Shown here piece by piece: positions 1 through 64,000 of a stretch of DNA of 64,000 nt (positions are counted from its first letter, which is position 1; the number at the start of each line of letters is the position of its first letter). The position numbers and the translations under genes were made by a program. The notes beneath the pieces were generated by a model that searched no databases, was not told the DNA's origin, and worked only from the letters and a program-made list of their open reading frames with translations. This DNA is from Candidatus Avelusimicrobium pullarium (lineage in GTDB: Bacteria > Elusimicrobiota > Elusimicrobia > Elusimicrobiales > Elusimicrobiaceae): the NCBI GenBank assembly GCA_944323745.1, contig CALUTQ010000001.1:672863-736862 (forward strand). Reading direction: 5' to 3'.

Positions 1-1
1 T

Positions 2-115
2 AACAAAAACAAAACGCAAGAAGCTTTGGCGCAGGCCGGCATAAAACCCACCGCCCGCGCAGAAGAAATTGCGCTTGAAGAATTTTTGCAGATTTTTGCG
101 CTATTTAATCAATAA
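2..115 (+). CDS. rsmA: 16S rRNA dimethyladenosine transferase RsmA/KsgA, C-terminal end
   Basis: Only the last 37 codons are inside the window; the gene enters from the left edge in frame 2 and ends at a TAA. The tail carries the pattern AGIKPTARAEEIALEEF, which matches the conserved C-terminus of RsmA/KsgA (a block like IDPxxRAExLSxEEF, with a small hydrophobic end). This enzyme dimethylates two adenines in the 3' end of 16S rRNA late in small-subunit assembly. The stop codon overlaps the end of the convergent ftcD gene by 11 bp. The family call rests on this short block only. Confidence 0.7.
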   Translation, partial: NKNKTQEALAQAGIKPTARAEEIALEEFLQIFALFNQ

Positions 116-1070
116 GTCCGGCTTTTATTTCCAAAATTTGTTCTTCGGCAGAAAAGGGCTTTACTTCATTTAAGTGCAGGCCTTCGGCGGCGGCGCGGAT
201 AAGTTTTTGCCGGTCCGTTTCGGCCGGGGCATAGTGACGGCCCGCATCCAATACCGCTTGCAGAGGGGCCAGCCCCACCAGTTCGCAGCCGGTGGCTTGC
301 AGGCCCAGTGCGGCGGCTTCTTTTTGGCAGCTTTCGTACACCGCGTGCAGCGGTGCCGCGTGAAAATCGGTAATATTGCAAGACACCTGTGCCCGGTTAA
401 AATTGGGCATATACCACCCGATGGCTTTAAGCCCTTTCATCCCGCCGCCGCTTTGGCGTATTTTGGCGGCAATGGCTTTGGCGGGGGCGGGGTCTTGCGT
501 GTTTAAATTAACGTTAAACGCAATCAGGATATTGCGCGCACCGATAATGCAGGCGCCCGTCTGCGCCGTGCGGGGGGAAAAGACATTCGGGCCGAAATCG
601 GGCGGCAGGGTGCACAGTTTTTGCGCCAGATTTTCATATTCGCCTTTGCGGATAAAGGCCAAATTCCGGCGGGCTTGCTCCGCGGCGGCAGCCTCGTATA
701 AATAAACGGGCACTTGCAGATTTTCGCCTACGCGCCGCCCCAAGTTCTTGGCCAGCTGTGCCGTTTGCGCAAGCGTGATGTCTTGCAAAGGAATAAGTGG
801 GCAAACGTCTACCGCACCCAAGCGCGGGTGGGCACCGGTTTGCGCGCGCATATCAATCAGGCGCAAAGCCAGCGATATAAAATCAAAAAGAGCAATGCAT
901 ATGTTTTCGGCTTCGCCTGCCAGTGTAAACACGGTGCGGTTGGCGCAGGGGTTGGGGTCTACGCCTAAAAGTTTTACGCCTGTTGCGGCGCGCAGAAGAT
1001 CGGCCAACGCACGCAGTTTGGCGGAGTCTTTGCCTTCGGAAATATTGGGCACGGCTTCTATAATCGGCAT
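105..1070 (-). CDS. ftcD: Glutamate formimidoyltransferase
   Basis: 321 residues starting MPIIEAVPNISEG, the typical first block of formimidoyltransferase N-domains, followed by TGAHPRLGAVDVCPLIPL and an NLNT segment, both family hallmarks. It moves the formimino group from N-formimino-glutamate (histidine breakdown) to tetrahydrofolate, in the cytoplasm. The length fits the stand-alone transferase without the cyclodeaminase half. The reading frame stays open 54 codons upstream, but that extension is hydrophobic noise that overlaps the cold-shock gene; the ATG at 1070 is chosen because the conserved protein begins there and a TATAAT lies 6 nt upstream. No Shine-Dalgarno site precedes it. No other histidine-degradation gene is nearby. 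Confidence 0.88.
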   Translation of the reverse strand: MPIIEAVPNISEGKDSAKLRALADLLRAATGVKLLGVDPNPCANRTVFTLAGEAENICIALFDFISLALRLIDMRAQTGAHPRLGAVDVCPLIPLQDITLAQTAQLAKNLGRRVGENLQVPVYLYEAAAAEQARRNLAFIRKGEYENLAQKLCTLPPDFGPNVFSPRTAQTGACIIGARNILIAFNVNLNTQDPAPAKAIAAKIRQSGGGMKGLKAIGWYMPNFNRAQVSCNITDFHAAPLHAVYESCQKEAAALGLQATGCELVGLAPLQAVLDAGRHYAPAETDRQKLIRAAAEGLHLNEVKPFSAEEQILEIKAGLID

Positions 1071-1082
1071 AATTAAATTATA
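1071..1082 (-). promoter_or_regulatory. Leaderless promoter of ftcD (-10 element)
   Basis: On the minus strand a perfect TATAAT is followed by TTAATT and then the ATG of ftcD. A start site 7 nt after the -10 would fall on the ATG itself, so the mRNA would have no leader. No convincing -35 box and no Shine-Dalgarno site are visible. Confidence 0.6.
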
Positions 1083-1153
1083 GCGCAAAAAACAGTTTTC
1101 GTCGGCAAATGAATAAAAATTTGTGTAAAAAATGTGTTGTTTTGAAAAACTTA

Positions 1154-1162
1154 TGCTATAAT
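1154..1162 (+). promoter_or_regulatory. Extended -10 promoter of the cold-shock gene
   Basis: TGCTATAAT is a perfect extended -10 element. TTG-rich sequence upstream gives only poorly spaced -35 candidates, so the extended -10 probably carries recognition. The predicted start lies near 1169-1170, at the base of the hairpin that follows. Confidence 0.65.
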
Positions 1163-1169
1163 ACATATA

Positions 1170-1192
1170 GATACCTATTAAGTTTAGGTATC
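1170..1192 (+). promoter_or_regulatory. 5'-terminal hairpin in the cold-shock mRNA leader
   Basis: GATACCTA (1170-1177) and TAGGTATC (1185-1192) form a perfect 8-bp stem with a 7-nt loop. It begins where transcription is predicted to begin, leaving about 33 nt before the ATG. A stem at the extreme 5' end usually protects mRNA from decay, and cold-shock leaders are often structured; a temperature role is inference. Confidence 0.55.
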
Positions 1193-1225
1193 CGAAATAA
1201 TTAATATAAGGAAGTAAAAAGTAAA

Positions 1226-1429
1226 ATGGCAAACGGAAAAGTGAAGTGGTTTAACGACCAAAAAGGTTATGGTTTCATTACCCCCGAAGATGGTTCTAAA
1301 GATCTCTTTGTACACTATCAGGAAATTCAGGGCGATGGTTTCAAGACCTTAGCTGAAGGCCAGGAAGTGGAATTTGAAATCGTAGAATCCGAAAAAGGCC
1401 CGAAAGCCGTGAAAGTCGTTAAAAAATAA
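1226..1429 (+). CDS. Cold-shock domain protein (CspA family)
   Basis: 67 residues, one complete cold-shock domain. It starts with [15 protein letters not shown], which holds the RNP1 motif (KGYGFI), and continues with the RNP2 motif DLFVHY. Such proteins bind single-stranded RNA and DNA and melt mRNA structure. A purine-rich ribosome site (AAGGAAG at 1208-1214) lies 11 nt before the ATG. A strong terminator follows directly. Which paralog (constitutive or cold-induced) cannot be told from sequence alone. Confidence 0.95.
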
Positions 1430-1452
1430 ATTTTTATTTTTTTAGACTTTTC

Positions 1453-1482
1453 AAAACCCGCGCTCTAGGGCGCGGGTTTTTT
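1453..1482 (+). terminator. Rho-independent terminator after the cold-shock gene
   Basis: CCCGCGC (1457-1463) pairs with GCGCGGG (1470-1476), flanked by A's and followed by a run of T. The MATE gene begins only about 20 nt downstream. Confidence 0.9.
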
Positions 1483-1502
1483 GTTTGCCGCGGAGGTTTG
1501 TT

Positions 1503-2873
1503 GTGACGGGAAGAAAGAATATAAAGGAAGCCTCTCTTTCCGAGTTGTGGCTCTTGTCGTACCCGCTGATTGTGACGATGGCGTCGCAAGTAGTGATGCA
1601 GTTTGTAGACAGAATGTTTTTGGCCTGGTACAGCCACGAGGCGCTTGCCGCGTGTGTGCCCGCCGGCGTACTGGCGATGACGTTTTCGGCTATGTTTATG
1701 GGGCTGGCCAGTTATACCAGCGTGTTTATTTCGCAGTATTACGCACAAAAAAAATATGCGTCTGTCACCATTTCTTTATGGCAGGGTGTTTTGCTGGCTG
1801 TGCTTTCGGCCTGTGTGCTGGCTTCGCTTACGCCGCTTGGCAACTGGGTCATTCGGTTGTTTGACCACGGGCCGACGGTTATGCCGCTTGAAATAAAATA
1901 TTTTACCCTTTTAAATTTATTTGGCGGTTTTGCCGTCATCAACAATGCGCTGGCCAGCTTTTTCAGCGGGCGGGGCAAAACCAAAATACCGATGTGGGTG
2001 TCTTTGTGCGGCAATGTGGTCAACATCGTGCTGGACTATATTATGATTTTCGGCAAACTCGGCTTTCCGGAAATGGGCATTATCGGCGCGGCCTGGGCCA
2101 CGGTGCTGGGGGCGGCTTCTATGACGTTTATTTTCGGCGGTCTTATCTTCGCCGGCCGCGTGCGCAAAACGTTTAAAGTGGCCAAACTGGCCGGTTTTTA
2201 TAAGCCGGTTTTTTCGCGTCTGCTGCGTTTTGGCCTGCCCAACGGGTTTGGTTTTTTGATGGACATAATGTCGTTTACCCTTTTTACGTTTATGGTGGGC
2301 AATATTGACGTTATTTCTTTGCAGGCCAGCAATATCGTGATGTCTATGCAGCCGGTGGTGTTTACGGTTATTTTGGGCTTGGGCATCGGCATACAGATTT
2401 TGGTCAGCAAATACCAAGGCTTAAACCGGCCCGACTTAAGCGTGCGCGTGATTAAAAACGCCTGCAAACTGGGCTACAGCTATGCTGGGGCCGTGAGTAT
2501 AGCGTTTTTCTTTTTTGCACCGCTTTTTGTGGGGCTGTTTATTCCGCCGTCTTCGGCCGATGCGGCGGCCATTTCCGCCAAAACGTATCCACTGATGAAG
2601 CTGGTCAGTTTTTTTGTATTGTTTGACGCGACCTATCTTATTTTCGGCGAGGCTATCCGCGGTGCTGGCGACACCAAGTTTTATATGTTTGTTATGCTGG
2701 CCTGTGCCTGGGGGTTGCTGATACCGGGCACGTGGCTTATAGTGTACAAACTTAACGGCAGCGTGTTTGCGGTGTGGAGCTGGCTTACGTTTTATGCCGC
2801 GCTGACGGCGGTGGTAATGCTGTGGCGCTTTTTGCTTGGCAAGTGGAAGCACATCCGCGTAACGGCACAGTAA
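1503..2873 (+). CDS. MATE family multidrug/cation exporter
   Basis: 456 residues with about 12 membrane segments and the MATE pattern: an N-terminal repeat with SYPLIVTMASQVVMQFVDR and a second repeat with a matching LRFGLPNGFGF block. Members export drugs or metabolites using Na+ or H+ gradients. The frame can be opened at a TTG at 1485, but that codon sits in the T tract of the preceding terminator; the GTG at 1503 has a GGAGG site (1492-1496) at proper spacing and is preferred. No promoter of its own is visible between the cold-shock stop and this start, so it may depend on read-through. Substrate unknown. Confidence 0.85.
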   Translation: MTGRKNIKEASLSELWLLSYPLIVTMASQVVMQFVDRMFLAWYSHEALAACVPAGVLAMTFSAMFMGLASYTSVFISQYYAQKKYASVTISLWQGVLLAVLSACVLASLTPLGNWVIRLFDHGPTVMPLEIKYFTLLNLFGGFAVINNALASFFSGRGKTKIPMWVSLCGNVVNIVLDYIMIFGKLGFPEMGIIGAAWATVLGAASMTFIFGGLIFAGRVRKTFKVAKLAGFYKPVFSRLLRFGLPNGFGFLMDIMSFTLFTFMVGNIDVISLQASNIVMSMQPVVFTVILGLGIGIQILVSKYQGLNRPDLSVRVIKNACKLGYSYAGAVSIAFFFFAPLFVGLFIPPSSADAAAISAKTYPLMKLVSFFVLFDATYLIFGEAIRGAGDTKFYMFVMLACAWGLLIPGTWLIVYKLNGSVFAVWSWLTFYAALTAVVMLWRFLLGKWKHIRVTAQ

Positions 2874-2887
2874 AATGCTATTTGACG

Positions 2888-2922
2888 AAAGCGCCTGTCT
2901 GTTTACAGACAGGCGCTTTTAT
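2888..2922 (+). terminator. Rho-independent terminator after the MATE gene
   Basis: A 14-bp perfect stem (AAAGCGCCTGTCTG with its complement) around the tetraloop TTTA, ending in TTTTAT. Confidence 0.9.
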
Positions 2923-2928
2923 AACGGC

Positions 2929-2962
2929 TTGATTTGTTTTTTTTTTTTGATAAATTTTGCTT
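2929..2962 (+). promoter_or_regulatory. Pilin promoter with a T12 spacer (candidate phase-variable switch)
   Basis: TTGATT (2929-2934) and TAAATT (2951-2956) are spaced 16 bp apart, and the spacer contains twelve consecutive T's (2937-2948). The -10 ends 6 nt before the ATG, so the transcript would be leaderless. The same layout with the same T12 stands before the broken pilin gene at 37863. Homopolymer spacers of this kind vary in length by slippage and change promoter strength in other bacteria; that this happens here is inference. Confidence 0.6.
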
Positions 2963-2982
2963 ATGAGCAAAATTTATCAAAA
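2945..2982 (+). repeat. Perfect 17-bp inverted repeat centred on the pilin start codon
   Basis: The left arm TTTTGATAAATTTTGCT (2945-2961) and the right arm (2966-2982) are exact complements around a 4-nt spacer TATG that contains most of the start codon. The left arm covers the -10 region. It could be an operator, a cruciform or, in RNA from further upstream, a hairpin hiding the start. Confidence 0.75.
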
Positions 2983-3487
2983 TAATGGCAAGCAGAAAGA
3001 AATTGTATTAAAACGCAAATTAAGCGGTTTTACGCTTATAGAGCTTTTGGTGGTGGTACTGATTATCGGCATTTTGGCCGCGGTGGCTATTCCGCAGTAT
3101 CAAACGGCCGTAATGAAAGCCAAATTAATGAAATATATTCCGATGGCCGTTTCTTTTAAACAAGCCGAAGAACGTTATTATATGGCCAACGGCACGTATA
3201 CCGACAATACCACGCTGCTGGATATAACCGAACCGAATATGACAAGTTCGGGCTATATTCTTTTTGATGATGGCTGGTGGATTGACGTAATGGAATGGGG
3301 CTTGGATACGCCTTGCATTGTTATCGGCAGCAACAGCCCGCGCGGCGCCGTTAATCAAGAGGTTTCTTATAGAGTATATTTGGATAATATCCCTCCGTCC
3401 AGCCAATATGCCGCTTATAAAGGCAAGCACCATTGTTCCTATGCGGGCCAAATAGGCAAAAGGGTTTGCAAATCTATGGGCTTTTAA
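2963..3487 (+). CDS. Type IV pilin-like protein (prepilin)
   Basis: 174 residues. A long basic leader of about 22 residues ends in SG, followed by the processed N-terminus FTLIELLVVVLIIGILAAVA; this is the prepilin peptidase site with Glu at mature position 5, then the hydrophobic helix and PQYQTAV, as in major pilins and pseudopilins. The globular part has two Cys pairs' worth of cysteines and a C-terminal CKSMGF. After cleavage it would be assembled into a pilus or pseudopilus at the inner membrane. The only ATG before the leader is at 2963; no Shine-Dalgarno site is present. No other pilus assembly gene is adjacent; pilT lies at 61.1 kb. Confidence 0.88.
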   Translation: MSKIYQNNGKQKEIVLKRKLSGFTLIELLVVVLIIGILAAVAIPQYQTAVMKAKLMKYIPMAVSFKQAEERYYMANGTYTDNTTLLDITEPNMTSSGYILFDDGWWIDVMEWGLDTPCIVIGSNSPRGAVNQEVSYRVYLDNIPPSSQYAAYKGKHHCSYAGQIGKRVCKSMGF

Positions 3488-3490
3488 AAT

Positions 3491-3523
3491 AAAAACCCCG
3501 CGTTTTAGAACGCGGGGTTTTTT
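3491..3523. terminator. Bidirectional terminator between pilin and macroglobulin genes
   Basis: CCCCGCGTT (3496-3504) pairs with AACGCGGGG (3509-3517) with A's on the left and T's on the right, so it can serve both convergent genes. Confidence 0.9.
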
Positions 3524-3537
3524 ATGTTTCGGCAAGT

Positions 3538-6500
3538 TTAATTTTCAAGCGCTTGCACTTTAATTTGTGCGCTGTTCGTGTGTGCCGAGAACTGCGGCGC
3601 ATACATAGACTGCACTTGCGCCGGCAGCGCGTGATAGTCTCCGCCCAGCGTGGGGCGCAGGCTGTAGCGCAGCGTATAGGTGCCGGCGGGCACGCGGTCA
3701 AAGAAGAAGTTGGTGCTGGCGTCGCGGTTTTCGCGGTACACACTCAGTACGTCATAACTCCAGCCGCTTAACAGCTCGGTGCTTTCAAAGCCGGCCGGTT
3801 TGGGGTCGGTCAGCACCACATAGTCAAAAGCGGAAGAGGCGTCTATCGTCAGGCGCACTTCTATTTCGCTTCCTACGGGCAGTGCTTCTTCTGGCTGCAG
3901 AGGGCGCACTTTTTCTTTTCCGTTTTCGGTATATTTCAGCAGATACGCGCGCGTTACGTTAAGCACGCCCTTGGGGGAATTTTGTGCATTGGCCGTTGTA
4001 TAAACGGCGTCGAGCGTTACAAAGCCCGTCAGTCCGCCGCGTTTGGTAACGGTGGCGGTGTAGTATTGGCCGGGCACATTTTCGGCTTCTTGCGTCCAGG
4101 TCAGTTTGTCGCCCCATTCAAACGGCTCAAAGTGCAGGGTTTCTTTGGTGTCGCCCCATTTAAGCGTATATTCGGCGGGGTCGTCCAGCAAACCGTTGCG
4201 CTTCATATAATCAAGCAGGGCATAGACGGCGTCTGCCGTAGCGGTGGTAGCGTCCCATACTTGGGCGCGGCGGTTAAACAAGAGCCATTTGACCAGCTGC
4301 GCGGCTTTTTCCGTCGCTTCGGGGCGAATTTCCAAAAGCGTGCGCAGAGTGGCCGTTTGGGTGGCCAGGGTGTCGTTATACCACAGCCAGCTATGTGCCT
4401 CCGGCGCAAAATAAGCGCCGGTTACGGGATCCGTTTTCATTTGGGAAAGTACCACATCCATATAGTTCTGCGCTTTGGTGCCTTTGCCCAAGCGGTAATA
4501 GGCCGCGGCGGCATAGGTTTGCCCCAGCGGCGTCATATATTGGGCGTGCCGGTCGGCGTAGTCCAGCCAGTTTTGAACGGGAGCATTTTTAATTTCTGCC
4601 CAGCTTTGCGGGTAGGCCGTAAACACGTACGCAGCATATAAAGCGGCAGATACCGTATAGGCGGAGGCATCCGCTTCTTTTAAATTCTTTTCAATGCGCG
4701 GGGCCAGCCAGGCTAAAGCCTTTTTGGCGGCGGTTTGCGGTATATCTCCGCCGTAACGCAAAGCTTCGCTGTAAGCAGCCAGCAGGCGCAGGGTGATAAA
4801 CTCGCTGGGTTGACCGCCGGGCATCCAGCTGTAACCTCCGGAGGCCGTTTGATATTTGGCCAATTCTTTTTCGGCCTTGGCGCGGGCTTGTGCCACGGCG
4901 GAGGGATTAAACAAGTCTGTCAGGAAAGCTTCGCGTTCTTTGCCGCCCTGGGCTTCTTGCAGCCAGGGGGTTTCTTCCAGCAGCATCAGACGAGCGGGGT
5001 CTTGATTGTCCCAAGCCGGTTTTTGCCTGTCGCGTTTGGGCAGGGCGGCTACGGCGTCCTGCAGCATAGGATAGGTTTTGTAGAAACCGTTTACCACCGA
5101 AAGCGGAACATAGCGGTCGGCAATGCTCAGGGCGTCGTTGTGAACGGGTTTTAACAGCTGCGGCATAGCGTCAAACACGGAAAGCAAAAGCCCCGGGTCC
5201 ACCCGCAAGTTGACGGTGCTAACCTGACGGGTAGCGTCGGGTGTGAGCAGGTTTTCCAGCTTAAGCGTTTGGGTGCCGCTTTCCAGCGCGACCGTAACGC
5301 TTTCTGCCAGACGTTCTTTGGCCGGCAACAGCGGTAACTGGCGGCTTTCGGCATCGGTGTCGTCGCCGGCGCGCACGGTGGCGGTAATATCGGCCAGGGC
5401 AATTTCCTGCGGGACGTTAATGGCCCACGTTACTTCGGCCGTGCCGCCTGCCGGCACCGTGACGCTTTGGGTACGTTTTTCTATGCCAAAGCGCGCGGCG
5501 GCGTCTTTGCCGTCAATTAAAACGTCCAACGTTACTTCGCTGCTGCGTTTTTTGTCCGTCAGGTTTGTTACCTGTGCCACGATGGTGCTGGCGTCCCCTT
5601 CGCGCCAGAAACGCGGCAGGGCCAGACGCACCATTAAGTCCTTGCGGGTAACGGTTTGCGCGGTAAAAGCACCGAAATCGGCGTTTCGGGTCAGCGCAAA
5701 AGCAATGATGTTCCAAGCGGTCAAGCTTTGCGGCATCGTAAAAGACACCGTGCCTTTGCCGCCCGAAAGCGGCAGCATCGGGTTGAAATACGCCGTTTCG
5801 GAAAAGTCGCTTCGCGGCGTTTGCATATTGGCGGGCTCGGTGCCGCCGGCGACGCCTGCCTCTGCCGTGGCGGCGGTGTCAAAGGCCACTTCTTCTTCTG
5901 CCACGACGGCGTCGCGTGCCGCTCCATTGCTGGCTTGCAGGGCCATCACAGGCGCGGCGGCTTTCATCATCGTATTGCGTGCCATTGCGCCATAGGCCAA
6001 AAAGCGTTGCTGCAGGTTCAGCTGCGGCATAACGGGTGCTTGGGGCAATTGGGTTTGTTCGTCCTGCCGGTCAAACAAATAAGAGGCGTAGACGTCAAAG
6101 CCGCTGTCGGCAAGGCCGGCGCCCAAGCGCGGGGAAGGATACAAATCGTCTAACCCAAAAGCGCTTTTGTCGGACGAAACATAATAGTCCAGCGATTTGT
6201 CGTACACGCGCACGGAAGCCTGCCCCTGTACGGGGCCGCCGTTGGCGTTTGTAGCGCTGACGGCCCAGTTTACTTTTTGGCCGGGGCGTACTTCGTCCGG
6301 CACTTGGATATGCAGGGCCAATTCTTTATTGTCATAAGGAACATTTACAAAAGTTTGGGCGGTGTAAAAGCGGTAATCGCCCGCACCAAACCAGCGCAGA
6401 TAAACGCCGCCGCGCCAGCTGTTTTGGATAGGCAGGCTGTAAATGCCGGCGCCGGGGCCGACAATTTCGCGCGCGGCTAAAAACTCTCCGCCGTTGTACA

Positions 6501-9456
6501 CTTCAATACGTTTAGCGCCGCTGAGCGCCTTGGCGCCGATGAGCACCTTGGCCTGAGAGCCGGGATAATACAAAGACTGCTGGGCAATGGCCACGGCGGG
6601 CAGATCCAGCGCGGACTGCTTTTGTGCCACCAAAAAGACCAGTTCTGCATCGTCGGCATTTTTACTTTGCAGTTTCAGTTTATAAATGCCTTCGGGCAGC
6701 GGGTCAATGGAAATTTGCGTTTCCTTCGCGTCTTTTACGTTAAAAGAATGTTTTGCCACGCGGCGCAGTTCTTTATTGTTAACGTAGAGCGCTTCCAAAT
6801 TGCCGCTAGCGGAGGAAGGAACCATATACTCGTCTTTTTTATCTTGCGGCAGTACGTTTTCCAGCTCATAAATTTCGGCCGTAAATTTACCGCTGACGGG
6901 CTGTCCGTTTACGTCGGTAAGGGTAATGCGGGCCAAGGGGCTTTTTTCTTCGGCGTCGTAAAAGCCCTTGTCAAAAACTGCCTGGAAAAATTGCGCTTTG
7001 CGGCTGGCCTTGTAGGCGTGCTGGGTTTCTATCACGCGGCCGGAAGCGTCCATTACCGAGGCGTGCACCGTAAATACGGAAGGGAAGCCGTTGTCCTGCC
7101 CGGGGCGGGGGGTAAATTTAATTTCAAAATTACCGTCTTTGTCCGTAGTGGTGCGGCCTTCGGCCACGAATTCGTTGCCGGAGGGGAAATTGCCCGTTCT
7201 CCACCACCAGAAAGGCGGGCGGAAATATGTGCGGTTTACGGTGTAGGTAACGGTGGCCTTTTCCAGCGGTACGCCAAAATAATACTGTGCGTGGCCGCTG
7301 ACGGCGGCTTCTTTGTCGTACTGCAGTTTGGCCGCATCGGAGAGGGTAATTTCGTAATCGGGGCGTTTATATTCGTCTACGCGGAAATTGGCGTAGCCTT
7401 CGGCCCGTATTTTGCCTGTTTTGTAAGCGGCCTCCACCGTATATTGGCCCAGCAGGCCCGTATCGGGCAGGGTGATTTCGTCCCGTGCGGTGCCATAGGC
7501 GTTAAGGTGTAAGGTGCTTTGGTGCACTTTCTCGTAATTGGCGTCACGGACGGTCAGCGTTACTTGGCTGTCCTGCGGCATTGTTTGCAAACCGCGGCCC
7601 GTTTGTTCAAAGCCGTACACGGCCAGCTGCACTTTTTGGCCCGGGCGGTAGATGGCGCGGTCCGTTTCGGCATAGAGTTTAAACGGGGAAGCGTCATAAT
7701 AATCAAAGTAAACAGAGCCGGACATAAAAGCGGTGCTGTCGTCTTTAACGGCTTTGGGCAAAATAAAATAACTGTTTGATTTTCCTTGGTTGAGATAAAT
7801 TTTGCGTTGCAGCGTCAGCAGGCCGTTTTCATTGGTTTTGCCGGTTTGGGTGTTGCCTTTCCAATCGGTGTAATAGGTAATGTCTGCATCGGCCACCGGT
7901 TCGCCGGTTTTAAGGTTTAACGCGTAAATGCGGAAAACATTGGGCGTAATGGTTTTGGCTTGACGGGTGCGGTAGTCGGCGGGGTTGCCTTCTATGGCAG
8001 AAGAAGCAAACAAAGCCAGTTCCGTATTATTAAGCACGATGGCCTGTACGGGGGCTTGCTGCGGGTCAAAGGTTTTTTCGTACGAGAGCAGCAACACGTA
8101 AAATCCGCGTTTATGCAGCGGGGGCAGTTGCATTTTCATCTCTTTAAACGCATAGGGTTTGTCGTACGAGACGGACGTGCTGGTTTCCGCCACGGAGGTG
8201 CGCTGCAAAATCTGTGGAATCTGATCCGATGGGACGGAGGTTAAATACCGCCAGGAATTAATCGTGCCGGAACGGGAGGCTTTATACCATTTGCGCAAAT
8301 CGGCCTCGCTGGCGGAATAAATGCGGGCATATACCGTTTCTATATTGCGGGCGGTAAACGAGACGGAGGCATCGGCCAAGTTTTGGCTGGACGCGGCGGA
8401 CTTGACATTAAGCACCGGCTCGCGGATGCCCCGTGCAAATTCGGCACAGGACTGGCTGTAATAACCGCCTTTCAGCTCGGCCGCGGCCCAATCGCATACG
8501 GCAACGGCTTGGGCATATTCTTCAGCCTCGTTGAGCAAGCGGGCCGCTTGCAAAGCCGCATAGGCTTTGCCATATTCGGCGCCGGAAGAAAGCAAAGCCT
8601 GGCTGATTTTGCTTAAAAGGCTTTTCTTTTCCGTGGAATAGCCGGCCAGTTCCTGCAGTTGGGCGGCTGCTTCCAGGCGTTGTTTGGCTTGGTCCTCAAA
8701 GCTGAATAAATAGGAATAATCAAAAGGAAGCGTCAGGCGTTGGGCGTGCCAGATAATGCGTGCGTCGGCGCGGCCTTTGCCGCCCAGTTCGGCCGCTTGC
8801 GTAAGGATGTAGACCAGCTGTTGCGTGTTGTCTTGCGCTTTGGCAAAGCTGTCGGCTTGGGCATTAAGCACCGCGCCGGCCCGCAGCGGAACGGCCGCTT
8901 GGGAGGAAAGCAGGCGTTGTTTCCACTGCAAAACCACAAAATCAAACAAGGTGGGAATTGCTTTTTGGTCGGCATCCTGTAAATTTAAAATCAGGGTCTC
9001 TTTGGCAATGGGCGCATTAATCAGAAAGGTGCGCAGATCCCAAAGTTGCTGGTAACATTGGTCTATTTTTTCATTCCACTGGTCTTTGCTCAGTTGCGGT
9101 AAAGAAGCATTGTCTTCGTCGGAAGAAGGCAAAATGGGCCCGTATATTTGGCTTAGGCGTTGGGCGGTGTAAGCACGGTAAAGCAAAAAGCGCGCTTTCC
9201 AAAGCGGGTTTTGCGGAAGGGCGTAGGTAAAAGCCGTTTCCGCCGCGGCTTGATATTTGCCCAGCATATATTGGCTGGCAATCACGCGCAGCTGTGCTTC
9301 GTATAAGTTTTCGCCTTTTGCGGCGGAGACTTCCTGTTCGTAATATTGGAGAGCTTCGGCAAAGCGGCCTTTTTCAAAGGCGGCGTCTGCGGCTTGGCGG
9401 TTTTGCGCCGAGAGCGAAACCGGAAGCAGACATAGCAGCAAAATAATTTTTTTCAT
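3538..9456 (-). CDS. Large exported alpha-2-macroglobulin family protein without thioester motif
   Basis: 1972 residues. A signal peptide (hydrophobic stretch ending SLSA, about residue 17) is followed by a helical, TPR-like region, then a chain of macroglobulin-type beta domains (with the block DEYKRPDYEI typical of the MG2/MG3 region), and an A2M segment with LTAWNIIAFALT. A helical region near residues 1430-1750 corresponds to the thioester domain, but the CxEQ motif is missing: where it should stand there is LKPVHNDALSIADRY. Thioester-free macroglobulins such as E. coli YfaS occur in the periplasm. The usual PBP1C partner is not beside it. A good GGGAGG site precedes the ATG. It may trap proteases or brace the envelope; this is family knowledge, not shown here. 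Confidence 0.85.
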   Translation of the reverse strand: MKKIILLLCLLPVSLSAQNRQAADAAFEKGRFAEALQYYEQEVSAAKGENLYEAQLRVIASQYMLGKYQAAAETAFTYALPQNPLWKARFLLYRAYTAQRLSQIYGPILPSSDEDNASLPQLSKDQWNEKIDQCYQQLWDLRTFLINAPIAKETLILNLQDADQKAIPTLFDFVVLQWKQRLLSSQAAVPLRAGAVLNAQADSFAKAQDNTQQLVYILTQAAELGGKGRADARIIWHAQRLTLPFDYSYLFSFEDQAKQRLEAAAQLQELAGYSTEKKSLLSKISQALLSSGAEYGKAYAALQAARLLNEAEEYAQAVAVCDWAAAELKGGYYSQSCAEFARGIREPVLNVKSAASSQNLADASVSFTARNIETVYARIYSASEADLRKWYKASRSGTINSWRYLTSVPSDQIPQILQRTSVAETSTSVSYDKPYAFKEMKMQLPPLHKRGFYVLLLSYEKTFDPQQAPVQAIVLNNTELALFASSAIEGNPADYRTRQAKTITPNVFRIYALNLKTGEPVADADITYYTDWKGNTQTGKTNENGLLTLQRKIYLNQGKSNSYFILPKAVKDDSTAFMSGSVYFDYYDASPFKLYAETDRAIYRPGQKVQLAVYGFEQTGRGLQTMPQDSQVTLTVRDANYEKVHQSTLHLNAYGTARDEITLPDTGLLGQYTVEAAYKTGKIRAEGYANFRVDEYKRPDYEITLSDAAKLQYDKEAAVSGHAQYYFGVPLEKATVTYTVNRTYFRPPFWWWRTGNFPSGNEFVAEGRTTTDKDGNFEIKFTPRPGQDNGFPSVFTVHASVMDASGRVIETQHAYKASRKAQFFQAVFDKGFYDAEEKSPLARITLTDVNGQPVSGKFTAEIYELENVLPQDKKDEYMVPSSASGNLEALYVNNKELRRVAKHSFNVKDAKETQISIDPLPEGIYKLKLQSKNADDAELVFLVAQKQSALDLPAVAIAQQSLYYPGSQAKVLIGAKALSGAKRIEVYNGGEFLAAREIVGPGAGIYSLPIQNSWRGGVYLRWFGAGDYRFYTAQTFVNVPYDNKELALHIQVPDEVRPGQKVNWAVSATNANGGPVQGQASVRVYDKSLDYYVSSDKSAFGLDDLYPSPRLGAGLADSGFDVYASYLFDRQDEQTQLPQAPVMPQLNLQQRFLAYGAMARNTMMKAAAPVMALQASNGAARDAVVAEEEVAFDTAATAEAGVAGGTEPANMQTPRSDFSETAYFNPMLPLSGGKGTVSFTMPQSLTAWNIIAFALTRNADFGAFTAQTVTRKDLMVRLALPRFWREGDASTIVAQVTNLTDKKRSSEVTLDVLIDGKDAAARFGIEKRTQSVTVPAGGTAEVTWAINVPQEIALADITATVRAGDDTDAESRQLPLLPAKERLAESVTVALESGTQTLKLENLLTPDATRQVSTVNLRVDPGLLLSVFDAMPQLLKPVHNDALSIADRYVPLSVVNGFYKTYPMLQDAVAALPKRDRQKPAWDNQDPARLMLLEETPWLQEAQGGKEREAFLTDLFNPSAVAQARAKAEKELAKYQTASGGYSWMPGGQPSEFITLRLLAAYSEALRYGGDIPQTAAKKALAWLAPRIEKNLKEADASAYTVSAALYAAYVFTAYPQSWAEIKNAPVQNWLDYADRHAQYMTPLGQTYAAAAYYRLGKGTKAQNYMDVVLSQMKTDPVTGAYFAPEAHSWLWYNDTLATQTATLRTLLEIRPEATEKAAQLVKWLLFNRRAQVWDATTATADAVYALLDYMKRNGLLDDPAEYTLKWGDTKETLHFEPFEWGDKLTWTQEAENVPGQYYTATVTKRGGLTGFVTLDAVYTTANAQNSPKGVLNVTRAYLLKYTENGKEKVRPLQPEEALPVGSEIEVRLTIDASSAFDYVVLTDPKPAGFESTELLSGWSYDVLSVYRENRDASTNFFFDRVPAGTYTLRYSLRPTLGGDYHALPAQVQSMYAPQFSAHTNSAQIKVQALEN

Positions 9457-9470
9457 ACGTCCTCCCTCTA

Positions 9471-9518
9471 TAAAACGGAAAAATCCCTTTTTGCTTATCA
9501 GCTCAAGAGATTTTCCGT
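9471..9518 (-). terminator. Possible weak terminator after argS
   Basis: On the minus strand ACGGAAAATC and GATTTTTCCGT pair with one bulge across a loop of about 23 nt and are followed by TTTTA. The long loop makes it weak; argS and the macroglobulin gene could be partly cotranscribed. Confidence 0.35.
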
Positions 9519-9553
9519 TTCCGTTACTTTACAAATTTTTCGTGCGTGTGCGC

Positions 9554-11146
9554 TTACATCTTTTCCGGCGCGCTCACGCCCAAAAATTCCAGCCCTTTCT
9601 TAATACGTTCGGCCACCCGCTGGCAGATGAACAGACGCGACTGCGTCAGCGGCAGGTTGTTTTCGTCCAATACACGGCAGGTGTCGTAGAACGAGTGGAA
9701 CAAACCGGCCAGCTCCGTCAGATAGGTGGTCAGGTGATGCGGGCTTAAATCGTGCAGACAATTCTGCAGCACCGGTTTAAACCACACCAGTTTAAGCAGC
9801 AGCGCGCGTTCCTGCGGGGTCAGCGGCGTAATAATGTCTGCCGGCTGCAGGCCCTTTTCGGCCGCGGCGGCAAAAATGGAATGAATGCGCGCGTGCACGT
9901 ACTGCACGTAATAGACCGGATTCTCGTTGGACTGTTTTTTGGCCAGTTCAATGTCAAAGGTCATCTGTGCATTGGGCGTGCGGCTGGCGAAAAAGAAGCG
10001 GCAGGCGTCTGCCCCCACGTCGTCAATCAGTTCGCGCAAGGTAATAAATTTGCCCGCACGTTTGGACATTTTCACCTGTTCGCCGTTGTCAAGCAAATGC
10101 ACCAGCTGGTGAATGATGGGGACAAAAGACTGTTCTTCTTTACCCAAAGCGTGCACGGCCGCTTTCATACGCGGCACATAACCGTGGTGGTCGGCACCCC
10201 AAATGTCAATCAGCGTGCCGTAGCCGCGGTCGTATTTATTTTTATGGTAAGCAATATCGGCCAGAAAATAAGTGGGGCGTCCGTCGGTGCGCACCAATAC
10301 GCGGTCTTTGTCGTCTTTGGCTTCTTTGTCTTGCGTGGAACCAAACCAAACGGCGTCGTCTTTTTTATAAGCGTAGCCGTTGTCCTCCAGCGTTTTCAGT
10401 GCTTGCTGTACGGCCCCTTCTTTATGCAGTTCAGACTCGCGGAACCAGCGCGTAAACTGCACGCGGAAGGCGTCCATATCTTCCTGCTGGGTTTTAATCA
10501 AATATTCCATCGCCCACGTGCCGTAGTCTTCTTCTTTCAAATCTTTGGGCGCTTTTTTGGCCATTTCAATCAGATACGTGCCGTGATAACCGTTTTCGGG
10601 CGGTTCTTTGCCTTCAATTCTGGCTTTTAACGATTCGGCCAGCAGTTTAGCCTGGTTGCCGGCATCGTTTACGTAATATTCGCTGTCGCACAAATAGCCC
10701 AATGCGCGGTAAATGCGCACCAGACTGTCGCCCAGGGCCGCGCCGCGGCCGGAAGCCACGTGCAAAGGGCCGGTGGGATTGGCGGACACAAATTCAATTA
10801 AAATTTTATTTTTGCCGCCGTAGCTGTGGCAGTTGTCTTTAATGCGGCGGTCTTTGGCGGCGGCGATAATAAAGGCTTCTTCCAGCTTTAAATTGATAAA
10901 CCCGGGCGCGGCGGCCGTGGCGTCTTCTATACCGTTTACTTCACGCAGCAGTACGGCGGCCTGTTTGGCAATTTCCATCGGGTTTTTGTGCAGCACTTTG
11001 GCTGCAGCCATTGCCCAGTTTAAAGACAAATCAGCCCCGGTATGTTGGGGAGCGGGGGAAAATTCCACCGCGGGAAGCGCCGCCCCGCCAAAAGCGGGCG
11101 CGCTGGAAAGTTTAAGTTCAATTTCTTTTTTCAGTTGCTCAAACAT
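9554..11146 (-). CDS. argS: Arginyl-tRNA synthetase
   Basis: 530 residues, close to the usual 550. The class I signature appears as VSANPTGPLHVASGRGAALGD (the HIGH-type motif being HVAS), and the second signature as VKMSKRAGKF. The N-terminal additive domain and the C-terminal helical anticodon domain (ending in a DALALR-like region with FLGVSAPEKM) are both present. It attaches arginine to tRNA-Arg in the cytoplasm. The start is 2 nt after the stop of rsfS, so the two form an operon. Confidence 0.95.
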   Translation of the reverse strand: MFEQLKKEIELKLSSAPAFGGAALPAVEFSPAPQHTGADLSLNWAMAAAKVLHKNPMEIAKQAAVLLREVNGIEDATAAAPGFINLKLEEAFIIAAAKDRRIKDNCHSYGGKNKILIEFVSANPTGPLHVASGRGAALGDSLVRIYRALGYLCDSEYYVNDAGNQAKLLAESLKARIEGKEPPENGYHGTYLIEMAKKAPKDLKEEDYGTWAMEYLIKTQQEDMDAFRVQFTRWFRESELHKEGAVQQALKTLEDNGYAYKKDDAVWFGSTQDKEAKDDKDRVLVRTDGRPTYFLADIAYHKNKYDRGYGTLIDIWGADHHGYVPRMKAAVHALGKEEQSFVPIIHQLVHLLDNGEQVKMSKRAGKFITLRELIDDVGADACRFFFASRTPNAQMTFDIELAKKQSNENPVYYVQYVHARIHSIFAAAAEKGLQPADIITPLTPQERALLLKLVWFKPVLQNCLHDLSPHHLTTYLTELAGLFHSFYDTCRVLDENNLPLTQSRLFICQRVAERIKKGLEFLGVSAPEKM

Positions 11147-11148
11147 TT

Positions 11149-11685
11149 TTATTTGGAAACCTTCTTGGCAGACTTTTTGGTTGCGGCGGCTTTTTTGACC
11201 GTCGTTTTTTGGGTTGTTTTTTTGACAGCGGCTTTTTTGGCCGCGGGTTTGGCCGCTTTTTTAGCAGTGGTTTTGGTTGCTTTTTTGGCGGTTGTTTTTT
11301 TTGCCGCCGTCTTTTTGGCGGCGGTTTTTTTGACGGCTTTGGGTTTTTTGAAATTTAACTCCGTGCCGAAACTAAAAATTTTGTCCAGCGCATAAAAATC
11401 GCGCGCTTCCTGCGTCATAATATGCACCAGAAAAGAGCCGTAATCGGACACGCGCCAAATCATACTTTCCCCGCCGTCGCGGTTAGATTTATATACGCCT
11501 ATTTTTTTGAGCTGGGTGCTTATTTCGTCCTCTATCGCCTCCATATGGGGTTTGGACGTAACGGTGGCCAGCACGATATAGTCGCACAAAGAAGAAAGAC
11601 CGTTTAAGTCTATCACTTTAATATTTTCGGCCTTTTTTTCGTCTGCGTAACGGGCGGCCAAACAGGCAATGTCTTTATTTTGCAT
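11149..11685 (-). CDS. rsfS: Ribosomal silencing factor RsfS with a long Lys/Ala-rich tail
   Basis: 178 residues. Residues 1-110 are a normal RsfS domain: DLNGLSSLCDYIVLAT, then WRVSDYGSFLVHIM and ARDFYALDKIF. This domain binds ribosomal protein uL14 and keeps subunits apart when nutrients fall. Residues 112-178 are an added tail of repeated KKTAAKK / TTAKK units, very basic and low in complexity, like bacterial histone-H1-type proteins. The ATG at 11685 has a GAAGAGG site; a GTG two codons earlier is less likely. The tail is encoded in the same uninterrupted frame, so the fusion is real unless the assembly is wrong. Confidence 0.88.
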   Translation of the reverse strand: MQNKDIACLAARYADEKKAENIKVIDLNGLSSLCDYIVLATVTSKPHMEAIEDEISTQLKKIGVYKSNRDGGESMIWRVSDYGSFLVHIMTQEARDFYALDKIFSFGTELNFKKPKAVKKTAAKKTAAKKTTAKKATKTTAKKAAKPAAKKAAVKKTTQKTTVKKAAATKKSAKKVSK

Positions 11686-11776
11686 AGACACCTCTTCTCA
11701 AATATATATATCAGCATAGCATTTTTTAGGCGTTTTTTACTATATAAAACTCTCCGCGTGCCCGCGTGCAATTTTA

Positions 11777-11788
11777 TATACTAGTTTT
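11777..11788 (+). promoter_or_regulatory. Leaderless promoter of rsmI
   Basis: TATACT is followed by 6 nt (AGTTTT) and the ATG of rsmI. No ribosome binding site is present. Confidence 0.55.
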
Positions 11789-12496
11789 ATGCTATTTATT
11801 GTACCGACCCCGCTGGGGAATTTGCAGGATATCACGCTTCGCGCACTGGACACGCTGAAAGAGGCCGACTTTGTGCTTTGCGAAGACACCCGCCGCACAC
11901 AAATTTTGCTGATGCATTTTGGCATTTCCAAACCTACCGTCCGTTACAATGAAAATGACGATTTTTCCGTCAATCGTTGTTTGGAGCTGCTGCGTCAGGG
12001 CAAGAAATGCGCTTTAGTGTCGGACTGCGGCACGCCGTGTATTTCCGACCCGGGGTGGAAATTGGTTAAACAAGCCGCCAAAGAAGGCTTGCCGCTTACG
12101 TCTTTGCCGGGGCCCAGCGCCGCGGCCTGTGCGCTGGCGGGCGCGGGGTTTACCGGCGGTGCGTTTACTTTTTTGGGCTTTTTGCCGCGCCGCAGCGGCA
12201 AGGCCGCCAAACTGTTGGCCGGCGCTTATGCCCAAAAACATCCCGTTATTGTGTATGAATCGCCTTACCGTGTTATTAAACTGTTGGAGCTGATTTGCAA
12301 AACGCTGGGGGAAAACACCCCCGTGGTGGCCGCGCGGGAAATATCCAAAGTATACGAGGAATGGCTGCGCGGCGGCGCACGCGAAGTGGCCGAAAATTTA
12401 AGCAAACGCAAAAAAGTGCAGGGCGAATTTGTAATCGTAATCGGTTTGCCCGAAACGCAGGAGCAGGATGATGAAGAGCCGGATCTACCCTATTAA
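11789..12496 (+). CDS. rsmI: 16S rRNA 2'-O-ribose methyltransferase RsmI
   Basis: 235 residues. It begins with LFIVPTPLGNLQDITLRAL and contains CEDTRRT, LVSDCGTPCISDPG and LPGPSAAACAL, all signature blocks of this tetrapyrrole-methylase-like family. RsmI methylates the ribose of C1402 in 16S rRNA at the decoding centre. The C-terminus EFVIVIGLPET is also typical. The end overlaps tsaC by 29 bp, so the two are translated from one message. Confidence 0.95.
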   Translation: MLFIVPTPLGNLQDITLRALDTLKEADFVLCEDTRRTQILLMHFGISKPTVRYNENDDFSVNRCLELLRQGKKCALVSDCGTPCISDPGWKLVKQAAKEGLPLTSLPGPSAAACALAGAGFTGGAFTFLGFLPRRSGKAAKLLAGAYAQKHPVIVYESPYRVIKLLELICKTLGENTPVVAAREISKVYEEWLRGGAREVAENLSKRKKVQGEFVIVIGLPETQEQDDEEPDLPY

Positions 12497-13103
12497 CGAA
12501 ATGACGCCAGCACAGCTGCAAGACGCCGCCCGAATGATAGATGCCGGGGCGGTAACCGTTTATCCCACCGACACCGTGTACGGCATCGGAGCCAATGCTT
12601 TTGACGAAAACGCCATTGCCCGCATTTATGAAATAAAACAGCGGCCGGCTTCTGCGGCGTTGCAGATTTTAATCGGCACGACGGAACAGGCGCGCGCCAT
12701 TGTGCAATGGAGCGAACAGGCCGAAAAATTGGCCCGCGCTTTTTGGCCCGGTGCTTTAACGATGATTTTGCGCCCGAATGAAAAAGGCCAGCCCCTGCGC
12801 CGCGGGTTTGAAGGCCTTGGCCTGCGCGTGCCGGCGTATGCGGCGCTGACGCGCCTGCTGGGAAGCCTGCAGCATCCGCTGGCCTCCACCAGTGCCAATT
12901 TGCACGGCAAAGCGGTGTTTACCAACGAAAAAGAACTGGTCGCTTTTTTTGACGGAAAGGCCGATTTGATTTTGACGGGCGGCACGTTGGGCGCGCGGGC
13001 GTCTTCGGTGTTGGATTTGACGGGGCAAGAACCCCAACTGCTGCGGGAAGAGGCCCTTTCCCGTGCCGCGCTGGAAAAGATATTGGAAACGGCCGTAAAA
13101 TAG
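12468..13103 (+). CDS. tsaC: Threonylcarbamoyl-AMP synthase (TsaC/Sua5/YwlC family)
   Basis: 211 residues, the size of TsaC or the YrdC domain of Sua5. Visible hallmarks are VYPTDTVYGIGANAF, KQRPASAALQILI, FWPGALTMIL, the glycine-containing LGLRVPAY and STSANLHG. It makes threonylcarbamoyl-AMP for the t6A37 modification of ANN-decoding tRNAs. An AGGAG site inside the end of rsmI precedes the ATG. The long Sua5 C-terminal domain is absent. The other t6A genes are not in this window. Confidence 0.92.
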   Translation: MMKSRIYPINEMTPAQLQDAARMIDAGAVTVYPTDTVYGIGANAFDENAIARIYEIKQRPASAALQILIGTTEQARAIVQWSEQAEKLARAFWPGALTMILRPNEKGQPLRRGFEGLGLRVPAYAALTRLLGSLQHPLASTSANLHGKAVFTNEKELVAFFDGKADLILTGGTLGARASSVLDLTGQEPQLLREEALSRAALEKILETAVK

Positions 13104-13116
13104 TTATAATAACTTT
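13083..13116 (+). promoter_or_regulatory. Leaderless promoter of the histidine kinase gene
   Basis: TTGGAA (13083-13088), a 16-bp spacer and TATAAT (13105-13110), then 6 nt and the ATG. It overlaps the last codons of tsaC. No Shine-Dalgarno site. Confidence 0.6.
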
Positions 13117-14073
13117 ATGCTGGAATATCTCAGACAATTCAATTACGCCATTTATTACACCGTGCTTACCACGGCGCTTTTGCTGCTTACGTTTTGGATC
13201 GCGCGGCGCTTTGCTATGCGCAAGATGAAACGCGTGGTAATGAAAGCAGAGCATAACTATCAGCAGCAAATTGCTTCTTTGCAAATGCAGCTTTCGGGCA
13301 AAGTGAGTATGCTGGAAGGGATGGTGGAAAAATTAAAGCTTTCCAACCAGGAACTTAACCGATTAAGCGAAATTCGCTCCAAATTTATGTCCATCGTGGC
13401 GCACGATTTGCGCCAACCGCTGACGTCTATTCAGGGCTTTACTTCCGTTTTGATGATGGACAGCCCCCAAGGCGGCGGCAATAACGAGCAAATGGCGCTG
13501 AACAATATTTTGAAAGCGACCGACAATATGAACCAGCTGATGGCCGATTTGATGGATATATCAATGATTGAATCGGGCAAGTTTAAAATGGATTTTAAAA
13601 ATTTTAATTTTAACCAGCTGCTTAACGATGTCTTTACCCTTCAGCAGGTTAATGCCCAAAAGAAAGGCTTGTTCTTGCTGAAATATGAATATCCCCACGA
13701 TGTAACCGTATATGCAGACCGTTTTCGCATTTCGCAGGTGCTTAATAATCTGCTGGGCAATGCCATTAAATTCAGCCCGCAGGGCGGCCGTATAGAAATA
13801 CGCTATTTTGTGCAGGACGGCTGGCTGACCTGCTATGTGGAAGATGAAGGCCCCGGTATTGCCTATGACGAGCAAGGCAAGATTTTCCAAAAATTTCACC
13901 AGTCCGATAATGACCGCTCCGGCCGCAAACAGGGTTGGGGGCTGGGCTTGTCCATCGCGCAGGAAATTGTAAACGCCCATAACGGCGATATCGGCGTGGA
14001 AAGCGCCGGCTTGGGGCAAGGCTCTTTATTTTGGTTCCGCATTCCGGTGGAGCCGACCGCTTATCAGGTTTAA
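13117..14073 (+). CDS. Membrane sensor histidine kinase (orphan)
   Basis: 318 residues: one membrane segment (about 10-30), a coiled-coil linker (42-88), a HisKA domain with the phospho-acceptor at His96 in IVAHDLRQPLTS, and a HATPase domain with N box (NLLGNAIKF), G1 (DEGPGI), F box (KFHQSD) and G2 (GWGLGLSIA). There is hardly any periplasmic part, so it probably senses something in the membrane or cytoplasm, or works through partners. No response regulator is adjacent. A terminator follows. The signal is unknown. Confidence 0.92.
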   Translation: MLEYLRQFNYAIYYTVLTTALLLLTFWIARRFAMRKMKRVVMKAEHNYQQQIASLQMQLSGKVSMLEGMVEKLKLSNQELNRLSEIRSKFMSIVAHDLRQPLTSIQGFTSVLMMDSPQGGGNNEQMALNNILKATDNMNQLMADLMDISMIESGKFKMDFKNFNFNQLLNDVFTLQQVNAQKKGLFLLKYEYPHDVTVYADRFRISQVLNNLLGNAIKFSPQGGRIEIRYFVQDGWLTCYVEDEGPGIAYDEQGKIFQKFHQSDNDRSGRKQGWGLGLSIAQEIVNAHNGDIGVESAGLGQGSLFWFRIPVEPTAYQV

Positions 14074-14091
14074 TGCTTTTCCTGTTCCGTC

Positions 14092-14124
14092 AAAAACCCC
14101 GCGTACTAAGCGCGGGGTTTTTTG
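14092..14124 (+). terminator. Terminator after the histidine kinase gene
   Basis: AACCCCGCG and CGCGGGGTT form a 9-bp stem with a 7-nt loop, followed by TTTTTT. Confidence 0.9.
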
Positions 14125-14180
14125 ATAGGAAAATTTTGCAGGGGCTGGCCGGTACGATATCGTTGGCTGTAAATAAAATT

Positions 14181-14209
14181 TAAACGCCCCGGATTTTACG
14201 GGGACGTTT
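14181..14209 (-). terminator. Terminator after dacB
   Basis: AAACG-CCCCG and CGGGG-CGTTT arms form a stem with a single bulge; on the minus strand an AT-rich, T-bearing stretch follows. Confidence 0.65.
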
Positions 14210-14212
14210 GTT

Positions 14213-15670
14213 TTATTGCGGTAGATTAAGCAGCAGTTTCAGCCAATTTTCATACAAACGGTTGATGCTTTCGTTTTTTGCTATTAAATTATTGGCAATA
14301 AAGGCAAAGGCAATTAATTGGCCGTTGCGGTCTTTAACATAACCTGCCTGTGCTTTTACGCCGTCAATGGTGCCGCCTTTTACGTGTATGTCGCCCGTGC
14401 GATTAAACGGACGCAGAAACCGGCGCAGCAAAATTAAATCGCCGCGGTCGTCGGGGGTGGCCAGCGATTGGTAGTAATACGAAAAATAGGGGTGCTTGCT
14501 CATAAAAACAAGCAGGTCTATAAAGGTTTGGACGGTAATTTGATTGTCGCGCGAGAGGCCGCTTCCGTCGTATATTTGCAGGTTTTGGTCGGAAATGCCG
14601 TTTTTCTGCAAAAAAAGATGCAGCTGGTTTATGCCTTCGGCAAGGGTGCCGGTTTTGCCCGCATTGACGGCAAGCATACGCAAAAGCATTTCCGCATAAA
14701 AATTAAAACTGCGTTTATTGACGATATAAATAATGTCTTTAAGCGGCGGGGACTGATGCGTAAAAAGCAAGTTCATTTGGCTGTAATCGGGGCTTTGGTC
14801 AAGCAAAATGGCGCCGCCGGCAATTTCCACGCCGTCCTGTTCCAGTTGTTTAAGCAGCAAATCGGCCAACAGCTGCGGGGCGTCGGGCAAGGCGGCGCGA
14901 ATAGTCAGCCCTTTAAAGCGCGCCGTGGGGACGGTGCCGTAAATTTCCATATCATACTGGCCGGGGGCCGCGTACACATAGGCATTGTCGCGGCGGTCGG
15001 TTTTGCTGGCGGTTACAAAAGAACGAATTTTTAAGCCTTCCGTTTCGGGGGAAAAAGACGCCACGGAAACGGGGCCTTTGTCTTTGGGCTGGGGAGAAAA
15101 GACGATTTGAAAGGAATTGTCGTTAAAAGCCAGCGCCGTGGCCGGAGCGGCAAAATAATTGCCCATATTTTGCCAGTTTGTTTTATCGGGCAGAGACGGA
15201 CCGTCAAATAAAGATACGTCTGCATACAGGTTGCCCGTTATTTTTTTGATGCCGCTTTGACGTATTTTGCGGCTCCATTCTTTCAGCAAATCTTGCCAGG
15301 CAGGGCTGCCTTCCACACGGTCCGAGCCCAGCGTGGGGTCGCCCCCGCCGCGCACATACAGATTGCCGTGCAACGTGCCGTTTGAGTCCGGCAGGGCGTC
15401 TGTATAAACAGGGGTTTGAAACCGATAAAAGGGGCCGAAAGCGTCCAGCGCGGCGGCCGAGGTAAGCAGTTTGAGCGTGGAAGCCGGCGCCAGGCGCAAG
15501 TCCGCCTGAACGGAAAACAGGGGCTCGCCTTGCACATAAGCGGCGGCGGCCGCCCAAGAGGTGCCCTGCAAAACCGGTTGACGTCCGTCGGCCAAAATGC
15601 GTTGGGTCAAATCATCTGCCCAAGCATAAGGCGCGCACAGCAAACATAGCAAAAGCGGAAAAATACGCAT
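14213..15670 (-). CDS. dacB: D-Ala-D-Ala carboxypeptidase/endopeptidase (PBP4, DacB)
   Basis: 485 residues. A signal peptide ends at AWA (about residue 18). The three penicillin-binding motifs are present: STLK (Ser64-Lys67), SFN in KRSFNFYAEMLLR, and KGG in VKGGTIDGVKAQAGYV. The large insertion between motifs 1 and 2 (GDPTLGSD, NLYADVSLFD) marks the PBP4/S13 class. It trims or cuts peptidoglycan cross-links in the periplasm. The gene has no Shine-Dalgarno site but a TGC-TATTTT element 7 nt before the ATG. It stands alone, divergent from mgsA. Confidence 0.93.
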   Translation of the reverse strand: MRIFPLLLCLLCAPYAWADDLTQRILADGRQPVLQGTSWAAAAAYVQGEPLFSVQADLRLAPASTLKLLTSAAALDAFGPFYRFQTPVYTDALPDSNGTLHGNLYVRGGGDPTLGSDRVEGSPAWQDLLKEWSRKIRQSGIKKITGNLYADVSLFDGPSLPDKTNWQNMGNYFAAPATALAFNDNSFQIVFSPQPKDKGPVSVASFSPETEGLKIRSFVTASKTDRRDNAYVYAAPGQYDMEIYGTVPTARFKGLTIRAALPDAPQLLADLLLKQLEQDGVEIAGGAILLDQSPDYSQMNLLFTHQSPPLKDIIYIVNKRSFNFYAEMLLRMLAVNAGKTGTLAEGINQLHLFLQKNGISDQNLQIYDGSGLSRDNQITVQTFIDLLVFMSKHPYFSYYYQSLATPDDRGDLILLRRFLRPFNRTGDIHVKGGTIDGVKAQAGYVKDRNGQLIAFAFIANNLIAKNESINRLYENWLKLLLNLPQ

Positions 15671-15686
15671 ATATATTAAAATAGCA
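15671..15686 (-). promoter_or_regulatory. Leaderless promoter of dacB
   Basis: On the minus strand TGC-TATTTT (extended -10) is followed by 7 nt and the ATG. Confidence 0.5.
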
Positions 15687-15745
15687 AAGTTTGCGCTTGC
15701 TGCGAAAGTGATTATAAATGTTACAATAAGGCGACAGGAGCGTTT

Positions 15746-16192
15746 ATGATAATGATCCCTGAAATAAAAAATATCGCTTTAGTCGCCCACGACAACAAAA
15801 AGAAAGACTTGATGGAGTGGGCCGCTTTTAACAAAGACAGTCTTTGCCGGCACCATTTGTTTGCCACCGGCACAACAGGCACCCTGCTGCAGCAGGAGCT
15901 GGGCTGCCCCGTGTACTGCTACAACAGCGGTCCGTTTGGTGGGGACCAGCAGATCGGCGCGGCCATTTCGGAAGGCAAAATTCATATGCTTATTTTCTTT
16001 TGGGACCCGCTTAACCAGTTGCCCCACGATCCGGACGTGAAAGCGCTGCTGCGCTTGGCGGCGGTGTGGAATATTCCGGTAGCGTGTAACAGGGCCACGG
16101 CCGATTTTCTGATTTCTTCGCCGTTGTTTGCCCGCCCGTACGAAAAAATATTGCCTGATTACAGCCCGTATTTAAATCGTTTCAAAAAATAA
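15746..16192 (+). CDS. mgsA: Methylglyoxal synthase
   Basis: 148 residues, with the signature run [31 protein letters not shown] and [20 protein letters not shown]. The catalytic aspartates correspond to Asp67 (GGDQQ) and Asp97 (HDPD); His94 is also conserved. It converts dihydroxyacetone phosphate to methylglyoxal and phosphate, a bypass used when sugar phosphates pile up. AGGAG (15736-15740) lies 5 nt before the ATG at 15746. A second ATG two codons later is possible. A terminator closes the single-gene unit. Confidence 0.96.
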
Positions 16193-16201
16193 AACAGCCA
16201 T

Positions 16202-16227
16202 TAAAAAACCCCGCTTTGGCGGGGTTT
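16202..16227. terminator. Bidirectional terminator between mgsA and the membrane protein gene
   Basis: AAAACCCCGC and GCGGGGTTTT pair around a TTTG tetraloop. Confidence 0.88.
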
Positions 16228-16243
16228 TCGTTCAAAACGACGG

Positions 16244-17815
16244 TTAAAACCAGGGGTACCATTTGTCCCGGTCGCGGATGTTAATAATCAGCGCCGCCAC
16301 CAGCATATCGCGCGAAGATAGCGCCTGCGGCTTGTCCATATTACAAATAAAACGGTTGAAAACGGAGCAGGCATTTTCTATGCGTCCTTGGCTGTCCATC
16401 GGCCCTTCTATGCGGTAGCTGGCCCGCAAAAGCCCCCATAAATGACCGGTAAATTTGCGGATAACGGCTTTGAGGGCATTGTCCTCTGTAATATGGGCCA
16501 CCACATTGCGTTGTTTGTCCAGCAGCTGCCATTGACGCAGATAGGCAAAGCGTTTTCTCTCCAGCAAAAATACTTCTTTAGATTTGACGAAATAGGCCAA
16601 ATAACATTCCTTTTTCAGCCCGAAGCCGCGTTGTATAACATAAACGGCTTTGTGCCCTTTTCCGTCATACAGGGCAAACTGACGCAGCACCAGCTGCGAC
16701 CACAGCAGCCCGCAAATAAAAATAACAAATCCCAGCGGTATGATTAAAGATACCGCCGAATAAATGGTGTTGTATGTAAAAGCGCTTATTTTGATGACGT
16801 GGGTGCTTTCCAGTATGCCCGTAAAAGCCATTACCAGCACGGCCGCCACAATCAGCATCAGTCCGCCAAACAAGAACAAACTGTCCCACCGGCTGGAAAG
16901 AGACAGCAGCACATTGCCCTGATTGTCCCGCGCGCGGTAAATCAGCGACGGGGTGCCGTACAAACGGCGGAATTTGATGGGGAAAGGCGAATGGGGGTTA
17001 ACCTGTTCGCTCAGGTTGGCCGGTTTTATAAAAAGGCGCACCGCCAATGCTCCGGCTTGAAGCAAAACATATAAAAACAACAGCAGTACCAGCACATCAA
17101 ACCCGCGGCCCAGCTGCTGAATGTAAGGAGGCATATTGCGCGTAACCAGCGTAACGGGAAGAAACGGTTTTGCCGCCGCCTTAACTGCGGGCGCCGGCTG
17201 TGCTTGCTCGGCCGGTTCAATTTTGACGGCTTGCAGGGGCTGGTCTGTCAGCAGGCTTTCTTGGCTGACGGCGGGCAATGCCTCTATGTCATAGGCGCGC
17301 GCATCGGCAATGTCCATTTCCAGCACGGGGGCCTGCAGCTGTTGCTCCACAGGGGAAATAAGCGAAAAAATAAGATCCGTCTGTGCATAAGACAAGTCTT
17401 TGGCTAATACGGAATAAGCCTGACCGGAAATTAAAAAATAGCCGGAGCTGAAATCATTTTTGGGGGTAAAAAAACTGATGTAGAAAAACGGTTCACCGGT
17501 GGAAAAATCAATGCGTTTTATTTCTTCGCCGGTATAGGTATTGCCCACCACCTGCATCTTTTTGTTTTTCACTTCCACCAAATCGTTTTGGGTTTTTTGT
17601 TCAATGCAGGCTTCGGTTTTACATTCGGGCACGGTTTTAAAATCAATGCGGGAAGAGCCCTTCAGCACCGACATTACCGCCCCCGCGGCCGGTTTTTCCG
17701 CCGCAGTCCAGCCCGACGGCAAGTCTATGGTAAACCGGCCGTCTGTAGACGTAAATACCGCCGCGTTAGCCGCAGTAGCAAAACACAGTAAAAGGGCGAT
17801 GAAAAACTGTTTCAT
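16244..17815 (-). CDS. Exported/membrane protein of unknown function
   Basis: 523 residues from the ATG at 17815 (a TTG eight codons upstream is less likely). Order: signal peptide ending ANA (about residue 19), a periplasmic domain of about 200 residues that begins VFTSTDGRFTIDLPSGW, as in PsbP/DUF1795-like folds, with two Cys, a Pro/Ala-rich linker, a membrane segment, then a beta-rich stretch (LIYRARDNQGNVLLSL), two further membrane segments, and a C-terminal cytoplasmic region with FALYDGKGHKAVYVIQRG and LERKRFAYLRQWQLLDK. The beta-strand pattern around the membrane helices loosely recalls LURP-one/scramblase-like domains, but this is a weak impression. No operon partner. Function unknown. 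Confidence 0.7.
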   Translation of the reverse strand: MKQFFIALLLCFATAANAAVFTSTDGRFTIDLPSGWTAAEKPAAGAVMSVLKGSSRIDFKTVPECKTEACIEQKTQNDLVEVKNKKMQVVGNTYTGEEIKRIDFSTGEPFFYISFFTPKNDFSSGYFLISGQAYSVLAKDLSYAQTDLIFSLISPVEQQLQAPVLEMDIADARAYDIEALPAVSQESLLTDQPLQAVKIEPAEQAQPAPAVKAAAKPFLPVTLVTRNMPPYIQQLGRGFDVLVLLLFLYVLLQAGALAVRLFIKPANLSEQVNPHSPFPIKFRRLYGTPSLIYRARDNQGNVLLSLSSRWDSLFLFGGLMLIVAAVLVMAFTGILESTHVIKISAFTYNTIYSAVSLIIPLGFVIFICGLLWSQLVLRQFALYDGKGHKAVYVIQRGFGLKKECYLAYFVKSKEVFLLERKRFAYLRQWQLLDKQRNVVAHITEDNALKAVIRKFTGHLWGLLRASYRIEGPMDSQGRIENACSVFNRFICNMDKPQALSSRDMLVAALIINIRDRDKWYPWF

Positions 17816-17926
17816 ACCTGTTCCCGTTGGGGGACGCAATATAACTTATTATATATAATTTCTTCCCGCGTACGCGCAAGTGCCGGCTGAGAGAAAAAGA
17901 AATGAGCTTTGGGGCCATTTTTTCCG

Positions 17927-17956
17927 TTGCCCGCAGAGGGGGAAAAGTGTTATCAT
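17927..17956 (+). promoter_or_regulatory. Promoter of the M24 peptidase-efp operon
   Basis: TTGCCC (17927-17932), 18-bp spacer, TATCAT (17951-17956), about 30 nt before the ATG. A GAGGAG ribosome site lies in the leader. Confidence 0.5.
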
Positions 17957-17986
17957 AATAAGGTATATAGCAGAGGAGTTTTTGAT

Positions 17987-19048
17987 ATGGCATTACAACA
18001 AAGAGTGATGGAAAAAATAGCCGCACTGAAAAATTTAATGAAACGGGACGGTTTTGACGGGCTCGTCATTACCAACAACATAGACCAGTTTTACATCCTC
18101 GGTTTCTATTTTTATCCGGCGGAAGCGGTGCTGCTTTTACAGGAAAGCGGCCTGATTTGCTTTACCCGCCAGCTGTATGTAGACCCTTTGACGCAGAAAT
18201 ATCCGTTTGTACAAATTGTAGGGCAGGATAAACAAATGGCCGCCGCCGCCGTAAAAGAAGCCGCCCGCTTGGGGCTTAAGCGCGTCGGGTTTGACGCTTC
18301 TAAAGAGAATTATATGGCGGGCAGCCTGTTTAAAGCCGCCGGCTTTGTCGAGGCGGACAGCTACGTCAGCCTGTTGCGTCAGGTAAAAGACGAATATGAA
18401 GTGGCCGCCTTGCGCGACAGCAACCGCATTGCTTATGAAACGTATGAATACATTAAACCGTTGCTTAAAACCGGCGTGAGCGAGTTTGAAGTAGCCGCCG
18501 AGATGGAAAAATTTATGCGCATCAAAGGCGCTTCTGCCACGTCGTTTTTAACCATTATTGCCTTTGGCGAAAATACGGCTAACCCCCACCACGAAACTTC
18601 TCACCGCAAACTGCAGGATAATGAGGCCGTGCTGATGGATTTCGGCTGTATTTACAACGGCTATTGCTCCGACATTACCCGCAGCTGGTGGCACGGCGAC
18701 AACGAGCCGGAAGAATATACCAAAATTTGGCATATTACGGACAAAGCCCGTCAGGCCGGCATCGCGGCCGAAAAACCGGGCGTGCCCGCCCAACAGGTGG
18801 ACGCAACGGCCCGCGGCATTATTACCGCCGCCGGCTACGGCCCCTATTTTACGCACCGGCTGGGCCACGGCGTAGGGTTGGAAATTCACGAAGAACCCTG
18901 CAACGACCAGACCACCAAAGCCGTGCTTAAAAAAGGCAACGTAATTACCGTAGAACCCGGCATTTATCTGCCCGGAAAATACGGCGTGCGGTTGGAAGAT
19001 ACCACCGTGGTTACCGAAACGGGGGCGGATATTTTAACCCGTAAATAA
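17987..19048 (+). CDS. M24 family Xaa-Pro aminopeptidase, first copy
   Basis: 353 residues from the ATG at 17987 with GAGGAG 9 nt upstream. An N-terminal creatinase-like domain (MKRDGFDGLVITNNIDQFYILGF) is followed by the pita-bread fold with the five metal ligands in MDFGCIYNGYCSDITRSW (two Asp), HRLGHGVGLEIHE (His), VEPGIY (Glu) and GVRLEDT (Glu). It removes the first residue from peptides with proline second, in the cytoplasm. It is followed 2 nt later by a paralog and then efp, a neighbourhood also known from Firmicutes (an M24 peptidase before efp). Confidence 0.92.
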   Translation: MALQQRVMEKIAALKNLMKRDGFDGLVITNNIDQFYILGFYFYPAEAVLLLQESGLICFTRQLYVDPLTQKYPFVQIVGQDKQMAAAAVKEAARLGLKRVGFDASKENYMAGSLFKAAGFVEADSYVSLLRQVKDEYEVAALRDSNRIAYETYEYIKPLLKTGVSEFEVAAEMEKFMRIKGASATSFLTIIAFGENTANPHHETSHRKLQDNEAVLMDFGCIYNGYCSDITRSWWHGDNEPEEYTKIWHITDKARQAGIAAEKPGVPAQQVDATARGIITAAGYGPYFTHRLGHGVGLEIHEEPCNDQTTKAVLKKGNVITVEPGIYLPGKYGVRLEDTTVVTETGADILTRK

Positions 19049-19050
19049 GT

Positions 19051-20103
19051 ATGAAAAACATAAGCGAACAACGCCTGAAAGACTTTCAGAAACTGCTTAA
19101 AGACGCCCGCCTGGACGGATATATTTGCTTGAGCGCGTTGGAACTGCGTTATTTTTCCGGCTTGGACTTGGAGGCGGAAGAAGCCGTCTTTTTGCTTACG
19201 CCGCGCAAAGCCTATTGCTTAACCAAAAAAATGATGGTGCCCAAAATAGCGGCGGCAAAGGCGTTTACCGTAAAAGCGGTGCCCGGGGATATGCTGGGGG
19301 CCGCGTTGGAATTGGCAGCCGCCAAAAAATGGACCCGCTTGGCCTTTGACCCCCAAAGCGCCGATTTTGTGCGCGGCGAAAAATTGGCTCAAGCCGGCTT
19401 AAGCCGTTTGGAAGGCGGCATGGCGGAAATGCGCAAAGCCAAATATGCCGATGAATTGGAGTTGATTAAAAAAGCCTGCCGCATCGCTTCGGCGGCGTTT
19501 GAAGAAGTAAAACCCCAAATCAAAACCGGTATGAGCGAAGAAGACGTACGCATTCTGATTGGCCTGGCTATGATGAAGCGCGGGGCGGATAGCATTCCGT
19601 TTAACATCGTCTGCTTTGGCGAAAATTGTGCCGATTGCCACCATACCCCTTCGGCCAAGCGCAAATTGAAAAAGAACGAAGCCGTATTAATGGATTTCGG
19701 TTGTTTTTATAAGGGCTATTGTTCGGATATGACCCGCAGCTGGTGGCACGGCGATAAAGAGCCGGCCGAATACAGCAAAATTTGGCATATTGTCGCTATG
19801 GCTAAAGAAGCCGCCGGCGGCCTGCTGCGTGCCGGCCTGCCCGTGGCAGCGGTGGACAAGGCCGCCCGTGACGTGATTGAAGACGCCGGCTACGGCCCCT
19901 ATTTTATCCATACCACCGGCCACGCCATCGGGCTGGAAGTGCACGAAGCCCCCATAGAGCGCGCCAATGCCATTGGCGAGCTGGAAGAAAATTACGTCGT
20001 TACCGTAGAACCCGGCATTTATCTGCCCGGCAAATACGGCGTGCGCTTGGAAGACAGCTTCCAAGTGACCAAAAACGGCAGCAAAAATTTGACGCAAAAT
20101 TAA
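19051..20103 (+). CDS. M24 family Xaa-Pro aminopeptidase, second copy
   Basis: 350 residues, a tandem paralog of the preceding gene with the same domain order and ligands: MDFGCFYKGYCSDMTRSW, HTTGHAIGLEVHE, VEPGIYLPGKYGVRLEDS. Compared with the first copy the N-terminal domain has diverged strongly (LSALELRYFSGLDLEAEEAVF), while the catalytic part remains close, suggesting a shift in substrate recognition or dimer contacts. The ATG follows the previous stop by 2 nt, so expression is coupled. A duplication followed by divergence is the simplest reading. Confidence 0.9.
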   Translation: MKNISEQRLKDFQKLLKDARLDGYICLSALELRYFSGLDLEAEEAVFLLTPRKAYCLTKKMMVPKIAAAKAFTVKAVPGDMLGAALELAAAKKWTRLAFDPQSADFVRGEKLAQAGLSRLEGGMAEMRKAKYADELELIKKACRIASAAFEEVKPQIKTGMSEEDVRILIGLAMMKRGADSIPFNIVCFGENCADCHHTPSAKRKLKKNEAVLMDFGCFYKGYCSDMTRSWWHGDKEPAEYSKIWHIVAMAKEAAGGLLRAGLPVAAVDKAARDVIEDAGYGPYFIHTTGHAIGLEVHEAPIERANAIGELEENYVVTVEPGIYLPGKYGVRLEDSFQVTKNGSKNLTQN

Positions 20104-20144
20104 CGGGCTTGCCGCAAGGCCGCCCGCAAAGAGGTACAAAAGTT

Positions 20145-20717
20145 ATGATTAACACCACTCAGTTTCACGACGGACTGATTTTTGAGGATGAGAACGGACA
20201 GATTGTGGAAATCGTAGAATTCCAACATCACCGCAAAAGCCAGGCCCGCGCCGTGGTGCGCGTAAAACTGCGCAATATTCACACCGGTTCTTTGATTGAA
20301 ACGGCCTACCGGCCCGAAGATAAATTTAAAGAAGTGGAAGTGGAAAAACGCCCGTTTACTTATTTGTATGACGAAGGCGATATGGCTGTGTTTATGAACA
20401 GCGAAAACTATGAGCAGGTATCCGTGCCCATAGAAAAACTCAAAGACCAGAAAAAATATTTGAAAGACAATATGGAAACGACGGGCATTTATATTAACGG
20501 GCAGTTGCTCAATATGGAATTGCCCATTAAAGTGCCCCTTACCGTGGCTTCCACCGTGCCGGGCGTAAAAGGCGATACCGTTGCCAATATGACCAAAATG
20601 GCCACCCTGGAAACGGGCGCCGAAATTAAAGTGCCGCTTTTTATTAACGAAGGCGACAAAATTTTGGTGGATACCCGCACCGGTTCTTATGTAGAACGCG
20701 TGGTGGAACCCAAATAA
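20145..20717 (+). CDS. efp: Translation elongation factor P with Gln at the modification site
   Basis: 190 residues, the normal EF-P length, with three beta domains and the typical FTYLYDEGDMAVFMNSENYEQ and VPGVKGDT blocks. EF-P rescues ribosomes stalled at proline runs. The loop that reaches the peptidyl-transferase centre reads HHRKSQARAVV; aligned without gaps to the usual HVKPGKGAAF loop, the modified Lys (or Arg) becomes Gln33, and the PG turn is lost. The ATG at 20145 fits the conserved N-terminus and follows an AGAGG site; an in-frame TTG-type start further upstream is not needed. The stop overlaps the next start (TAATG). Confidence 0.93.
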   Translation: MINTTQFHDGLIFEDENGQIVEIVEFQHHRKSQARAVVRVKLRNIHTGSLIETAYRPEDKFKEVEVEKRPFTYLYDEGDMAVFMNSENYEQVSVPIEKLKDQKKYLKDNMETTGIYINGQLLNMELPIKVPLTVASTVPGVKGDTVANMTKMATLETGAEIKVPLFINEGDKILVDTRTGSYVERVVEPK

Positions 20718-21172
20718 TGTTTTGGTGCAAGCGTGCGTCGGCACTGTGTGCGGCTTTGCTGCTTGGTTCGGCGGCGCACGCTTTTACTTTTTCGTACGGA
20801 AGTTTGTTTGACGTAAAAGACGTAAAAAACGAAAACGGCGTGTTGCTTATGCCGCTTTCGGGCGGGAAATACAAAAACGTAAAAGTGCTGGATAAAGACA
20901 TATACGATTTCCTGCTGCAGTGCACAAAAGATTGCCGCTATGCCGTGCAGGACGCGCAGTTTGTATCGGTAGATTACCGCAAGGCATTGACTAATGAACG
21001 TATGTTGATTGCCGATGTGGACTTTAACGGACAGCTGGCGCTTACGTTTCTGGTGTTTAAAAACAAAAACGGTTTTCGGGTTAAAACGCCCGATGAGGCG
21101 GTTTTTAAAGACCGGAAACTGGAACAACGGGTCAAGGCCTATATCACCCGCTTGGCGGAGAAAACTTTATGA
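20717..21172 (+). CDS. Exported protein of unknown function
   Basis: 151 residues, translationally coupled to efp by a TAATG overlap. A signal peptide (basic MFWCKR start, hydrophobic core, AHA cleavage near residue 22) precedes a small domain with two close cysteines (CTKDC) and mixed beta/alpha character. I do not recognise the family. It shares a 4-bp ATGA overlap with the DUF192 gene that follows, so the three are one translation unit. Periplasmic location is inferred from the signal peptide. Confidence 0.75.
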   Translation: MFWCKRASALCAALLLGSAAHAFTFSYGSLFDVKDVKNENGVLLMPLSGGKYKNVKVLDKDIYDFLLQCTKDCRYAVQDAQFVSVDYRKALTNERMLIADVDFNGQLALTFLVFKNKNGFRVKTPDEAVFKDRKLEQRVKAYITRLAEKTL

Positions 21173-21504
21173 AATGCGTATTGGATAACGGGGCCGTGCT
21201 GGCGCAGGAAGTGGAAACGGCCCGCAGTTTTTTTAAACGTTTAAAAGGCCTGATGTTTCGCCGCAGTTTGGACAAAAACACGGCATTGCTGCTTGCCCCG
21301 TGCGTGCAAATTCACACCTGTTTTATGCGCTTTGCCATTGACGTGCTTTTTCTGGCCGAAGACGGCAGCGTGCTGTATGTAAAAGAAAATATGAAACCCT
21401 GGCGCGTAAGCCCCATTGTCTGCCACGCCGTGCAAACGCTGGAGTTTGCCGCCGGCACGCTTAAAGGACGCGTAAAAGTGGGCCAGCGCGTAGATTTTAA
21501 ATAA
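21169..21504 (+). CDS. DUF192 family protein
   Basis: 111 residues. The DUF192 marks are RLKGLMFRRSL, then IHTCFMRFAIDVLFLAEDGSVLYV and the C-terminal LEFAAGTLKGRVKVGQRV. No signal peptide, so it is probably cytoplasmic, unlike the lipoprotein DUF192 paralog at 28.1-28.5 kb. The biochemical role of the family is not settled. It starts inside the end of the preceding gene (ATGA overlap). Confidence 0.88.
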   Translation: MKCVLDNGAVLAQEVETARSFFKRLKGLMFRRSLDKNTALLLAPCVQIHTCFMRFAIDVLFLAEDGSVLYVKENMKPWRVSPIVCHAVQTLEFAAGTLKGRVKVGQRVDFK

Positions 21505-21515
21505 CAGAGGAACCG

Positions 21516-22265
21516 ATGAAAAAACTATTTTTAACCATACTGGCCTGTGCGGCGCTGACGCTGCCGGTGCAGGCGCGTAATATTTGGGACGATTTTGCCG
21601 CCAACGTATCGCAGGACAACGTGCGCGCCTTTACCAAAGACTTAGGCGGTCTGATCGGCTCGGGCACCTATACCACCGGCCGCGTATTGGGCTGGGGCGG
21701 CTTTCAAATCGGGCCGCGCGGCACAATGATTTTTAAAATGAGTAAAGGCAAAAACGAAAGCACGCATACGGCCCTGGGTGAGCGCGACGAAGTGGGGGAA
21801 GTGTTTTACCCGTGGCTGCAGGCCGATATCGGGATGCCCTTTCGTCTGGACGGGTTTATCCGCGCCAGCAGCTATCAGGGAATGACGATTGCCGGCGGCG
21901 GCCTGCGCTGGGGCATTACGCGCCCCAACGAAATGCTGGGTTCTTTCCAGCCGATGCTGGTGATATCGGGCCACAGTGCCAGCGCGCGCGATTTTTCCGC
22001 CACGCATTACAATGCCAGCTTGGTGCTTTCTATGAAATTTAAGTATTTTGTACCATATATCGGCGGCGGGGTAGATTATACCACCCTGCATATCAACCAG
22101 GCCGACAACGCGCCCGAACTGGTGGGCGAAAGCGAGTACGCCACCACGGCGCGCGCCACGGTGGGGCTTAATTTTAAACTGCCTTCTTATTTAGATTTAA
22201 GCCTGGCCGCCAACTACGCTTATTACGGTTTGGGAGCGGAGGCTTCTGTTTCTTTACGGTTCTGA
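21516..22265 (+). CDS. Predicted outer-membrane beta-barrel protein
   Basis: 249 residues. A signal peptide ends at VQA (about residue 20). After a short helical region (WDDFAANVSQDNVRAF) the chain shows alternating strands with aromatic girdles: FIRASSYQGMTIAGGGLRWGI, VLSMKFKYFVPYIGGGVDY, ATVGLNFKLP, LDLSLAANYAYYGL. It ends in VSLRF, the terminal aromatic signal recognised by the BAM machinery. Probably about 8-10 strands. It follows the DUF192 gene by 11 nt with an AGAGGAACC site. No porin family is recognised. Confidence 0.7.
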   Translation: MKKLFLTILACAALTLPVQARNIWDDFAANVSQDNVRAFTKDLGGLIGSGTYTTGRVLGWGGFQIGPRGTMIFKMSKGKNESTHTALGERDEVGEVFYPWLQADIGMPFRLDGFIRASSYQGMTIAGGGLRWGITRPNEMLGSFQPMLVISGHSASARDFSATHYNASLVLSMKFKYFVPYIGGGVDYTTLHINQADNAPELVGESEYATTARATVGLNFKLPSYLDLSLAANYAYYGLGAEASVSLRF

Positions 22266-22266
22266 T

Positions 22267-22893
22267 ATGAAAAAATTTCTGTTGCTTTTGAGTCTGTGTG
22301 TATGGGCTTTGCCCGGGCAGGCAAAAGTGCTGCCGGGGGCTTTGCCTGTTATTTCGTTTAACGATAAAACACAGACGGAAGCATTGGCAGAAGCCGTCAA
22401 AGAGCAGGATGCCGTTTTGCGCGAAAGGCTGAAATTGGACGGCTGCCGCCCGCTGTGGGCCGATTTTACCCGCCAAATGCAAACGCTGCCGCAATTGGCG
22501 GCGCAGGCGTGTGAAGCATTCCAAGAGGTCGGCGGCGATTGTGCCCAGTTGGGGGCCTATGTGTTTCGGCAAGCCGAAAGAGACATCGCCGGACGTAAAG
22601 GGGCCTTGTTGCTTGCCGGCTATCGGCAAGGGTTTATCACCGATGAAGAAAGCGTAAAGCTGGTGACGGATATGCAAAACCATTTAATTTTGGGCATTAT
22701 GCCGGCTATCGTTACCTTTCTGCCCCAAGCCTATTGGGTGGACTCCTGCGGGCAGCTGTATGATTTTGCCGTCAACGTAAACGTAACAAACCAAAAAATG
22801 TACGATTATGTTTGCTCCCATTCTTTGCCGGCTATAGAAAACATTCTGCAAGACATCATTGAAAACAAAGAGTTTATCCATCCGGATCTCTGA
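22267..22893 (+). CDS. Exported protein of unknown function
   Basis: 208 residues. A clear signal peptide (MKKFLLLLSLCVWALPGQA) is followed by a helical domain with five cysteines (for example GGDCAQ, DSCGQ and DYVCSH), which suggests disulfide bonding in the periplasm. The start lies 1 nt after the barrel gene stop, so the two are coupled and may work together at the outer membrane. I do not recognise the family. Confidence 0.72.
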   Translation: MKKFLLLLSLCVWALPGQAKVLPGALPVISFNDKTQTEALAEAVKEQDAVLRERLKLDGCRPLWADFTRQMQTLPQLAAQACEAFQEVGGDCAQLGAYVFRQAERDIAGRKGALLLAGYRQGFITDEESVKLVTDMQNHLILGIMPAIVTFLPQAYWVDSCGQLYDFAVNVNVTNQKMYDYVCSHSLPAIENILQDIIENKEFIHPDL

Positions 22894-22896
22894 TAC

Positions 22897-22928
22897 CCAT
22901 AAGCCCTACCTTTACATAGGTCTTATGG
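22897..22928 (+). other. Imperfect hairpin between exported-protein genes
   Basis: CCATAAG-C-CCTA and TAGG-T-CTTATGG form a 12-position stem with one mismatch and an 8-nt loop. No T run follows, so it is not a standard terminator; it could stabilise the 3' end of the upstream mRNA or act as an operator for the promoter just downstream. Confidence 0.45.
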
Positions 22929-22931
22929 CCC

Positions 22932-22960
22932 TTGTGTTAAGCCGATTAAACTTCCATAAT
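22932..22960 (+). promoter_or_regulatory. Promoter of the exported-protein gene at 22992
   Basis: TTGTGT (22932-22937), 17-bp spacer, CATAAT (22955-22960). The leader carries a strong GGGAGG site. Confidence 0.5.
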
Positions 22961-22991
22961 ATATAAAAATACAAAGGGAGGACGTTTTTAT

Positions 22992-23570
22992 ATGAAACTT
23001 TATTCGGTTTTATTTTGCGCTTCGCTGTTTTTGTGCGCTAACGCTTGGGGTGCCTCTCCTGCCGAAAAGGTAGAAAAAGCCCTCGAACAGGCCGCTGTAA
23101 AGGCCTGTGCGGCCGCGCAGACGGAGGAAAATCAGCCCGCCGCTCTGACGGAAAACCAGCAGAAGGAAATTCCTTCTCTGCTTGACGGCGTCGTACAGCG
23201 CTTGCACGAAGCCGGCTATACCTCTATGACGCAGGCTGACGCAGTAGAAGGGATAAAAATGTATTTTGAAGTTACCAACGCCCTCAACGGTCTTTACACT
23301 TCCGAAGATATGAAACGCTTGTATGACACCGAAGTATCTGCCACCAAAGGGGACGAACACCAGCACGCGCTTATGTATGCACTGGTTAAATTAATGCCGC
23401 AAAATGCGCGCCGCTTTCCGTATAATCCGGCCGATTACCCGCAAGTGAAAAACTGGAAAGAATTTAATGCCCTGTGCCAGCTGTATATGGAAAATGTGTA
23501 TAAAACATTAACCCAATTGCAAAGCTGCGACTGGGATACGTTTAAAAGCATTATGTGCAATGTAATGTAA
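22992..23570 (+). CDS. Exported helical protein of unknown function
   Basis: 192 residues. Signal peptide MKLYSVLFCASLFLCANAWG with cleavage near WGA. The mature part is mainly helical, acidic to neutral, with four cysteines in KACAAA, NALCQL, QSCDW and IMCNVM, the last two near the end. A GGGAGG site 9 nt before the ATG and its own promoter point to independent expression. A bidirectional terminator follows. No known family is recognised. Confidence 0.72.
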   Translation: MKLYSVLFCASLFLCANAWGASPAEKVEKALEQAAVKACAAAQTEENQPAALTENQQKEIPSLLDGVVQRLHEAGYTSMTQADAVEGIKMYFEVTNALNGLYTSEDMKRLYDTEVSATKGDEHQHALMYALVKLMPQNARRFPYNPADYPQVKNWKEFNALCQLYMENVYKTLTQLQSCDWDTFKSIMCNVM

Positions 23571-23584
23571 TTTATATGGCAATA

Positions 23585-23620
23585 AAAAACCCGCGCTGTT
23601 TAATCAGCGCGGGTTTTTTG
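23585..23620. terminator. Bidirectional terminator between the exported-protein gene and metK
   Basis: CCCGCGCTG and CAGCGCGGG form a 9-bp stem with a 6-nt loop, with A's before and T's after. Confidence 0.9.
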
Positions 23621-23628
23621 TCGGAAAT

Positions 23629-24792
23629 TTATTTTCCTGCGGCCGCTTGCAGTGCTTTTACTTTGTCGGTCGCTTCCCACGGGAATTCTTTCCGCCCGAA
23701 ATGTCCGTACGCAGCCGTTTGCAGATAAATGGGGTTGCGCAGTTTGAAATGTTCAATAATGCCTTTCGGGGTCATCGGGAAAATCTTGCGTGCGATTTCG
23801 GCCAATTTTTCGTCGGATATTTTGCCGGTTCCGTCGGTATCAACATAAAAGCCCACGGGGTCTTCTTTGCCGATGGCATAGGCAATCTGCACGGTACATT
23901 CTTTGGCCAGTTTGGCCGCTACGATGTTTTTGGCAATATAGCGCGCCATATACGCAGCAGAGCGGTCCACCTTGGTGGGGTCCTTGCCGGAAAATGCCCC
24001 GCCGCCGTGCGGGCAGCGGCCGCCGTAGGTGTCTACAATAATTTTGCGGCCGGTCATACCGGTGTCGCTTTGCGGCCCGCCGATGACAAATTTGCCCGTC
24101 GGGTTAATTAAAATTTTGGTGTCTTTGTCCATCCATTTTTTAATAGCGGGGAAAATAGCCACGGCTTCAATTTCTTTTTTAGATTTTTCGGTAATTTTAT
24201 TGCCGGAGCGGTCCAAAATATCTTCCGTATGCTGGGTAGACACCACCACCGTATCCACGCGCACCGGTTCCCCGTCGTGATATTCCACCGTCACTTGGCT
24301 TTTGGCATCGGGGCCGATGTAGGGCAGCGTTTTGGTTTTGCGCGCCCGTTCCAAATTGCGCAAAATCTCGTTGGACAGCACCAGCGGCAGCGGCATATAT
24401 TCCATTGTTTCGTCCACGGCGTAGCCAACCATCAGGCCCTGGTCGCCGGCGCCGCCGACGTCTACGCCCTGGCTGATGTCGGGCGATTGTTTGCCGATGA
24501 CGTTTACCACGGCACAGGTGTCTGCATTAAAGCCGTATTTGGCGTCGGTATAGCCGATGTCTTTAAGCAGCCCGCGCACCAAATGCTCCACATCCACCCA
24601 GGTTTTGGTGGTAATTTCGCCGCCTACCACCACCAGCCCGCGGGTAATGTAGGTTTCGCAGGCCACGCGTGCGGTGCGGTCTTTCTTTAAAATTTCGTCC
24701 AAAATCAAATCGGAAATTTGGTCACACACTTTGTCGGGGTGCCCCTTGGAAACAGACTCCGACGTAAAAAAGCATTTACCTTGTTTAATCAT
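23629..24792 (-). CDS. metK: S-adenosylmethionine synthetase
   Basis: 387 residues, the standard length. Family motifs: [18 protein letters not shown] at the N-terminus (ATP and metal binding), [12 protein letters not shown], and [19 protein letters not shown]. It makes SAM from methionine and ATP, and so supplies the methyltransferases in this window (RsmA, RsmI) and radical-SAM QueE. GAGGAG lies a few nucleotides before the ATG. It is divergent from xthA, with a 74-bp AT-rich region between them. No SAM riboswitch is visible in that short leader. Confidence 0.97.
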
Positions 24793-24866
24793 ACAAACTC
24801 CTCACAGCGTCCGCAGGCGGGCAATTTATTATAATAGTTATTATACTATTTTAAGGGGTTTACACC

Positions 24867-25637
24867 GTGTTGACCAAACTGATTTCGTGGAACGTAAACG
24901 GCTTGCGCGCCGTAGAAAAAAAAGGATTTGCCGATTTTCTGCAAACTTGCGGGGCCGACATTTTAGCTTTGCAGGAAACCAAAGCCCTGCCCGAGCAGCT
25001 TTCCCCTGCGCTGCGCAGCCCCGAGGGCTGGCACGCGTATTTTTGCTCGGCCGAGCGCAAGGGCTACAGCGGGGTGGCGGTTTACAGCCGCCAAGAGCCC
25101 ATTAGCGTGCAATACGGCTTGGGCAATAAAGAGTTTGACTGCGAAGGCCGCACGCTGATTTTGGAATATCCCTCGTTTTTCTTTTTAAACATTTATTTTC
25201 CTAACGGCGGGCAGGGGCCGCAGCGCATTGATTTTAAACTGCGTTTTTACGACTGTTTTTTAAAGAAAAGCAAAGAACTTTTCAAAACGGGCAAAACCGT
25301 CATCGTTTGCGGGGACGTTAATACGGCCCATATGCCCATTGATTTGGCCCGCCCGAAAGAAAACGAAAAAAACACCGGTTTTCTGCCGGAGGAACGCGCC
25401 TGGCTGGATAAGTTTTTTGCCGAAGGCTACACCGACACATTCCGCCATTTTGTAAAAGAGGGCGGCCATTACAGCTGGTGGGACTATAAAACCGGCGCCC
25501 GTAAAAGAAACGTAGGCTGGAGAATAGACTATTTCTTTATAGACACGCCTTCGGTGGGCAAGCTGAAAAGCGCGGGGATGCTTTCCGACGTGATGGGCTC
25601 AGACCACTGCCCCATAGAAATAACCGCCGATTTGTAG
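24867..25637 (+). CDS. xthA: Exodeoxyribonuclease III (AP endonuclease, XthA/ExoA)
   Basis: 256 residues with the EEP nuclease motifs in order: ISWNVNGLRA, LQETKA (catalytic Glu), YSGVAVYSR, NIYFPNGGQG, CGDVNTAHMPIDL (Asp and Asn), GWRIDYFF and SDHCPIEI (His). It nicks abasic sites and removes damaged 3' ends in base excision repair. The start is GTG at 24867 with AAGGGG 8 nt upstream; TTG at the next codon is an alternative. A terminator follows and is shared with the convergent VIT1 gene. Confidence 0.95.
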   Translation: MLTKLISWNVNGLRAVEKKGFADFLQTCGADILALQETKALPEQLSPALRSPEGWHAYFCSAERKGYSGVAVYSRQEPISVQYGLGNKEFDCEGRTLILEYPSFFFLNIYFPNGGQGPQRIDFKLRFYDCFLKKSKELFKTGKTVIVCGDVNTAHMPIDLARPKENEKNTGFLPEERAWLDKFFAEGYTDTFRHFVKEGGHYSWWDYKTGARKRNVGWRIDYFFIDTPSVGKLKSAGMLSDVMGSDHCPIEITADL

Positions 25638-25646
25638 AAAACCCAA

Positions 25647-25676
25647 AAAAAGGACGCCCGCAGGCGTCCTTTTTTA
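25647..25676. terminator. Bidirectional terminator between xthA and the VIT1-like gene
   Basis: AGGACGCC (25651-25658) and GGCGTCCT (25663-25670) around CGCA, with A7 before and T6 after. Confidence 0.92.
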
Positions 25677-25688
25677 TTGCAGCAAATA

Positions 25689-26558
25689 TCAGCCGGCTTG
25701 AATGCCCGTCCAGGCCTGCAACGCATAGCCGATGACAAAGCTGACGGCCGCCACGCCAAAGCTTAAGCCGGCCATTTCCAAGAAGCGGCCTTTAAAGTTT
25801 TCGCCTTTGGCCACGGCATAGTAAAACGTAAAGCCGGCAATCACGCACAGGGCAAGCACCAACATAAGCGCCAGCGCAATAAACACGTTGCTCAACAGTG
25901 CATACGGCGCCACCAGCAAGGCTACCGTCAGCACATAAGCACCGCCGGTATAAACGGCGGCTTTTAAAGGGTGTTTGCCGGCGGCTTTTTCCGTTTTGGA
26001 GGACAGATATTCCGAAGAAGCCATACTTAACGCCGCGGCAATGCCCGTAATGGCGCCTGTTAAGGCCACCAATTTGGGGTTTTGCAGCGCAAACGTAAAG
26101 CCGGCCAGCGCACCGGTAAATTCCACCAGCGCGTCACTTAAACCCAGCACCACGGAGCCCATATACTGCAGGCGTTCTTCGTTAATTAAGGCAATCAGTG
26201 CGTGCTCGTGGTTTTCTTCTTCCATAGACAGTTTTTGAATTTCGGGCTGGTCGCTGTAGGTAAAATAGGTGGCGGAGGCTTGGCCTTCGTTATTTTCCAT
26301 CAGTTTAATGGCAAACGTCAGCCCCAGCGTGCGCGCCAAAAACACATACCAAAATATTTTCCAGCGGCAGGGAGTGGCTTTTTTGCCGGTTTTTTGGGCA
26401 ATAATGTCGTGGTGGTGCGCTTCTTCGGCGGCGATGCCGCGCAGCACCTGCGCATTTTGCGGGTCTTTTTCATATTCGGCCAATTTGCCGTAGATGACGC
26501 TTTCCGTTATTTCGTTTTCTTGGAAAGCCAGCAGGTTTTTTTCAAGTTGGGCATCCAT
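25689..26558 (-). CDS. Ferritin-like domain fused to VIT1/CCC1 metal transporter
   Basis: 289 residues from the ATG at 26558 (GGAG 7 nt upstream); an ATG four codons earlier lacks a site. Residues 1-130 form a rubrerythrin/ferritin-like four-helix region with metal-ligand style ExxH pairs (AEEAHHHDI and EEENHEHAL). Residues 130-289 are a VIT1/CCC1 membrane domain with five hydrophobic segments and the block GLSDALVEFTGALAGFTFAL. Related proteins (MbfA, Er-VIT1) bind iron and move iron or manganese across the inner membrane. It ends an operon with the M20 peptidase and the DUF192 lipoprotein. Confidence 0.87.
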   Translation of the reverse strand: MDAQLEKNLLAFQENEITESVIYGKLAEYEKDPQNAQVLRGIAAEEAHHHDIIAQKTGKKATPCRWKIFWYVFLARTLGLTFAIKLMENNEGQASATYFTYSDQPEIQKLSMEEENHEHALIALINEERLQYMGSVVLGLSDALVEFTGALAGFTFALQNPKLVALTGAITGIAAALSMASSEYLSSKTEKAAGKHPLKAAVYTGGAYVLTVALLVAPYALLSNVFIALALMLVLALCVIAGFTFYYAVAKGENFKGRFLEMAGLSFGVAAVSFVIGYALQAWTGIQAG

Positions 26559-26573
26559 AATTTTCTCCATAAA

Positions 26574-28067
26574 TTAATTGACGGGGGCGGTTTGGTCTTT
26601 CTGTGTTGCAAGAGGTTCCGCCGCCGCCTGTGCCGGTTCTCCGGCGGGGGTTAAAATATCTTTATCAAAGGCAAAATCATAAACCAAGGCCGTAAAAAAG
26701 CGCACTTGTTCCTGGTAGTCGGTCTGGGCAATATATTCGTCTGCTGCGTGGGGGGAAGACGCCGTCGGGCCCTGCGAGTTCATCGCCGGCCCCAAGCCGT
26801 AGGTAACGACGCCCAGCTTGCGCAAAAATTCGCTGTCGCCTGAGGCGGGGCTCAGTCCGGGCACGGTTACCGCCCCCGGCCACATACGCTGTGCCGTGCG
26901 GGAAATGGATGCAAACAGGGCATCGCTGCCGTCCATCGGCGCAGGGAAGGGCAGCTGCGGGCGTTCTAAAATTTCCAGCGTTAAATATTCTTCGTTCCCC
27001 AAAAAGTTTTTCAGTGCTTCAAAAAATTCGTCCGGATCCGTCCCCGGTAAAAGGCGTACATTGATAATGGCCGAAGCTTCCGCCGTGGCGGCACCCGTAT
27101 CGGCCCCGGAAGAAAGATTGACGGGGTTGATGGTGTCTTTAAGCTGGGTGCGCAAGAACGGGTCTTTTGCCATAATATCGGCAGCCATTTGCTGTTGGTC
27201 GGGTTTGCCGTTTAAAAGCAACGAAATGGTGGTTTGGGCGTCTTCGTCTTGCAGCGGGGCAATGCGGCGCAAAAATTCTTTGGCCGTGGGGGTTAGCCGC
27301 GCCGGCGGGTTGAACTGCGGCAGGCGTGCCAAGGCTTGAGACAAACGGTAGACGGCGTTTTCACCAACAGGCATAGAAGAATGGGCCGCTTCGCCGGAGG
27401 CGGTGATTTTAATGTCCATATACATTTTGGTGCCGGCTTCGGCAAATACCAACGTTTGGTCCAAGGGTTCGTTTTTGATCACGCCGCCGCCTTCGTTTAA
27501 CGCAAACCCGGGGTTTATTTTTTCCCATTGGGTGTCGCCCAGCCATTTTAAGCCGGTATTGCTGCCGGTTTCTTCGCCGGAGGTAGCCAAAAAGATGATA
27601 TCTCTTTTGGGGGCGACGGCGGCGTCTTTAATGTGCGTAAACAGGGCCAGATGCATAGCCGTATAGTTTTTGGCGTCGGTTACCCCCAAACCGTAAATGC
27701 GTCCGTCTTCCAGCGTGGGTTTAAACGGCGGATAAGTCCAGCCGTCGCCGGCGTCCTGCGTGTCTATATGAGAGATAAGCAACAGCGGTTTTGCATCGGG
27801 GTCGGTTCCTTTAATACGCGCCAGCAAATTGGCCGAACCTTGGCGGGGGGACAAAAAATCCCAGTCAATATGATGTTTGTTCAGCTCTTTGTATAAATAG
27901 CGTACGGCGGCGGTTTCATCGGGGTTAGATTTGGACGTATCTATATTGACCAACGCTAAAAGATGTTTTTTGGCTTGCTGGTATATGGCATCGGTATCCG
28001 GCGTTTGGCTTTGGGCCAAACCGGCACACATCAAAAGGAATAGAACAAGCAGAGCGGTCTTTTTCAT
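26574..28067 (-). CDS. Exported M20 family metallopeptidase
   Basis: 497 residues. A signal peptide (MKKTALLVLFLLMCAGLAQS) directs it to the periplasm. The M20 zinc sites are visible: LLISHIDTQDA (His and Asp), GVTDAKNY (bridging Asp), ATSGEETGSNTG (catalytic and metal Glu) and SSPHAADEYI (last His). The overall build resembles carboxypeptidase S/PM20D1-type dipeptidases. The tail of about 30 residues is Pro/Ala/Glu-rich and dispensable-looking. The ATG overlaps the DUF192 stop by 4 bp, so they are translationally coupled. A role in using extracellular peptides is inferred. Confidence 0.88.
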   Translation of the reverse strand: MKKTALLVLFLLMCAGLAQSQTPDTDAIYQQAKKHLLALVNIDTSKSNPDETAAVRYLYKELNKHHIDWDFLSPRQGSANLLARIKGTDPDAKPLLLISHIDTQDAGDGWTYPPFKPTLEDGRIYGLGVTDAKNYTAMHLALFTHIKDAAVAPKRDIIFLATSGEETGSNTGLKWLGDTQWEKINPGFALNEGGGVIKNEPLDQTLVFAEAGTKMYMDIKITASGEAAHSSMPVGENAVYRLSQALARLPQFNPPARLTPTAKEFLRRIAPLQDEDAQTTISLLLNGKPDQQQMAADIMAKDPFLRTQLKDTINPVNLSSGADTGAATAEASAIINVRLLPGTDPDEFFEALKNFLGNEEYLTLEILERPQLPFPAPMDGSDALFASISRTAQRMWPGAVTVPGLSPASGDSEFLRKLGVVTYGLGPAMNSQGPTASSPHAADEYIAQTDYQEQVRFFTALVYDFAFDKDILTPAGEPAQAAAEPLATQKDQTAPVN

Positions 28068-28504
28068 AATGGTAAAGTAAACTCCAGCCGTTGGCCTTGT
28101 TTCAGCGCGTGGCGGGTGATGGTGCCGGCGGCGGCTTCCAGCACGTATTGGCCTTGGCCTTGCACGACGGGTATTTGATAGTCGGGCGTGTAGGTGTACG
28201 TGTGGGGTACTTGTTCATAAAGGGTGGTTATCTTTTGTTCTGCGTCCAAAAAGATAATGTCTAAATCAATCAAGGTGTTTTTCATCCAAAAGTATTGTTC
28301 TTGTTCTTGGTCAAACACAAAAAGCATTCCCTCGTTTTTGGGCAGTTGTTTTACAAACATCAGCCCTTTGGCTGTTTTCTGGGGTGTGTCCGCAATCGCG
28401 CAGGAAATAACAAAGCCGTCTGGCAGGCGGACGTCCGTCTTTTCGTATCCGCCGCAGCCGCATAGCTCTAAAACCGACAGAATAAGCAATACTATTTTTT
28501 TCAT
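28064..28504 (-). CDS. DUF192 lipoprotein
   Basis: 146 residues from the second of two adjacent ATGs. A short signal sequence ends in a lipobox-like LELCGC, so the protein is probably lipid-anchored. The DUF192 core follows: TAKGLMFVKQLPKNEGMLFVF, FWMKNTLIDLDIIFLDAEQKITTLYE, and VLEAAAGTITRHALKQGQRL. It is the exported counterpart of the cytoplasmic DUF192 protein at 21.2 kb. It is first in an operon with the M20 peptidase and the VIT1-like protein. The long upstream open frame overlaps the opp promoter and is not credited. Confidence 0.85.
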   Translation of the reverse strand: MKKIVLLILSVLELCGCGGYEKTDVRLPDGFVISCAIADTPQKTAKGLMFVKQLPKNEGMLFVFDQEQEQYFWMKNTLIDLDIIFLDAEQKITTLYEQVPHTYTYTPDYQIPVVQGQGQYVLEAAAGTITRHALKQGQRLEFTLPL

Positions 28505-28507
28505 CAT

Positions 28508-28520
28508 ACATAGTGTAGCA
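28508..28520 (-). promoter_or_regulatory. Leaderless promoter of the DUF192 lipoprotein gene
   Basis: On the minus strand TGC-TACACT is followed by 4 nt to the first and 7 nt to the second ATG. No Shine-Dalgarno site. Confidence 0.45.
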
Positions 28521-28603
28521 AAAAAGCCGCCCCTACGGCAGAAGCGCCGGGGCGCTTGCCAAGCGCCAAACGGCAAAGAAATTCCCAGCCGCCAACGCCA
28601 AAT

Positions 28604-28618
28604 TGCTATAATGACCAT
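28604..28618 (+). promoter_or_regulatory. Leaderless extended -10 promoter of the peptide transporter operon
   Basis: TGC-TATAAT followed by GACCAT and the ATG. Perfect extended -10, exactly 6 nt from the start codon, and no ribosome site. Confidence 0.65.
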
Positions 28619-29590
28619 ATGAACGCGTGCCAAGATATAGTGCTGAGCGTGGAAGACTTGCGTGTTTCTTTTTGCAACGAAGAAGGAAAAACGGAAGTGC
28701 TGCACGGACTAAGTTATCAATTGCCCAAAGGAAAAGTACTGGCCGTAGTGGGGGAATCCGGCTGCGGCAAAACGGTGCACGCGCTGTCTCTGCTTAAGTT
28801 GCTGCCGCCGGGCGGGGAGATTACGTCGGGCAACGTGTCTTATAAAGGGGAAAATATTTTTGCCCTTTCCGCCGAAGAATTGCGCAAATTGCGCGGCAGC
28901 CGCATTTCTATGATTTTTCAGGATCCGATGACCAGCCTGAACCCTATTCGCACCATTGGCAGCCAGCTTACGGAAACCATTTTAGCCCATAAAGCCTGCT
29001 CTAAACTGCAGGCCACCGCCCGCGCCGTCCGTCTGCTTAAAAAGGTGGGCATAGAAAATGCCCGCAAGCGTTTAAACGAATATCCTTTTCAGTTTTCGGG
29101 CGGCCAGCGCCAGCGTATTATGATTGCTATGGCTCTTTGCTTAAACCCCGATGTGCTGATAGCCGACGAACCTACCACCGCGCTGGATGTAACCATACAG
29201 GCCCAAATTTTAAAACTGATAAAAGATTTACAACGCCAGAGCGGTATGTCGGCGGTGTTTATTACGCATAATTTGGCCATCGTGGCGGACGTGGCCGATG
29301 AGGTGCTGGTGCTTTACGGCGGGTATTGCGTGGAACAAGCCCCCGTGCAAACATTGTTTGCCCGTCCTTTGCACCCTTATACGCAGGGGTTGCTGCATTC
29401 GCTGGTATCGCTTAAACGCAAAGAAGAACATTTGCCCGCCATTGAAGGCTATCCGCCCGTGCCGGGCAGTTGCCTTAGCGGCTGTCCGTTTGCGCCGCGC
29501 TGCCCGCAGGCTACGCCGAAATGTCGGGAAGCTTTACCCGCTTTGCAGGAAAAACACGGGCATAAAGTGCGTTGCTGGTTGGTAAAATAA
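28619..29590 (+). CDS. oppD: Oligo/dipeptide ABC transporter ATP-binding protein (OppD/DppD type)
   Basis: 323 residues. Walker A GESGCGKT, signature FSGGQRQRIMIA, Walker B DVLIADEPTTALD and the H-loop ITHN are all intact. The C-terminal extension holds the cysteine set CLSGCPFAPRC...C of the oligopeptide-permease ATPase subgroup, which binds an iron-sulfur cluster in homologs. It pairs with OppF to drive peptide uptake. First gene of the operon oppD-oppF-peptidase-oppB-oppC. The start at 28619 matches the conserved length; a 21-codon upstream extension is not conserved-looking. Confidence 0.92.
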   Translation: MNACQDIVLSVEDLRVSFCNEEGKTEVLHGLSYQLPKGKVLAVVGESGCGKTVHALSLLKLLPPGGEITSGNVSYKGENIFALSAEELRKLRGSRISMIFQDPMTSLNPIRTIGSQLTETILAHKACSKLQATARAVRLLKKVGIENARKRLNEYPFQFSGGQRQRIMIAMALCLNPDVLIADEPTTALDVTIQAQILKLIKDLQRQSGMSAVFITHNLAIVADVADEVLVLYGGYCVEQAPVQTLFARPLHPYTQGLLHSLVSLKRKEEHLPAIEGYPPVPGSCLSGCPFAPRCPQATPKCREALPALQEKHGHKVRCWLVK

Positions 29591-29592
29591 AT

Positions 29593-30585
29593 ATGAAAAT
29601 ATTGGCCGAAATAAATCATCTGTTCAAAACCTACGACCGCGGCGGCTGGCTGTTTGGCAAAAAAGAGACCAAAACCGTATTGCAGGACGTTACGCTGCAT
29701 TTGGGCGAGCGGGAAATCGTGGGGCTGGTGGGGGAGTCCGGCTGCGGCAAAACCACCTTGGCCAAAGTTTTGCTGGGGTTAGAGCCGTACCAGCGCGGTT
29801 CGGTAAAAGTGAACGGCGCGGAATTAAACCGGTTAAGCAAGGCCGATTTTAAACGTCTGCGCCGGCAAGTGCAGGTTGTGTTTCAAGACCCTTACTCCAG
29901 TTTAGAGCCGCGTATGACCGTGCGGCAGATTTTGGCAGAGCCGTGGGACATACACGGCCTGCATAAAGACAAAGCCGAAAGGGAGCAAGCCCTGACGGCC
30001 TTGGTGCGTGCGGTGGGGTTGGACCCGCTGCATTTAAACCGCTACCCGCACGAATTTTCCGGCGGGCAGCGCCAGCGCATTGCCATTGCGCGCGCTTTGG
30101 CGTTGGAGCCGCAGTTGCTGGTGGCCGACGAACCGGTGTCTGCGTTGGATGTTTCCGTACAGGCGCAGATTTTAAATTTGCTTAAAGACATCAGCCGTCA
30201 GCGTGCGCTGAGTATGCTGTTTATCTCGCACGATTTTGCCGTAGCACGGTTTTTATGCGACCGCATAGCCGTAATGTACAAAGGCCGTATTTTGGAAGCG
30301 GCCCCGACGGAAGAATTGCTAAGCAACCCGCAGCACCCCTACACGGAGGCGTTGCTTTCGGCCGTGCCGGTGCCGGACCCGAAAGTGCAAAAACAGCGTG
30401 AGCCGGTAACCCATAAGGCTGACGCCAAACGCCGCCAAGGCCCTTGCCCGTATGCGGCGCGCTGCCGGTATTACCGGCAGGAGGACTGTGCCGCTCCGCA
30501 GCCTGCCCCCTTGCAGGATAACGGGCATTTTTGCGCCTGCGTGCGTATGCCGTTTAAAAAAGAAAAAAGCCGTTATGCCGTATAA
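29593..30585 (+). CDS. oppF: Oligo/dipeptide ABC transporter ATP-binding protein (OppF/DppF type)
   Basis: 330 residues. Walker A GESGCGKT, the Q-loop in VFQDPYSSLEPRMTV (typical of OppF/DppF), signature FSGGQRQRIAIARAL, Walker B LLVADEPVSALD and the H-loop ISHD. The C-terminal Cys motif (CPYAARCRYY) is present here too. It starts 2 nt after oppD and forms the second half of the ATPase dimer. Expression is presumably tied to the leaderless promoter before oppD. Confidence 0.92.
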   Translation: MKILAEINHLFKTYDRGGWLFGKKETKTVLQDVTLHLGEREIVGLVGESGCGKTTLAKVLLGLEPYQRGSVKVNGAELNRLSKADFKRLRRQVQVVFQDPYSSLEPRMTVRQILAEPWDIHGLHKDKAEREQALTALVRAVGLDPLHLNRYPHEFSGGQRQRIAIARALALEPQLLVADEPVSALDVSVQAQILNLLKDISRQRALSMLFISHDFAVARFLCDRIAVMYKGRILEAAPTEELLSNPQHPYTEALLSAVPVPDPKVQKQREPVTHKADAKRRQGPCPYAARCRYYRQEDCAAPQPAPLQDNGHFCACVRMPFKKEKSRYAV

Positions 30586-30599
30586 AGTGAGGTAAAAAT

Positions 30600-31751
30600 A
30601 TGAACGCAAAAATAAATGAAAAAAGACTTCTGGACACCTTTTTAAAATTAGTTACCATTGACAGCGAATCGTTTAACGAAGGCGCTATTTGCCGGTATTT
30701 GGCGGCGGAATTAAAGAAAATGGGGGCCTCCGTTTACATAGATAAAGCCGGCAAAAAAATCGGTTCCGATGCACCGGGCAACATTATTGCCTCTTTTAAA
30801 GGTACGCGTAAAGGCAAAACGTTCTTGTTCTCGTCCCATATGGACACGGTTAAACCGGGCCGCGGGATAAAACCGCAGATTAAAAACGGCCGCGTAACCA
30901 GCGACGGCACCACCATCTTGGGCGGAGACGACAAAGCCGGCCTTGCCGTTATTTTGGAAGTGCTCCGTACGGTGCGGGAACAGAAATTGGATACCGTGCC
31001 CGTGCAGGTCATCTTTACGCTCAACGAAGAAAACGGAATGGGCGGGGCCAAAAATTTAGAGTACGCCAAAATTAAAGGCCGCGACGGCTTGATTTTGGAT
31101 AATGAAAGCGTGAGCGAACTTTTGGTGCAGGGGCCTGCCGTATGCGATTTTAAAGTGGAAATTACAGGTGTGGCCGCCCACGCGGGCGTTTGCCCCGAAA
31201 AAGGTATCTCGGCACTGGAAGTAGCCGCCAAGGCTTTAAGCCTGATGAAACTGGGCCGTGTGGACAAAGAAACGGTTTGCAATTTCGGCGTGGTACAGGG
31301 GGGCGAAGTGACCAATGTGGTTATGCCCAAACTGCTTTTGAAAGGGGAAGTGCGCAGTTTGAACGCCCAAAAACTGCAAAAGCAAATCAAACATATGAAA
31401 GATTGCTTTGCCAAAGCCGCCAAAGCGTTCACCAAGCGGGTGGACGGCAAAACCGTCAAACCGCAGATTAAGATAGAAACCCCCCAGCGTTACGGGGCTT
31501 TGTCGGTGCCTAAAACGGCCGTTACGGTCAAACTGGTGCTGGCGGCCGCCAAAAAGAACGGCGTCAACGTCAAAGCGATGGCTTCCGGCGGCGGCTGTGA
31601 CGCCAACGTAATGTGCCAGCACGGGCTGTTGATGCCCAACCTGGGCGTGGGGGTGCAAAAGTGCCACTCCACGGCGGAGTATTTGGAACTGAAAGAGTTT
31701 TATCAGGCAGCCGCCATTGCGCTGGACACGCTGCTTGCATACGAAAAATAA
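30600..31751 (+). CDS. M20 family tripeptidase (PepT-like)
   Basis: 383 residues, no signal peptide, so cytoplasmic. Zinc-peptidase motifs: FLFSSHMDTVKPG (His, Asp), LGGDDKAGLA (bridging Asp), FTLNEENGMGGA (Glu pair), ILDNES and CHSTAEYLEL (late His). The lid domain (KVEITGVAAHAGVCPEKGISA) is a standard dimerisation block. It sits between the two ATPase and the two permease genes of the peptide importer, which suggests it cuts peptides as they arrive. GTGAGG precedes the ATG. Confidence 0.9.
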   Translation: MNAKINEKRLLDTFLKLVTIDSESFNEGAICRYLAAELKKMGASVYIDKAGKKIGSDAPGNIIASFKGTRKGKTFLFSSHMDTVKPGRGIKPQIKNGRVTSDGTTILGGDDKAGLAVILEVLRTVREQKLDTVPVQVIFTLNEENGMGGAKNLEYAKIKGRDGLILDNESVSELLVQGPAVCDFKVEITGVAAHAGVCPEKGISALEVAAKALSLMKLGRVDKETVCNFGVVQGGEVTNVVMPKLLLKGEVRSLNAQKLQKQIKHMKDCFAKAAKAFTKRVDGKTVKPQIKIETPQRYGALSVPKTAVTVKLVLAAAKKNGVNVKAMASGGGCDANVMCQHGLLMPNLGVGVQKCHSTAEYLELKEFYQAAAIALDTLLAYEK

Positions 31752-31773
31752 TTTTTAACGGAAACGGGTGTAT

Positions 31774-32802
31774 ATGCTGCGTTATGTATTAAGAAGAATT
31801 CTTCTTTTGCCGCTGGTGGCGCTGGGCGTGACGTTTTTGCTGTTCTTTTTGACCCAGCGCCTAAGCCCGGAAATGCGCGCGTCTTTGTACATTAAAGACC
31901 CGCGTCAAATGGGCGCGCTGGAAGAAGTAATTCAAAAATACGGTCTGCGCGATAACGTGTTTAAACAATACGGCCGCTGGCTGGGCAGCGCCCTGCAGGG
32001 CGATTTGGGCTACAGCCAAAGCGCCAATATGCCCGTTTCCCAAGCTATTAAAGAGTATTTGCCCGCCACCATTCAGCTGGCGGTGGTGACTATTGTTTTG
32101 GTGGTGTTTTTCGGCGTATGGTTCGGCACGGTGTCTGCCGTTAAAAAAGACAAATGGCAGGATGTTTGTGCGCGTATGATTTCGGTGGGTGGGTTTTCGC
32201 TCCCTATTTTTGTGTTGGGCCTGCTGCTTTTAATGTTCTTTTACGGGCAGCTGGGGTGGTTCCCGCCCGGGGGATATTCCATTTCTACCGATGTGGTCAT
32301 TCATTCGCCGGCTTTTCATTCTTACACGGGGTTTTTGCTGATAGATGCTTTGCTTAACGGCAATTTGGCCGTATTTTGGGATGTGTTGCGTCATTTAATT
32401 TTGCCGGCGGTTACGCTGTGTATCGGTTCTTTTGCGCTGATGGTGCGCGTGATGCGTTCGTCTATGCTGGAAGAACTGGGCAAAGATTATGTGCGCACGG
32501 CCCGCGCCAAAGGCTTGCCGGAAGGGGCCGTAGTGTACCGCCACGCGGGCAAAAACGCCATTATCCCCGTGATTACGCTGGCCAGCATACAGTTTATCCG
32601 TTTGCTGGGGGGAACGGTAATTGTGGAAACCATTTTTGACTATCCCGGCATTGGCCGCTTTGGCGTGACGGCGGCACAGCAGCTGGACATTGCCGGCATT
32701 ATGGGCTTTTCGCTTATGGTGGCGGTGTTGTTTGTGCTGGGCAATTTACTTTCCGACGTGTTGTATACGGCGGTAGACCCGAGGATAAAAATCAGTGAAT
32801 AA
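31774..32802 (+). CDS. oppB: Peptide ABC transporter permease (OppB/DppB type)
   Basis: 342 residues from the ATG at 31774 (a GTG two codons upstream is possible). About six membrane helices, the first in RRILLLPLVALGVTFLLFFL, a large periplasmic loop, and the EAA coupling loop EELGKDYVRTARAKGLPEGAV that docks onto the ATPases. The C-terminal block VETIFDYPGIGRFGVTAAQ is the family signature. It overlaps oppC by 8 bp. No substrate-binding protein gene is found in the operon. Confidence 0.92.
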   Translation: MLRYVLRRILLLPLVALGVTFLLFFLTQRLSPEMRASLYIKDPRQMGALEEVIQKYGLRDNVFKQYGRWLGSALQGDLGYSQSANMPVSQAIKEYLPATIQLAVVTIVLVVFFGVWFGTVSAVKKDKWQDVCARMISVGGFSLPIFVLGLLLLMFFYGQLGWFPPGGYSISTDVVIHSPAFHSYTGFLLIDALLNGNLAVFWDVLRHLILPAVTLCIGSFALMVRVMRSSMLEELGKDYVRTARAKGLPEGAVVYRHAGKNAIIPVITLASIQFIRLLGGTVIVETIFDYPGIGRFGVTAAQQLDIAGIMGFSLMVAVLFVLGNLLSDVLYTAVDPRIKISE

Positions 32803-33667
32803 CCGCATTTTTAAACGTATCTTGCAAAATAAAGCCTCGCTGACGGGGTTTGTGCTGGTGGCCTGCTTTGCGCTGGTGGCGCTGTTGGCCCCCGTGTTGG
32901 CCCCCGTGCACAACCCGCATAACCCCTATCAGCTGCCGCAAAGCAGCTATAACGTTACGCCGCAGCCGCCTTCGGCCGAGCATATTTTCGGCACCACCGA
33001 ACAGCAGTACGACCTGTATTACGGGGTGGTGTGGGGCACGCGGCTGGCATTTAAAATAGGCATTACGGTTACGTTTTTTGCTTTTCTAATCGGCCTTTTG
33101 CTGGGGGCCGCGGCGGCGTATTTCGGCGGATATATAGACGAAATAATTATGCGTTTTACCGACGTGGTGTTTGCCGTGCCTTCTTTGGTGCTGGCTATGG
33201 TGATAGCCGCTATGCTGGGGCCGGATATCAAAAATATGATGATCGCTTTAACGGCGGTGGCCTGGCCTTCCTATGCGCGTTTGGTGCGCGGGGATGTGCT
33301 GTCTGTCAAGCGGCGCGATTTTGTAACAGCCTCCCGTGCGCTTGGGGCCCGCGGCCCGCGGCTGTTGCTAAAACACATTTTGCCTAACTCTATTTATCCG
33401 TCTGTGGTGGTGGCCAGTTTGGATATCGGCTATATTGTGCTGACGGCGGCCTCGCTTTCCTTTTTGGGGCTGGGGGCGCAGCCGGGCACGGCCGATTGGG
33501 GGCAACTGATTGCGATGGCGCGCAACTGGGTGCTGGGCAGCGGTACGGATGCGTTTGCTTATTGGTACACCGTGGTGGTGCCGGGGGGAGTGATTTTTCT
33601 TTTCGTGCTGGGCTGGAACTTGCTGGGGGACGGATTTAGAGACATTTTGGACCCCCGCCAAGGTTGA
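32795..33667 (+). CDS. oppC: Peptide ABC transporter permease (OppC/DppC type)
   Basis: 290 residues, GTG start inside the end of oppB. N-terminal OppC-type helix, a periplasmic loop with HIFGTTEQQYDLYYGVVWGTRLAFKIG (family block HxxGTDxxGRD altered to GTTEQQYD), and the coupling loop SVKRRDFVTASRALGARGPRLLLKHILPN. The last helix and FRDILDPRQG end the protein as usual. The substitution in the loop before the third helix may reflect the missing or unusual substrate-binding partner; that is inference. Confidence 0.92.
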   Translation: MNNRIFKRILQNKASLTGFVLVACFALVALLAPVLAPVHNPHNPYQLPQSSYNVTPQPPSAEHIFGTTEQQYDLYYGVVWGTRLAFKIGITVTFFAFLIGLLLGAAAAYFGGYIDEIIMRFTDVVFAVPSLVLAMVIAAMLGPDIKNMMIALTAVAWPSYARLVRGDVLSVKRRDFVTASRALGARGPRLLLKHILPNSIYPSVVVASLDIGYIVLTAASLSFLGLGAQPGTADWGQLIAMARNWVLGSGTDAFAYWYTVVVPGGVIFLFVLGWNLLGDGFRDILDPRQG

Positions 33668-33718
33668 ATTAAGCTACAATAAAAGAAAGGGATACTTTAT
33701 TTTACCGGTGAGGTTTGT

Positions 33719-35344
33719 ATGATTCGCAGAAAAGACTTATATACTTCTTTAAGTGACAGCGCCTATCGTTTTCCGCAAAAAATAGCCTTGGTGGAAGCCG
33801 CCACCGGCAAAAAACTAACCTATTTGGACTTGCTTATGCAGGTGGACCGCGCTGCCGATATGTTTTGGGAGCACGGCATCCGCAAAGGCGACCGCGTGGC
33901 CATCGTGCACCGTAACGCCATAGATGTGGTAGTGGCCAGTTACGGGCTGTATAAAATCGGGGCGGTGTGCATACCGATGAACTTTATGGTTACCAAGCAG
34001 GAAGAAATTCAGTTTATTTTAAATAATTCCGGCGCCAAAGCCATTGTAACACAGGCCGAGTTTATCCGCCATTACCTGAAAGCCCAGCCTTCTTTGCCCG
34101 ATTTGAAATATATCTTTTCCACCGACACCATTCCCGAATCTGCCCAAGACAAACCTTTCGTGCAAAAATTTTGGGAACAAATAGAAAAGTCCACCTATCA
34201 CGATGAAACCGCCGGCTGCGATACCCGCACCGAAGACGATGCCTTTATTCTGTACACTTCCGGCACCACCGGCCAGCCCAAAGGCGCCATTTTGACGCAC
34301 GGCAATTTGGCCAGCAACGTCATTTCCTGCGCACAGATTTTTAAAATCAACGACGACGACTGCTTTCTGTGTCTGTTGCCGATGTTCCACTCTTTTGCGT
34401 GGACGACCTGCGTGGTCATTCCGCTGTATTTAAACTTAAAAGTGGTTATCGTGGCCAATGTAATGCCGGCCAAAACCTGGCTTTCTGCTATGGGCAGCGA
34501 AAATGTGACGCTCATTTTGGCCGTGCCGCAAATTTTGGCGGTGCTCTCCAAAGAAGCCAAAGGCTTTAAACGCCTCTACCTGCAGTTCTGGCCGTTTAAA
34601 CACGTGCGTTTTGCCGTTTCCGGCGCGGCGCCGCTGACGCAGGAAATTAAAGACCGGTTTGAAAAGAAAATCGGCGTAAAAATTTTAGAAGGCTACGGGC
34701 TTACCGAAACCAGCCCCGTGGTCAGCGTAAACACGGAAGAACTGCAAAAAATTAAATCGGTAGGGCCGGCCATTCCCTCCGTCAGCACCATTGTGCTGGA
34801 TGACGACGGCAACGAAGTACCCCGCAATCACGAAGGCGAACTGTGCATTAAGGGCCCCAATGTGTTCCGCGGCTACTTTGGCAACCCGCAGGCCACGCGC
34901 GACGCTTTTACGCAGGACGGCTGGTTTAAAACGGGCGACATCGTGTCGGTAGATGACGACGGGTTTATCTTTATTAAAGACCGCAAGAAGGATATGATCA
35001 TCATCAAGGGGCTGAAAGTATTTTCCGCCCAGGTGGAAGCGATTATTAACTCCTGCCCCGGCATTGAAGAATCGGCCATTATCGGCGTGCCGGACGGCAA
35101 GGGCGGCGAGTTTATTAAATGCTATGCGGTCAAAACGCAAGGTGCCACGCTGACCGATGACCAATTCCGCAAATTTTTGAAACAAAATTTGGACAACTAT
35201 AAACGCCCGCGCGATTTTGAATTTGTGGACGAACTGCCCAAAAACAGCCTGCGCAAAGTACTTAAACGCAAACTGCGCGAAGACGCCGTAAACAAAATGA
35301 AACAGCGCCTGCAGGAAGCCGCCCAAGAGGAGCAACACGCCTGA
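33719..35344 (+). CDS. Long-chain acyl-CoA ligase family (AMP-forming)
   Basis: 541 residues, cytoplasmic or membrane-associated. ANL-family motifs: ILYTSGTTGQPKGAILTHGN (P-loop, A3), EGYGLTETSPVVSVN (A5), DGWFKTGDIVSVDDDGFIF (A7), DRKKDMIIIKGLKVF (A8) and a C-terminal lysine in KNSLRKVLKRKLRE (A10). It would activate a carboxylic acid, most likely a fatty acid, via an adenylate to a CoA thioester. GTGAGG precedes the ATG and the leader contains a possible GCTACAAT -10. The cca gene follows after 1 nt. Exact substrate is not determinable. Confidence 0.9.
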   Translation: MIRRKDLYTSLSDSAYRFPQKIALVEAATGKKLTYLDLLMQVDRAADMFWEHGIRKGDRVAIVHRNAIDVVVASYGLYKIGAVCIPMNFMVTKQEEIQFILNNSGAKAIVTQAEFIRHYLKAQPSLPDLKYIFSTDTIPESAQDKPFVQKFWEQIEKSTYHDETAGCDTRTEDDAFILYTSGTTGQPKGAILTHGNLASNVISCAQIFKINDDDCFLCLLPMFHSFAWTTCVVIPLYLNLKVVIVANVMPAKTWLSAMGSENVTLILAVPQILAVLSKEAKGFKRLYLQFWPFKHVRFAVSGAAPLTQEIKDRFEKKIGVKILEGYGLTETSPVVSVNTEELQKIKSVGPAIPSVSTIVLDDDGNEVPRNHEGELCIKGPNVFRGYFGNPQATRDAFTQDGWFKTGDIVSVDDDGFIFIKDRKKDMIIIKGLKVFSAQVEAIINSCPGIEESAIIGVPDGKGGEFIKCYAVKTQGATLTDDQFRKFLKQNLDNYKRPRDFEFVDELPKNSLRKVLKRKLREDAVNKMKQRLQEAAQEEQHA

Positions 35345-35345
35345 T

Positions 35346-36872
35346 ATGACCGATGTGGCAGCGGTATTGCGGCAAATCGTTCCCGACGCATATTATGTGG
35401 GCGGGGCCGTACGTGATGCGCTGCTGAAAAAAACCTCCGGCGATATTGACCTTGCCTTGCCCAAGGCGCGCGTGAAAGAAGCTTCCTTGGCTTTGGCCAA
35501 AGCGCTTAAAGCCGCCGCGTTTGAAATGGACGCGCAGTTTGGCGTGTGGCGCTTGGTCACGCGCAAAGAGAATCTGCAAATAGACTTAACCGCCTTTCAG
35601 GGCAAAAACCTCAAAGAAGATTTGCTCCGAAGGGACTTCACGTTTAATGCCTTGGCCTATCCGGTTACGGCGCCTGTAACGTTGGACATACAGCCCGTCA
35701 AAGGGCAAAAGGCGCAAATTCGCATTAAAAACCTGCAGAAAAAGTTTTTGGTAGATTTAAAAGGCGGCTTGAAAGATTTAAAAGCCAAACAACTCCGCCT
35801 CAACACTCCGCGTGCTTTTACGGACGACCCCTTGCGTATGCTGCGGGTGTTTCGTCACGCGGCGGAGCTGAAGTTTACAATTACCCCTTCCGTTTTAAAA
35901 CAAATGAAAAAAGATGCTCCGCTTATTGTGCATTCGGCCGGTGAGCGCGTGCAGGAAGAATTAACACGTCTGTTCCGCACGCCGCGCGCGTATGAAAATA
36001 TGCTGCTGATGGGCAAAACGGGCCTGCTTACGGCCCTGTTTCCGGAGCTGGAAGCCCAGCGCACCTGCGCCGAGTGTTACTATGGCAAAGGGGGCGTTTT
36101 GCGCCATACGCTGGACTGTTTTAAGCGGGAAGAGTGGCTGCTGGAAAATTTGCAAAAAGCCTTCCCCAAATATCACAAAAAACTTGCCGGCGTCGTTAAG
36201 GATAAAGCCTTGTTTAAAATGGCCGTTTTGCTGCACGACGTAGCCAAACCGGCCACGGCTAAGGTGATGGGGGACCGGCTGCGTTTCTTTTATCACGAGC
36301 AAAAAGGCGCGCGTATGGCGCGGGAAATTTTGGAACGTTTGCATTACAGCAAGGCCGACAGCCGCTTGATTTGCGCGATGATCGGCGAACACCTGCGCCC
36401 GAGCAATTTGGCCAGCAACGACGTAATTACTGACCGCGGAGCCTATAAATTTTTCCGCGATTTGGGGGATGCCGCCCTGCCTATGCTGCTTTTGTGCTGG
36501 GCCGATTACACCAGCTATATTTCCGACGCACAATTAAAACGCATTTTGCCCAAAAGCGGCGAAAAACTGATGAGCATTGAAAAAGCCAAAAAAACCGCCA
36601 ACGTGGGCAAGACCCTGCGCCATATGCAGGTGCTAAATTTATTGTTTAAAAAGTATTTTGATTCCCCCAAAAAAATAAAACCCTCCAAACTGTTGGACGG
36701 GCGGGAAATTATGCAGGCCCTGCACATTGCCCCTTCGCCCAAAGTGGGGGAAATTTTGGAAGCCGTTGCCTTGGCTCAAGTGGAAGGAGAAGTGCAAAAT
36801 AAAGAAGAAGCCTTGGCTTTTATTGTGCGCCGTTTCGGGCAAAAAGAAAAAGCCGCCCAAACGGAAAAGTAA
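35346..36872 (+). CDS. cca: CCA-adding tRNA nucleotidyltransferase with HD domain
   Basis: 508 residues. The class II nucleotidyltransferase head reads YYVGGAVRDALLKKTSGDIDLAL, with the GDIDL catalytic carboxylates; the RRDFTFNALAY motif and the DDPLRMLRVFRHAAEL helix follow. A central HD phosphohydrolase-like region (AVLLHDVAKPATA and a later His/Asp) occurs near residues 290-300. It repairs or adds the 3' CCA of tRNAs; neither tRNA gene in this window encodes CCA, so the enzyme is needed here. A poly(A) polymerase role is the alternative. Coupled to the acyl-CoA ligase gene by 1-nt spacing. Confidence 0.92.
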   Translation: MTDVAAVLRQIVPDAYYVGGAVRDALLKKTSGDIDLALPKARVKEASLALAKALKAAAFEMDAQFGVWRLVTRKENLQIDLTAFQGKNLKEDLLRRDFTFNALAYPVTAPVTLDIQPVKGQKAQIRIKNLQKKFLVDLKGGLKDLKAKQLRLNTPRAFTDDPLRMLRVFRHAAELKFTITPSVLKQMKKDAPLIVHSAGERVQEELTRLFRTPRAYENMLLMGKTGLLTALFPELEAQRTCAECYYGKGGVLRHTLDCFKREEWLLENLQKAFPKYHKKLAGVVKDKALFKMAVLLHDVAKPATAKVMGDRLRFFYHEQKGARMAREILERLHYSKADSRLICAMIGEHLRPSNLASNDVITDRGAYKFFRDLGDAALPMLLLCWADYTSYISDAQLKRILPKSGEKLMSIEKAKKTANVGKTLRHMQVLNLLFKKYFDSPKKIKPSKLLDGREIMQALHIAPSPKVGEILEAVALAQVEGEVQNKEEALAFIVRRFGQKEKAAQTEK

Positions 36873-36950
36873 AAATTTTGCGGTCGTTTTTAACAAATTC
36901 GGCCGCATAAGCCGTTTTGGCAAGCAAAGCGCTGCAAAGCGTTGTAAAAT

Positions 36951-36959
36951 TGCTATAAT
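36951..36959 (+). promoter_or_regulatory. Extended -10 promoter of tRNA-Gly
   Basis: TGC-TATAAT, about 25 nt before the mature tRNA, without a good -35. Confidence 0.6.
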
Positions 36960-36984
36960 ATAAACGCAGTTTAAACTAATTTTT

Positions 36985-37055
36985 GCGGGCGTGGTTCAAT
37001 GGTAGAATGGGAGCTTCCCAAGCTCTAGACGAGGGTTCGATTCCCTTCGCCCGCT
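36985..37055 (+). tRNA. tRNA-Gly (anticodon CCC)
   Basis: 71 nt cloverleaf. Acceptor GCGGGCG pairs with CGCCCGC, discriminator T. The anticodon stem GGAGC/GCTCT encloses the loop TTCCCAA, giving anticodon CCC (codon GGG). The T-arm has AGGGT-TCGATTC-CCT. CCA is not encoded; the sequence continues TCTTTT. The protein gene at 37072 begins 16 nt later and is probably on the same transcript. Confidence 0.95.
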
Positions 37056-37071
37056 CTTTTTAAGGTGTCTT

Positions 37072-37710
37072 ATGGCCGACGAAGAAAACAAAGACGTTCC
37101 TGAATTGACGGAGTTTGAAGCAAAGCTGCCCGCCCAGGGCAATAATAAGGATATTTGGCTTTTCCTGATTATTGTGGACGTTATTTTTCTGTGCGTCTTT
37201 GGTTTCTTTTTGTATAAAAATCTTTCTGCCCGCTTGCTGGCCCCGGCCGAAAATTCGCCCGCTGCTGCCCCGGCGGTAGAAGAACCCGCCCAGCAGGAGC
37301 CCCAGCCGCAAGAAGAAATTGTGGTGGAAGAAACGGTGTCGGTTACGCCGCAGGCTCCGGCGGCCCAGCCGCAGGAAGCACCGGCGCCTGCCGTGCAAGA
37401 AACAAAGCCTGCGCAAGAAGCGGCCCCCGCTCAGCCGGAAGAACAAAAAGAAAGCATTATCGTTAAGTCCGGCAAAAGCAAATACCGCCAAGTCACGTTC
37501 CGCTATTTTGGCGATGCCGACAAAGTGTCCATCGTCAGCGGGTTTACGATGTCTAAACCCCGCGCGTTAAAGAAGAAAAAAGATTACTGGGAAGTAACCT
37601 TAGGTATTGCCCCGGGCACCTATAAATTCTTGTATATTGTGGACGGCAAACAAACGCTGGACCCGTATGCAGAGGAAGATGACGGACGCTCTGTGCTGGT
37701 AGTGAAATAA
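37072..37710 (+). CDS. Membrane-anchored protein with CBM48/AMPK-type domain
   Basis: 212 residues. A short acidic cytoplasmic start, one membrane helix (about 28-47, IWLFLIIVDVIFLCVFGFFL), a linker of about 75 residues made almost only of Pro, Ala, Glu and Gln, then a C-terminal beta domain. The domain ends GTYKFLYIVDGKQTLDPYAEEDDG, which closely fits the early-set/AMPK-beta glycogen-binding (CBM48-like) pattern. The topology would put that domain in the periplasm. An AAGGT site precedes the ATG, and the gene likely rides on the tRNA-Gly transcript. Binding of glycan is inferred from fold only. Confidence 0.75.
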   Translation: MADEENKDVPELTEFEAKLPAQGNNKDIWLFLIIVDVIFLCVFGFFLYKNLSARLLAPAENSPAAAPAVEEPAQQEPQPQEEIVVEETVSVTPQAPAAQPQEAPAPAVQETKPAQEAAPAQPEEQKESIIVKSGKSKYRQVTFRYFGDADKVSIVSGFTMSKPRALKKKKDYWEVTLGIAPGTYKFLYIVDGKQTLDPYAEEDDGRSVLVVK

Positions 37711-37728
37711 AACATTTTTACGTTGCTG

Positions 37729-37763
37729 CAAAATATCCCGCGCTTACTGCGCGGGATATTTTT
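37729..37763 (+). terminator. Terminator after the CBM48-like gene
   Basis: A 13-bp stem with arms AAATATCCCGCGC and GCGCGGGATATTT around a 5-nt loop, followed by T's. Confidence 0.92.
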
Positions 37764-37828
37764 ATGGGTAAAAACGTTTGCCGTGTTGTGTATTTGTTGA
37801 CGGAATTTTACGCTGAAAACGGCTTTGG

Positions 37829-37862
37829 TTGACTTGTTTTTTTTTTTTGATACATTTTCTTT
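37829..37862 (+). promoter_or_regulatory. T12-spacer promoter of the broken pilin gene
   Basis: TTGACT (37829-37834), 16-bp spacer with twelve consecutive T's (37837-37848), TACATT (37851-37856), 6 nt, ATG. Same layout as the promoter at 2929-2962. Confidence 0.6.
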
Positions 37863-38453
37863 ATGCTAAACAAAAAAAGAGCCGGTTTTACGCTTGTAGC
37901 GGTGTTGGTCATTGTTTTGATTATCGGCATATTGGCTGCAATCGCTTGACCACAGTATGAAAGAGCCGTATGGAAAAGCCGTTCTGCCAAATTGCAGATT
38001 TGGGCCAAACGTTTACCGGATGCCGAACAGGAATTTAAAGCGGCAAACGGATATTATACCCAATGTTTAAATTTGCTCTCGCTTGATTATCAGCAAACTT
38101 TTCCAAGGGTGCTTCGGCAAGGATCTGTTTGGGAAGGAGGAAGATATATTGCCGACTGTGTGCAAATAGCCGCTACCGAAAAGGAAGAAGACGGGATGAT
38201 TTTATCTGCTGCTTTATTGGTGGCGCGGGCGGTTTTTTCGTCAGGGAAATACGCAAGCAACGGTTTTGGCGCTTCGTTGTCTGCCCAACTGTCCGAGGCG
38301 CAGCGGCGCGTTGGCGGACTGGAACATATATGCGGCGGAGATTATTTTGGCAATGAACTGGGCGAACACGAAGAATGGAAAAAGTTGCTGAAGGCGTGGG
38401 GGTTTTCCAAACAGGCAGACCAGTATTATTGTTATAACATCTACGTTTTATAG
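37863..38453 (+). pseudogene. Type IV pilin-like gene with in-frame stop and E5A change
   Basis: The ATG at 37863 opens MLNKKRAG followed by FTLVAVLVIVLIIGILAAIA, a processed-pilin N-terminus, but codon 29 is TGA (37947-37949), exactly before PQYERAV, where the intact paralog has IPQYQTAV. Downstream the same frame stays open to 38453 with a full globular domain (Cys in QCLNLL, ADCVQI, HICGGD and YYCYN). In addition, Glu5 is replaced by Ala, a change that usually blocks assembly of major pilins. Only one disabling base change separates it from an open gene, so decay is recent, or the stop is suppressible. TGA is a normal stop elsewhere here. Confidence 0.82.
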
Positions 38454-38687
38454 TGGCCGGCAAAAACTGTGCCCGGCAACCTGCAAAAGGGAAGGGGGAA
38501 CTTTTTGAGGGATAAGCCTGCTTGGGGGGCAAAGCCGTTTAACCCGCCGCCCGCGGGAAAAACCGATCTTTGTAGCAATCAAAAATTTCACGCGGCGGTG
38601 CATTCTCCCTTTATTGCCCGTATTGTTGTAAGCCGCCGGCTTGAAAACACCCTACCCGACATACTGAATAATTCAAACCGATGAACA
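38454..38687. other. Gene-free stretch, about 230 nt
   Basis: Between the broken pilin frame and the terminator. It holds G- and A-rich runs and an open frame of 71 codons without a ribosome site or protein-like composition. I see no RNA family, promoter or repeat that I can defend. Confidence 0.5.
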
Positions 38688-38717
38688 ATAAAAAACCCGC
38701 GCAATCGCGCGGGTTTT
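38688..38717. terminator. Bidirectional terminator before the OmpA-like gene
   Basis: AACCCGCGC and GCGCGGGTT pair around a short AATC loop region, with A's before and T's after. Confidence 0.9.
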
Positions 38718-38733
38718 TGCACCAAAATACGGT

Positions 38734-39357
38734 TTATTTTACGTGAATTTCCAGCTCTACACGGCGGTTTTTGGCCCGTCCGGCGGCGGTGTCGTTAGGG
38801 GCTATCGGGTTGGCGGCGCCAAACCCGTTATAGCTTACCTGGCTGGCGGGCACGCCGCGTTCAATTAAAGCGTCCGCCACGGCTTTGGCACGGCGCTGGG
38901 ACAGATCCACATTGTAAGCGGCATTACCAGTGGAGTCGGTATATCCGTTAATGGTAATGGTGTTTTCGGGATATTTTTTCAGCAGCGCGGCCGTGCGGTT
39001 TAATTCTCTGTTGGAAACAGGGTTAATTTGGTCGCTGTTGTGGCGGAACAGAATGGGATCTTTATACGATACAGAAATCACATTCCCGCGGCGTTTAGCC
39101 TGCCCGATGGCGGCATAGTCTCTTTCCTGACGGGCGGCTCTTTCTTCGGCGGCTCTTCTGGCGGCAGCCGCTTTTTTGGCCGAAACTCTTTTGGGCGCGG
39201 CTTTTCTTTTGGCCGGCTTTTTATGCGGGGCTCTTTTCGGCTGAACGGCCTGCACGTGGCAACGGCCTTTGCGGCACGGGGTGCCGGTGGTTCTTCTTTC
39301 GCAATGGCAGGCTGTTAAAAACAAAGCTACCATACAGAGCAAAACCAGTTTTTTCAT
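38734..39357 (-). CDS. OmpA-family lipoprotein with basic linker
   Basis: 207 residues from the ATG at 39357 (AAGGAG 7 nt upstream). The signal ends in the lipobox LTAC, so the protein is lipid-anchored. Residues 20-90 form a very Lys/Arg/Ala-rich linker (AKKAAAARRAAEERAAR). The C-terminal OmpA domain binds peptidoglycan: TINGYTDSTGNAAYNVDLSQRRA and GRAKNRRVELEI, with the NxxLSxxRA and RRVE marks. It ties the outer membrane to the wall, Pal-like. It follows a second OmpA lipoprotein gene in tandem but with a terminator between them. No TolB neighbour. Confidence 0.88.
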   Translation of the reverse strand: MKKLVLLCMVALFLTACHCERRTTGTPCRKGRCHVQAVQPKRAPHKKPAKRKAAPKRVSAKKAAAARRAAEERAARQERDYAAIGQAKRRGNVISVSYKDPILFRHNSDQINPVSNRELNRTAALLKKYPENTITINGYTDSTGNAAYNVDLSQRRAKAVADALIERGVPASQVSYNGFGAANPIAPNDTAAGRAKNRRVELEIHVK

Positions 39358-39403
39358 TTGCAGTCTCCTTTTATAAAATATCCCCTGCGGCGGGGAGTTG
39401 AAA

Positions 39404-39440
39404 AAGAAAAGTCCTTCGTTTGCATACAAACGAAGGACAA
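39404..39440 (-). terminator. Terminator after the upstream OmpA lipoprotein gene
   Basis: GTCCTTCGTTTG and its perfect complement around a 4-nt loop (12-bp stem); on the minus strand TTTTCTTTTT follows. Confidence 0.9.
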
Positions 39441-39443
39441 ATT

Positions 39444-39872
39444 TTAGTTGACCGGATAAGGAAATTCAATTTCCACACGGCGGTTTTTCTGGCGGCCTTC
39501 GGGCGTATTGTTGGAAACGATGGGCTTGGCCGAACCATAGCCTTTTACGCGCATATTTGCCGCAGGCACCCCGCGGATTTGCAAGGCTTTTGCCACGCGT
39601 TCTGCCCTTTTTTGGGACAGGCGCAAATTACTTTTTTCGTTGCCGCTGGAATCGGTGTATCCGCGCACTTCCATTTTGACGGAAGGATCTTTTTGATATA
39701 CTTTTACGGCTTCGTCTATAAATTTATAAGAGGCGGTTTCTATTTCGTCGCCGTTTACTTCAAAAGAAATGGTGGTAAAGTACATTTGACCCACCCGGCC
39801 GGGGTGCGTATTGCCGGTACGGCAGGCGGCTGCCAGCAGGGCGCAGGCACAAAGAAGAAGCAGTTTACGCAT
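39444..39872 (-). CDS. Small OmpA-family lipoprotein
   Basis: 142 residues. Lipobox LAAAC at about residue 17. The rest is nearly all OmpA domain: a strand-forming segment (FTTISFEVNGDEIETASYKFIDEA), EVRGYTDSSGNEKSNLRLSQKRAERVAKAL and GRQKNRRVEIEF. It probably binds peptidoglycan from the outer membrane. TTAGGAG precedes the ATG. Compared with its neighbour at 38.7 kb it lacks the basic linker, so the two may anchor the wall at different distances. The adjacent folK operon runs the same way but ends just upstream. Confidence 0.9.
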   Translation of the reverse strand: MRKLLLLCACALLAAACRTGNTHPGRVGQMYFTTISFEVNGDEIETASYKFIDEAVKVYQKDPSVKMEVRGYTDSSGNEKSNLRLSQKRAERVAKALQIRGVPAANMRVKGYGSAKPIVSNNTPEGRQKNRRVEIEFPYPVN

Positions 39873-39903
39873 ACAAATCTCCTAACATATTTTTGTTTTC
39901 ATT

Positions 39904-40395
39904 TTACAATATTTTGCACGTAGGCTCACCTTTATTTCGCATTAGTTCGCGGTAAAGCTGCGTGACGGACTTGCCTAACTTGGGGTGAATAAAGTCGGGC
40001 AGCAAATAGCTTAACGGTTTTAATACAAACTCCCTTTCGTGCAGGCGCGGATGCGGCACAAAAAGCATTGCCTCGTCGTCAAAAATCACTTGGTCGTCGT
40101 AAAACAGGATGTCCAAATCAATGGTGCGGGGGCCGTTTCTAAAGGTTTTTACGCGGCCGAGTTTTTCTTCCAGCTGTTTGAGTTTACGCAGCAAATCGGC
40201 CGGTTTATAAGGGGTGGAGAGCAACACAACCGTATTTACAAAATCGGGCTGGGCGTCATAGCCTTCCGGTTTGGACAAAATATAGGGCGCCACCTCTTTT
40301 ACGTGTCCCAAGGCGGCCAGTTCGGCAACGGCTTTATCTAGGTTTTGTTTCGGGTTGCCCAGGTTGCTTCCGATTCCCAGCACGGCCAGCGGCAT
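39904..40395 (-). CDS. folK: 6-hydroxymethyl-7,8-dihydropterin pyrophosphokinase
   Basis: 163 residues with GIGSNLGNPKQNL, FVNTVVLL, FRNGPRTIDLDILFYDD and PHPRLHEREFVLKPL, all HPPK signatures including the two magnesium aspartates in DLDI. It pyrophosphorylates the pterin before FolP joins it to p-aminobenzoate. It is the last gene of the minus-strand operon; its ATG overlaps the PTPS-like stop by 1 bp (TAATG). Confidence 0.95.
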   Translation of the reverse strand: MPLAVLGIGSNLGNPKQNLDKAVAELAALGHVKEVAPYILSKPEGYDAQPDFVNTVVLLSTPYKPADLLRKLKQLEEKLGRVKTFRNGPRTIDLDILFYDDQVIFDDEAMLFVPHPRLHEREFVLKPLSYLLPDFIHPKLGKSVTQLYRELMRNKGEPTCKIL

Positions 40396-40745
40396 TATTC
40401 TTCCCCTCGGTATTCCACCCAGCGGTCTTCGGCTTCGGCTACTTTGACGCTGTAGAGTTTGGGCATTTTGGCCTTAATGCGGTCATAGAGCCAAATGGCC
40501 AACGATTCCGCCGTCGGGAAAGGCAAAAAGGTGGTCAGGTCGGAGCCGTCCAACATTTTTTCCAGTTCATTTTTAAACATTTGGCCAATTTGGCGGAAAT
40601 CAATTAAAAAGCGTTCTTCGTTAATATCGCCGTAAAAAGTGGCTTCATAGCGGAACAGGTGTTTGTGCAAAGGCTCGGCCAGCGTGCCGTCGTGGCTGTG
40701 AAGGGCCGTAAAAGAACCGGCCTGTGTTAAATATACTTTACTCAT
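40395..40745 (-). CDS. PTPS/QueD-family protein, PTPS-III-like
   Basis: 116 residues from the ATG at 40745 with GGAGG upstream. The family zinc histidines are His16 (ALHSHDG), His27 and His29 (PLHKH). The catalytic Cys of QueD is absent (Ala23) while the next residue is Glu24. Retained Glu with lost Cys is the mark described for PTPS-III enzymes, which turn dihydroneopterin triphosphate straight into 6-hydroxymethyl-dihydropterin and so replace FolB. It sits between folP and folK in an operon that has folE but no folB, as that role predicts. The true QueD is encoded separately at 42.7 kb. A second zinc-enzyme role cannot be excluded. Confidence 0.78.
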   Translation of the reverse strand: MSKVYLTQAGSFTALHSHDGTLAEPLHKHLFRYEATFYGDINEERFLIDFRQIGQMFKNELEKMLDGSDLTTFLPFPTAESLAIWLYDRIKAKMPKLYSVKVAEAEDRWVEYRGEE

Positions 40746-41536
40746 ACGTTTTCCTCCAGTTCTAAAAAGAAATTGACGACTTTTTTGGTTTCCCGCACGT
40801 CGTGTACGCGCAAAATATCGGCCCCGGCGGCCAAAGCGGCAAAATTGGCGCAAAGGGTTTGGGTTTTGCGTTTGGGGGGCTTTTCGCCCGGTTGGCTTAA
40901 AAATTTTTTATGCGAAAGGCCGATTAAAAGCCGCACCCCCATATTAGTAAAAAAATCGGCGTGGGCCAAGAGTTTATAATTTTGTTCCCGCGTTTTGGCA
41001 AAGCCGAAGCCGGGGTCAATAATAATTTGCTCTTTGCTTAGTCCGCAGTGCAGGGCTTGGCTGATTTTGTCTGAGAGAAAATCGCGTATTTCCTGCAGGA
41101 TGTCGTCGTATTGAGTCATCGTCTGCATTGTTTGCGGCGTGCCGCGGCTGTGCATAATGACGATTTGGGCGTTAAAATCCTTAACCAGTTTAAACATTTC
41201 CGGATCCGGCGTACCGCTGACGTCGTTAATAATGTTGACGCCTGCTTTAAGCCCTTCCAGTGCGACGGGTATTTTAAAGGTATCTTGCGAAATAAGCGCC
41301 TTGGGCCAGCGGGCTCTGGCCTGCTTGAGCAGCTCCAGCGTGCGGGCCAGTTCTTCTTCGGCGCTGACGGGGGTGGCGCCGGGGCGGGTGGACTCGCCGC
41401 CGATATCCAAAATATCGGCCCCGTCCTCTATATGCTGGGCGCATTTGGCGAGCAGCTTGTCTAGATTATTCTGCGGATCACCGTCGTAAAAAGAGTCGGG
41501 CGTCGCATTGACTATGCCCATAATTTGTTTGGTCAT
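40742..41536 (-). CDS. folP: Dihydropteroate synthase
   Basis: 264 residues. MGIVNATPDSFYDG, DIGGESTRPGA, SQDTFK, NIINDVSG, DPGFGFAKT and a final RVHDV block match the TIM-barrel family fully. It condenses the pterin pyrophosphate with p-aminobenzoate. The end overlaps the start of the PTPS-like gene by 4 bp (ATGA), so the two are translationally coupled, which supports a shared pathway. It starts 6 nt after folE. Confidence 0.96.
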   Translation of the reverse strand: MTKQIMGIVNATPDSFYDGDPQNNLDKLLAKCAQHIEDGADILDIGGESTRPGATPVSAEEELARTLELLKQARARWPKALISQDTFKIPVALEGLKAGVNIINDVSGTPDPEMFKLVKDFNAQIVIMHSRGTPQTMQTMTQYDDILQEIRDFLSDKISQALHCGLSKEQIIIDPGFGFAKTREQNYKLLAHADFFTNMGVRLLIGLSHKKFLSQPGEKPPKRKTQTLCANFAALAAGADILRVHDVRETKKVVNFFLELEENV

Positions 41537-41542
41537 AGGCGT

Positions 41543-42163
41543 TTATTTAATCATTTCCAAAAATTCGTTGCGCACTTCCATCTTTTTAAATGCGCCGCGT
41601 ATGGCGCTGGTGACCATAACGGCATTATGCTTTTCAATGCCGCGCGAGCTGATGCACATATGTTTGGCCTTGCACACCACCATTACGCCGTAAGGCTGCA
41701 GGGTTTCCATTAAGCTGTCGGCAATTTGGGCGACCAGCTTTTCCTGTATTTGCAGGCGGCGGGCAAACACTTCCACCAAACGCGCCAGTTTGGAGATGCC
41801 CAGCACGCGGCCTTTGGGCAAATACCCAATGCTGATAGAGCCGAAAAACGGCTGCAGGTGGTGTTCGCAGGTGGAGTAAAACTCAATATCTTTAAGCACC
41901 ACCATTTCTTCGCAGGAGCCTTCGGTAAACGTTTTGAGCACGTCCTGCGGGCGCATTTTGTATCCGCCGAAAAGCTTGTCCCAGCTGCGCACGATGCGGG
42001 CGGGGGTTTCCAGCAGGCCTTCGCGGGTGGGGTCGTCGCCGATATAACTTAAAATTTCACGCAGGTTTTGCAATACCTTTTCTTTGCTTACCGTATGTTT
42101 GCCATTTTGTGCGTTTGCAGGCTTAGCCTTAGAAACGGATTTTGTTTGATTATTTTTACGCAT
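41543..42163 (-). CDS. folE: GTP cyclohydrolase I (FolE1)
   Basis: 206 residues. The core begins DDPTREGLLETPARIVRSW and includes the zinc site STCEHHLQPF with the later KHMCISSRGI cysteine, plus GRVLGISKLARLV. It opens GTP to dihydroneopterin triphosphate, the common precursor of folate and of the queuosine branch, and both branches are encoded in this operon. The first 26 residues are Lys/Asn-rich and overlap the end of queE by 76 bp; an in-frame stop lies just upstream of the ATG, so this long overlap is genuine. Confidence 0.96.
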   Translation of the reverse strand: MRKNNQTKSVSKAKPANAQNGKHTVSKEKVLQNLREILSYIGDDPTREGLLETPARIVRSWDKLFGGYKMRPQDVLKTFTEGSCEEMVVLKDIEFYSTCEHHLQPFFGSISIGYLPKGRVLGISKLARLVEVFARRLQIQEKLVAQIADSLMETLQPYGVMVVCKAKHMCISSRGIEKHNAVMVTSAIRGAFKKMEVRNEFLEMIK

Positions 42164-42681
42164 AAATCAATGTTCTCCTGTTTATTGCTTTGGGGTTGCA
42201 GGCAAACGACGGTTTTTTCGTTTGCGTATTGAAAGTATTTTTGCAAATCGTTCAAATCGGTGTCTTGCCCGACGACTATTTTTATGGCGTGGGCTTTTTT
42301 AAGCATTTGTGCGCTGACGTATTTTTTGGGGGAAATAACCAAAAAATCAATGTCGGATACGTCGGCGTCCTGTGCGCCGTTGCTTTCCATATGAATGCAC
42401 CAGCCGCGATTTTTGAGCAAACGGGCCAACGGGGCAAAGTTTTGCTCGGTCGGTTCGCCGCCGGTGATAATGACGTTGCGGCAAGGGTATTTTTCCAGCT
42501 CGGCGGCAATTTCTTCGTTCGTCATTTCTTTGCCGGTTTGCGCGGCGTATTTTGTGTCACAGAAAGGGCAGTTCATACGGCAGCCGGCCAAACGCAAAAA
42601 TACCGCCGGCATACCGGTATGGGGGCCTTCGCCTTGCAGAGAATAAAAAATTTCATTTACCTTCAAACACGGCTGCGGCAT
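42088..42681 (-). CDS. queE: 7-carboxy-7-deazaguanine synthase (radical SAM)
   Basis: 197 residues from the ATG at 42681 (GGGAG upstream). NEIFYSLQGEGPHTGMPAVFLRLAGC is the family start; CRMNCPFCDTKY supplies the CxxxCxxC cluster ligands; ITGGEPTEQ follows. It makes CDG from the QueD product on the way to preQ0 and queuosine. It overlaps queD upstream by 29 bp and folE downstream by 76 bp. QueC and later enzymes are not in this window. Confidence 0.94.
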   Translation of the reverse strand: MPQPCLKVNEIFYSLQGEGPHTGMPAVFLRLAGCRMNCPFCDTKYAAQTGKEMTNEEIAAELEKYPCRNVIITGGEPTEQNFAPLARLLKNRGWCIHMESNGAQDADVSDIDFLVISPKKYVSAQMLKKAHAIKIVVGQDTDLNDLQKYFQYANEKTVVCLQPQSNKQENIDLCVKIIKQNPFLRLSLQTHKMANIR

Positions 42682-43000
42682 TTTCGTTCTCCCACACTTC
42701 AATCGTCTTTAGCGTCAGCCCCGACGGCTTTAACGCCTCGGTCACTTTGGCAAACAAGTACGGGGCCAAATTTTCGGCGGTCGGGTTTTCCAGCAAATCG
42801 TTTAGATAGCGATGGTCGGGCAATTGATCGTCCAAAAGTTTTTTGAGTTTTTTAAAATCAGCCACCATACCGTCGGCCTGTACGGGGCCTTCCAGTAAAA
42901 AGACCACCTTCCAGGTATGCCCGTGCAGGTTATAGCAGGGGCCGTCGTAATGGGGCAGGCGATGTGCGGCGCTGAATTTGCGGATAATTTTTAGCAGCAT
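42653..43000 (-). CDS. queD: 6-carboxy-tetrahydropterin synthase QueD
   Basis: 115 residues. KFSAAHRLPHYDGPCYNLHGHTWKV shows the zinc histidines His13, His26 and His28 and the catalytic Cys22, so this is a classic PTPS-I/QueD. The late PTAENLAPYLF and a Glu in VWENENAAAV complete the site. It converts dihydroneopterin triphosphate to 6-carboxytetrahydropterin. It overlaps queE and follows the DUF1189-like gene by 2 nt. Confidence 0.93.
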   Translation of the reverse strand: MLLKIIRKFSAAHRLPHYDGPCYNLHGHTWKVVFLLEGPVQADGMVADFKKLKKLLDDQLPDHRYLNDLLENPTAENLAPYLFAKVTEALKPSGLTLKTIEVWENENAAAVFEGK

Positions 43001-43002
43001 AG

Positions 43003-43746
43003 TTATTTTGACTCCTGAGAAAAAAAGTTAAAAATTTGCTGAATGTAAATCATAAACAAAATAAACAAACCAAACAAAAACAGCGGCACGCCCCACAGCA
43101 AGTTAACCAGCCATAACGTTAAAGACGGCCCTTGCAACAGCACCGCCCAACGTACAATGACGGGCAACGGCAGAAACACGCGTTTAAAACCGGCCCACAG
43201 ATACAGCAGCGACCCTGCCAGACAAAAAGAAAATAATAAATATAAGCCCAATGCAAAAAAGGAGCCGAAGAAGGCCGCCGTTTGCAGCACACTGCGGATA
43301 ACCGGTTGATACTCTTGCAGTTTTTGCGGGGTTAGCTGCACATTAAATTGTTTGGGGATAATTTGGCTTTGCACGCCGGTGCCGGAGAGCATATAAATTT
43401 TATTGCCGGTTACAAAGGCCATTATGCGTTTTTGCAAAAAGGTGTCTTGTGAAGGAGGGGTTTGGGCCTGCGCGTCAAAAACGGCTGTAAAATCGGTGCC
43501 CGGAACGGCTACCGTAACGGGTTTTTCCGGTGCGGTAAGCGTGCCCTGCACAAACGTTACGGACGGAAAATTTTTAATTAAGACGGGCAGTTTGTTGTGC
43601 AGCTCTACGGCAAACCATACGTTAAAGACCAATGTCCCCAATAACAGCAGATAGAGAGCAAATAAAGCGGTTTTCCACCGGCCCAGCGTACGCAGGCGGT
43701 GATAGGCGGAAAACGAAAAAACAGACTGGAAATATAATGAAATCAT
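43003..43746 (-). CDS. DUF1189-like membrane protein
   Basis: 247 residues. One membrane helix near residues 26-48, a periplasmic domain of about 110 residues, then three or four helices at the C-terminus (FFGSFFALGLYLLFSFCL, LLWGVPLFLFGLFILFM). The topology and the N-terminal block FQSVFSFSAYHRLRTLGRWKTAL fit DUF1189-type proteins, whose role is unclear. It is the first gene of the queD-queE-folE-folP-PTPS-folK operon, perhaps only by position. A TATACT lies 12 nt before the ATG, implying a very short leader. Confidence 0.65.
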   Translation of the reverse strand: MISLYFQSVFSFSAYHRLRTLGRWKTALFALYLLLLGTLVFNVWFAVELHNKLPVLIKNFPSVTFVQGTLTAPEKPVTVAVPGTDFTAVFDAQAQTPPSQDTFLQKRIMAFVTGNKIYMLSGTGVQSQIIPKQFNVQLTPQKLQEYQPVIRSVLQTAAFFGSFFALGLYLLFSFCLAGSLLYLWAGFKRVFLPLPVIVRWAVLLQGPSLTLWLVNLLWGVPLFLFGLFILFMIYIQQIFNFFSQESK

Positions 43747-43799
43747 ATTTATACTAATAGTATATAAAAATGTATGCGCCAACGGTTAGCAGAATGAGC

Positions 43800-43828
43800 T
43801 TGACCTGGCGGCAGTTATTTGATACATT
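43800..43828 (+). promoter_or_regulatory. Pilin-type promoter before the Cys-rich exported protein
   Basis: TTGACC (43800-43805), 17-bp spacer ending TTTGA, TACATT (43823-43828). The -10 part, TTTGATACATTTT, matches the pilin promoters, but there is no T12 tract and the transcript would have a leader of about 30 nt. Confidence 0.55.
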
Positions 43829-43865
43829 TTTTGTGTGTAATTATAAGCTGTAAAGGGGCTTTTAT

Positions 43866-45176
43866 ATGAAAAAATTATGGTATATCCTTCCGGGGCTGTG
43901 TTTTTTGGCGTCCTGGTCCGTGGCGGAAACAATAGAGTCCGTTACGTTTAACCCCGCACGTTTGGGCCGCTATGAAAGTTTAAAGGTGTCTGACACGCTG
44001 ACCACCAAGGGTGGCATCAATGCCCAAAGCGTGACGGTGCAGTCTGCCGGTACGGTGGATATAGATAACTCCGGCAATTATCAGGCGGACAGCGTGGATG
44101 TGATGGGCAAGATTTCTATGCCTTCTACCCGTTTTGTTACTCCGAATTTGGAAAGCAAAGGAACGGCGTCTTTTGTTAACAAAAGCAGCAGTGCTTCTTC
44201 GGAAATCGCTGATTTGAACGCGGCTGTGCGCTTGAAGGCCAATGTGCTTAAACTGGGGACGACGGTGGTTTCCGGCGCCAGTGCCATTGATTATGACGGC
44301 GACAGTGCCAGCGGGCTGACGTTAGGTAACAATAAGATTCCTGTGCCGGCTTCTTCCTGCACCAATTTGCAGTGGGTCAGCCGTGTAGCCGATGACGGCA
44401 ACGCGTATAAAGTGCTGGCCTTCGGTTCGTGCGGAGTTGAGGAAGAAGACGATTGTACTACGTTATATGGCCCTTGGAGGCCGGGACTTGCTACTATGAG
44501 AGATACTTGTAACGGAGATTCGGTTAATCCTTTTTCGTGCACTGATGCCCCACGTAATCAAACGACGAGTTGTATTGATGTCTCTGGCGGAGGACAAACA
44601 TCGGGGGGTACTTCTGTTTCTGAAGGGAGTGTTACAGAAGTAACTTCTACTACAGAAGATACTTGTAATGGAGACAGAATCTCAAAGTATACAGGAACAC
44701 CATATGCTTCTTGTGTTGATGTGTATGCGGATGCTTCACAGTCTGTTTTGCGAGAGGGACAGTTATTTCCCGCCAATTGCCGTTATGGTTGTGTGTATAA
44801 TGCACCTTCTGCCCTCGGGACTGATTTTGAGGTTGCTCAGAGATATGGGATACAGACATTCTGTTTGCGATATGTGGCCAATTCTTATCCTTCTTGTGCA
44901 GGCTGTTTAAACAGGCTGGAAGCAGGCGCTCTGAAATATCCATATACTTGTATTGTAAGATATTATGCGCGGCAACTGTCTGCTACTACTAGCAGCGGTG
45001 CAACACATAGACTTGTTAGGTGCTGCGGCAATGAAACCTCCGGTGGGACGGATCAGGGCACAGGTGAAGTTTCGTATGGCGGCGGCGGTGGTGGTATAGC
45101 TGACGATGATACCAACGAAGACCAACTGTATCATACTTGGATAGACCCAAAGGAAGAATATAAGCCGTTGCCTTAA
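43866..45176 (+). CDS. Exported modular Cys-rich surface protein (chimeric)
   Basis: 436 residues. A signal peptide ends near SVA (residue 20). Residues 25-130 consist of short strand-turn units (GGINAQSVTVQSAGTVDID and similar), like a beta-helix or fibre shaft. Residues 195-400 are rich in Cys (about 17) and hold two related units that begin RDTCNGDS and EDTCNGDR. A Gly-rich stretch and a charged tail ending EEYKPLP follow. The segment from about 44450 to 45010 is more AT-rich than its flanks and uses AGA for Arg where neighbours use CGN, which suggests a swapped-in module. Surface adhesion or pilus-tip role is conceivable; I do not recognise the family. Confidence 0.7.
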   Translation: MKKLWYILPGLCFLASWSVAETIESVTFNPARLGRYESLKVSDTLTTKGGINAQSVTVQSAGTVDIDNSGNYQADSVDVMGKISMPSTRFVTPNLESKGTASFVNKSSSASSEIADLNAAVRLKANVLKLGTTVVSGASAIDYDGDSASGLTLGNNKIPVPASSCTNLQWVSRVADDGNAYKVLAFGSCGVEEEDDCTTLYGPWRPGLATMRDTCNGDSVNPFSCTDAPRNQTTSCIDVSGGGQTSGGTSVSEGSVTEVTSTTEDTCNGDRISKYTGTPYASCVDVYADASQSVLREGQLFPANCRYGCVYNAPSALGTDFEVAQRYGIQTFCLRYVANSYPSCAGCLNRLEAGALKYPYTCIVRYYARQLSATTSSGATHRLVRCCGNETSGGTDQGTGEVSYGGGGGGIADDDTNEDQLYHTWIDPKEEYKPLP

Positions 45177-45191
45177 CGGTAAATTGAGTTT

Positions 45192-45229
45192 AAAAGAACC
45201 CCGCGTGCTTAAGCGCGGGGTTCTTTTTT
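45192..45229 (+). terminator. Terminator after the Cys-rich exported protein gene
   Basis: AAAGAACCCCGCG pairs with CGCGGGGTTCTTT around a short loop, followed by TTT. Confidence 0.9.
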
Positions 45230-45403
45230 GTGGGAGAAGAAATAGCGCAATCAAAATATTTTTCTCCGGCGCGCAACGTGGCGTGCGGCAAAATGGCGGT
45301 GGGGCCGAAGGAACAACTAAAACGGAAGGATAAAAACGAAAAACGTTGCGGCGTTTTGCACGGGGCAAGTGTTCCGCCGTAGGCTTAAAGACGGCATATT
45401 TAC

Positions 45404-45415
45404 TAAAATATATAT
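45404..45415 (+). promoter_or_regulatory. Leaderless promoter of the MFS gene
   Basis: TAAAAT, 6 nt (ATATAT), ATG. No Shine-Dalgarno site. Confidence 0.45.
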
Positions 45416-46663
45416 ATGAACCAAGTGCGCCGCGCGATGATTTCTTTGTCCGTAGCCAACGGGCTTTTGTTGTTTGGCTACGGTCTTTCTTTGCCTTTTT
45501 TTACGGTTTATTTAATCAGCCAAAAAGGCCTTTCCGCCGCTATGGCGGGGCTGGTTATTGCCCTTTCGGCTTTTAGCCGCAGTTTTGCCAGCGCATTAGC
45601 GGGGGAACTGTCCGATGCGTTCGGTCGCAAAAACATTATGCTTTGGGGGCTGGCACTGGAAGTGGTGGCGATGCTGGCCTTGGGCCTGTGCATAGAATAT
45701 CAAACACAGACGGGCTGGTTGCTGTTGTGGTATTTTTTGACTACATTCTTGGGGGCGGCTTTCCGGCCGGCTTCCAATGCTTGGGTGACGGACAATACCA
45801 CCCCTAAACAGCGGGTGGAAGCGTTTGGCATTATTCGGGTGGGCGTCAATTTGGGCTGGGCGCTGGGGCCTGCCGCCGGCGGTTTTTTGGTGCGTTTTTC
45901 TTACAGTTATGCCTTTTATCTGACGGCGTTGGCTTACGCGTTGACGGTGTGGTACGTAAACCGTATTTTAAAAGATGACAACCCCGCATCCAAAGCCAAT
46001 AAAAGGCGCCCCCAGTTTGTGGCGTTGGTGACCTCTTTAAAGGATAAACGGTTGGCCAAGCTGTGTTTGTATGTGCTGCTGATTACGGCGGTGAACTCGC
46101 AGCTGGTGGTAGGGCTTTCGGTACATTGCAACACCTATTTGCATATGCCGGAATATTATATCGGTTGGTTTTTTACCATCAACGGCTTGGCCGTGGTCTT
46201 TTTGCAGTATCACGCCAGCCGCCTGATGCAGCGTATGCGCCTTTCGTCTGCTATGCTGATCGGATGTCTGCTGTACGCGCTGGGATACGGCTCCGTGGGG
46301 TTTTTTGGCAGTTTCACGCCGATTGCTTTTGGCGTGTTGCTGGCAGCATTGGGGGAGTTGATTGTTTCCCCCGGGGAGCAGACGCTGGCTTCCAATATTG
46401 CTTCTTCCCAAACGCGCGGACGGTATTTAGGACTGATTATGGTGTTTTACAATATGGGGTCTTCGCTGGGATTTTTTGCCGCGGGCTGGCTGGGCCAATA
46501 TGTGGCGCCCGTTTTCTTGCCCGGTCCGTGGCTGATTATCGGGGTCGTGGCGTTGGCGGCGGGAATCGGTTTTTATGGTTTGCGTAAAGATTTGACGGAC
46601 GAACAGGACGGAAAATTCACCGCGCCCATTCCCATTAAAAAAGACACCGTTACCCTGCATTAA
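45416..46663 (+). CDS. MFS transporter, probable drug exporter
   Basis: 415 residues, 12 predicted membrane helices. The loop between helices 2 and 3 carries GELSDAFGRKNIM, the MFS motif A. The segment GVNLGWALGPAAGGFL in helix 5 resembles motif C of antiporters, which favours export. Closest overall in character to MdtH/YitG-like drug carriers. The central cytoplasmic loop is charged (KDDNPASKANKRRPQ). Before it lies a 239-nt stretch with a terminator and no other gene. Substrate is unknown. Confidence 0.87.
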   Translation: MNQVRRAMISLSVANGLLLFGYGLSLPFFTVYLISQKGLSAAMAGLVIALSAFSRSFASALAGELSDAFGRKNIMLWGLALEVVAMLALGLCIEYQTQTGWLLLWYFLTTFLGAAFRPASNAWVTDNTTPKQRVEAFGIIRVGVNLGWALGPAAGGFLVRFSYSYAFYLTALAYALTVWYVNRILKDDNPASKANKRRPQFVALVTSLKDKRLAKLCLYVLLITAVNSQLVVGLSVHCNTYLHMPEYYIGWFFTINGLAVVFLQYHASRLMQRMRLSSAMLIGCLLYALGYGSVGFFGSFTPIAFGVLLAALGELIVSPGEQTLASNIASSQTRGRYLGLIMVFYNMGSSLGFFAAGWLGQYVAPVFLPGPWLIIGVVALAAGIGFYGLRKDLTDEQDGKFTAPIPIKKDTVTLH

Positions 46664-46720
46664 AGGGGCGCTTTGCGCAAAAGACGTTATTTTTATTACT
46701 ATTAATAAAAAGGAGTAATT

Positions 46721-46939
46721 ATGAGAGGAATTGTATTTACCATATTGACGTTGGCCGTAGGCGGTTTAATTGCCTTGGGGCTGGAATGGCTGGCCGCTTT
46801 CTTGCCGGCGCAAATGGCCGGGGCTTTTAACCGCGTTTATCCCATCGGCATTCATCCGCTGTCTTTGCATATCAGCATTTGCGGGGCTATCGGTTTGGTG
46901 CTGGGCTATTTGATTATTTCCAAATTCGTGCGCAAATAA
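46721..46939 (+). CDS. Small membrane protein, DUF4321-like
   Basis: 72 residues with two membrane helices (VFTILTLAVGGLIALGLEWL and ISICGAIGLVLGYLII). The pattern of a glycine-rich first helix, a short loop and GxxLGYLxxxK at the end resembles DUF4321 proteins, which in Clostridia are also found next to maf. AAGGAG lies 5 nt before the ATG. The maf gene starts 1 nt after its stop. Function unknown. Confidence 0.65.
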   Translation: MRGIVFTILTLAVGGLIALGLEWLAAFLPAQMAGAFNRVYPIGIHPLSLHISICGAIGLVLGYLIISKFVRK

Positions 46940-46940
46940 T

Positions 46941-47495
46941 ATGAAACTGGTGCTGGCTTCCCATTCTCCGCGGCGTATAGAACTACTTAAAGAAATGGGG
47001 AAAAATTTTACTGTTTGCCCTGCCGTTTCTCCCGAGCAGACCAAATATAAGCGTCCTCATTTAAAAGTGGCCGATTTGTCGTTTAAAAAAGCGTTGGAAA
47101 TTGCTTATAAATATCCCGACGCGGTGGTCATCGGGGCTGATACGCTGGTGTTCTGTAAAGGCCAAGTAATCGGCAAACCCAAAAACGAAAAAGACGCCCT
47201 GCGCATTTTAAAACTGCTTAACGGTGCCTGGCAGACGGTGTTTACGGGCGTGACGCTGATTTGTCTGAAAGACAAAAAAGTAGCCCGCGCCGTGGAGCGT
47301 ACCCGCTGCAAAGCCCGCACCCTGCCGCTTAGCCAGCTTAAAGAAATGGCCGGCAAACATTTAGACAAGGCCGGTGCTTACGCCGTGCAGGATAAAGATG
47401 ACCGGTTTATACAGACCATACGCGGCAGCCGCAGCAATGTGGTGGGCTTTCCGGTGGAGCTGTTTACCCAAATGCTTAAGGAGTTTGAAAAATGA
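46941..47495 (+). CDS. maf: Maf-type nucleoside triphosphate pyrophosphatase
   Basis: 184 residues. LVLASHSPRRIELLKEMG at the start, ADTLVFCKGQVIGKPKNEKDA (catalytic Asp), HLDKAGAYAVQDKDDRFI and GSRSNVVGFPVE are the family signatures. It hydrolyses non-standard or modified nucleoside triphosphates such as dTTP/UTP analogues, linked to cell division control in some species. The KAGAYAVQ block marks the dTTP/UTPase branch. It overlaps trxB by 4 bp. Confidence 0.94.
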   Translation: MKLVLASHSPRRIELLKEMGKNFTVCPAVSPEQTKYKRPHLKVADLSFKKALEIAYKYPDAVVIGADTLVFCKGQVIGKPKNEKDALRILKLLNGAWQTVFTGVTLICLKDKKVARAVERTRCKARTLPLSQLKEMAGKHLDKAGAYAVQDKDDRFIQTIRGSRSNVVGFPVELFTQMLKEFEK

Positions 47496-48418
47496 TAAAA
47501 ACAGATTTACTTATTATCGGCGCCGGCCCGGCCGGCTGCAGTGCGGCCGTATACGCCGCCCGTTCCGGCATTAAAACCATTATTGCCGGCGGCGCGATGC
47601 CCGGCGGCCAATTGCTGCAAACAAACGATATTGAAAACTATGCCGGTTTTATCAATCCGGTGCCCGGCTTTGAACTGATGGATAATATGCACAAACAATG
47701 CAAACGGCTGGGCGTGGAAATTGTATCCGACGAAATTGTGAAATTGGAAGGAACCAACACCCCCTTTATGCTGACAGCCGCCGGCGGAACGCAGTATCAG
47801 GCGACGGCCGTTATTATTGCCGCTGGCGCCAGTGCGCGCTGGCTGGGCGTGGAAGGGGAAGAACGCCTCAAAGGGCACGGGGTGTCTGCCTGTGCCACGT
47901 GTGACGGGTTTTTCTTTAAAGGCAAAGAGGTGGTCGTTGTCGGCGGGGGAAACACGGCTTTTGAAGACGCGCTTTTTCTGTCGCAAATTTGCCCCAAGGT
48001 AACGCTGGTACACCGCCGAGAAGGCTTCCGCGCAGACGCGGTAACGGTGGAAAAAGTAAAAAATACGCCCAATATTTCTATGCAGTTAAACTGCGTGCCC
48101 GAACAAGTGCTGGGCGACACGGCCGTAACAGGCGTTGTTTTGCGCAACGTTAAAACGCAGGAAAAGATAGAAGTTCCCTGCGCGGGTATTTTTGTGGCGG
48201 TGGGCGCCGTGCCGCAAACGGCGTGGCTGAAAGGCAGCGGCGTGGCGTTGGAAGACAACGGCCTTGTTAAGGTGGACGCGCGCCAGCATACCAACATTGA
48301 CGGCGTTTTTGCCGCGGGTGACTGCACGGAAAGCGAATTTCGCCAAGCCGTTGTGGCCGCCGGCAGCGGCGCCAAAGCGGGCATTGTGGCTTCCGCTTTT
48401 GTAAATCTGCATCGTTAG
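47492..48418 (+). CDS. trxB: Thioredoxin reductase
   Basis: 308 residues. FAD-binding GAGPAGCSAAVYAARSG, the redox pair in CATCDGFFFKGKEV, the NADPH site VVGGGNTAFEDA and the final FAD block GVFAAGDCTESEFRQAVVAAGSG are all present. It passes electrons from NADPH to thioredoxin. The start overlaps maf (ATGA). A related ferredoxin- or other-substrate reductase is possible, but the NADPH site looks intact. Confidence 0.94.
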   Translation: MIKTDLLIIGAGPAGCSAAVYAARSGIKTIIAGGAMPGGQLLQTNDIENYAGFINPVPGFELMDNMHKQCKRLGVEIVSDEIVKLEGTNTPFMLTAAGGTQYQATAVIIAAGASARWLGVEGEERLKGHGVSACATCDGFFFKGKEVVVVGGGNTAFEDALFLSQICPKVTLVHRREGFRADAVTVEKVKNTPNISMQLNCVPEQVLGDTAVTGVVLRNVKTQEKIEVPCAGIFVAVGAVPQTAWLKGSGVALEDNGLVKVDARQHTNIDGVFAAGDCTESEFRQAVVAAGSGAKAGIVASAFVNLHR

Positions 48419-48440
48419 GTTTGTTTTTTTACCGACGAAA

Positions 48441-48470
48441 ACCGCCCGTTTTACCGGGCGGTATTTTTTT
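48441..48470 (+). terminator. Terminator after trxB
   Basis: ACCGCCCG and CGGGCGGT pair around TTTTAC, then ATTTTTTT. Confidence 0.9.
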
Positions 48471-48481
48471 GGCCGGAATTT

Positions 48482-48490
48482 TGTTATAAT
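48482..48490 (+). promoter_or_regulatory. Extended -10 promoter of the organophosphate carrier gene
   Basis: TGT-TATAAT, a perfect extended -10. The start would be near 48497, leaving a leader of about 120 nt. Confidence 0.55.
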
Positions 48491-48617
48491 AAAAGGGTAA
48501 ACGGTTTGATGCCGTTTAGAGCGTTGGTAAATAAATTCTCTTATTTTGCTTTTCTGCAAGGCAACTTGGCAGCGGGGTAAAACAGGAGAGTTTATTTAAT
48601 TTATTTAAGGAGAAAAT
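48491..48617 (+). promoter_or_regulatory. Structured 5' leader of the organophosphate carrier gene
   Basis: Elements in order: hairpin TAAACGG/CCGTTTA (48498-48518); AAATAAA plus CTC (48529-48540), which can pair with GAG plus TTTATTT (48588-48597); inside that, a hairpin CTGCAAG/CTTGGCAG with a GCAA tetraloop (48554-48572). The direct repeat TTTATTTAA occurs twice (48591-48608), just before the AAGGAG ribosome site. The arrangement resembles a cis-regulatory RNA but matches no class I know. Confidence 0.5.
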
Positions 48618-49994
48618 ATGTTCGCAAAGCTAGCAAATTGGCTTAAGCCGCTGCCGGACATTGCACCTTTGTCCGACGAACAGCAGATTAAGCGTCTGTA
48701 CCGTAATTGGCGTATTAAGATGTTTTTCGGCATGTATTTTGGTTATGCCTTGTTTTACTTTACCCGCAAAAATTTGGATTATGTAAAACCTGCCTTGAGC
48801 GAAAACCTGGGTTTGTCCGTAATTGAATTGGGTTATATCGGTACCACGATTTATCTGACCTATGGTATAGGTAAATTTTTAAGCGGTGTTTTGGCCGACC
48901 GCTGCAATATCCGCGGCGTGATGGCTTTGGGGTTGTTTACTTCTTCTTTAATCAACTTGGCTTTCCCGTTCCTGCCTAATTTCCAACATTATTTGGGCAA
49001 TATGGGCATTACGCTGCCGCTGGTGGCGTTGGCCGCTGTTTTGTGGGGCTTGAACGGTGTGGCCCAGTCTATGGGGTTCCCGCCGGTAGCCAAAGGGTTA
49101 GTCTATTGGTTTTCTCCTTCCGAAAGAGCCACCAAATGGACGCTCTGGTCTTCTTCTCACACGTTTGGCGCGTTCTTTGTGGGCGTATTAATTGCCTACC
49201 TGCTTAAATTTGATGCCTGGAGAATGGCCTTCGTCATTCCGGCCATTATGGGTATCTGCTACAGCATTTTCCTGCTTTTCTTCCTGACCGATAAGCCGAC
49301 CACCGTCGGTTTGCCGCCGATTGAAGTATACAGAAACGACGTGATGCCCGTGCAGGAAAAGAGCACTCTTTCCCACTGGGAAATTCTTAAAAAACACGTT
49401 TTCAAAAACCCGTTCCTGTGGGCGTTGGCCATTTCTTACATTTTTGTGTATTATGTACGTTTTGCCACGCTGGACTGGGGTACGATGTTCCTTACGCAGG
49501 AACGCGGTTTTAGCCAGGAAGCTGCCGTGTCCGCTATGAAATGGATGCCCTTCTTGGGTATGCCGGGCGGCATCGTTGCCGGTTATTTGGCTGACCGCTG
49601 GTTCCAGGGCCGCTGCACGCAGATGAACATCATCTACTTGCTGATTTTGGCCGCCAGCTGCTGGGGCTTTTATCTGGTGGCCGGCACGGACCAGTTCTTC
49701 TGGACGTCCCTGTTGGCCTCTTTTATCGGCTTCTTTGTGGACGGCCCGCAGAACTTGGCCGGCGGTGTGCAGGCTTCCCGCGTGACGGTGCAGGAATCTG
49801 TTTCTGCCGCGTGCGGCTTTACGGGAATGTTCGGCTATTTCGGCGCTATGCTTTCCAGCACGGGGGCTGCTTACATCAGCCACTCTTTCGGCTGGAAAGG
49901 CGTATACATTTCCTGCATTATTTCTTGTTTCATTGCTATGGGCTTTATCGCCACGACGTGGAAGAAAGAAGCCGCCGGTATGGCCAAGAAATAA
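48618..49994 (+). CDS. Organophosphate:phosphate antiporter (UhpT/GlpT family)
   Basis: 458 residues, 12 membrane helices, OPA branch of the MFS. The two arginines that bind the phosphate group are present: Arg50 in YFTRKNLDYVKP and Arg281 in YYVRFATLDWGTMFL. GVLADRCNIRG is motif A. It would import a sugar phosphate or glycerol-3-phosphate in exchange for phosphate across the inner membrane. Hexose phosphates seem slightly more likely than glycerol phosphate because of the UhpT/UhpC-like tail region, but this is uncertain. No uhpABC regulators are adjacent; control may come from the structured leader. Confidence 0.88.
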   Translation: MFAKLANWLKPLPDIAPLSDEQQIKRLYRNWRIKMFFGMYFGYALFYFTRKNLDYVKPALSENLGLSVIELGYIGTTIYLTYGIGKFLSGVLADRCNIRGVMALGLFTSSLINLAFPFLPNFQHYLGNMGITLPLVALAAVLWGLNGVAQSMGFPPVAKGLVYWFSPSERATKWTLWSSSHTFGAFFVGVLIAYLLKFDAWRMAFVIPAIMGICYSIFLLFFLTDKPTTVGLPPIEVYRNDVMPVQEKSTLSHWEILKKHVFKNPFLWALAISYIFVYYVRFATLDWGTMFLTQERGFSQEAAVSAMKWMPFLGMPGGIVAGYLADRWFQGRCTQMNIIYLLILAASCWGFYLVAGTDQFFWTSLLASFIGFFVDGPQNLAGGVQASRVTVQESVSAACGFTGMFGYFGAMLSSTGAAYISHSFGWKGVYISCIISCFIAMGFIATTWKKEAAGMAKK

Positions 49995-50012
49995 TTTTAA
50001 ACTTGCCACTTA

Positions 50013-50044
50013 TAAACCCCGCGTTTTACGACGCGGGGTTTTTT
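50013..50044 (+). terminator. Terminator after the organophosphate carrier gene
   Basis: AACCCCGCGT and ACGCGGGGTT pair around a 6-nt loop, followed by TTTT. Confidence 0.9.
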
Positions 50045-50104
50045 GACGGGTGAATGGTTTAGTCCGATTAAAAAATATTTTATAATAAGCGCAGGAGGGT
50101 ATTT

Positions 50105-50611
50105 ATGACAGAAATGGAATTTAATGAAAAAGCGCGCGAAACGCTGCAATTGCTTTCCAAGGGGGTGTTTTTGACTACGGCCGCCGAAGGAAAAGTAAAC
50201 ACAATGTCCATCGGTTGGGGGTACTTGGGCTGGGCTTGGAAAAAGCCCGTGTTTGGCGTAATGGTGCGCCACAGCCGTTTTACGCACGAATTGCTGGAAA
50301 AGAACCCCCGGTTTACCGTTACCATTCCAACGACGGATATGAGCAAAGAAATGGCTTTTTGCGGCACTAAGTCCGGTCGGGACACCGATAAAATAAAGGC
50401 TTGCGGTTTTGAATTGCTGCCCGCCAAAACAGTCAACGTGCCCGTGCTGAAATGCAAAGGCTATCAGTACGAATGCCGCGTATTGTGCAAAACGGAAATG
50501 ACGGAAGGCTGTATGCCGCCCGAAGCGGAAAAATTATGGTACGGCCCGCAGGCGGGGGGAGATTTGCATACGTTTTATTTCGGCGAGATAACCGCCTGCT
50601 ATACGCTTTAA
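50105..50611 (+). CDS. Flavin reductase-like FMN-binding protein
   Basis: 168 residues with a split-barrel flavin reductase pattern: GVFLTTAAEGKVNTMSIGWGYLGWAWKKPVFGVMVRHSRFTHELL, then FTVTIPT and CGTKSGRDTDKI. FMN-bound members serve as NAD(P)H:flavin oxidoreductases or as redox or sensor proteins. A very strong GGAGGG site precedes the ATG, with a TATAAT-like element about 20 nt further up. Single-gene unit between two terminators. Partner enzyme unknown. Confidence 0.85.
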   Translation: MTEMEFNEKARETLQLLSKGVFLTTAAEGKVNTMSIGWGYLGWAWKKPVFGVMVRHSRFTHELLEKNPRFTVTIPTTDMSKEMAFCGTKSGRDTDKIKACGFELLPAKTVNVPVLKCKGYQYECRVLCKTEMTEGCMPPEAEKLWYGPQAGGDLHTFYFGEITACYTL

Positions 50612-50612
50612 A

Positions 50613-50643
50613 TTAAAAACCGCCCGTTAACGGGCGGTTTTTT
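50613..50643. terminator. Bidirectional terminator between the flavin reductase and VanX-like genes
   Basis: A near-perfect palindrome AACCGCCCGTT/AACGGGCGGTT with A's before and T's after. Confidence 0.9.
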
Positions 50644-50647
50644 AAGG

Positions 50648-51301
50648 TCAGTTTTCGGGAATTTCTATATCCAATACGGGGTGGTCTTTCCAGCCGGTTT
50701 TGTCAAAGTGCCACCATTCGGTGCGCGTGTAGGTAAAGCCGGCCTGGGTCATAATTTTTTTCAGTATTTCTCTGTTTTTCAAGGGAACTGCAGGCAGGTC
50801 GTAATTGTCCATATGCGCCTGCGGGGTAAAGCTGTCAAATTCCGTTGGCATCGGCAAAGGGTTGCCTTTAAAATCGCACGGGGTTAAATCTACCGCCATA
50901 CCGCGGTTGTGGCGGGAGCCTTTTGCCGGCGGCGCCACATAGCTGGGGTTGGGCACGGTTTGCCACAGCTTGCGCTGGGCCGAAAGCGGCCGGTAGCAAT
51001 CCCACAGGCAAAACGTAAACGGTTCTTCTAATTGGGCGGCTGCCTTGGCGGCGCGCACCAAAGCCTGTGCCGCGTCCTTATGCAAAAAACAGCGCGGGCT
51101 TTTATAAATAACTTTGCCGGTAAAATTGTTGGGGGTGGCGTAGCGGATGTCTAAAAAAAATTTAACCCCGGGCAGCGTCATTACGTCCACCAAACCGGCC
51201 TGCTGCAAAGTGGCTGGCTGCGTTGCGGCGGTATTGTTTTGCGCCGGCAGCACGGCAAAGCCAAACAGGATGCAACTAAAGCATAAAGTCCATTTTTTCA
51301 T
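50648..51301 (-). CDS. Exported D-Ala-D-Ala dipeptidase (VanX/DdpX type, M15D)
   Basis: 217 residues from the ATG at 51301. A signal peptide (WTLCFSCILFGFAVLPAQ) is followed by a full M15D domain: LDIRYATPNNFTG, CLWDCYRPLSAQ, SRHNRGMAVDLTPCD (zinc His and Asp) and TEWWHFD (catalytic Glu and zinc His). It would split D-Ala-D-Ala in the periplasm, most likely for wall turnover and reuse; DacB in this window releases D-Ala nearby in the pathway. No vanHA or vanRS genes are present, so glycopeptide resistance is not implied. A GTG two codons upstream is unlikely. Confidence 0.9.
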   Translation of the reverse strand: MKKWTLCFSCILFGFAVLPAQNNTAATQPATLQQAGLVDVMTLPGVKFFLDIRYATPNNFTGKVIYKSPRCFLHKDAAQALVRAAKAAAQLEEPFTFCLWDCYRPLSAQRKLWQTVPNPSYVAPPAKGSRHNRGMAVDLTPCDFKGNPLPMPTEFDSFTPQAHMDNYDLPAVPLKNREILKKIMTQAGFTYTRTEWWHFDKTGWKDHPVLDIEIPEN

Positions 51302-51313
51302 ATTCACAGTATA
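51302..51313 (-). promoter_or_regulatory. Leaderless promoter of the VanX-like gene
   Basis: On the minus strand TATACT, 6 nt (GTGAAT), ATG. No ribosome site. Confidence 0.55.
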
Positions 51314-51430
51314 TAAATTTATTAGGTTTGCATAGGCCTATTTTATCGGCTGCAGTAGGCCCTTTGGCCCAAGACAAATATACAGACGGAAAGTTATACT
51401 AAAAAAAGAGAAGGCTTTTTGCGAGGAATT

Positions 51431-53401
51431 ATGAAAAAACTGCTTGCTTGTTTGTTAGCCGTCTGCCTGCTTTGCCCGCCAGCCCTGTTGGCCCAAAGCC
51501 GTAAGCCTTCTTTGCCTTATCCCACAGAAGAAGAAAAGATGTTGCTGCTGGTGTATCCCTGCGACGATGCAAAAGCCAGTTCGCTAAATCTGCACGTGCA
51601 AGGGGCACTCTACCGTAAAGACGCCGCATTGTATAAAGAATTGGCAGACATACAAAATGCGTTTTTCATTAAACGTTTGGCGCGCTGTCCCCAAAAAGAC
51701 GATTGGTTTGACCCGTTAGCCCAAAATTTGCAGGCCGGCGTAATGAAAGCAACGGATATGCTTGCTTTATTGACGGCGGCCAAAGAAGTGATAGCCGCCG
51801 CCCCGCAATGCCGGCGTGATGCGTGCACGCGCCCGGCCTTGGCGGCCGCTTTGCTGACGCTTGCGGGTTCCGCCATACAGCCGGAGAGTCCCTTCGGTTT
51901 TTCGGCCGAAGAACAAGGCCGGCTTTCTCTGTCCGCGGCCGAAGCGGCCCAAACGATTGAAACGGTTTTGCCGCAGGACTTGGGCGGCATACAAACCAAA
52001 ACGTTTATGTTGCGGCCGTTCCTTTCGGCCTTATACGTATGGCGGGGGTACGAAACGCTTGCCGCTGCAGTTCGGGGAATTATTGCCCAAAGCGAGCAAA
52101 AAGCGTGGGGCAATTATGCCCGCAACGTCTATGACACCAAACGCTACCCGTTGGAAGAAGCCGCAATGGAGGTTCTGTCTTCAACCGCAGAGCAAGCCAA
52201 AAACGATTTGTTGGAGTATGCGCTGAAAGGCTACACCAAAACGTCCGCCGTGCGGGCCAGCATTGCTTTGTCTTATCTTTCTTTGTCTCCTTTTCTGACC
52301 AAGGTCATTGAAGATAACGTAAAAAACTACTATTGCCAAGGCTTAACAAAAGACCCCGCCTTGGATAAACGCCTCAAGACGGAACTGGCTTTTGCATATG
52401 GCCACGGACGTTCCTTGCAATACATTACGCCAACCGGAGACAAGCGCTGCCTGGTAACGGTTCCCCAAGGGGAAGACCCCCGTCTGGTCAATGCCAAACA
52501 GGTGCGGCAGTTTATGGGTTTTTTGGGGGAAAGTTTGCTGTGGTACACCGGTTTTGAGGTGGTGTCTTTCGGAGCGCGGGCCCTGCGTATTAATCGGGTG
52601 CTGAAAGGCGCGGGGCAAATGCGCAAGGCGGCCTTGCAAACGCCGCAGCCGGCGGCTTTGTATCGTTCCGGCCAAACGGCCCAGAAAGTGGAACGGGCAC
52701 TGGCTGCCGCTTCGCCGGTAAAAACCACCGGCAATGTGGCAGATGACATCCTGCGCGCAAAGCCCATTTCTTCTTCGGGTTTTGGCAATCGGATCGTGCT
52801 GAAAAAGGGCAGCCCGATGACGGAGTCTGTCAAAGAGGAACTGGAACAACTGGGCGGCAAAAGGTTGTACCAGCAGGTAGAAAAATCACTTGGACTGGGG
52901 GACGATTTAACATCTTCGTACGTTAAAAAAGGCAGTAAAAAGCTGGCCAAAAAACACAAAAAGAAAGCGGTGGTGCGTACTTCTTCTGCCGCAGAGACTG
53001 CGTCTTCCGCCGCCGCGCCTGCCCTGCGCCAGGAAGCACAGCTGCTCAGCCAAAACAGCGAAACGTTACTGCATTACCTGCGTGATACCTACGGCTTGGA
53101 ACTTACCCGCCTGCGCAGTGTGCGCACTTTGTTGGACCGTGCCGAAACGCTGGGTGATGCAGGTGCTTTAAAAGAAGCCGTATTTACCCGTATTGAAAAT
53201 CTGCTTGCCAATAAACAGGAAATTATAAAAAGCTATTCCCGTGCGGCGGGCACTTTTTCCAGCAGGCCCAATATCCGCCTGCGTTATTTGGGTAACGAAC
53301 AGGCGGTAACGGCGCAAACGTTTAAGCCTAAACTGATGACGCTGGTGTTGGAAGAACATATTCAGCCCGGGAATCTGCTGATGAAAAATCATCTTTCCTA
53401 A
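51431..53401 (+). CDS. Large exported protein of unknown function (perhaps 5' part of a split gene)
   Basis: 656 residues from the ATG at 51431 (GAGGA just upstream; a TTG four codons earlier is less likely). The signal peptide ends at LLAQ (about residue 22). The body is mostly helical, with six cysteines in the first 150 residues (RCPQKDD, APQCRRDACTR) and a helical, HEAT-like look to residues 190-330; near 500 a Lys-rich patch KKLAKKHKKKAVVR precedes a Ser/Ala linker. The frame ends in TAA at 53399 and reopens at once with ATG in the same frame, so this and the next gene may be one interrupted gene. Family unknown. Confidence 0.7.
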   Translation: MKKLLACLLAVCLLCPPALLAQSRKPSLPYPTEEEKMLLLVYPCDDAKASSLNLHVQGALYRKDAALYKELADIQNAFFIKRLARCPQKDDWFDPLAQNLQAGVMKATDMLALLTAAKEVIAAAPQCRRDACTRPALAAALLTLAGSAIQPESPFGFSAEEQGRLSLSAAEAAQTIETVLPQDLGGIQTKTFMLRPFLSALYVWRGYETLAAAVRGIIAQSEQKAWGNYARNVYDTKRYPLEEAAMEVLSSTAEQAKNDLLEYALKGYTKTSAVRASIALSYLSLSPFLTKVIEDNVKNYYCQGLTKDPALDKRLKTELAFAYGHGRSLQYITPTGDKRCLVTVPQGEDPRLVNAKQVRQFMGFLGESLLWYTGFEVVSFGARALRINRVLKGAGQMRKAALQTPQPAALYRSGQTAQKVERALAAASPVKTTGNVADDILRAKPISSSGFGNRIVLKKGSPMTESVKEELEQLGGKRLYQQVEKSLGLGDDLTSSYVKKGSKKLAKKHKKKAVVRTSSAAETASSAAAPALRQEAQLLSQNSETLLHYLRDTYGLELTRLRSVRTLLDRAETLGDAGALKEAVFTRIENLLANKQEIIKSYSRAAGTFSSRPNIRLRYLGNEQAVTAQTFKPKLMTLVLEEHIQPGNLLMKNHLS

Positions 53402-53896
53402 ATGGTGCAGCGCATTAACGGGCCCAGCTTTCCGTTCCGTTTAGACACCAAAGGCGTTGCCTCTATTATGGTGCTGCCCAAAGCCCGCACGCGGGACATA
53501 TCCCGCTTGTACAGAGAACTGCTCAATTGTTCGGCGCAGAGCCCTTGCCGGTTTGTGTTAGACCACGGGGAAACCCTGATGCTTTATGCTCCCGACGAAC
53601 AAATTTGGCTGCGTGTGGGAAAACACGAAGTAGCCAATAAATTCCATTTGCATTTAAATACCAAAACAACTCTTCGCCTCAAAGAAGGCCCTTTTAAAGG
53701 GCAGGAAACCGTTATTTTGAACTATCCCGTATCGGTTACCGGGGCGGAAAAGGTGTTCCGCTCTACGGCTAAACTGAAAGGGCGGGAAGCCTATGTCGCC
53801 GCCCAGCGTGCCGTTGTGGCGGAAGAAAATTACCGCCTTTTTGTTACGCAGGCGCTGGAAGATTTGGTGCGTGCCGGCGTGGCGGTCCCCTATTGA
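53402..53896 (+). CDS. Unknown protein, in frame with and directly after the preceding gene
   Basis: 164 residues, ATG immediately after the TAA of the 656-residue gene and in the same frame (TAAATG). It has no signal peptide and no Shine-Dalgarno site of its own. The sequence is mixed alpha/beta with two Cys (LLNCSAQSPCRF) and a helical end. As an independent cytoplasmic protein it would rely on termination-reinitiation; read together with the upstream frame it would be the C-terminal domain of an exported protein of about 820 residues. Comparison with a close relative would settle it. Confidence 0.6.
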   Translation: MVQRINGPSFPFRLDTKGVASIMVLPKARTRDISRLYRELLNCSAQSPCRFVLDHGETLMLYAPDEQIWLRVGKHEVANKFHLHLNTKTTLRLKEGPFKGQETVILNYPVSVTGAEKVFRSTAKLKGREAYVAAQRAVVAEENYRLFVTQALEDLVRAGVAVPY

Positions 53897-53936
53897 TATA
53901 GGTCTTTTTGCCCTGCCTTTTTGGGCCTAAGTACCC

Positions 53937-53964
53937 TTGTCCTCCTATTTTTTTTCTTTATACT
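53937..53964 (+). promoter_or_regulatory. Promoter of the ankyrin-repeat gene
   Basis: TTGTCC (53937-53942), 16-bp spacer with a T9 run, TATACT (53959-53964), then a leader of about 40 nt with AAGGAG. Confidence 0.55.
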
Positions 53965-54012
53965 ATTATTATAGAAAGCAGGGTTTTTACTTTTCCGATG
54001 AAAGGAGAACAT

Positions 54013-55275
54013 ATGAAAAAGAGTCTTATTTGTCTGTTGGCGTTGGCGCTGCCCGTATGTGTTTGCGCCCAGCAGAATGAACCGGTTTCCAAAAATGCAA
54101 TAAAAAATTTGGACCGCCAGATTAAACAGCAGGTAACCCTTGGTATGCATCAGGCTGCTACCAACGAACTGCTGCGTTTGCTTAAATCTCCCGCAGCCAG
54201 AAAAACCCCCAATTTGCAAAGGCACGTCCGCCGTTTGGTGCAGGACGGGGCGAACGTGAACGGACAGGATAAAGACGGCAATACCGTGTTTATGCTGGCT
54301 TTGCGCACAGGGGACGCCGATACGGTAAAATTTCTGGTTCGGCAGGGTATTTCTTTTGCCAACTTGTCCTGTCAAGGTGCCGCCGGAGACTATTTGTCTG
54401 CCCTGGCACAGAAAGACATTTGTATGGAGCACAAAGCGTTCAGAGACGCCGTCTACTTTGACAGCGACGTAGATTTGGCCAAATTTTTCCGCGGACGCAG
54501 CGAACTGGCTGCCCAGCCCAGTATGCGCGCTTTGGCAGAAGCGGCTTTTGAAAACAACTGGCCTTTGGTGGAATATTATGCCGATTGGTTTGGCGTAAAC
54601 ATTACCCAAGGGGACAAACGCACCGCTTTGCACGTGGTGGCGGAACGCAATAATTTGCCGGGGGTCACGTTCCTGTTAAAACTGGGCGCTAACCCGACGG
54701 CCAAAGACATTAACGGCAATACGCCTGCGGCCTTGACGTCCTCGGCCCCAATCAAAGAGCTTTTGCTTAAAGAATCGGCCAAATGGCAGCGGGACTTTCC
54801 GCTTCACCGCGCGGTCAGAAAAAATGATGTGTCTGCGGCCCGCGCGTTGGTGGCTGCCGGTGCCGACGTGAACGAAGGGTTGCTTTCCGACGGGCGCACC
54901 CCGCTGATTGACGCGGCCCGTTTTAACAAAAAAGAAGCCGTAGAGTTCCTGCTTGAAAACGGAGCAGACGTAAATAAAGCTTCGTATCAAGGCTATACGC
55001 CGCTGCACTGGACGGTGCTGCAAAGCGACGGCAAATTGTCTATGGTCAAACGGTTGGTGGAAGCCGGCGCCAATGTAAACGCCTTAGACGAAAAGGGCAA
55101 TACGCCTTACTACTATGCGGTGAAATATAAACATTTTGCGATGAGCGACTATTTGCTCAAAAAAGGCGCTGACCCTAGCATTAAGAATAAAGAGGGCGAC
55201 TCGGCCAATCAAATTCTGGCCCAGAGAGCGGCAGAAGCCGCCCAAGCCCAAGCGCTGGCCCATCTGTACAGATAA
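54013..55275 (+). CDS. Exported ankyrin-repeat protein
   Basis: 420 residues from the ATG at 54013 (AAGGAG 5 nt upstream). A signal peptide MKKSLICLLALALPVCVCAQ sends it across the inner membrane. A helical start is followed by ankyrin repeats in two blocks: around residues 80-115 (GANVNGQDKDGNTVFMLAL), and from 195 to 405 (KRTALHVVAERNN, GRTPLIDAARFNK, GYTPLHWTVLQSD, GNTPYYYAVKYKH). Ankyrin repeats mediate protein-protein contact. Exported ankyrin proteins can be periplasmic chaperone- or toxin-antidote-like proteins, or effectors; the sequence does not decide. Single-gene unit closed by a terminator. Confidence 0.85.
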   Translation: MKKSLICLLALALPVCVCAQQNEPVSKNAIKNLDRQIKQQVTLGMHQAATNELLRLLKSPAARKTPNLQRHVRRLVQDGANVNGQDKDGNTVFMLALRTGDADTVKFLVRQGISFANLSCQGAAGDYLSALAQKDICMEHKAFRDAVYFDSDVDLAKFFRGRSELAAQPSMRALAEAAFENNWPLVEYYADWFGVNITQGDKRTALHVVAERNNLPGVTFLLKLGANPTAKDINGNTPAALTSSAPIKELLLKESAKWQRDFPLHRAVRKNDVSAARALVAAGADVNEGLLSDGRTPLIDAARFNKKEAVEFLLENGADVNKASYQGYTPLHWTVLQSDGKLSMVKRLVEAGANVNALDEKGNTPYYYAVKYKHFAMSDYLLKKGADPSIKNKEGDSANQILAQRAAEAAQAQALAHLYR

Positions 55276-55287
55276 ACATTATTTTAC

Positions 55288-55324
55288 GGGTCCCGTCCTG
55301 ATTAACAGGACGGGATTTTTTTTG
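55288..55324 (+). terminator. Terminator after the ankyrin-repeat gene
   Basis: TCCCGTCCTG (55291-55300) and CAGGACGGGA (55306-55315) around ATTAA, then T8. Confidence 0.92.
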
Positions 55325-55353
55325 AAAAAGTATATTCCACAAGCAAAATCAGG

Positions 55354-55365
55354 TACAATATACCT
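55354..55365 (+). promoter_or_regulatory. Leaderless promoter of era
   Basis: TACAAT, 6 nt (ATACCT), ATG. No Shine-Dalgarno site. Confidence 0.5.
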
Positions 55366-56280
55366 ATGACTGCGCAAGAGAAAAATTTCCACAGCGGTTT
55401 TGCCGTACTGGCCGGTTTGCCCAATGCGGGCAAGTCCACCTTGCTCAATGCGTTGGCGGGGGGACTGCTTTCCCCGGTAACCGATAAGCCGCAAACTACG
55501 CGCCAAAATATTTTGGCTATTATTGAAGGGCCCCATTTTCAAGTGGTGTTTGTGGATACGCCCGGTTTTTTGCATCCGCGTTATAAATTGCAGCAAACAA
55601 TGGCCGCCTGCGTGGACCGTGCCGTGGGAGAAGACGCCGATTTGATTCTTTTGCTGATAGACGCCGCCCAGCCGGACTTGGCCGCCCATCGGGACTTGTT
55701 TGAAAAAATTGCGCAGGCGTTTTGTCCGGTCTATCTGGTGCTTAGCAAAACAGATTTAGTCAAAGACGCTTCTGCGCTGGAGCGGCTGGAAGCGGACGTA
55801 CGTCAACAACTGCCCCGTATCAGCAAGGTGTTTAAAGTATGCGCCCCGCGTGCAGAAGGCGTAGAAGAACTGAAAGAGGCCGTAGCGGCAGCTATGCCGC
55901 AAAGCCCGGCTTATTTCCCGCCCGGGCAATGGACGGACCGGTGGGAACGTTTTTACGCGGCGGAGTTTATACGCGAACAAATTTTTAAGCTTTATCAAAA
56001 AGAAATTCCCTACAGCACGCAGGTGGAAATAGAAAAATTTACCGAAGATCTGGGCAATAAAAACTACATCCGCGCCATCATTCACGTGGAAAGAGAAAGC
56101 CAAAAGCCCATTCTTATCGGCAAAGGCGGCAGCGCCATTGCCAAACTGCGTCAAAATGCCCAAAAACGTATTGCCGAATTTTTGGGCCGTCCTTACCGCT
56201 TGGAACTGCAAGTGGTGGTCAGCCCCAACTGGCGGGATGACCCTAAATTTTTGGAGCGTTTCGGTTATTTGGAAAAATAG
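55366..56280 (+). CDS. era: GTPase Era
   Basis: 304 residues. G1 GLPNAGKST, G2 region KPQTTRQNI, G3 DTPGF and G4 SKTD are present, followed by the C-terminal KH domain with ILIGKGGSAIAKL. Era binds the 3' end of 16S rRNA and helps finish the 30S subunit, next in role to RsmA and RsmI encoded in this window. It is monocistronic between two terminators. The start codon has only a -10 element in front. Confidence 0.96.
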   Translation: MTAQEKNFHSGFAVLAGLPNAGKSTLLNALAGGLLSPVTDKPQTTRQNILAIIEGPHFQVVFVDTPGFLHPRYKLQQTMAACVDRAVGEDADLILLLIDAAQPDLAAHRDLFEKIAQAFCPVYLVLSKTDLVKDASALERLEADVRQQLPRISKVFKVCAPRAEGVEELKEAVAAAMPQSPAYFPPGQWTDRWERFYAAEFIREQIFKLYQKEIPYSTQVEIEKFTEDLGNKNYIRAIIHVERESQKPILIGKGGSAIAKLRQNAQKRIAEFLGRPYRLELQVVVSPNWRDDPKFLERFGYLEK

Positions 56281-56307
56281 AACCCGCCGTAAGGCGGGTT
56301 TTTATTT
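56281..56307 (+). terminator. Terminator after era
   Basis: AACCCGCC and GGCGGGTT around GTAA, then TTTATTTT. The stem begins right after the stop codon. Confidence 0.9.
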
Positions 56308-56534
56308 TCCATACAAGATGCTGTAATGGGTTGACAGAACACGTAAAAAGGGAAGCAGACGCAAAATATTTTTTACGTTCCTTGGCCAGCTGCCCAATAA
56401 AACAAAATACGCATAGATGTTCCCTGCCCGTATAGAAGGAGGACGTATCGGAAGCAAAAAGGGCCGGCGTCCGTTGGCTGCGGCCTGCCGGCAGGGCTGT
56501 TTGGGCGGCGTAAAGGGGCGGCGGCGGATAAATT
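56308..56534. other. Gene-free stretch before smpB, about 225 nt
   Basis: Contains a perfect TTGACA near 56333 without a matching -10, and a hairpin with arms CGTAAAAA and TTTTTACG across about 20 nt, then GC-rich sequence with GCCGGC repeats. A small RNA is possible but I cannot support one. It is not a tmRNA, although it lies before smpB. Confidence 0.4.
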
Positions 56535-56549
56535 TGCTATGATATAGCT
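56535..56549 (+). promoter_or_regulatory. Leaderless extended -10 promoter of smpB
   Basis: TGC-TATGAT, 6 nt (ATAGCT), ATG. No ribosome site. Confidence 0.55.
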
Positions 56550-57020
56550 ATGACGAAAAAAGAAGGCATTTTGGTCGTGTGCAGCAACCGCAAGGCGTAT
56601 CACGATTATTTTATTTTGGAAACGTTTGAAGCGGGCCTTGCCCTGTTGGGACCGGAGGTAAAATCGGTGCGCCAGAAGGAAGTCAGTCTGGAGGGGGCTT
56701 TTGTAAAGGCGGAAAACGGCCAAGCCGAAATTTTGAATATGTACGTTAAGCCGTATAAATTTAACTCGCTTTCCGAGCCGGACCCTACACGCCCGCGCCG
56801 TTTGCTTTTAAATAAACGGGAAATACGCAAACTGCAGGCCGCGGCCGAAATAAAGGGTCAAACGCTGGTGCCGCTGGAAATTTATTTTAAGCGCGGCTGG
56901 GCCAAAGTAAAAGTGGCCTTGGCCAAAGGCAAACATCTTTACGACAAGCGCGAAAGTTTAAAGAAGAAAGATTTAAACCGCGAAATGGAAAAAGGGTTTA
57001 AAAATTCCATTCGTTTCTAA
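56550..57020 (+). CDS. smpB: SsrA (tmRNA)-binding protein
   Basis: 156 residues, standard length. NRKAYHDYFILETFEAGLALLGPEVKSVRQ at the start, then NMYVKPYKFNS, RRLLLNKREI and a basic tail GKHLYDKRESLKKKDLNREM. It brings tmRNA to stalled ribosomes. Together with EF-P and RsfS it makes this window rich in ribosome-care genes. pyrR follows 16 nt later with its own GGAG site. Confidence 0.96.
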   Translation: MTKKEGILVVCSNRKAYHDYFILETFEAGLALLGPEVKSVRQKEVSLEGAFVKAENGQAEILNMYVKPYKFNSLSEPDPTRPRRLLLNKREIRKLQAAAEIKGQTLVPLEIYFKRGWAKVKVALAKGKHLYDKRESLKKKDLNREMEKGFKNSIRF

Positions 57021-57036
57021 ATGCAAGGAGACCTCT

Positions 57037-57585
57037 ATGGAAAAATGCATTGCCTCACAGCAGGACGTGGCCGATTTGCTGGACAGGCTGGCCCGGCAAA
57101 TTGTGCAAAAATATCCGGACAATAAAACCTATTGTCTGGTAGGCATTAAAACGCGCGGGGCCTATATTGCCAAACGCTTGCAGCAACGTATGGAAAAACT
57201 GACCGGCGCCGCCGTGGCTTTGGGGGAGCTGGATATTTCTTTTTATCGCGACGATTTAACCTTAGTGGCGCAGGACCCGCTTTTAAAAAGCACCTCTTTG
57301 GGCACGGATATAGACGGCAAAGTGGTCATTTTGGCAGACGATGTGCTTTATTCCGGCCGGACGGTTTTGTGTGCACTGCGTGCGCTGGCTGAGTTTGGCC
57401 GTGCCCGCAAAGTGGAGTTCCTCACGCTGGTGGACCGCGGCCATCATTGTCTGCCCATATGCGCCGACTATATAGGGATGGACGTAAAAACGGCGGCCGA
57501 CGACATTATCCACGTGCATTTAAAAGAAAAAGACGGCGACGACTGCATTATGCACGATATCGGCGGCCAGCGGCAGCATAAATAA
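57037..57585 (+). CDS. pyrR: PyrR-type phosphoribosyltransferase / pyrimidine regulator
   Basis: 182 residues. VGIKTRGAYIAKRL, ELDISFYRDDL, the PRPP loop VVILADDVLYSGRTVLCAL, and LVDRGHHCLPICADYIGM match PyrR closely. PyrR binds pyr mRNA leaders to attenuate transcription and/or works as a uracil phosphoribosyltransferase. No pyr biosynthesis genes and no PyrR-type antiterminator are seen here. A plain hypoxanthine-type transferase is the less likely alternative. AGGAG lies before the ATG. Confidence 0.9.
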   Translation: MEKCIASQQDVADLLDRLARQIVQKYPDNKTYCLVGIKTRGAYIAKRLQQRMEKLTGAAVALGELDISFYRDDLTLVAQDPLLKSTSLGTDIDGKVVILADDVLYSGRTVLCALRALAEFGRARKVEFLTLVDRGHHCLPICADYIGMDVKTAADDIIHVHLKEKDGDDCIMHDIGGQRQHK

Positions 57586-57688
57586 ACCGTTTTTTCGGCC
57601 GCGTACGGAGGAAAAAGAAAAGTAAATTTTCTTTTATCCAACGGAGAATATGGCTTTTTCTTGCAAAAAGAAACGCAATATTCTAAAA

Positions 57689-57694
57689 TATACT
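57689..57694 (+). promoter_or_regulatory. -10 element of tRNA-Leu
   Basis: TATACT, 7 nt before the mature tRNA 5' end, so the transcript would start at or next to the tRNA itself. No clear -35. Confidence 0.5.
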
Positions 57695-57701
57695 CTGTGA
57701 T

Positions 57702-57784
57702 GGGCGGGTGGCGGAATGGCAGACGCGCACGGCTCAGGACCGTGTGGACGAAAGTCCTTAAGGGTTCAACTCCCTTTCCGCCCA
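57702..57784 (+). tRNA. tRNA-Leu (anticodon CAG)
   Basis: 83 nt class II tRNA with a variable arm (GGACGAAAGTCC). Acceptor GGGCGGG pairs with TCCGCCC, discriminator A as required for leucine. The anticodon stem CACGG/CCGTG encloses CTCAGGA, giving anticodon CAG (codon CTG). The T-arm has AGGGTTCAACTCCCT. CCA is not encoded. ftsQ begins 22 nt later without a separate promoter, so they may be cotranscribed. Confidence 0.95.
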
Positions 57785-57805
57785 TTTCTTTTTTAGGGCT
57801 CCGGT

Positions 57806-58627
57806 ATGAAAAAGTATGATTACTATCGTCCTTCGGCTTCTTCTTTAGGCCGCAAGAAAAAAGTCCGGAAGCGCTTTTCCTTCTCCTCTCTTAAACCTTT
57901 TCTTTTGTTTTTGTTTTTTGTGGCTTTGTGTTTTGCCGGTTATGTGGGCGCTTCCAAAGCGTATCGGGCTTTTTCGGCTTCGCGCATCGGTAAATGGACG
58001 CCAAAAGCCGTCAGTATTTCCGGCGTGGACGGAGAGCTGGCCAAACAATTGCAAAATGCCGGCAATGCCAAACTGGACAAAACTTTTTCTCTGGCAGACG
58101 CCGCCGCGCTGGAACAGGAACTGGGCCGCAAATATCCCCAGATTCGGCAAATATCCGTAAAAAGAGGGCTTTGGTCCGGCAAGCTTAAAATTACGGCCAA
58201 ACGGCGCGAAGCGGTGGCCAAGTTTGTGCTGCCCGACGGCTCCGTGCGCTTTATTGACGAGGACAGCACCGTCTATACAGACCCCAACCCGGACCCGCTT
58301 GCCCAAGTGCCTTTTGTGGAGCTGGAAGGCAATGTCCCGGCCCAATTGGGCAGCGAGTTTGTAGAACTGGTGCAAAGCACGCTTAAACTAAAAGATCAGC
58401 TGGATTTTGCCTTTCTGCGTTTTAATGCCGACAAAGACACCGTGCGTATGTATTTGCCGGACGACAGCATTATCAATTTCGGCCCTGCCAAAAACTTAAA
58501 AGCCAAAGCTCGCCGCGCCGCCCAAATAGAAGCCTTGTGCACGCAGCGCAGCCTGTCGGTGCCGCACGAGCTGGATTTTGCCTATTTTGACGACGGAAAA
58601 GTTTTTTTAAGACAGACAGGCCATTAA
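57806..58627 (+). CDS. ftsQ: Cell division protein FtsQ
   Basis: 273 residues. A basic cytoplasmic start (GRKKKVRKR), one membrane helix (about 30-50, FLLFLFFVALCFAGYVGA), then a POTRA-like domain (AVSISGVDGELAKQLQNA and ELGRKYPQIRQISVKRGLWSGKLKI) and a beta domain with FIDEDSTVYT, as in FtsQ/DivIB. It lies directly before ftsA and ftsZ, the classic position. It bridges early and late division proteins in the periplasm. Conservation is low, so context carries much of the call. Confidence 0.85.
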   Translation: MKKYDYYRPSASSLGRKKKVRKRFSFSSLKPFLLFLFFVALCFAGYVGASKAYRAFSASRIGKWTPKAVSISGVDGELAKQLQNAGNAKLDKTFSLADAAALEQELGRKYPQIRQISVKRGLWSGKLKITAKRREAVAKFVLPDGSVRFIDEDSTVYTDPNPDPLAQVPFVELEGNVPAQLGSEFVELVQSTLKLKDQLDFAFLRFNADKDTVRMYLPDDSIINFGPAKNLKAKARRAAQIEALCTQRSLSVPHELDFAYFDDGKVFLRQTGH

Positions 58628-58668
58628 TTTTTATAATATACGTAAGAGTTTTTAACAGCAGGTGATTT

Positions 58669-59919
58669 ATGGCAAAAACAAACATCATTGCGGGGCTGGA
58701 CGTCGGCAGCGGAAAACTGACGGCCGTTGCCGCAGCTCACGACTTTGAAACTAATACTTTACAAATTCTGGCCGGCCGCAGCGTGCCTTGCAAAGGGGTG
58801 CGCGGGGGCGTCGTGTCAGACATTCGCGAAACTTCCGCCGCGGTAACACAGCTGCTGGGCGGCATTGAGCGGGAACTTAATAAAGACATCGGCAGCCTTT
58901 TTGTGGGCGTGCGCGGGGCACATTTGGAGTCTTTTTGCAATCACGGCACGTATAACATTTCCCGTCTGGATAAAGAAATTACGCAGGCGGATATGGAACT
59001 GGCCGTGGAAAACGCCAAAGCAATGCCCATCAAAAACGATAATGAAATCGTCAACGTGATCACGCAGGGGTTTTCCATTGACAAATTGCGCGGCATTAAT
59101 AACCCCGAAGGGATGGAAGGCTCTTTGCTGGAAGTGGACGTGCACATTACCACGGGTTCTTCCACGCATTTGAACAACTTGGCCAAGGCCATTCAGCGCC
59201 CGGGTTATAAAATTGACGGCACGTTTTACGGGCTGGTGCCGCTGGGCGAATGTGTGCTGAGTCAGGAAGAAAAAGACATTGGCGCGATGATTATTGATTT
59301 GGGCGGGGAAACGATGTCCGTCGGTATTTATATAGACGGTATGCTCAAGTTTTCGCGCGATATTCCTTACGGCTGCGATTTGATTACCAGCGATTTGTCC
59401 CGCGTGCTGCACACTTCCCGTCATAACGCCAAAGAAATTAAAGAAAAATACGGCGTGGCCTTCCCGACGTTTTTGGATGAAGAAGGCGAAGTGCCCGTTC
59501 CTTCTTTGGACGGCCGCAGTACCCACAATATCAAAAAAAGCTATATTTTGGATATCATTCAGCCGCGCGTGGAGGAATTGTTTGAACAAATTCAGCATTG
59601 CGTGGCTACGTCGGGCTACAAGAACTTCCCCGTGGTGGGCGTATTAACCGGCGGCGGCAGCCAAATGCCGGGGATGACCGATCAGGCCGTAAACATTTTG
59701 GGCCTTAAAGAAGTGCGCCGCGGCGTGGTCCAGCGTGATTTGATTACCAGCGACGACCAATTTTTTGATCCGGTTTACAGCACCGCTATGGCGCTGGCCG
59801 TCTATGCCTCCGACAATTCCGGCTATGACGACTACAGCCGGGACAGTTACGATAAAGGCGGCTCGTTGTTGGGCAAACTGGGCCGTATGCTGAAAGGAAT
59901 GGATTTATTCGGCGGTTGA
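58669..59919 (+). CDS. ftsA: Cell division protein FtsA
   Basis: 416 residues, actin fold: phosphate 1 region IIAGLDVGSGKLTAVAA, the 1C subdomain with GAHLESFCNHGTY, MIIDLGGETMSVGIYIDG (phosphate 2) and VVGVLTGGGSQMPGM (adenosine). The C-terminus LLGKLGRMLKGMDLF is the amphipathic helix that pins FtsZ filaments to the membrane. A GGTGA site precedes the ATG, and a TATAAT-like element lies about 40 nt upstream in the gap after ftsQ. Confidence 0.96.
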   Translation: MAKTNIIAGLDVGSGKLTAVAAAHDFETNTLQILAGRSVPCKGVRGGVVSDIRETSAAVTQLLGGIERELNKDIGSLFVGVRGAHLESFCNHGTYNISRLDKEITQADMELAVENAKAMPIKNDNEIVNVITQGFSIDKLRGINNPEGMEGSLLEVDVHITTGSSTHLNNLAKAIQRPGYKIDGTFYGLVPLGECVLSQEEKDIGAMIIDLGGETMSVGIYIDGMLKFSRDIPYGCDLITSDLSRVLHTSRHNAKEIKEKYGVAFPTFLDEEGEVPVPSLDGRSTHNIKKSYILDIIQPRVEELFEQIQHCVATSGYKNFPVVGVLTGGGSQMPGMTDQAVNILGLKEVRRGVVQRDLITSDDQFFDPVYSTAMALAVYASDNSGYDDYSRDSYDKGGSLLGKLGRMLKGMDLFGG

Positions 59920-59937
59920 TTCCGTCGGGAGAGACGT

Positions 59938-61089
59938 ATGAGCGATTTATTTATGCCGGCCGATTTGTTTGAAACCAAAAAGGCCAAAATTAAAGTAATC
60001 GGTGTGGGCGGCGGCGGCGGGAACGCCATAAACCATATGGTCAGTTCCGGCCTGAAAGACATTGACTTTATTGCCGTCAATACCGACGCGCAGGATTTGC
60101 GCCGCAATAAAGCCCCCTATCTGGTGCAGGTGGGGGAGAAAATTACCAAAGGTTTGGGCGTCGGCGGCGACCCTGAAAAAGGACGCCGCGCGGCGGAAGA
60201 ATCTAAAGAAAAACTCAAACTGATTATCGGCCAGACCGATTTGTTGTTTATTACGGCCGGTATGGGCGGCGGTACGGGCACGGGCGTTGCGCCGTTTTTG
60301 GCCAAACTGGCCAAAGATTTATACGGCGACGACCTTTTGGTCATCGGCGTAGTTACCCGTCCGTTTAATTTTGAAGGCTACGTGCGCGAAAAACAGGCCG
60401 ACGAAGGAATCAAGGAAATGCAAAAATACGTTGATTCTATGATCATCGTGCCTAACGAAAAACTTTTTGCCAATATAGATCCGGAAACATCTTCCAAAGA
60501 CGCTTTCAAAATGGTGGATGAAGTGCTGCTGCAGGCGGTAAAAGGCATTGCCGAAGTCATCACTAAACCCGGCGAAGTAAACATTGATTTTAACGATATA
60601 CGCAAAGTGATGTGCCATTCCCATAAGTCGCTTATCGGCATTGGGGAGGCCAGCGGCCCCGGGCGGCATTTGACGGCGGTGAGGAAGGCTATTTCTTCTC
60701 CTCTGTTGGAAAATGCCGACATTCGCGGTGCCAAAGGGTTTATCGTCCATTTCCTGGCCGATGAAAACCTGACGCTGATGGAACAGGGCGAAGTAATGAA
60801 CCTTATCCGTCAATATGCCAGCAACGATTCTATCGTAATGTTTGGCCATTCGTATGACAGCAGTTTAAACGGCGCGGTAAAAGTGACGGTGATAGCCACC
60901 GGTTTCAGCGCCGAAAAAGCCAATATGTTCAATGCGCGCCGGCCCATTGAAAACAAACAGCCGGAAGCCTATGATTTAAAGAAAAACGTGTTTGCCACAT
61001 TTAATGAACCCAAAGCGCAAACCGAGGAACAAGACAATATGCTTATTCCTGCGTTTTTGCGCCGTAAAAAAGCGGCAAAAACCCGTTAA
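59938..61089 (+). CDS. ftsZ: Cell division GTPase FtsZ
   Basis: 383 residues. GVGGGGGNAINHM, the tubulin signature GMGGGTGTGVAPFLA, the catalytic NIDFNDIRKVM loop and a final conserved peptide with LIPAFLRRKK that would bind FtsA. The linker before this peptide is short (about 50 residues). It forms the Z ring. GGGAG lies before the ATG; 18 nt separate it from ftsA. Confidence 0.97.
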   Translation: MSDLFMPADLFETKKAKIKVIGVGGGGGNAINHMVSSGLKDIDFIAVNTDAQDLRRNKAPYLVQVGEKITKGLGVGGDPEKGRRAAEESKEKLKLIIGQTDLLFITAGMGGGTGTGVAPFLAKLAKDLYGDDLLVIGVVTRPFNFEGYVREKQADEGIKEMQKYVDSMIIVPNEKLFANIDPETSSKDAFKMVDEVLLQAVKGIAEVITKPGEVNIDFNDIRKVMCHSHKSLIGIGEASGPGRHLTAVRKAISSPLLENADIRGAKGFIVHFLADENLTLMEQGEVMNLIRQYASNDSIVMFGHSYDSSLNGAVKVTVIATGFSAEKANMFNARRPIENKQPEAYDLKKNVFATFNEPKAQTEEQDNMLIPAFLRRKKAAKTR

Positions 61090-61098
61090 GGAGGGAGT

Positions 61099-62184
61099 AT
61101 GGCGGTAGGACTGCAAAGTTTGCTCAGAACGGTAGTGGACAACAAAGCCAGCGGTTTGCACATTCGCGGCAATTCCAATGCATATGTTCGTCTCAACGGA
61201 AAAATTAAACCCATTGACGATTCTTTCGTCAGCAACGATGAAGCCAAAAAAATGGCGTATGCGTGTATGGGCGAACGCGAAAGAAAAATTTTTGAGCAAT
61301 ACAGCACGGTGGACTTTTCGTTGGACGCCAAATCTTACGGGCGTTTTCGTTTCAACGTGTTCCGGCAGTCGGGCAAAATTGCAATGTCCATTCGCCACAT
61401 TCCGCTTAAAATTCCCTCTTTTAAAGAACTTTCCCTGCCGGAAGAAGTCATTAAAAAAATTGCCGACAACCGCCGCGGGCTGATTATTGTAACGGGTATG
61501 ACCGGCTCGGGCAAAACCTCTACGCTGGCGGCAATGATGGACTATATTAACCGCACCCGCAACGGCCATATTCTGACCATTGAAGACCCTATTGAATTTG
61601 TCCATACCGAAAACCAGTGCATTATCAGCCAGCTGGAACTGGGGGTGGATACGCCTTCTTATACCGGCGCCTTGCGCGCCGCTATGCGCCAAGATCCGGA
61701 CATTATTATGATTGGCGAATTGCGCGATGCGGAAGTGATGAAAGCCGCCATTTCCGCTGCGGAAACCGGCCAGTTGGTGCTTTCTACGATGCACACGGTT
61801 AACGTGCCGCAGACGTTGGCGCGCTTGACGGAGGCCTTCCCGATAGAACAGCACGCCCAAGTGCGTATGCAACTGTCGGAATTAATTCGCGGCATTATCT
61901 GCCAGCGTTTGCTGCCTACCATCAAACCGGGTATGACGCCCGCGCTGGAAATTATGGTCAGCACGCCGCAAATACGCAAATTGATTTTGGAAAACCGCTC
62001 CAGCGATTTGGTCAAAGCCATTCAAACCGGGGAATATTACGGTATGATTTCCTTTGACCAGTCTTTGGCCAATTTGTACAAGAGCAATAAAGTGGATATG
62101 GAACAGGTGATGGGTGCTGCTTCCAGCCCTGACGCTTTGATGATGGCCATCCGCGGCGTAACGGGCGGGGTGGAAAACGCATGA
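61099..62184 (+). CDS. pilT: PilT/PilU-type pilus retraction ATPase
   Basis: 361 residues. N-terminal PAS-like region (LLRTVVDNKASGLHIRGNSNAYVRLNGKI), Walker A TGMTGSGKTST, Asp box LTIEDPIEFVH, Walker B DIIMIGELRDAEVM, His box STMHTVN and the IRGIICQRLLP block. The usual AIRNLIRE retraction motif is altered (KLILENRSSDLVKAIQTG), so it may be PilU-like or have a modified role. It would power retraction of pili built from pilins such as the one at 2.96 kb. GGAGGGAG precedes the ATG; it overlaps cmk by 4 bp. Placement right after ftsZ is unusual. Confidence 0.92.
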   Translation: MAVGLQSLLRTVVDNKASGLHIRGNSNAYVRLNGKIKPIDDSFVSNDEAKKMAYACMGERERKIFEQYSTVDFSLDAKSYGRFRFNVFRQSGKIAMSIRHIPLKIPSFKELSLPEEVIKKIADNRRGLIIVTGMTGSGKTSTLAAMMDYINRTRNGHILTIEDPIEFVHTENQCIISQLELGVDTPSYTGALRAAMRQDPDIIMIGELRDAEVMKAAISAAETGQLVLSTMHTVNVPQTLARLTEAFPIEQHAQVRMQLSELIRGIICQRLLPTIKPGMTPALEIMVSTPQIRKLILENRSSDLVKAIQTGEYYGMISFDQSLANLYKSNKVDMEQVMGAASSPDALMMAIRGVTGGVENA

Positions 62185-62864
62185 AACGCCCCAACGGACC
62201 TGTAGTGGCCATAGACGGCACGGCCGGAACGGGGAAATCTTCCGTCGGTCGTGCGGCCGCCCAACAACTGGGATACGGTTTTTTGAGCACCGGCGGGCTG
62301 TACCGTGCTTTGGCGTATAAAGTGTTTGCCGGCAAAGTGGACCCGTCTGACGAAGAAGCCGTACTGGCCGTGGCCAAAAGCATTCGTTTTTCTTTTCAGC
62401 GCCAGCCGGACGCTACGCTTAAAATGTTTGTGGACGGACAATATTTGGGCGACAAACTGACCTTGGACGAAGTGGCCCAAACTGCAAGCAAAGTGTCCAC
62501 CCACGCGCGTTCCCGCGCGGTACTGACCGAAAAAATGCGCCAAGCCGGCCAAGACGGCGGCATTATTTTGGAAGGGCGCGACATTGGCACGGTGGTGTTT
62601 CCGGATGCGGAAGTTAAAATTTTTCTGACGGCCGCGCCGGAAGTGCGTGCCGAGCGCCGCGTAAAACAGCTGCAGGAGTTAGGCGTTAAGGCCGATTTTG
62701 ACAAAATTTTGGCCTCTATCAAAGAACGCGACTTGCGCGACAGCACCCGCGCCGCTTCCCCGCTTAAACCGGCGGCGGACGCCGTGCAGATAGATACGTC
62801 CCGTATGAACATACAGCAGGTTATAGACGCCGTCGTGAAGGAAATAAACAAGTATGCTGCTTAA
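62181..62864 (+). CDS. cmk: Cytidylate kinase
   Basis: 227 residues. Walker A DGTAGTGKSSVGRAAAQQLGY, STGGLYRALAY, the GRDIGTVVFPDAEVKIFL block and RAERRVKQLQ with a lid of basic residues. It phosphorylates CMP and dCMP. It overlaps pilT (ATGA) and plsC (11 bp). Cmk before plsC and rpsA is a common arrangement in bacteria. Confidence 0.96.
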   Translation: MKRPNGPVVAIDGTAGTGKSSVGRAAAQQLGYGFLSTGGLYRALAYKVFAGKVDPSDEEAVLAVAKSIRFSFQRQPDATLKMFVDGQYLGDKLTLDEVAQTASKVSTHARSRAVLTEKMRQAGQDGGIILEGRDIGTVVFPDAEVKIFLTAAPEVRAERRVKQLQELGVKADFDKILASIKERDLRDSTRAASPLKPAADAVQIDTSRMNIQQVIDAVVKEINKYAA

Positions 62865-63447
62865 TTTGGTAAAATTTATTGCAAGGGTGTTCTTTAAAAC
62901 GTTTTATGATTTTAAGGCTGAAGGGTTGGAAAACATTCCCAAAACCGGCGCCTTAATTATTGCAGGCAACCATTTGTCCAATGCCGATCCTCCGGCTATC
63001 GGTGCTTTTGCCGGGCTGGTGCGCGATTCGCGCTTTATGGCTAAAAAAGAACTTTTTGCTATACCGGTGCTGGGCTGGTTTTTCCGTCATTGCGGCTATA
63101 TTTCGGTGGACAGAAAAAGAGCCATCGGCGATTTTGGCGCGCTGGAAGAAGCCATCGCCGCGCTGAAGCGCGGGGAAAGCGTCATTATGTTTCCGGAAGG
63201 AACGCGCTCCAAAACCGGCAAGCCGCAAAAACCCAAAAGCGGTATCGGCCTGCTGGTGTATAAGACGGACAGCCCCGTCTTGCCGGTAAAGGTGCAAGGC
63301 ACTTTTGGTTGGCCGTGGGTGCGGCGTATCCGCGTGAAATTCGGCACGCCGTTTACGTTGCAAAAAGACCCTGCTTTGGAACCCAAAGCGCAGTATAAAC
63401 AATTTGCTAATGAAATAATGGAAAAAATAAATTCAATTACTATCTAA
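62854..63447 (+). CDS. plsC: 1-acyl-sn-glycerol-3-phosphate acyltransferase
   Basis: 197 residues. An N-terminal hydrophobic start, then the acyltransferase blocks: NHLSNADPPAIG (NHxxxxD), FMAKKELFAIPVLGWFFRHCGYISVDR, FPEGTRSKTG and PVLPVKVQG. It adds the second acyl chain to make phosphatidic acid at the inner membrane. Its start lies inside the end of cmk. rpsA follows after 49 nt. Confidence 0.95.
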   Translation: MLLNLVKFIARVFFKTFYDFKAEGLENIPKTGALIIAGNHLSNADPPAIGAFAGLVRDSRFMAKKELFAIPVLGWFFRHCGYISVDRKRAIGDFGALEEAIAALKRGESVIMFPEGTRSKTGKPQKPKSGIGLLVYKTDSPVLPVKVQGTFGWPWVRRIRVKFGTPFTLQKDPALEPKAQYKQFANEIMEKINSITI

Positions 63448-63496
63448 ACGGAGGGAACGCGCCAAGCCCGCAAGAGCAAGGCGTAAATAAGGACTT

Positions 63497-64000
63497 ATGA
63501 CAACGACTAACGAAGAAATTAAACAGACTGAAGATACAACCAATGAGCCCGAAATGACGATGGACGAGTTGATTGCACAACAAGAGTCTTTATCGGAACA
63601 TCTAAATAAACGCGAAATTGTAGAAGTAACCGTCGTACAAATTACAGGGGATTATATTTTGGTGGACACCGGTGCCAAAAAAGAAGGCGCCATTGCCGTT
63701 TCCGAATTTGCGGGCAAGAACCTGCCGGCCGTCGGGGACAAAGTGTCTGCCGTGCTCGTCAAACGCGGAAATGACGAAAGACATTCCATTTTATCTCATA
63801 AAAAAGCCTTGGAGATGCAGGGCTGGGATATTTGCAAACAAGCCTATGAAAACAAAGAACGCGTCAAAGGCGTCATTTTGCAGACCGTCAAGGGCGGTTA
63901 CATTGTGGACGTTTTCGGCGTGAGCGGGTTTATGCCGCTGTCTTTGTCCGAACTGCATACCGCCTATAAACACTATCTGCCCGTGGGTGCCAAAATTAAA
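63497..64000 (+). CDS. rpsA: 30S ribosomal protein S1, N-terminal part (runs off the window)
   Basis: 168 codons are visible, from the ATG at 63497 (AAGGA upstream) to the window edge, with no stop. After an acidic leader (residues 1-36) comes the first S1 repeat (EIVEVTVVQITGDYILVDTGAKKEG) and the start of the second (ERVKGVILQTVKGGYIVDVFGVSGFMPLS). S1 helps recruit mRNAs to the 30S subunit, chiefly those with structured or weak leaders, which matters in a genome with many leaderless starts. Confidence 0.93.
   Translation, partial: MTTTNEEIKQTEDTTNEPEMTMDELIAQQESLSEHLNKREIVEVTVVQITGDYILVDTGAKKEGAIAVSEFAGKNLPAVGDKVSAVLVKRGNDERHSILSHKKALEMQGWDICKQAYENKERVKGVILQTVKGGYIVDVFGVSGFMPLSLSELHTAYKHYLPVGAKIK

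What the first reader, a model, noticed from the sequence alone, without database searches (positions are those of the whole stretch)
20229..20262. EF-P with Gln in place of the modified lysine and no PG turn
Gapless alignment to the Bacillus-type loop HVKPGKGAAF puts Gln33 where Lys32 is expected; the loop reads HHRKSQARAV. EF-P activity usually depends on a modified Lys or Arg at the tip. This protein either works unmodified, carries an unknown modification on Gln or on the nearby Lys31, or has shifted function. No epmA/B/C or earP gene is seen in the window.
Basis: partly seen in the sequence, partly recalled or inferred. Interest (0 to 1): 0.65.

Follow-up and report, generated by a model that had tools for sequence, protein, structure and literature searches.

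The report
Gln-tip EF-P clade in Elusimicrobiota
This bacterium and a whole clade of its relatives make a translation-rescue factor (EF-P) whose working tip carries a conserved glutamine in place of the usual chemically modified lysine or arginine, so it must work without the known modifications or with one nobody has described.

Summary
The gene at window 20145-20717 is a full three-domain EF-P (TIGR00038 equivalog) and the only one found in its 1.6 Mb genome. Gapless alignment puts Gln33 where the modified Lys sits; Pro and both Gly of PGKG are gone. It is not a sequencing error. In 92 distinct relatives, Arg30, Ser32 and Gln33 never vary, although Ser32 uses both unrelated serine codon sets. 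All Gln-tip proteins form one clade (support 100/99) inside the phylum Elusimicrobiota, whose other families mostly keep KPGKG. Only the loop block was rewritten. Lys31 is Met in about a quarter of the clade, so it is a poor modification site. No genome tested has EpmA. A deoxyhypusine-synthase homologue looked like the missing modifier, because full-length copies occur only in the Gln clade. But many near-complete genomes lack it with an unchanged loop, and Met31 genomes keep it. Pro-Pro motifs are not depleted and ValS keeps PPP, so polyproline rescue is still needed. Best reading: an active EF-P with a rewritten Gln-tip loop that uses none of the known modifications. Gln at this site was already listed in surveys (0.3-0.6% of EF-Ps); I found no functional study of a natural Gln-tip EF-P.

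The parts
20145..20717 (+). efp, elongation factor P, 190 aa, ATG start, stop codon included
   Evidence: ORF and sequence; TIGR00038 above cut-off; PF08207, PF01132, PF09285; AlphaFold model mean pLDDT 85, best PDB match C. glutamicum EF-P 6s8z Z 20.6
20226..20255 (+). beta3-beta4 loop HHRKSQARAV (residues 28-37), replacing HxKPGKGxA
   Evidence: gapless alignment to 1yby; conservation in the clade; DSSP strands 20-28 and 38-44 flank it
20232..20234 (+). Arg30 codon, invariant in the Gln clade (Lys in the KPGKG relatives)
20235..20237 (+). Lys31 codon, at the Pro32 (E. coli) position; Met in 24% weighted of the clade
20238..20240 (+). Ser32 codon, invariant residue written in both AGY and TCN codons across the clade
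20241..20243 (+). Gln33 codon, at the position of the modified Lys/Arg; invariant in the clade
20130..20134 (+). AGAGG, probable ribosome binding site of efp
   Evidence: read; inference
17987..19048 (+). M24-like (Xaa-Pro type) peptidase, first of two upstream of efp
   Evidence: ORF; neighbour cluster 1; family name from sequence character, not scanned
19051..20103 (+). second M24-like (Xaa-Pro type) peptidase directly upstream of efp
   Evidence: ORF; neighbour cluster 1 kept next to efp in Gln and Lys types

Best explanation
This is the cell's only EF-P and it still relieves stalls at Pro-Pro motifs, using a loop that was rewritten once in the ancestor of a large Elusimicrobiota clade. Shown by sequence: one efp gene; an EF-P fold outside the loop; K-P-G-K-G-G replaced as a block by R-K/M-S-Q-A/S-R/A/K; Arg30, Ser32 and Gln33 under strict selection; no EpmA; Pro-Pro motifs kept. 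[quoted passage not shown] the actinobacterial type with a stiffened loop). Whether Gln33 is wholly unmodified is not shown.
For: Single EFP_N match in the genome. TIGR00038 above cut-off and all three domains. Gapless loop alignment. Gln clade monophyletic 100/99 in 100% of bootstrap trees, with KPGKG in most other families of the phylum. His29, Arg30, Ser32 and Gln33 at 100% in 92 distinct proteins (about 29 effective); positions separating Gln from Lys types lie almost all at residues 30-35, the rest being mild (54, 55, 68). Ser32 AGY 34 / TCN 64, Gln CAG 69 / CAA 29 in 98 genes: purifying selection on the residue. No genome of 67 over the GenX/EpmA cut-off, while two control genomes were over it. 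ValS PPP in all 27 genomes; PP observed/expected 0.93 (Gln) vs 0.97 (Lys), PPP 1.26 vs 1.31, not different. bL27 N-terminus of the same kind in most Gln and Lys types that could be read. Precedent for unmodified function: EfpL R33 shown unmodified by MS (PMC11611912).
Against: In E. coli EF-P, K34Q alone is inactive, as are P32S, G33S and G33A (PMC6544042), so this loop cannot work by the E. coli contacts. No biochemical data exist for any Gln-tip EF-P that I could find. EF-P backup factors (ABC-F in own genome) could carry polyproline rescue, so retained Pro-Pro motifs do not prove that EF-P is active. Strict invariance of a Ser-Gln pair could equally mark a recognition site for an unknown modifier. 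The EarP search is inconclusive (no control rang); EpmB and YmfI were not tested.
Confidence: 0.55

Rival explanations
1. Gln33 (or Ser32) carries a modification not yet described on EF-P, for example N5-methyl-Gln as on release factors RF1/RF2, or a group on Ser32, made by an enzyme outside the known EF-P pathways.
For: Arg30-Ser32-Gln33 is invariant, as expected of an enzyme recognition site; a Gln near the peptidyl transferase centre that is methylated by PrmC exists in RF1/2 (PMC8904536); PrmC is present in these genomes.
Against: No second full-length PrmC-like protein in Gln-type genomes compared with Lys-type ones; the RF motif GGQ is not present; no Gln-specific neighbour gene: the Lys-type family f12 already has the downstream genes of the Gln types.
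Confidence: 0.25
2. A deoxyhypusine synthase homologue adds an aminobutyl group to Lys31 of the loop, a bacterial parallel to eIF5A hypusination.
For: Full-length strong PF01916 matches (about 290-330 bits) occur only in Gln-clade genomes, including the window's own (G000:C1:247046-247927); the KPGKG genomes have none, apart from short matches of about 24 bits in some and a second type of about 145 bits in genus g51. The homologue keeps the SWGK stretch of the catalytic lysine (residue recalled from knowledge of human DHS).
Against: Nineteen Gln-type genomes in which the enzyme was not found or not listed as matched have had their loop read, and all keep HHRKSQ (G149, the others); ten of them are 95-100% complete, e.g. 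G149 100%, G152 99%. Met31 genomes keep the enzyme (G182, G179, G218, G223). The gene lies beside glyA, not efp. [quoted passage not shown] One shared gain in the clade's ancestor explains the overlap.
Confidence: 0.05
3. The protein has lost or shifted its polyproline function and other factors (ABC-F ATPases, YebC-type proteins) rescue Pro-Pro stalls.
For: The loop differs at the tip and turn residues found essential in E. coli EF-P (PMC6544042); at least one ABC-F protein is present in the own genome and most relatives.
Against: The loop is under strict selection; residues outside the loop stay EF-P-like; Pro-Pro motifs are not depleted and ValS PPP is kept; ABC-F numbers are not clearly higher in Gln types.
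Confidence: 0.15

Closest known systems
Bacterial EF-P of the canonical lysine type (KPGKG; E. coli K34, B. subtilis K32)
   Same: three-domain protein, loop of the same length, single gene, peptidase gene upstream in relatives; sister families in the same phylum have it
   Different: Gln for Lys, Lys/Met for Pro, Ser for Gly, Ala/Ser for Gly; no EpmA in the phylum sample
Gln-tip EF-P noted in surveys (0.3% in PMC2821294; 0.6% and never with Pro32 in PMC6544042)
   Same: Gln at the tip and no Pro two residues before
   Different: the surveys give percentages in the text I could read, not clade, loop consensus or function; here the clade, invariant residues, enzyme distribution and motif use are worked out
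EfpL (YeiP)
   Same: tip residue shown to work unmodified; no need for EarP or EpmA
   Different: longer loop with Arg at the tip, paralogue that mostly occurs beside a canonical EF-P; here the loop has normal length and there is no second EF-P
Actinobacterial EF-P (C. glutamicum, 6s8z)
   Same: best structural match (Z 20.6); said to act without modification (from my knowledge of Pinheiro et al. 2020, cited in PMC11611912; paper not held)
   Different: keeps PGKGP with Lys; here no Pro or Gly in the loop
aIF5A/eIF5A with deoxyhypusine synthase
   Same: a DHS homologue is present in most Gln-type genomes
   Different: no Lys at the tip; enzyme dispensable with the loop unchanged

Membership tests
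Elongation factor P (TIGR00038) | score over the curated equivalog cut-off | tested here: met
   214.5 bits against 185.8
Elongation factor P (TIGR00038) | KOW-like, OB and C-terminal domains in order | tested here: met
   PF08207 4-61, PF01132 69-121, PF09285 130-185; fold match to EF-P structures
Elongation factor P (TIGR00038) | relieves ribosome stalling at consecutive prolines | not testable with these tools
   only indirect support from motif use
Lysine-type EF-P activated by EpmA | Lys at the loop tip with Pro two residues before | tested here: not met
   Gln33, Lys31
Lysine-type EF-P activated by EpmA | EpmA in the genome | tested here: not met
   no match over cut-off in 67 genomes; the best own-genome match lies in a 528 aa frame, read as LysRS
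Arginine-type EF-P activated by EarP | Arg at the loop tip | tested here: not met
   Gln33
Arginine-type EF-P activated by EarP | EarP in the genome | tested here: inconclusive
   no match in 67 genomes but no control genome rang either
EfpL/YeiP | score over TIGR02178 cut-off; extended loop with Arg tip | tested here: not met
   106.8 bits against 264.05; loop of canonical length
Actinobacterial unmodified EF-P | PGKGP loop | tested here: not met
   loop is RKSQAR
Hypusine-type EF-P/IF5A | conserved loop Lys accompanied by deoxyhypusine synthase | tested here: not met
   Lys31 varies to Met; DHS not found in many Gln-type genomes with the loop unchanged

The most novel reading that the evidence does not exclude
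A third chemical solution for EF-P: either an unmodified Arg-x-Ser-Gln loop that speeds Pro-Pro bond formation with Gln at the CCA end, or a new modification of Gln33/Ser32, fixed in a whole bacterial clade.
Probability: 0.7. Interest if true: 0.65.

Novelty: new variant of a known kind. Interest (0 to 1): 0.5.

Why it matters
EF-P is usually taught as a factor whose modified Lys or Arg is its working end; in E. coli, changing the tip or turn residues kills it. A clade of bacteria, including gut and animal-associated lineages, has rewritten these residues together, kept the new ones without exception, and still encodes Pro-Pro motifs. That makes the question of what the loop tip must do directly testable with one cultured relative (E. 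minutum) and E. coli reporters, and it warns against predicting EF-P activity or its modifier from the presence of a DHS gene.

Tried and rejected
Second canonical efp in the genome: none. Sequencing error: rejected by 92 distinct relatives and codon switching. DHS as modifier of Lys31: attractive at first, rejected after the full-phylum search and loop reading. A duplicated PrmC as Gln methylase: no second full-length copy. A modifier gene next to efp: downstream genes changed before the loop did, since family f12 has KPGKG with the Gln-type neighbours. Co-change in the bL27 N-terminus: none seen in the sequences that could be read, apart from family f11; eight of 30 were not extracted by the script, the window's own among them. 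Depletion of Pro-Pro motifs: none, with low power for PPP (68 and 26 motifs) and a G+C difference between the groups. DNA pattern for HRKSQ across 341 genomes: too many chance hits to count by itself. Survey of Gln tips outside the phylum: not possible with the remaining caps; the relatives scan only reached Elusimicrobiota, Bacillota and one Desulfonauticus.

Full report
What is there. The ORF at window 20145-20717 (+) encodes a 190 aa EF-P. It passes the TIGR00038 equivalog cut-off (214.5 against 185.8 bits), has the KOW-like, OB and C-terminal domains in order, and an AlphaFold model (mean pLDDT 85) matches known EF-P structures best (C. glutamicum 6s8z, Z 20.6; E. coli on the ribosome 6enj, Z 16.2). 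The whole genome (1.62 Mb, two contigs) has one EFP_N match. The closest named relative of the protein is Candidatus Avelusimicrobium excrementipullorum (98%, L054), so the window is from Elusimicrobiota; G078 has the length I know for the Elusimicrobium minutum chromosome (1,643,562 bases).

The loop. The phmmer alignment to 1yby has no gap: FQHHRKSQARAVVR against FQHVKPGKGAAFVR. Gln33 (20241-20243) stands on the modified Lys, Lys31 on the Pro, Ser32 and Ala34 on the two Gly. The model puts residues 29-37 between strands 20-28 and 38-44, with Gln33 in the middle.

It is a clade character. I read the loop in 115 Gln-type loci (92 distinct proteins). His29, Arg30, Ser32 and Gln33 are 100% conserved; Lys31 is 76% Lys and 24% Met (weighted); residue 34 is Ala or Ser and residue 35 Arg, Ala or Lys. 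In 98 distinct genes Ser32 is written with AGY 34 times and TCN 64 times, and Gln33 with CAG 69 and CAA 29 times, so selection holds the residues. In a tree of 78 EF-Ps the Gln type is one clade (ultrafast bootstrap 100, SH-aLRT 99, 100% of bootstrap trees). It covers families f1, f2, f9, f10, f11, f13, f15 and most of f14. Other families mostly have FQHHKPGKGGAVMR. Sites that separate the two types are residues 30-35, and outside the loop only mild changes at 54, 55 and 68: the loop was rewritten as a block.

Known modifiers. No genome of 67 passes the EpmA/GenX cut-off, while two control genomes do; the one long match per genome is read as lysyl-tRNA synthetase from its frame length. EarP gave no match but no control rang, so that search is inconclusive; its substrate, an Arg tip, is absent anyway. 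EpmB and the B. subtilis YmfI route were not tested.

The DHS lead. PF01916 rings at about 290-330 bits in most Gln-clade genomes, the window's own included. The KPGKG genomes have no such match, only short ones of about 24 bits in some and a second type of about 145 bits in genus g51. This suggested hypusination of Lys31. It failed two checks. First, nineteen Gln-type genomes in which the enzyme was not found or not listed as matched still carry HHRKSQ (G149 read, the others); ten of them are 95-100% complete (G121, G127, G135, G140, G147, G148, G149, G150, G152, G155). Second, Met31 genomes keep the enzyme (G182, G179, G218, G223). The gene is beside glyA, not efp. [quoted passage not shown] I take the overlap as one gain in the clade's ancestor.

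Is the function kept? ValS keeps its PPP motif in all 27 genomes read. In about 321,000 residues of ten Gln-type genomes and 271,000 of ten Lys-type genomes, PP observed/expected is 0.93 and 0.97, and PPP 1.26 and 1.31; the differences are not significant. Power for PPP is low, and the two groups differ in G+C. ABC-F proteins are found in the own genome and most others and are not clearly more numerous in Gln types, so a backup cannot be excluded but has not visibly expanded.

Neighbourhood. An M24-like peptidase gene lies next to efp in both types (all but a few loci). Lys-type loci have accBC downstream; Gln-type loci mostly have a HAD-like protein and secreted proteins, but f12, still KPGKG, already has that arrangement, so these neighbours did not come with the loop.

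Compared with what is known. Gln at this site was recorded at 0.3% (PMC2821294) and 0.6%, never with Pro32 (PMC6544042), and again named in PMC11611912. In E. coli, K34Q, P32S and G33S are each inactive (PMC6544042). EfpL works with an unmodified Arg tip on a longer loop (PMC11611912). I found no functional study of a natural Gln-tip EF-P in the library; many subscription papers are not held. So this is an EF-P by every family test I could run, outside each of the known activation types, and a new variant of a known kind.

Verdict. That the protein works in polyproline rescue without the known modifications is my best inference (0.55); an unknown modification of Gln33 or Ser32 remains open (0.25).

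Noticed in passing
L166 (G001) 666-1220 and L163 (G169) 2995-3549: Two further families (f3, f8) of the same class have a different non-canonical EF-P loop, FQNHKMAAEEAVMR: Ala at the tip, no Pro or Gly, two Glu; a separate clade (100/100) and the only efp found in G001 and G169.
   Followed up: partly
L165 and L168 near 1070-1543; L172; L177; L179: Divergent second EF-P-like proteins with loops such as HTGGGKTGA, HAGGGRAGA or HKATAKMGS in G173, G174, G218, G331 and G187; the four included in the tree form their own clade. In G173 and G174 the paralogue lies about 6 kb from the Gln-type efp.
   Followed up: partly
G000:C1:246968-248050 (L218:8969-10051): Deoxyhypusine synthase homologue (360 aa) in the own genome, next to glyA; strong full-length matches occur only in the Gln-type clade of the phylum, with scattered absences in family f2 and elsewhere. 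Probably a homospermidine synthase (SpeY-like).
   Followed up: yes
L164 (G187) 2992-3546: Family f14 is mostly Gln-type, but genus g51 has a KPGKG EF-P that falls outside the Gln clade with f12; a replacement by transfer or a taxonomy question.
   Followed up: no
window 17987-20103: Two M24-like (Xaa-Pro type) peptidase genes in tandem directly upstream of efp; most relatives in other families have one.
   Followed up: partly
L134 (G180:C272): A second, KPGKG efp in G180 sits on a 3.2 kb contig and groups outside the phylum in the tree; probably contamination of that assembly.
   Followed up: no
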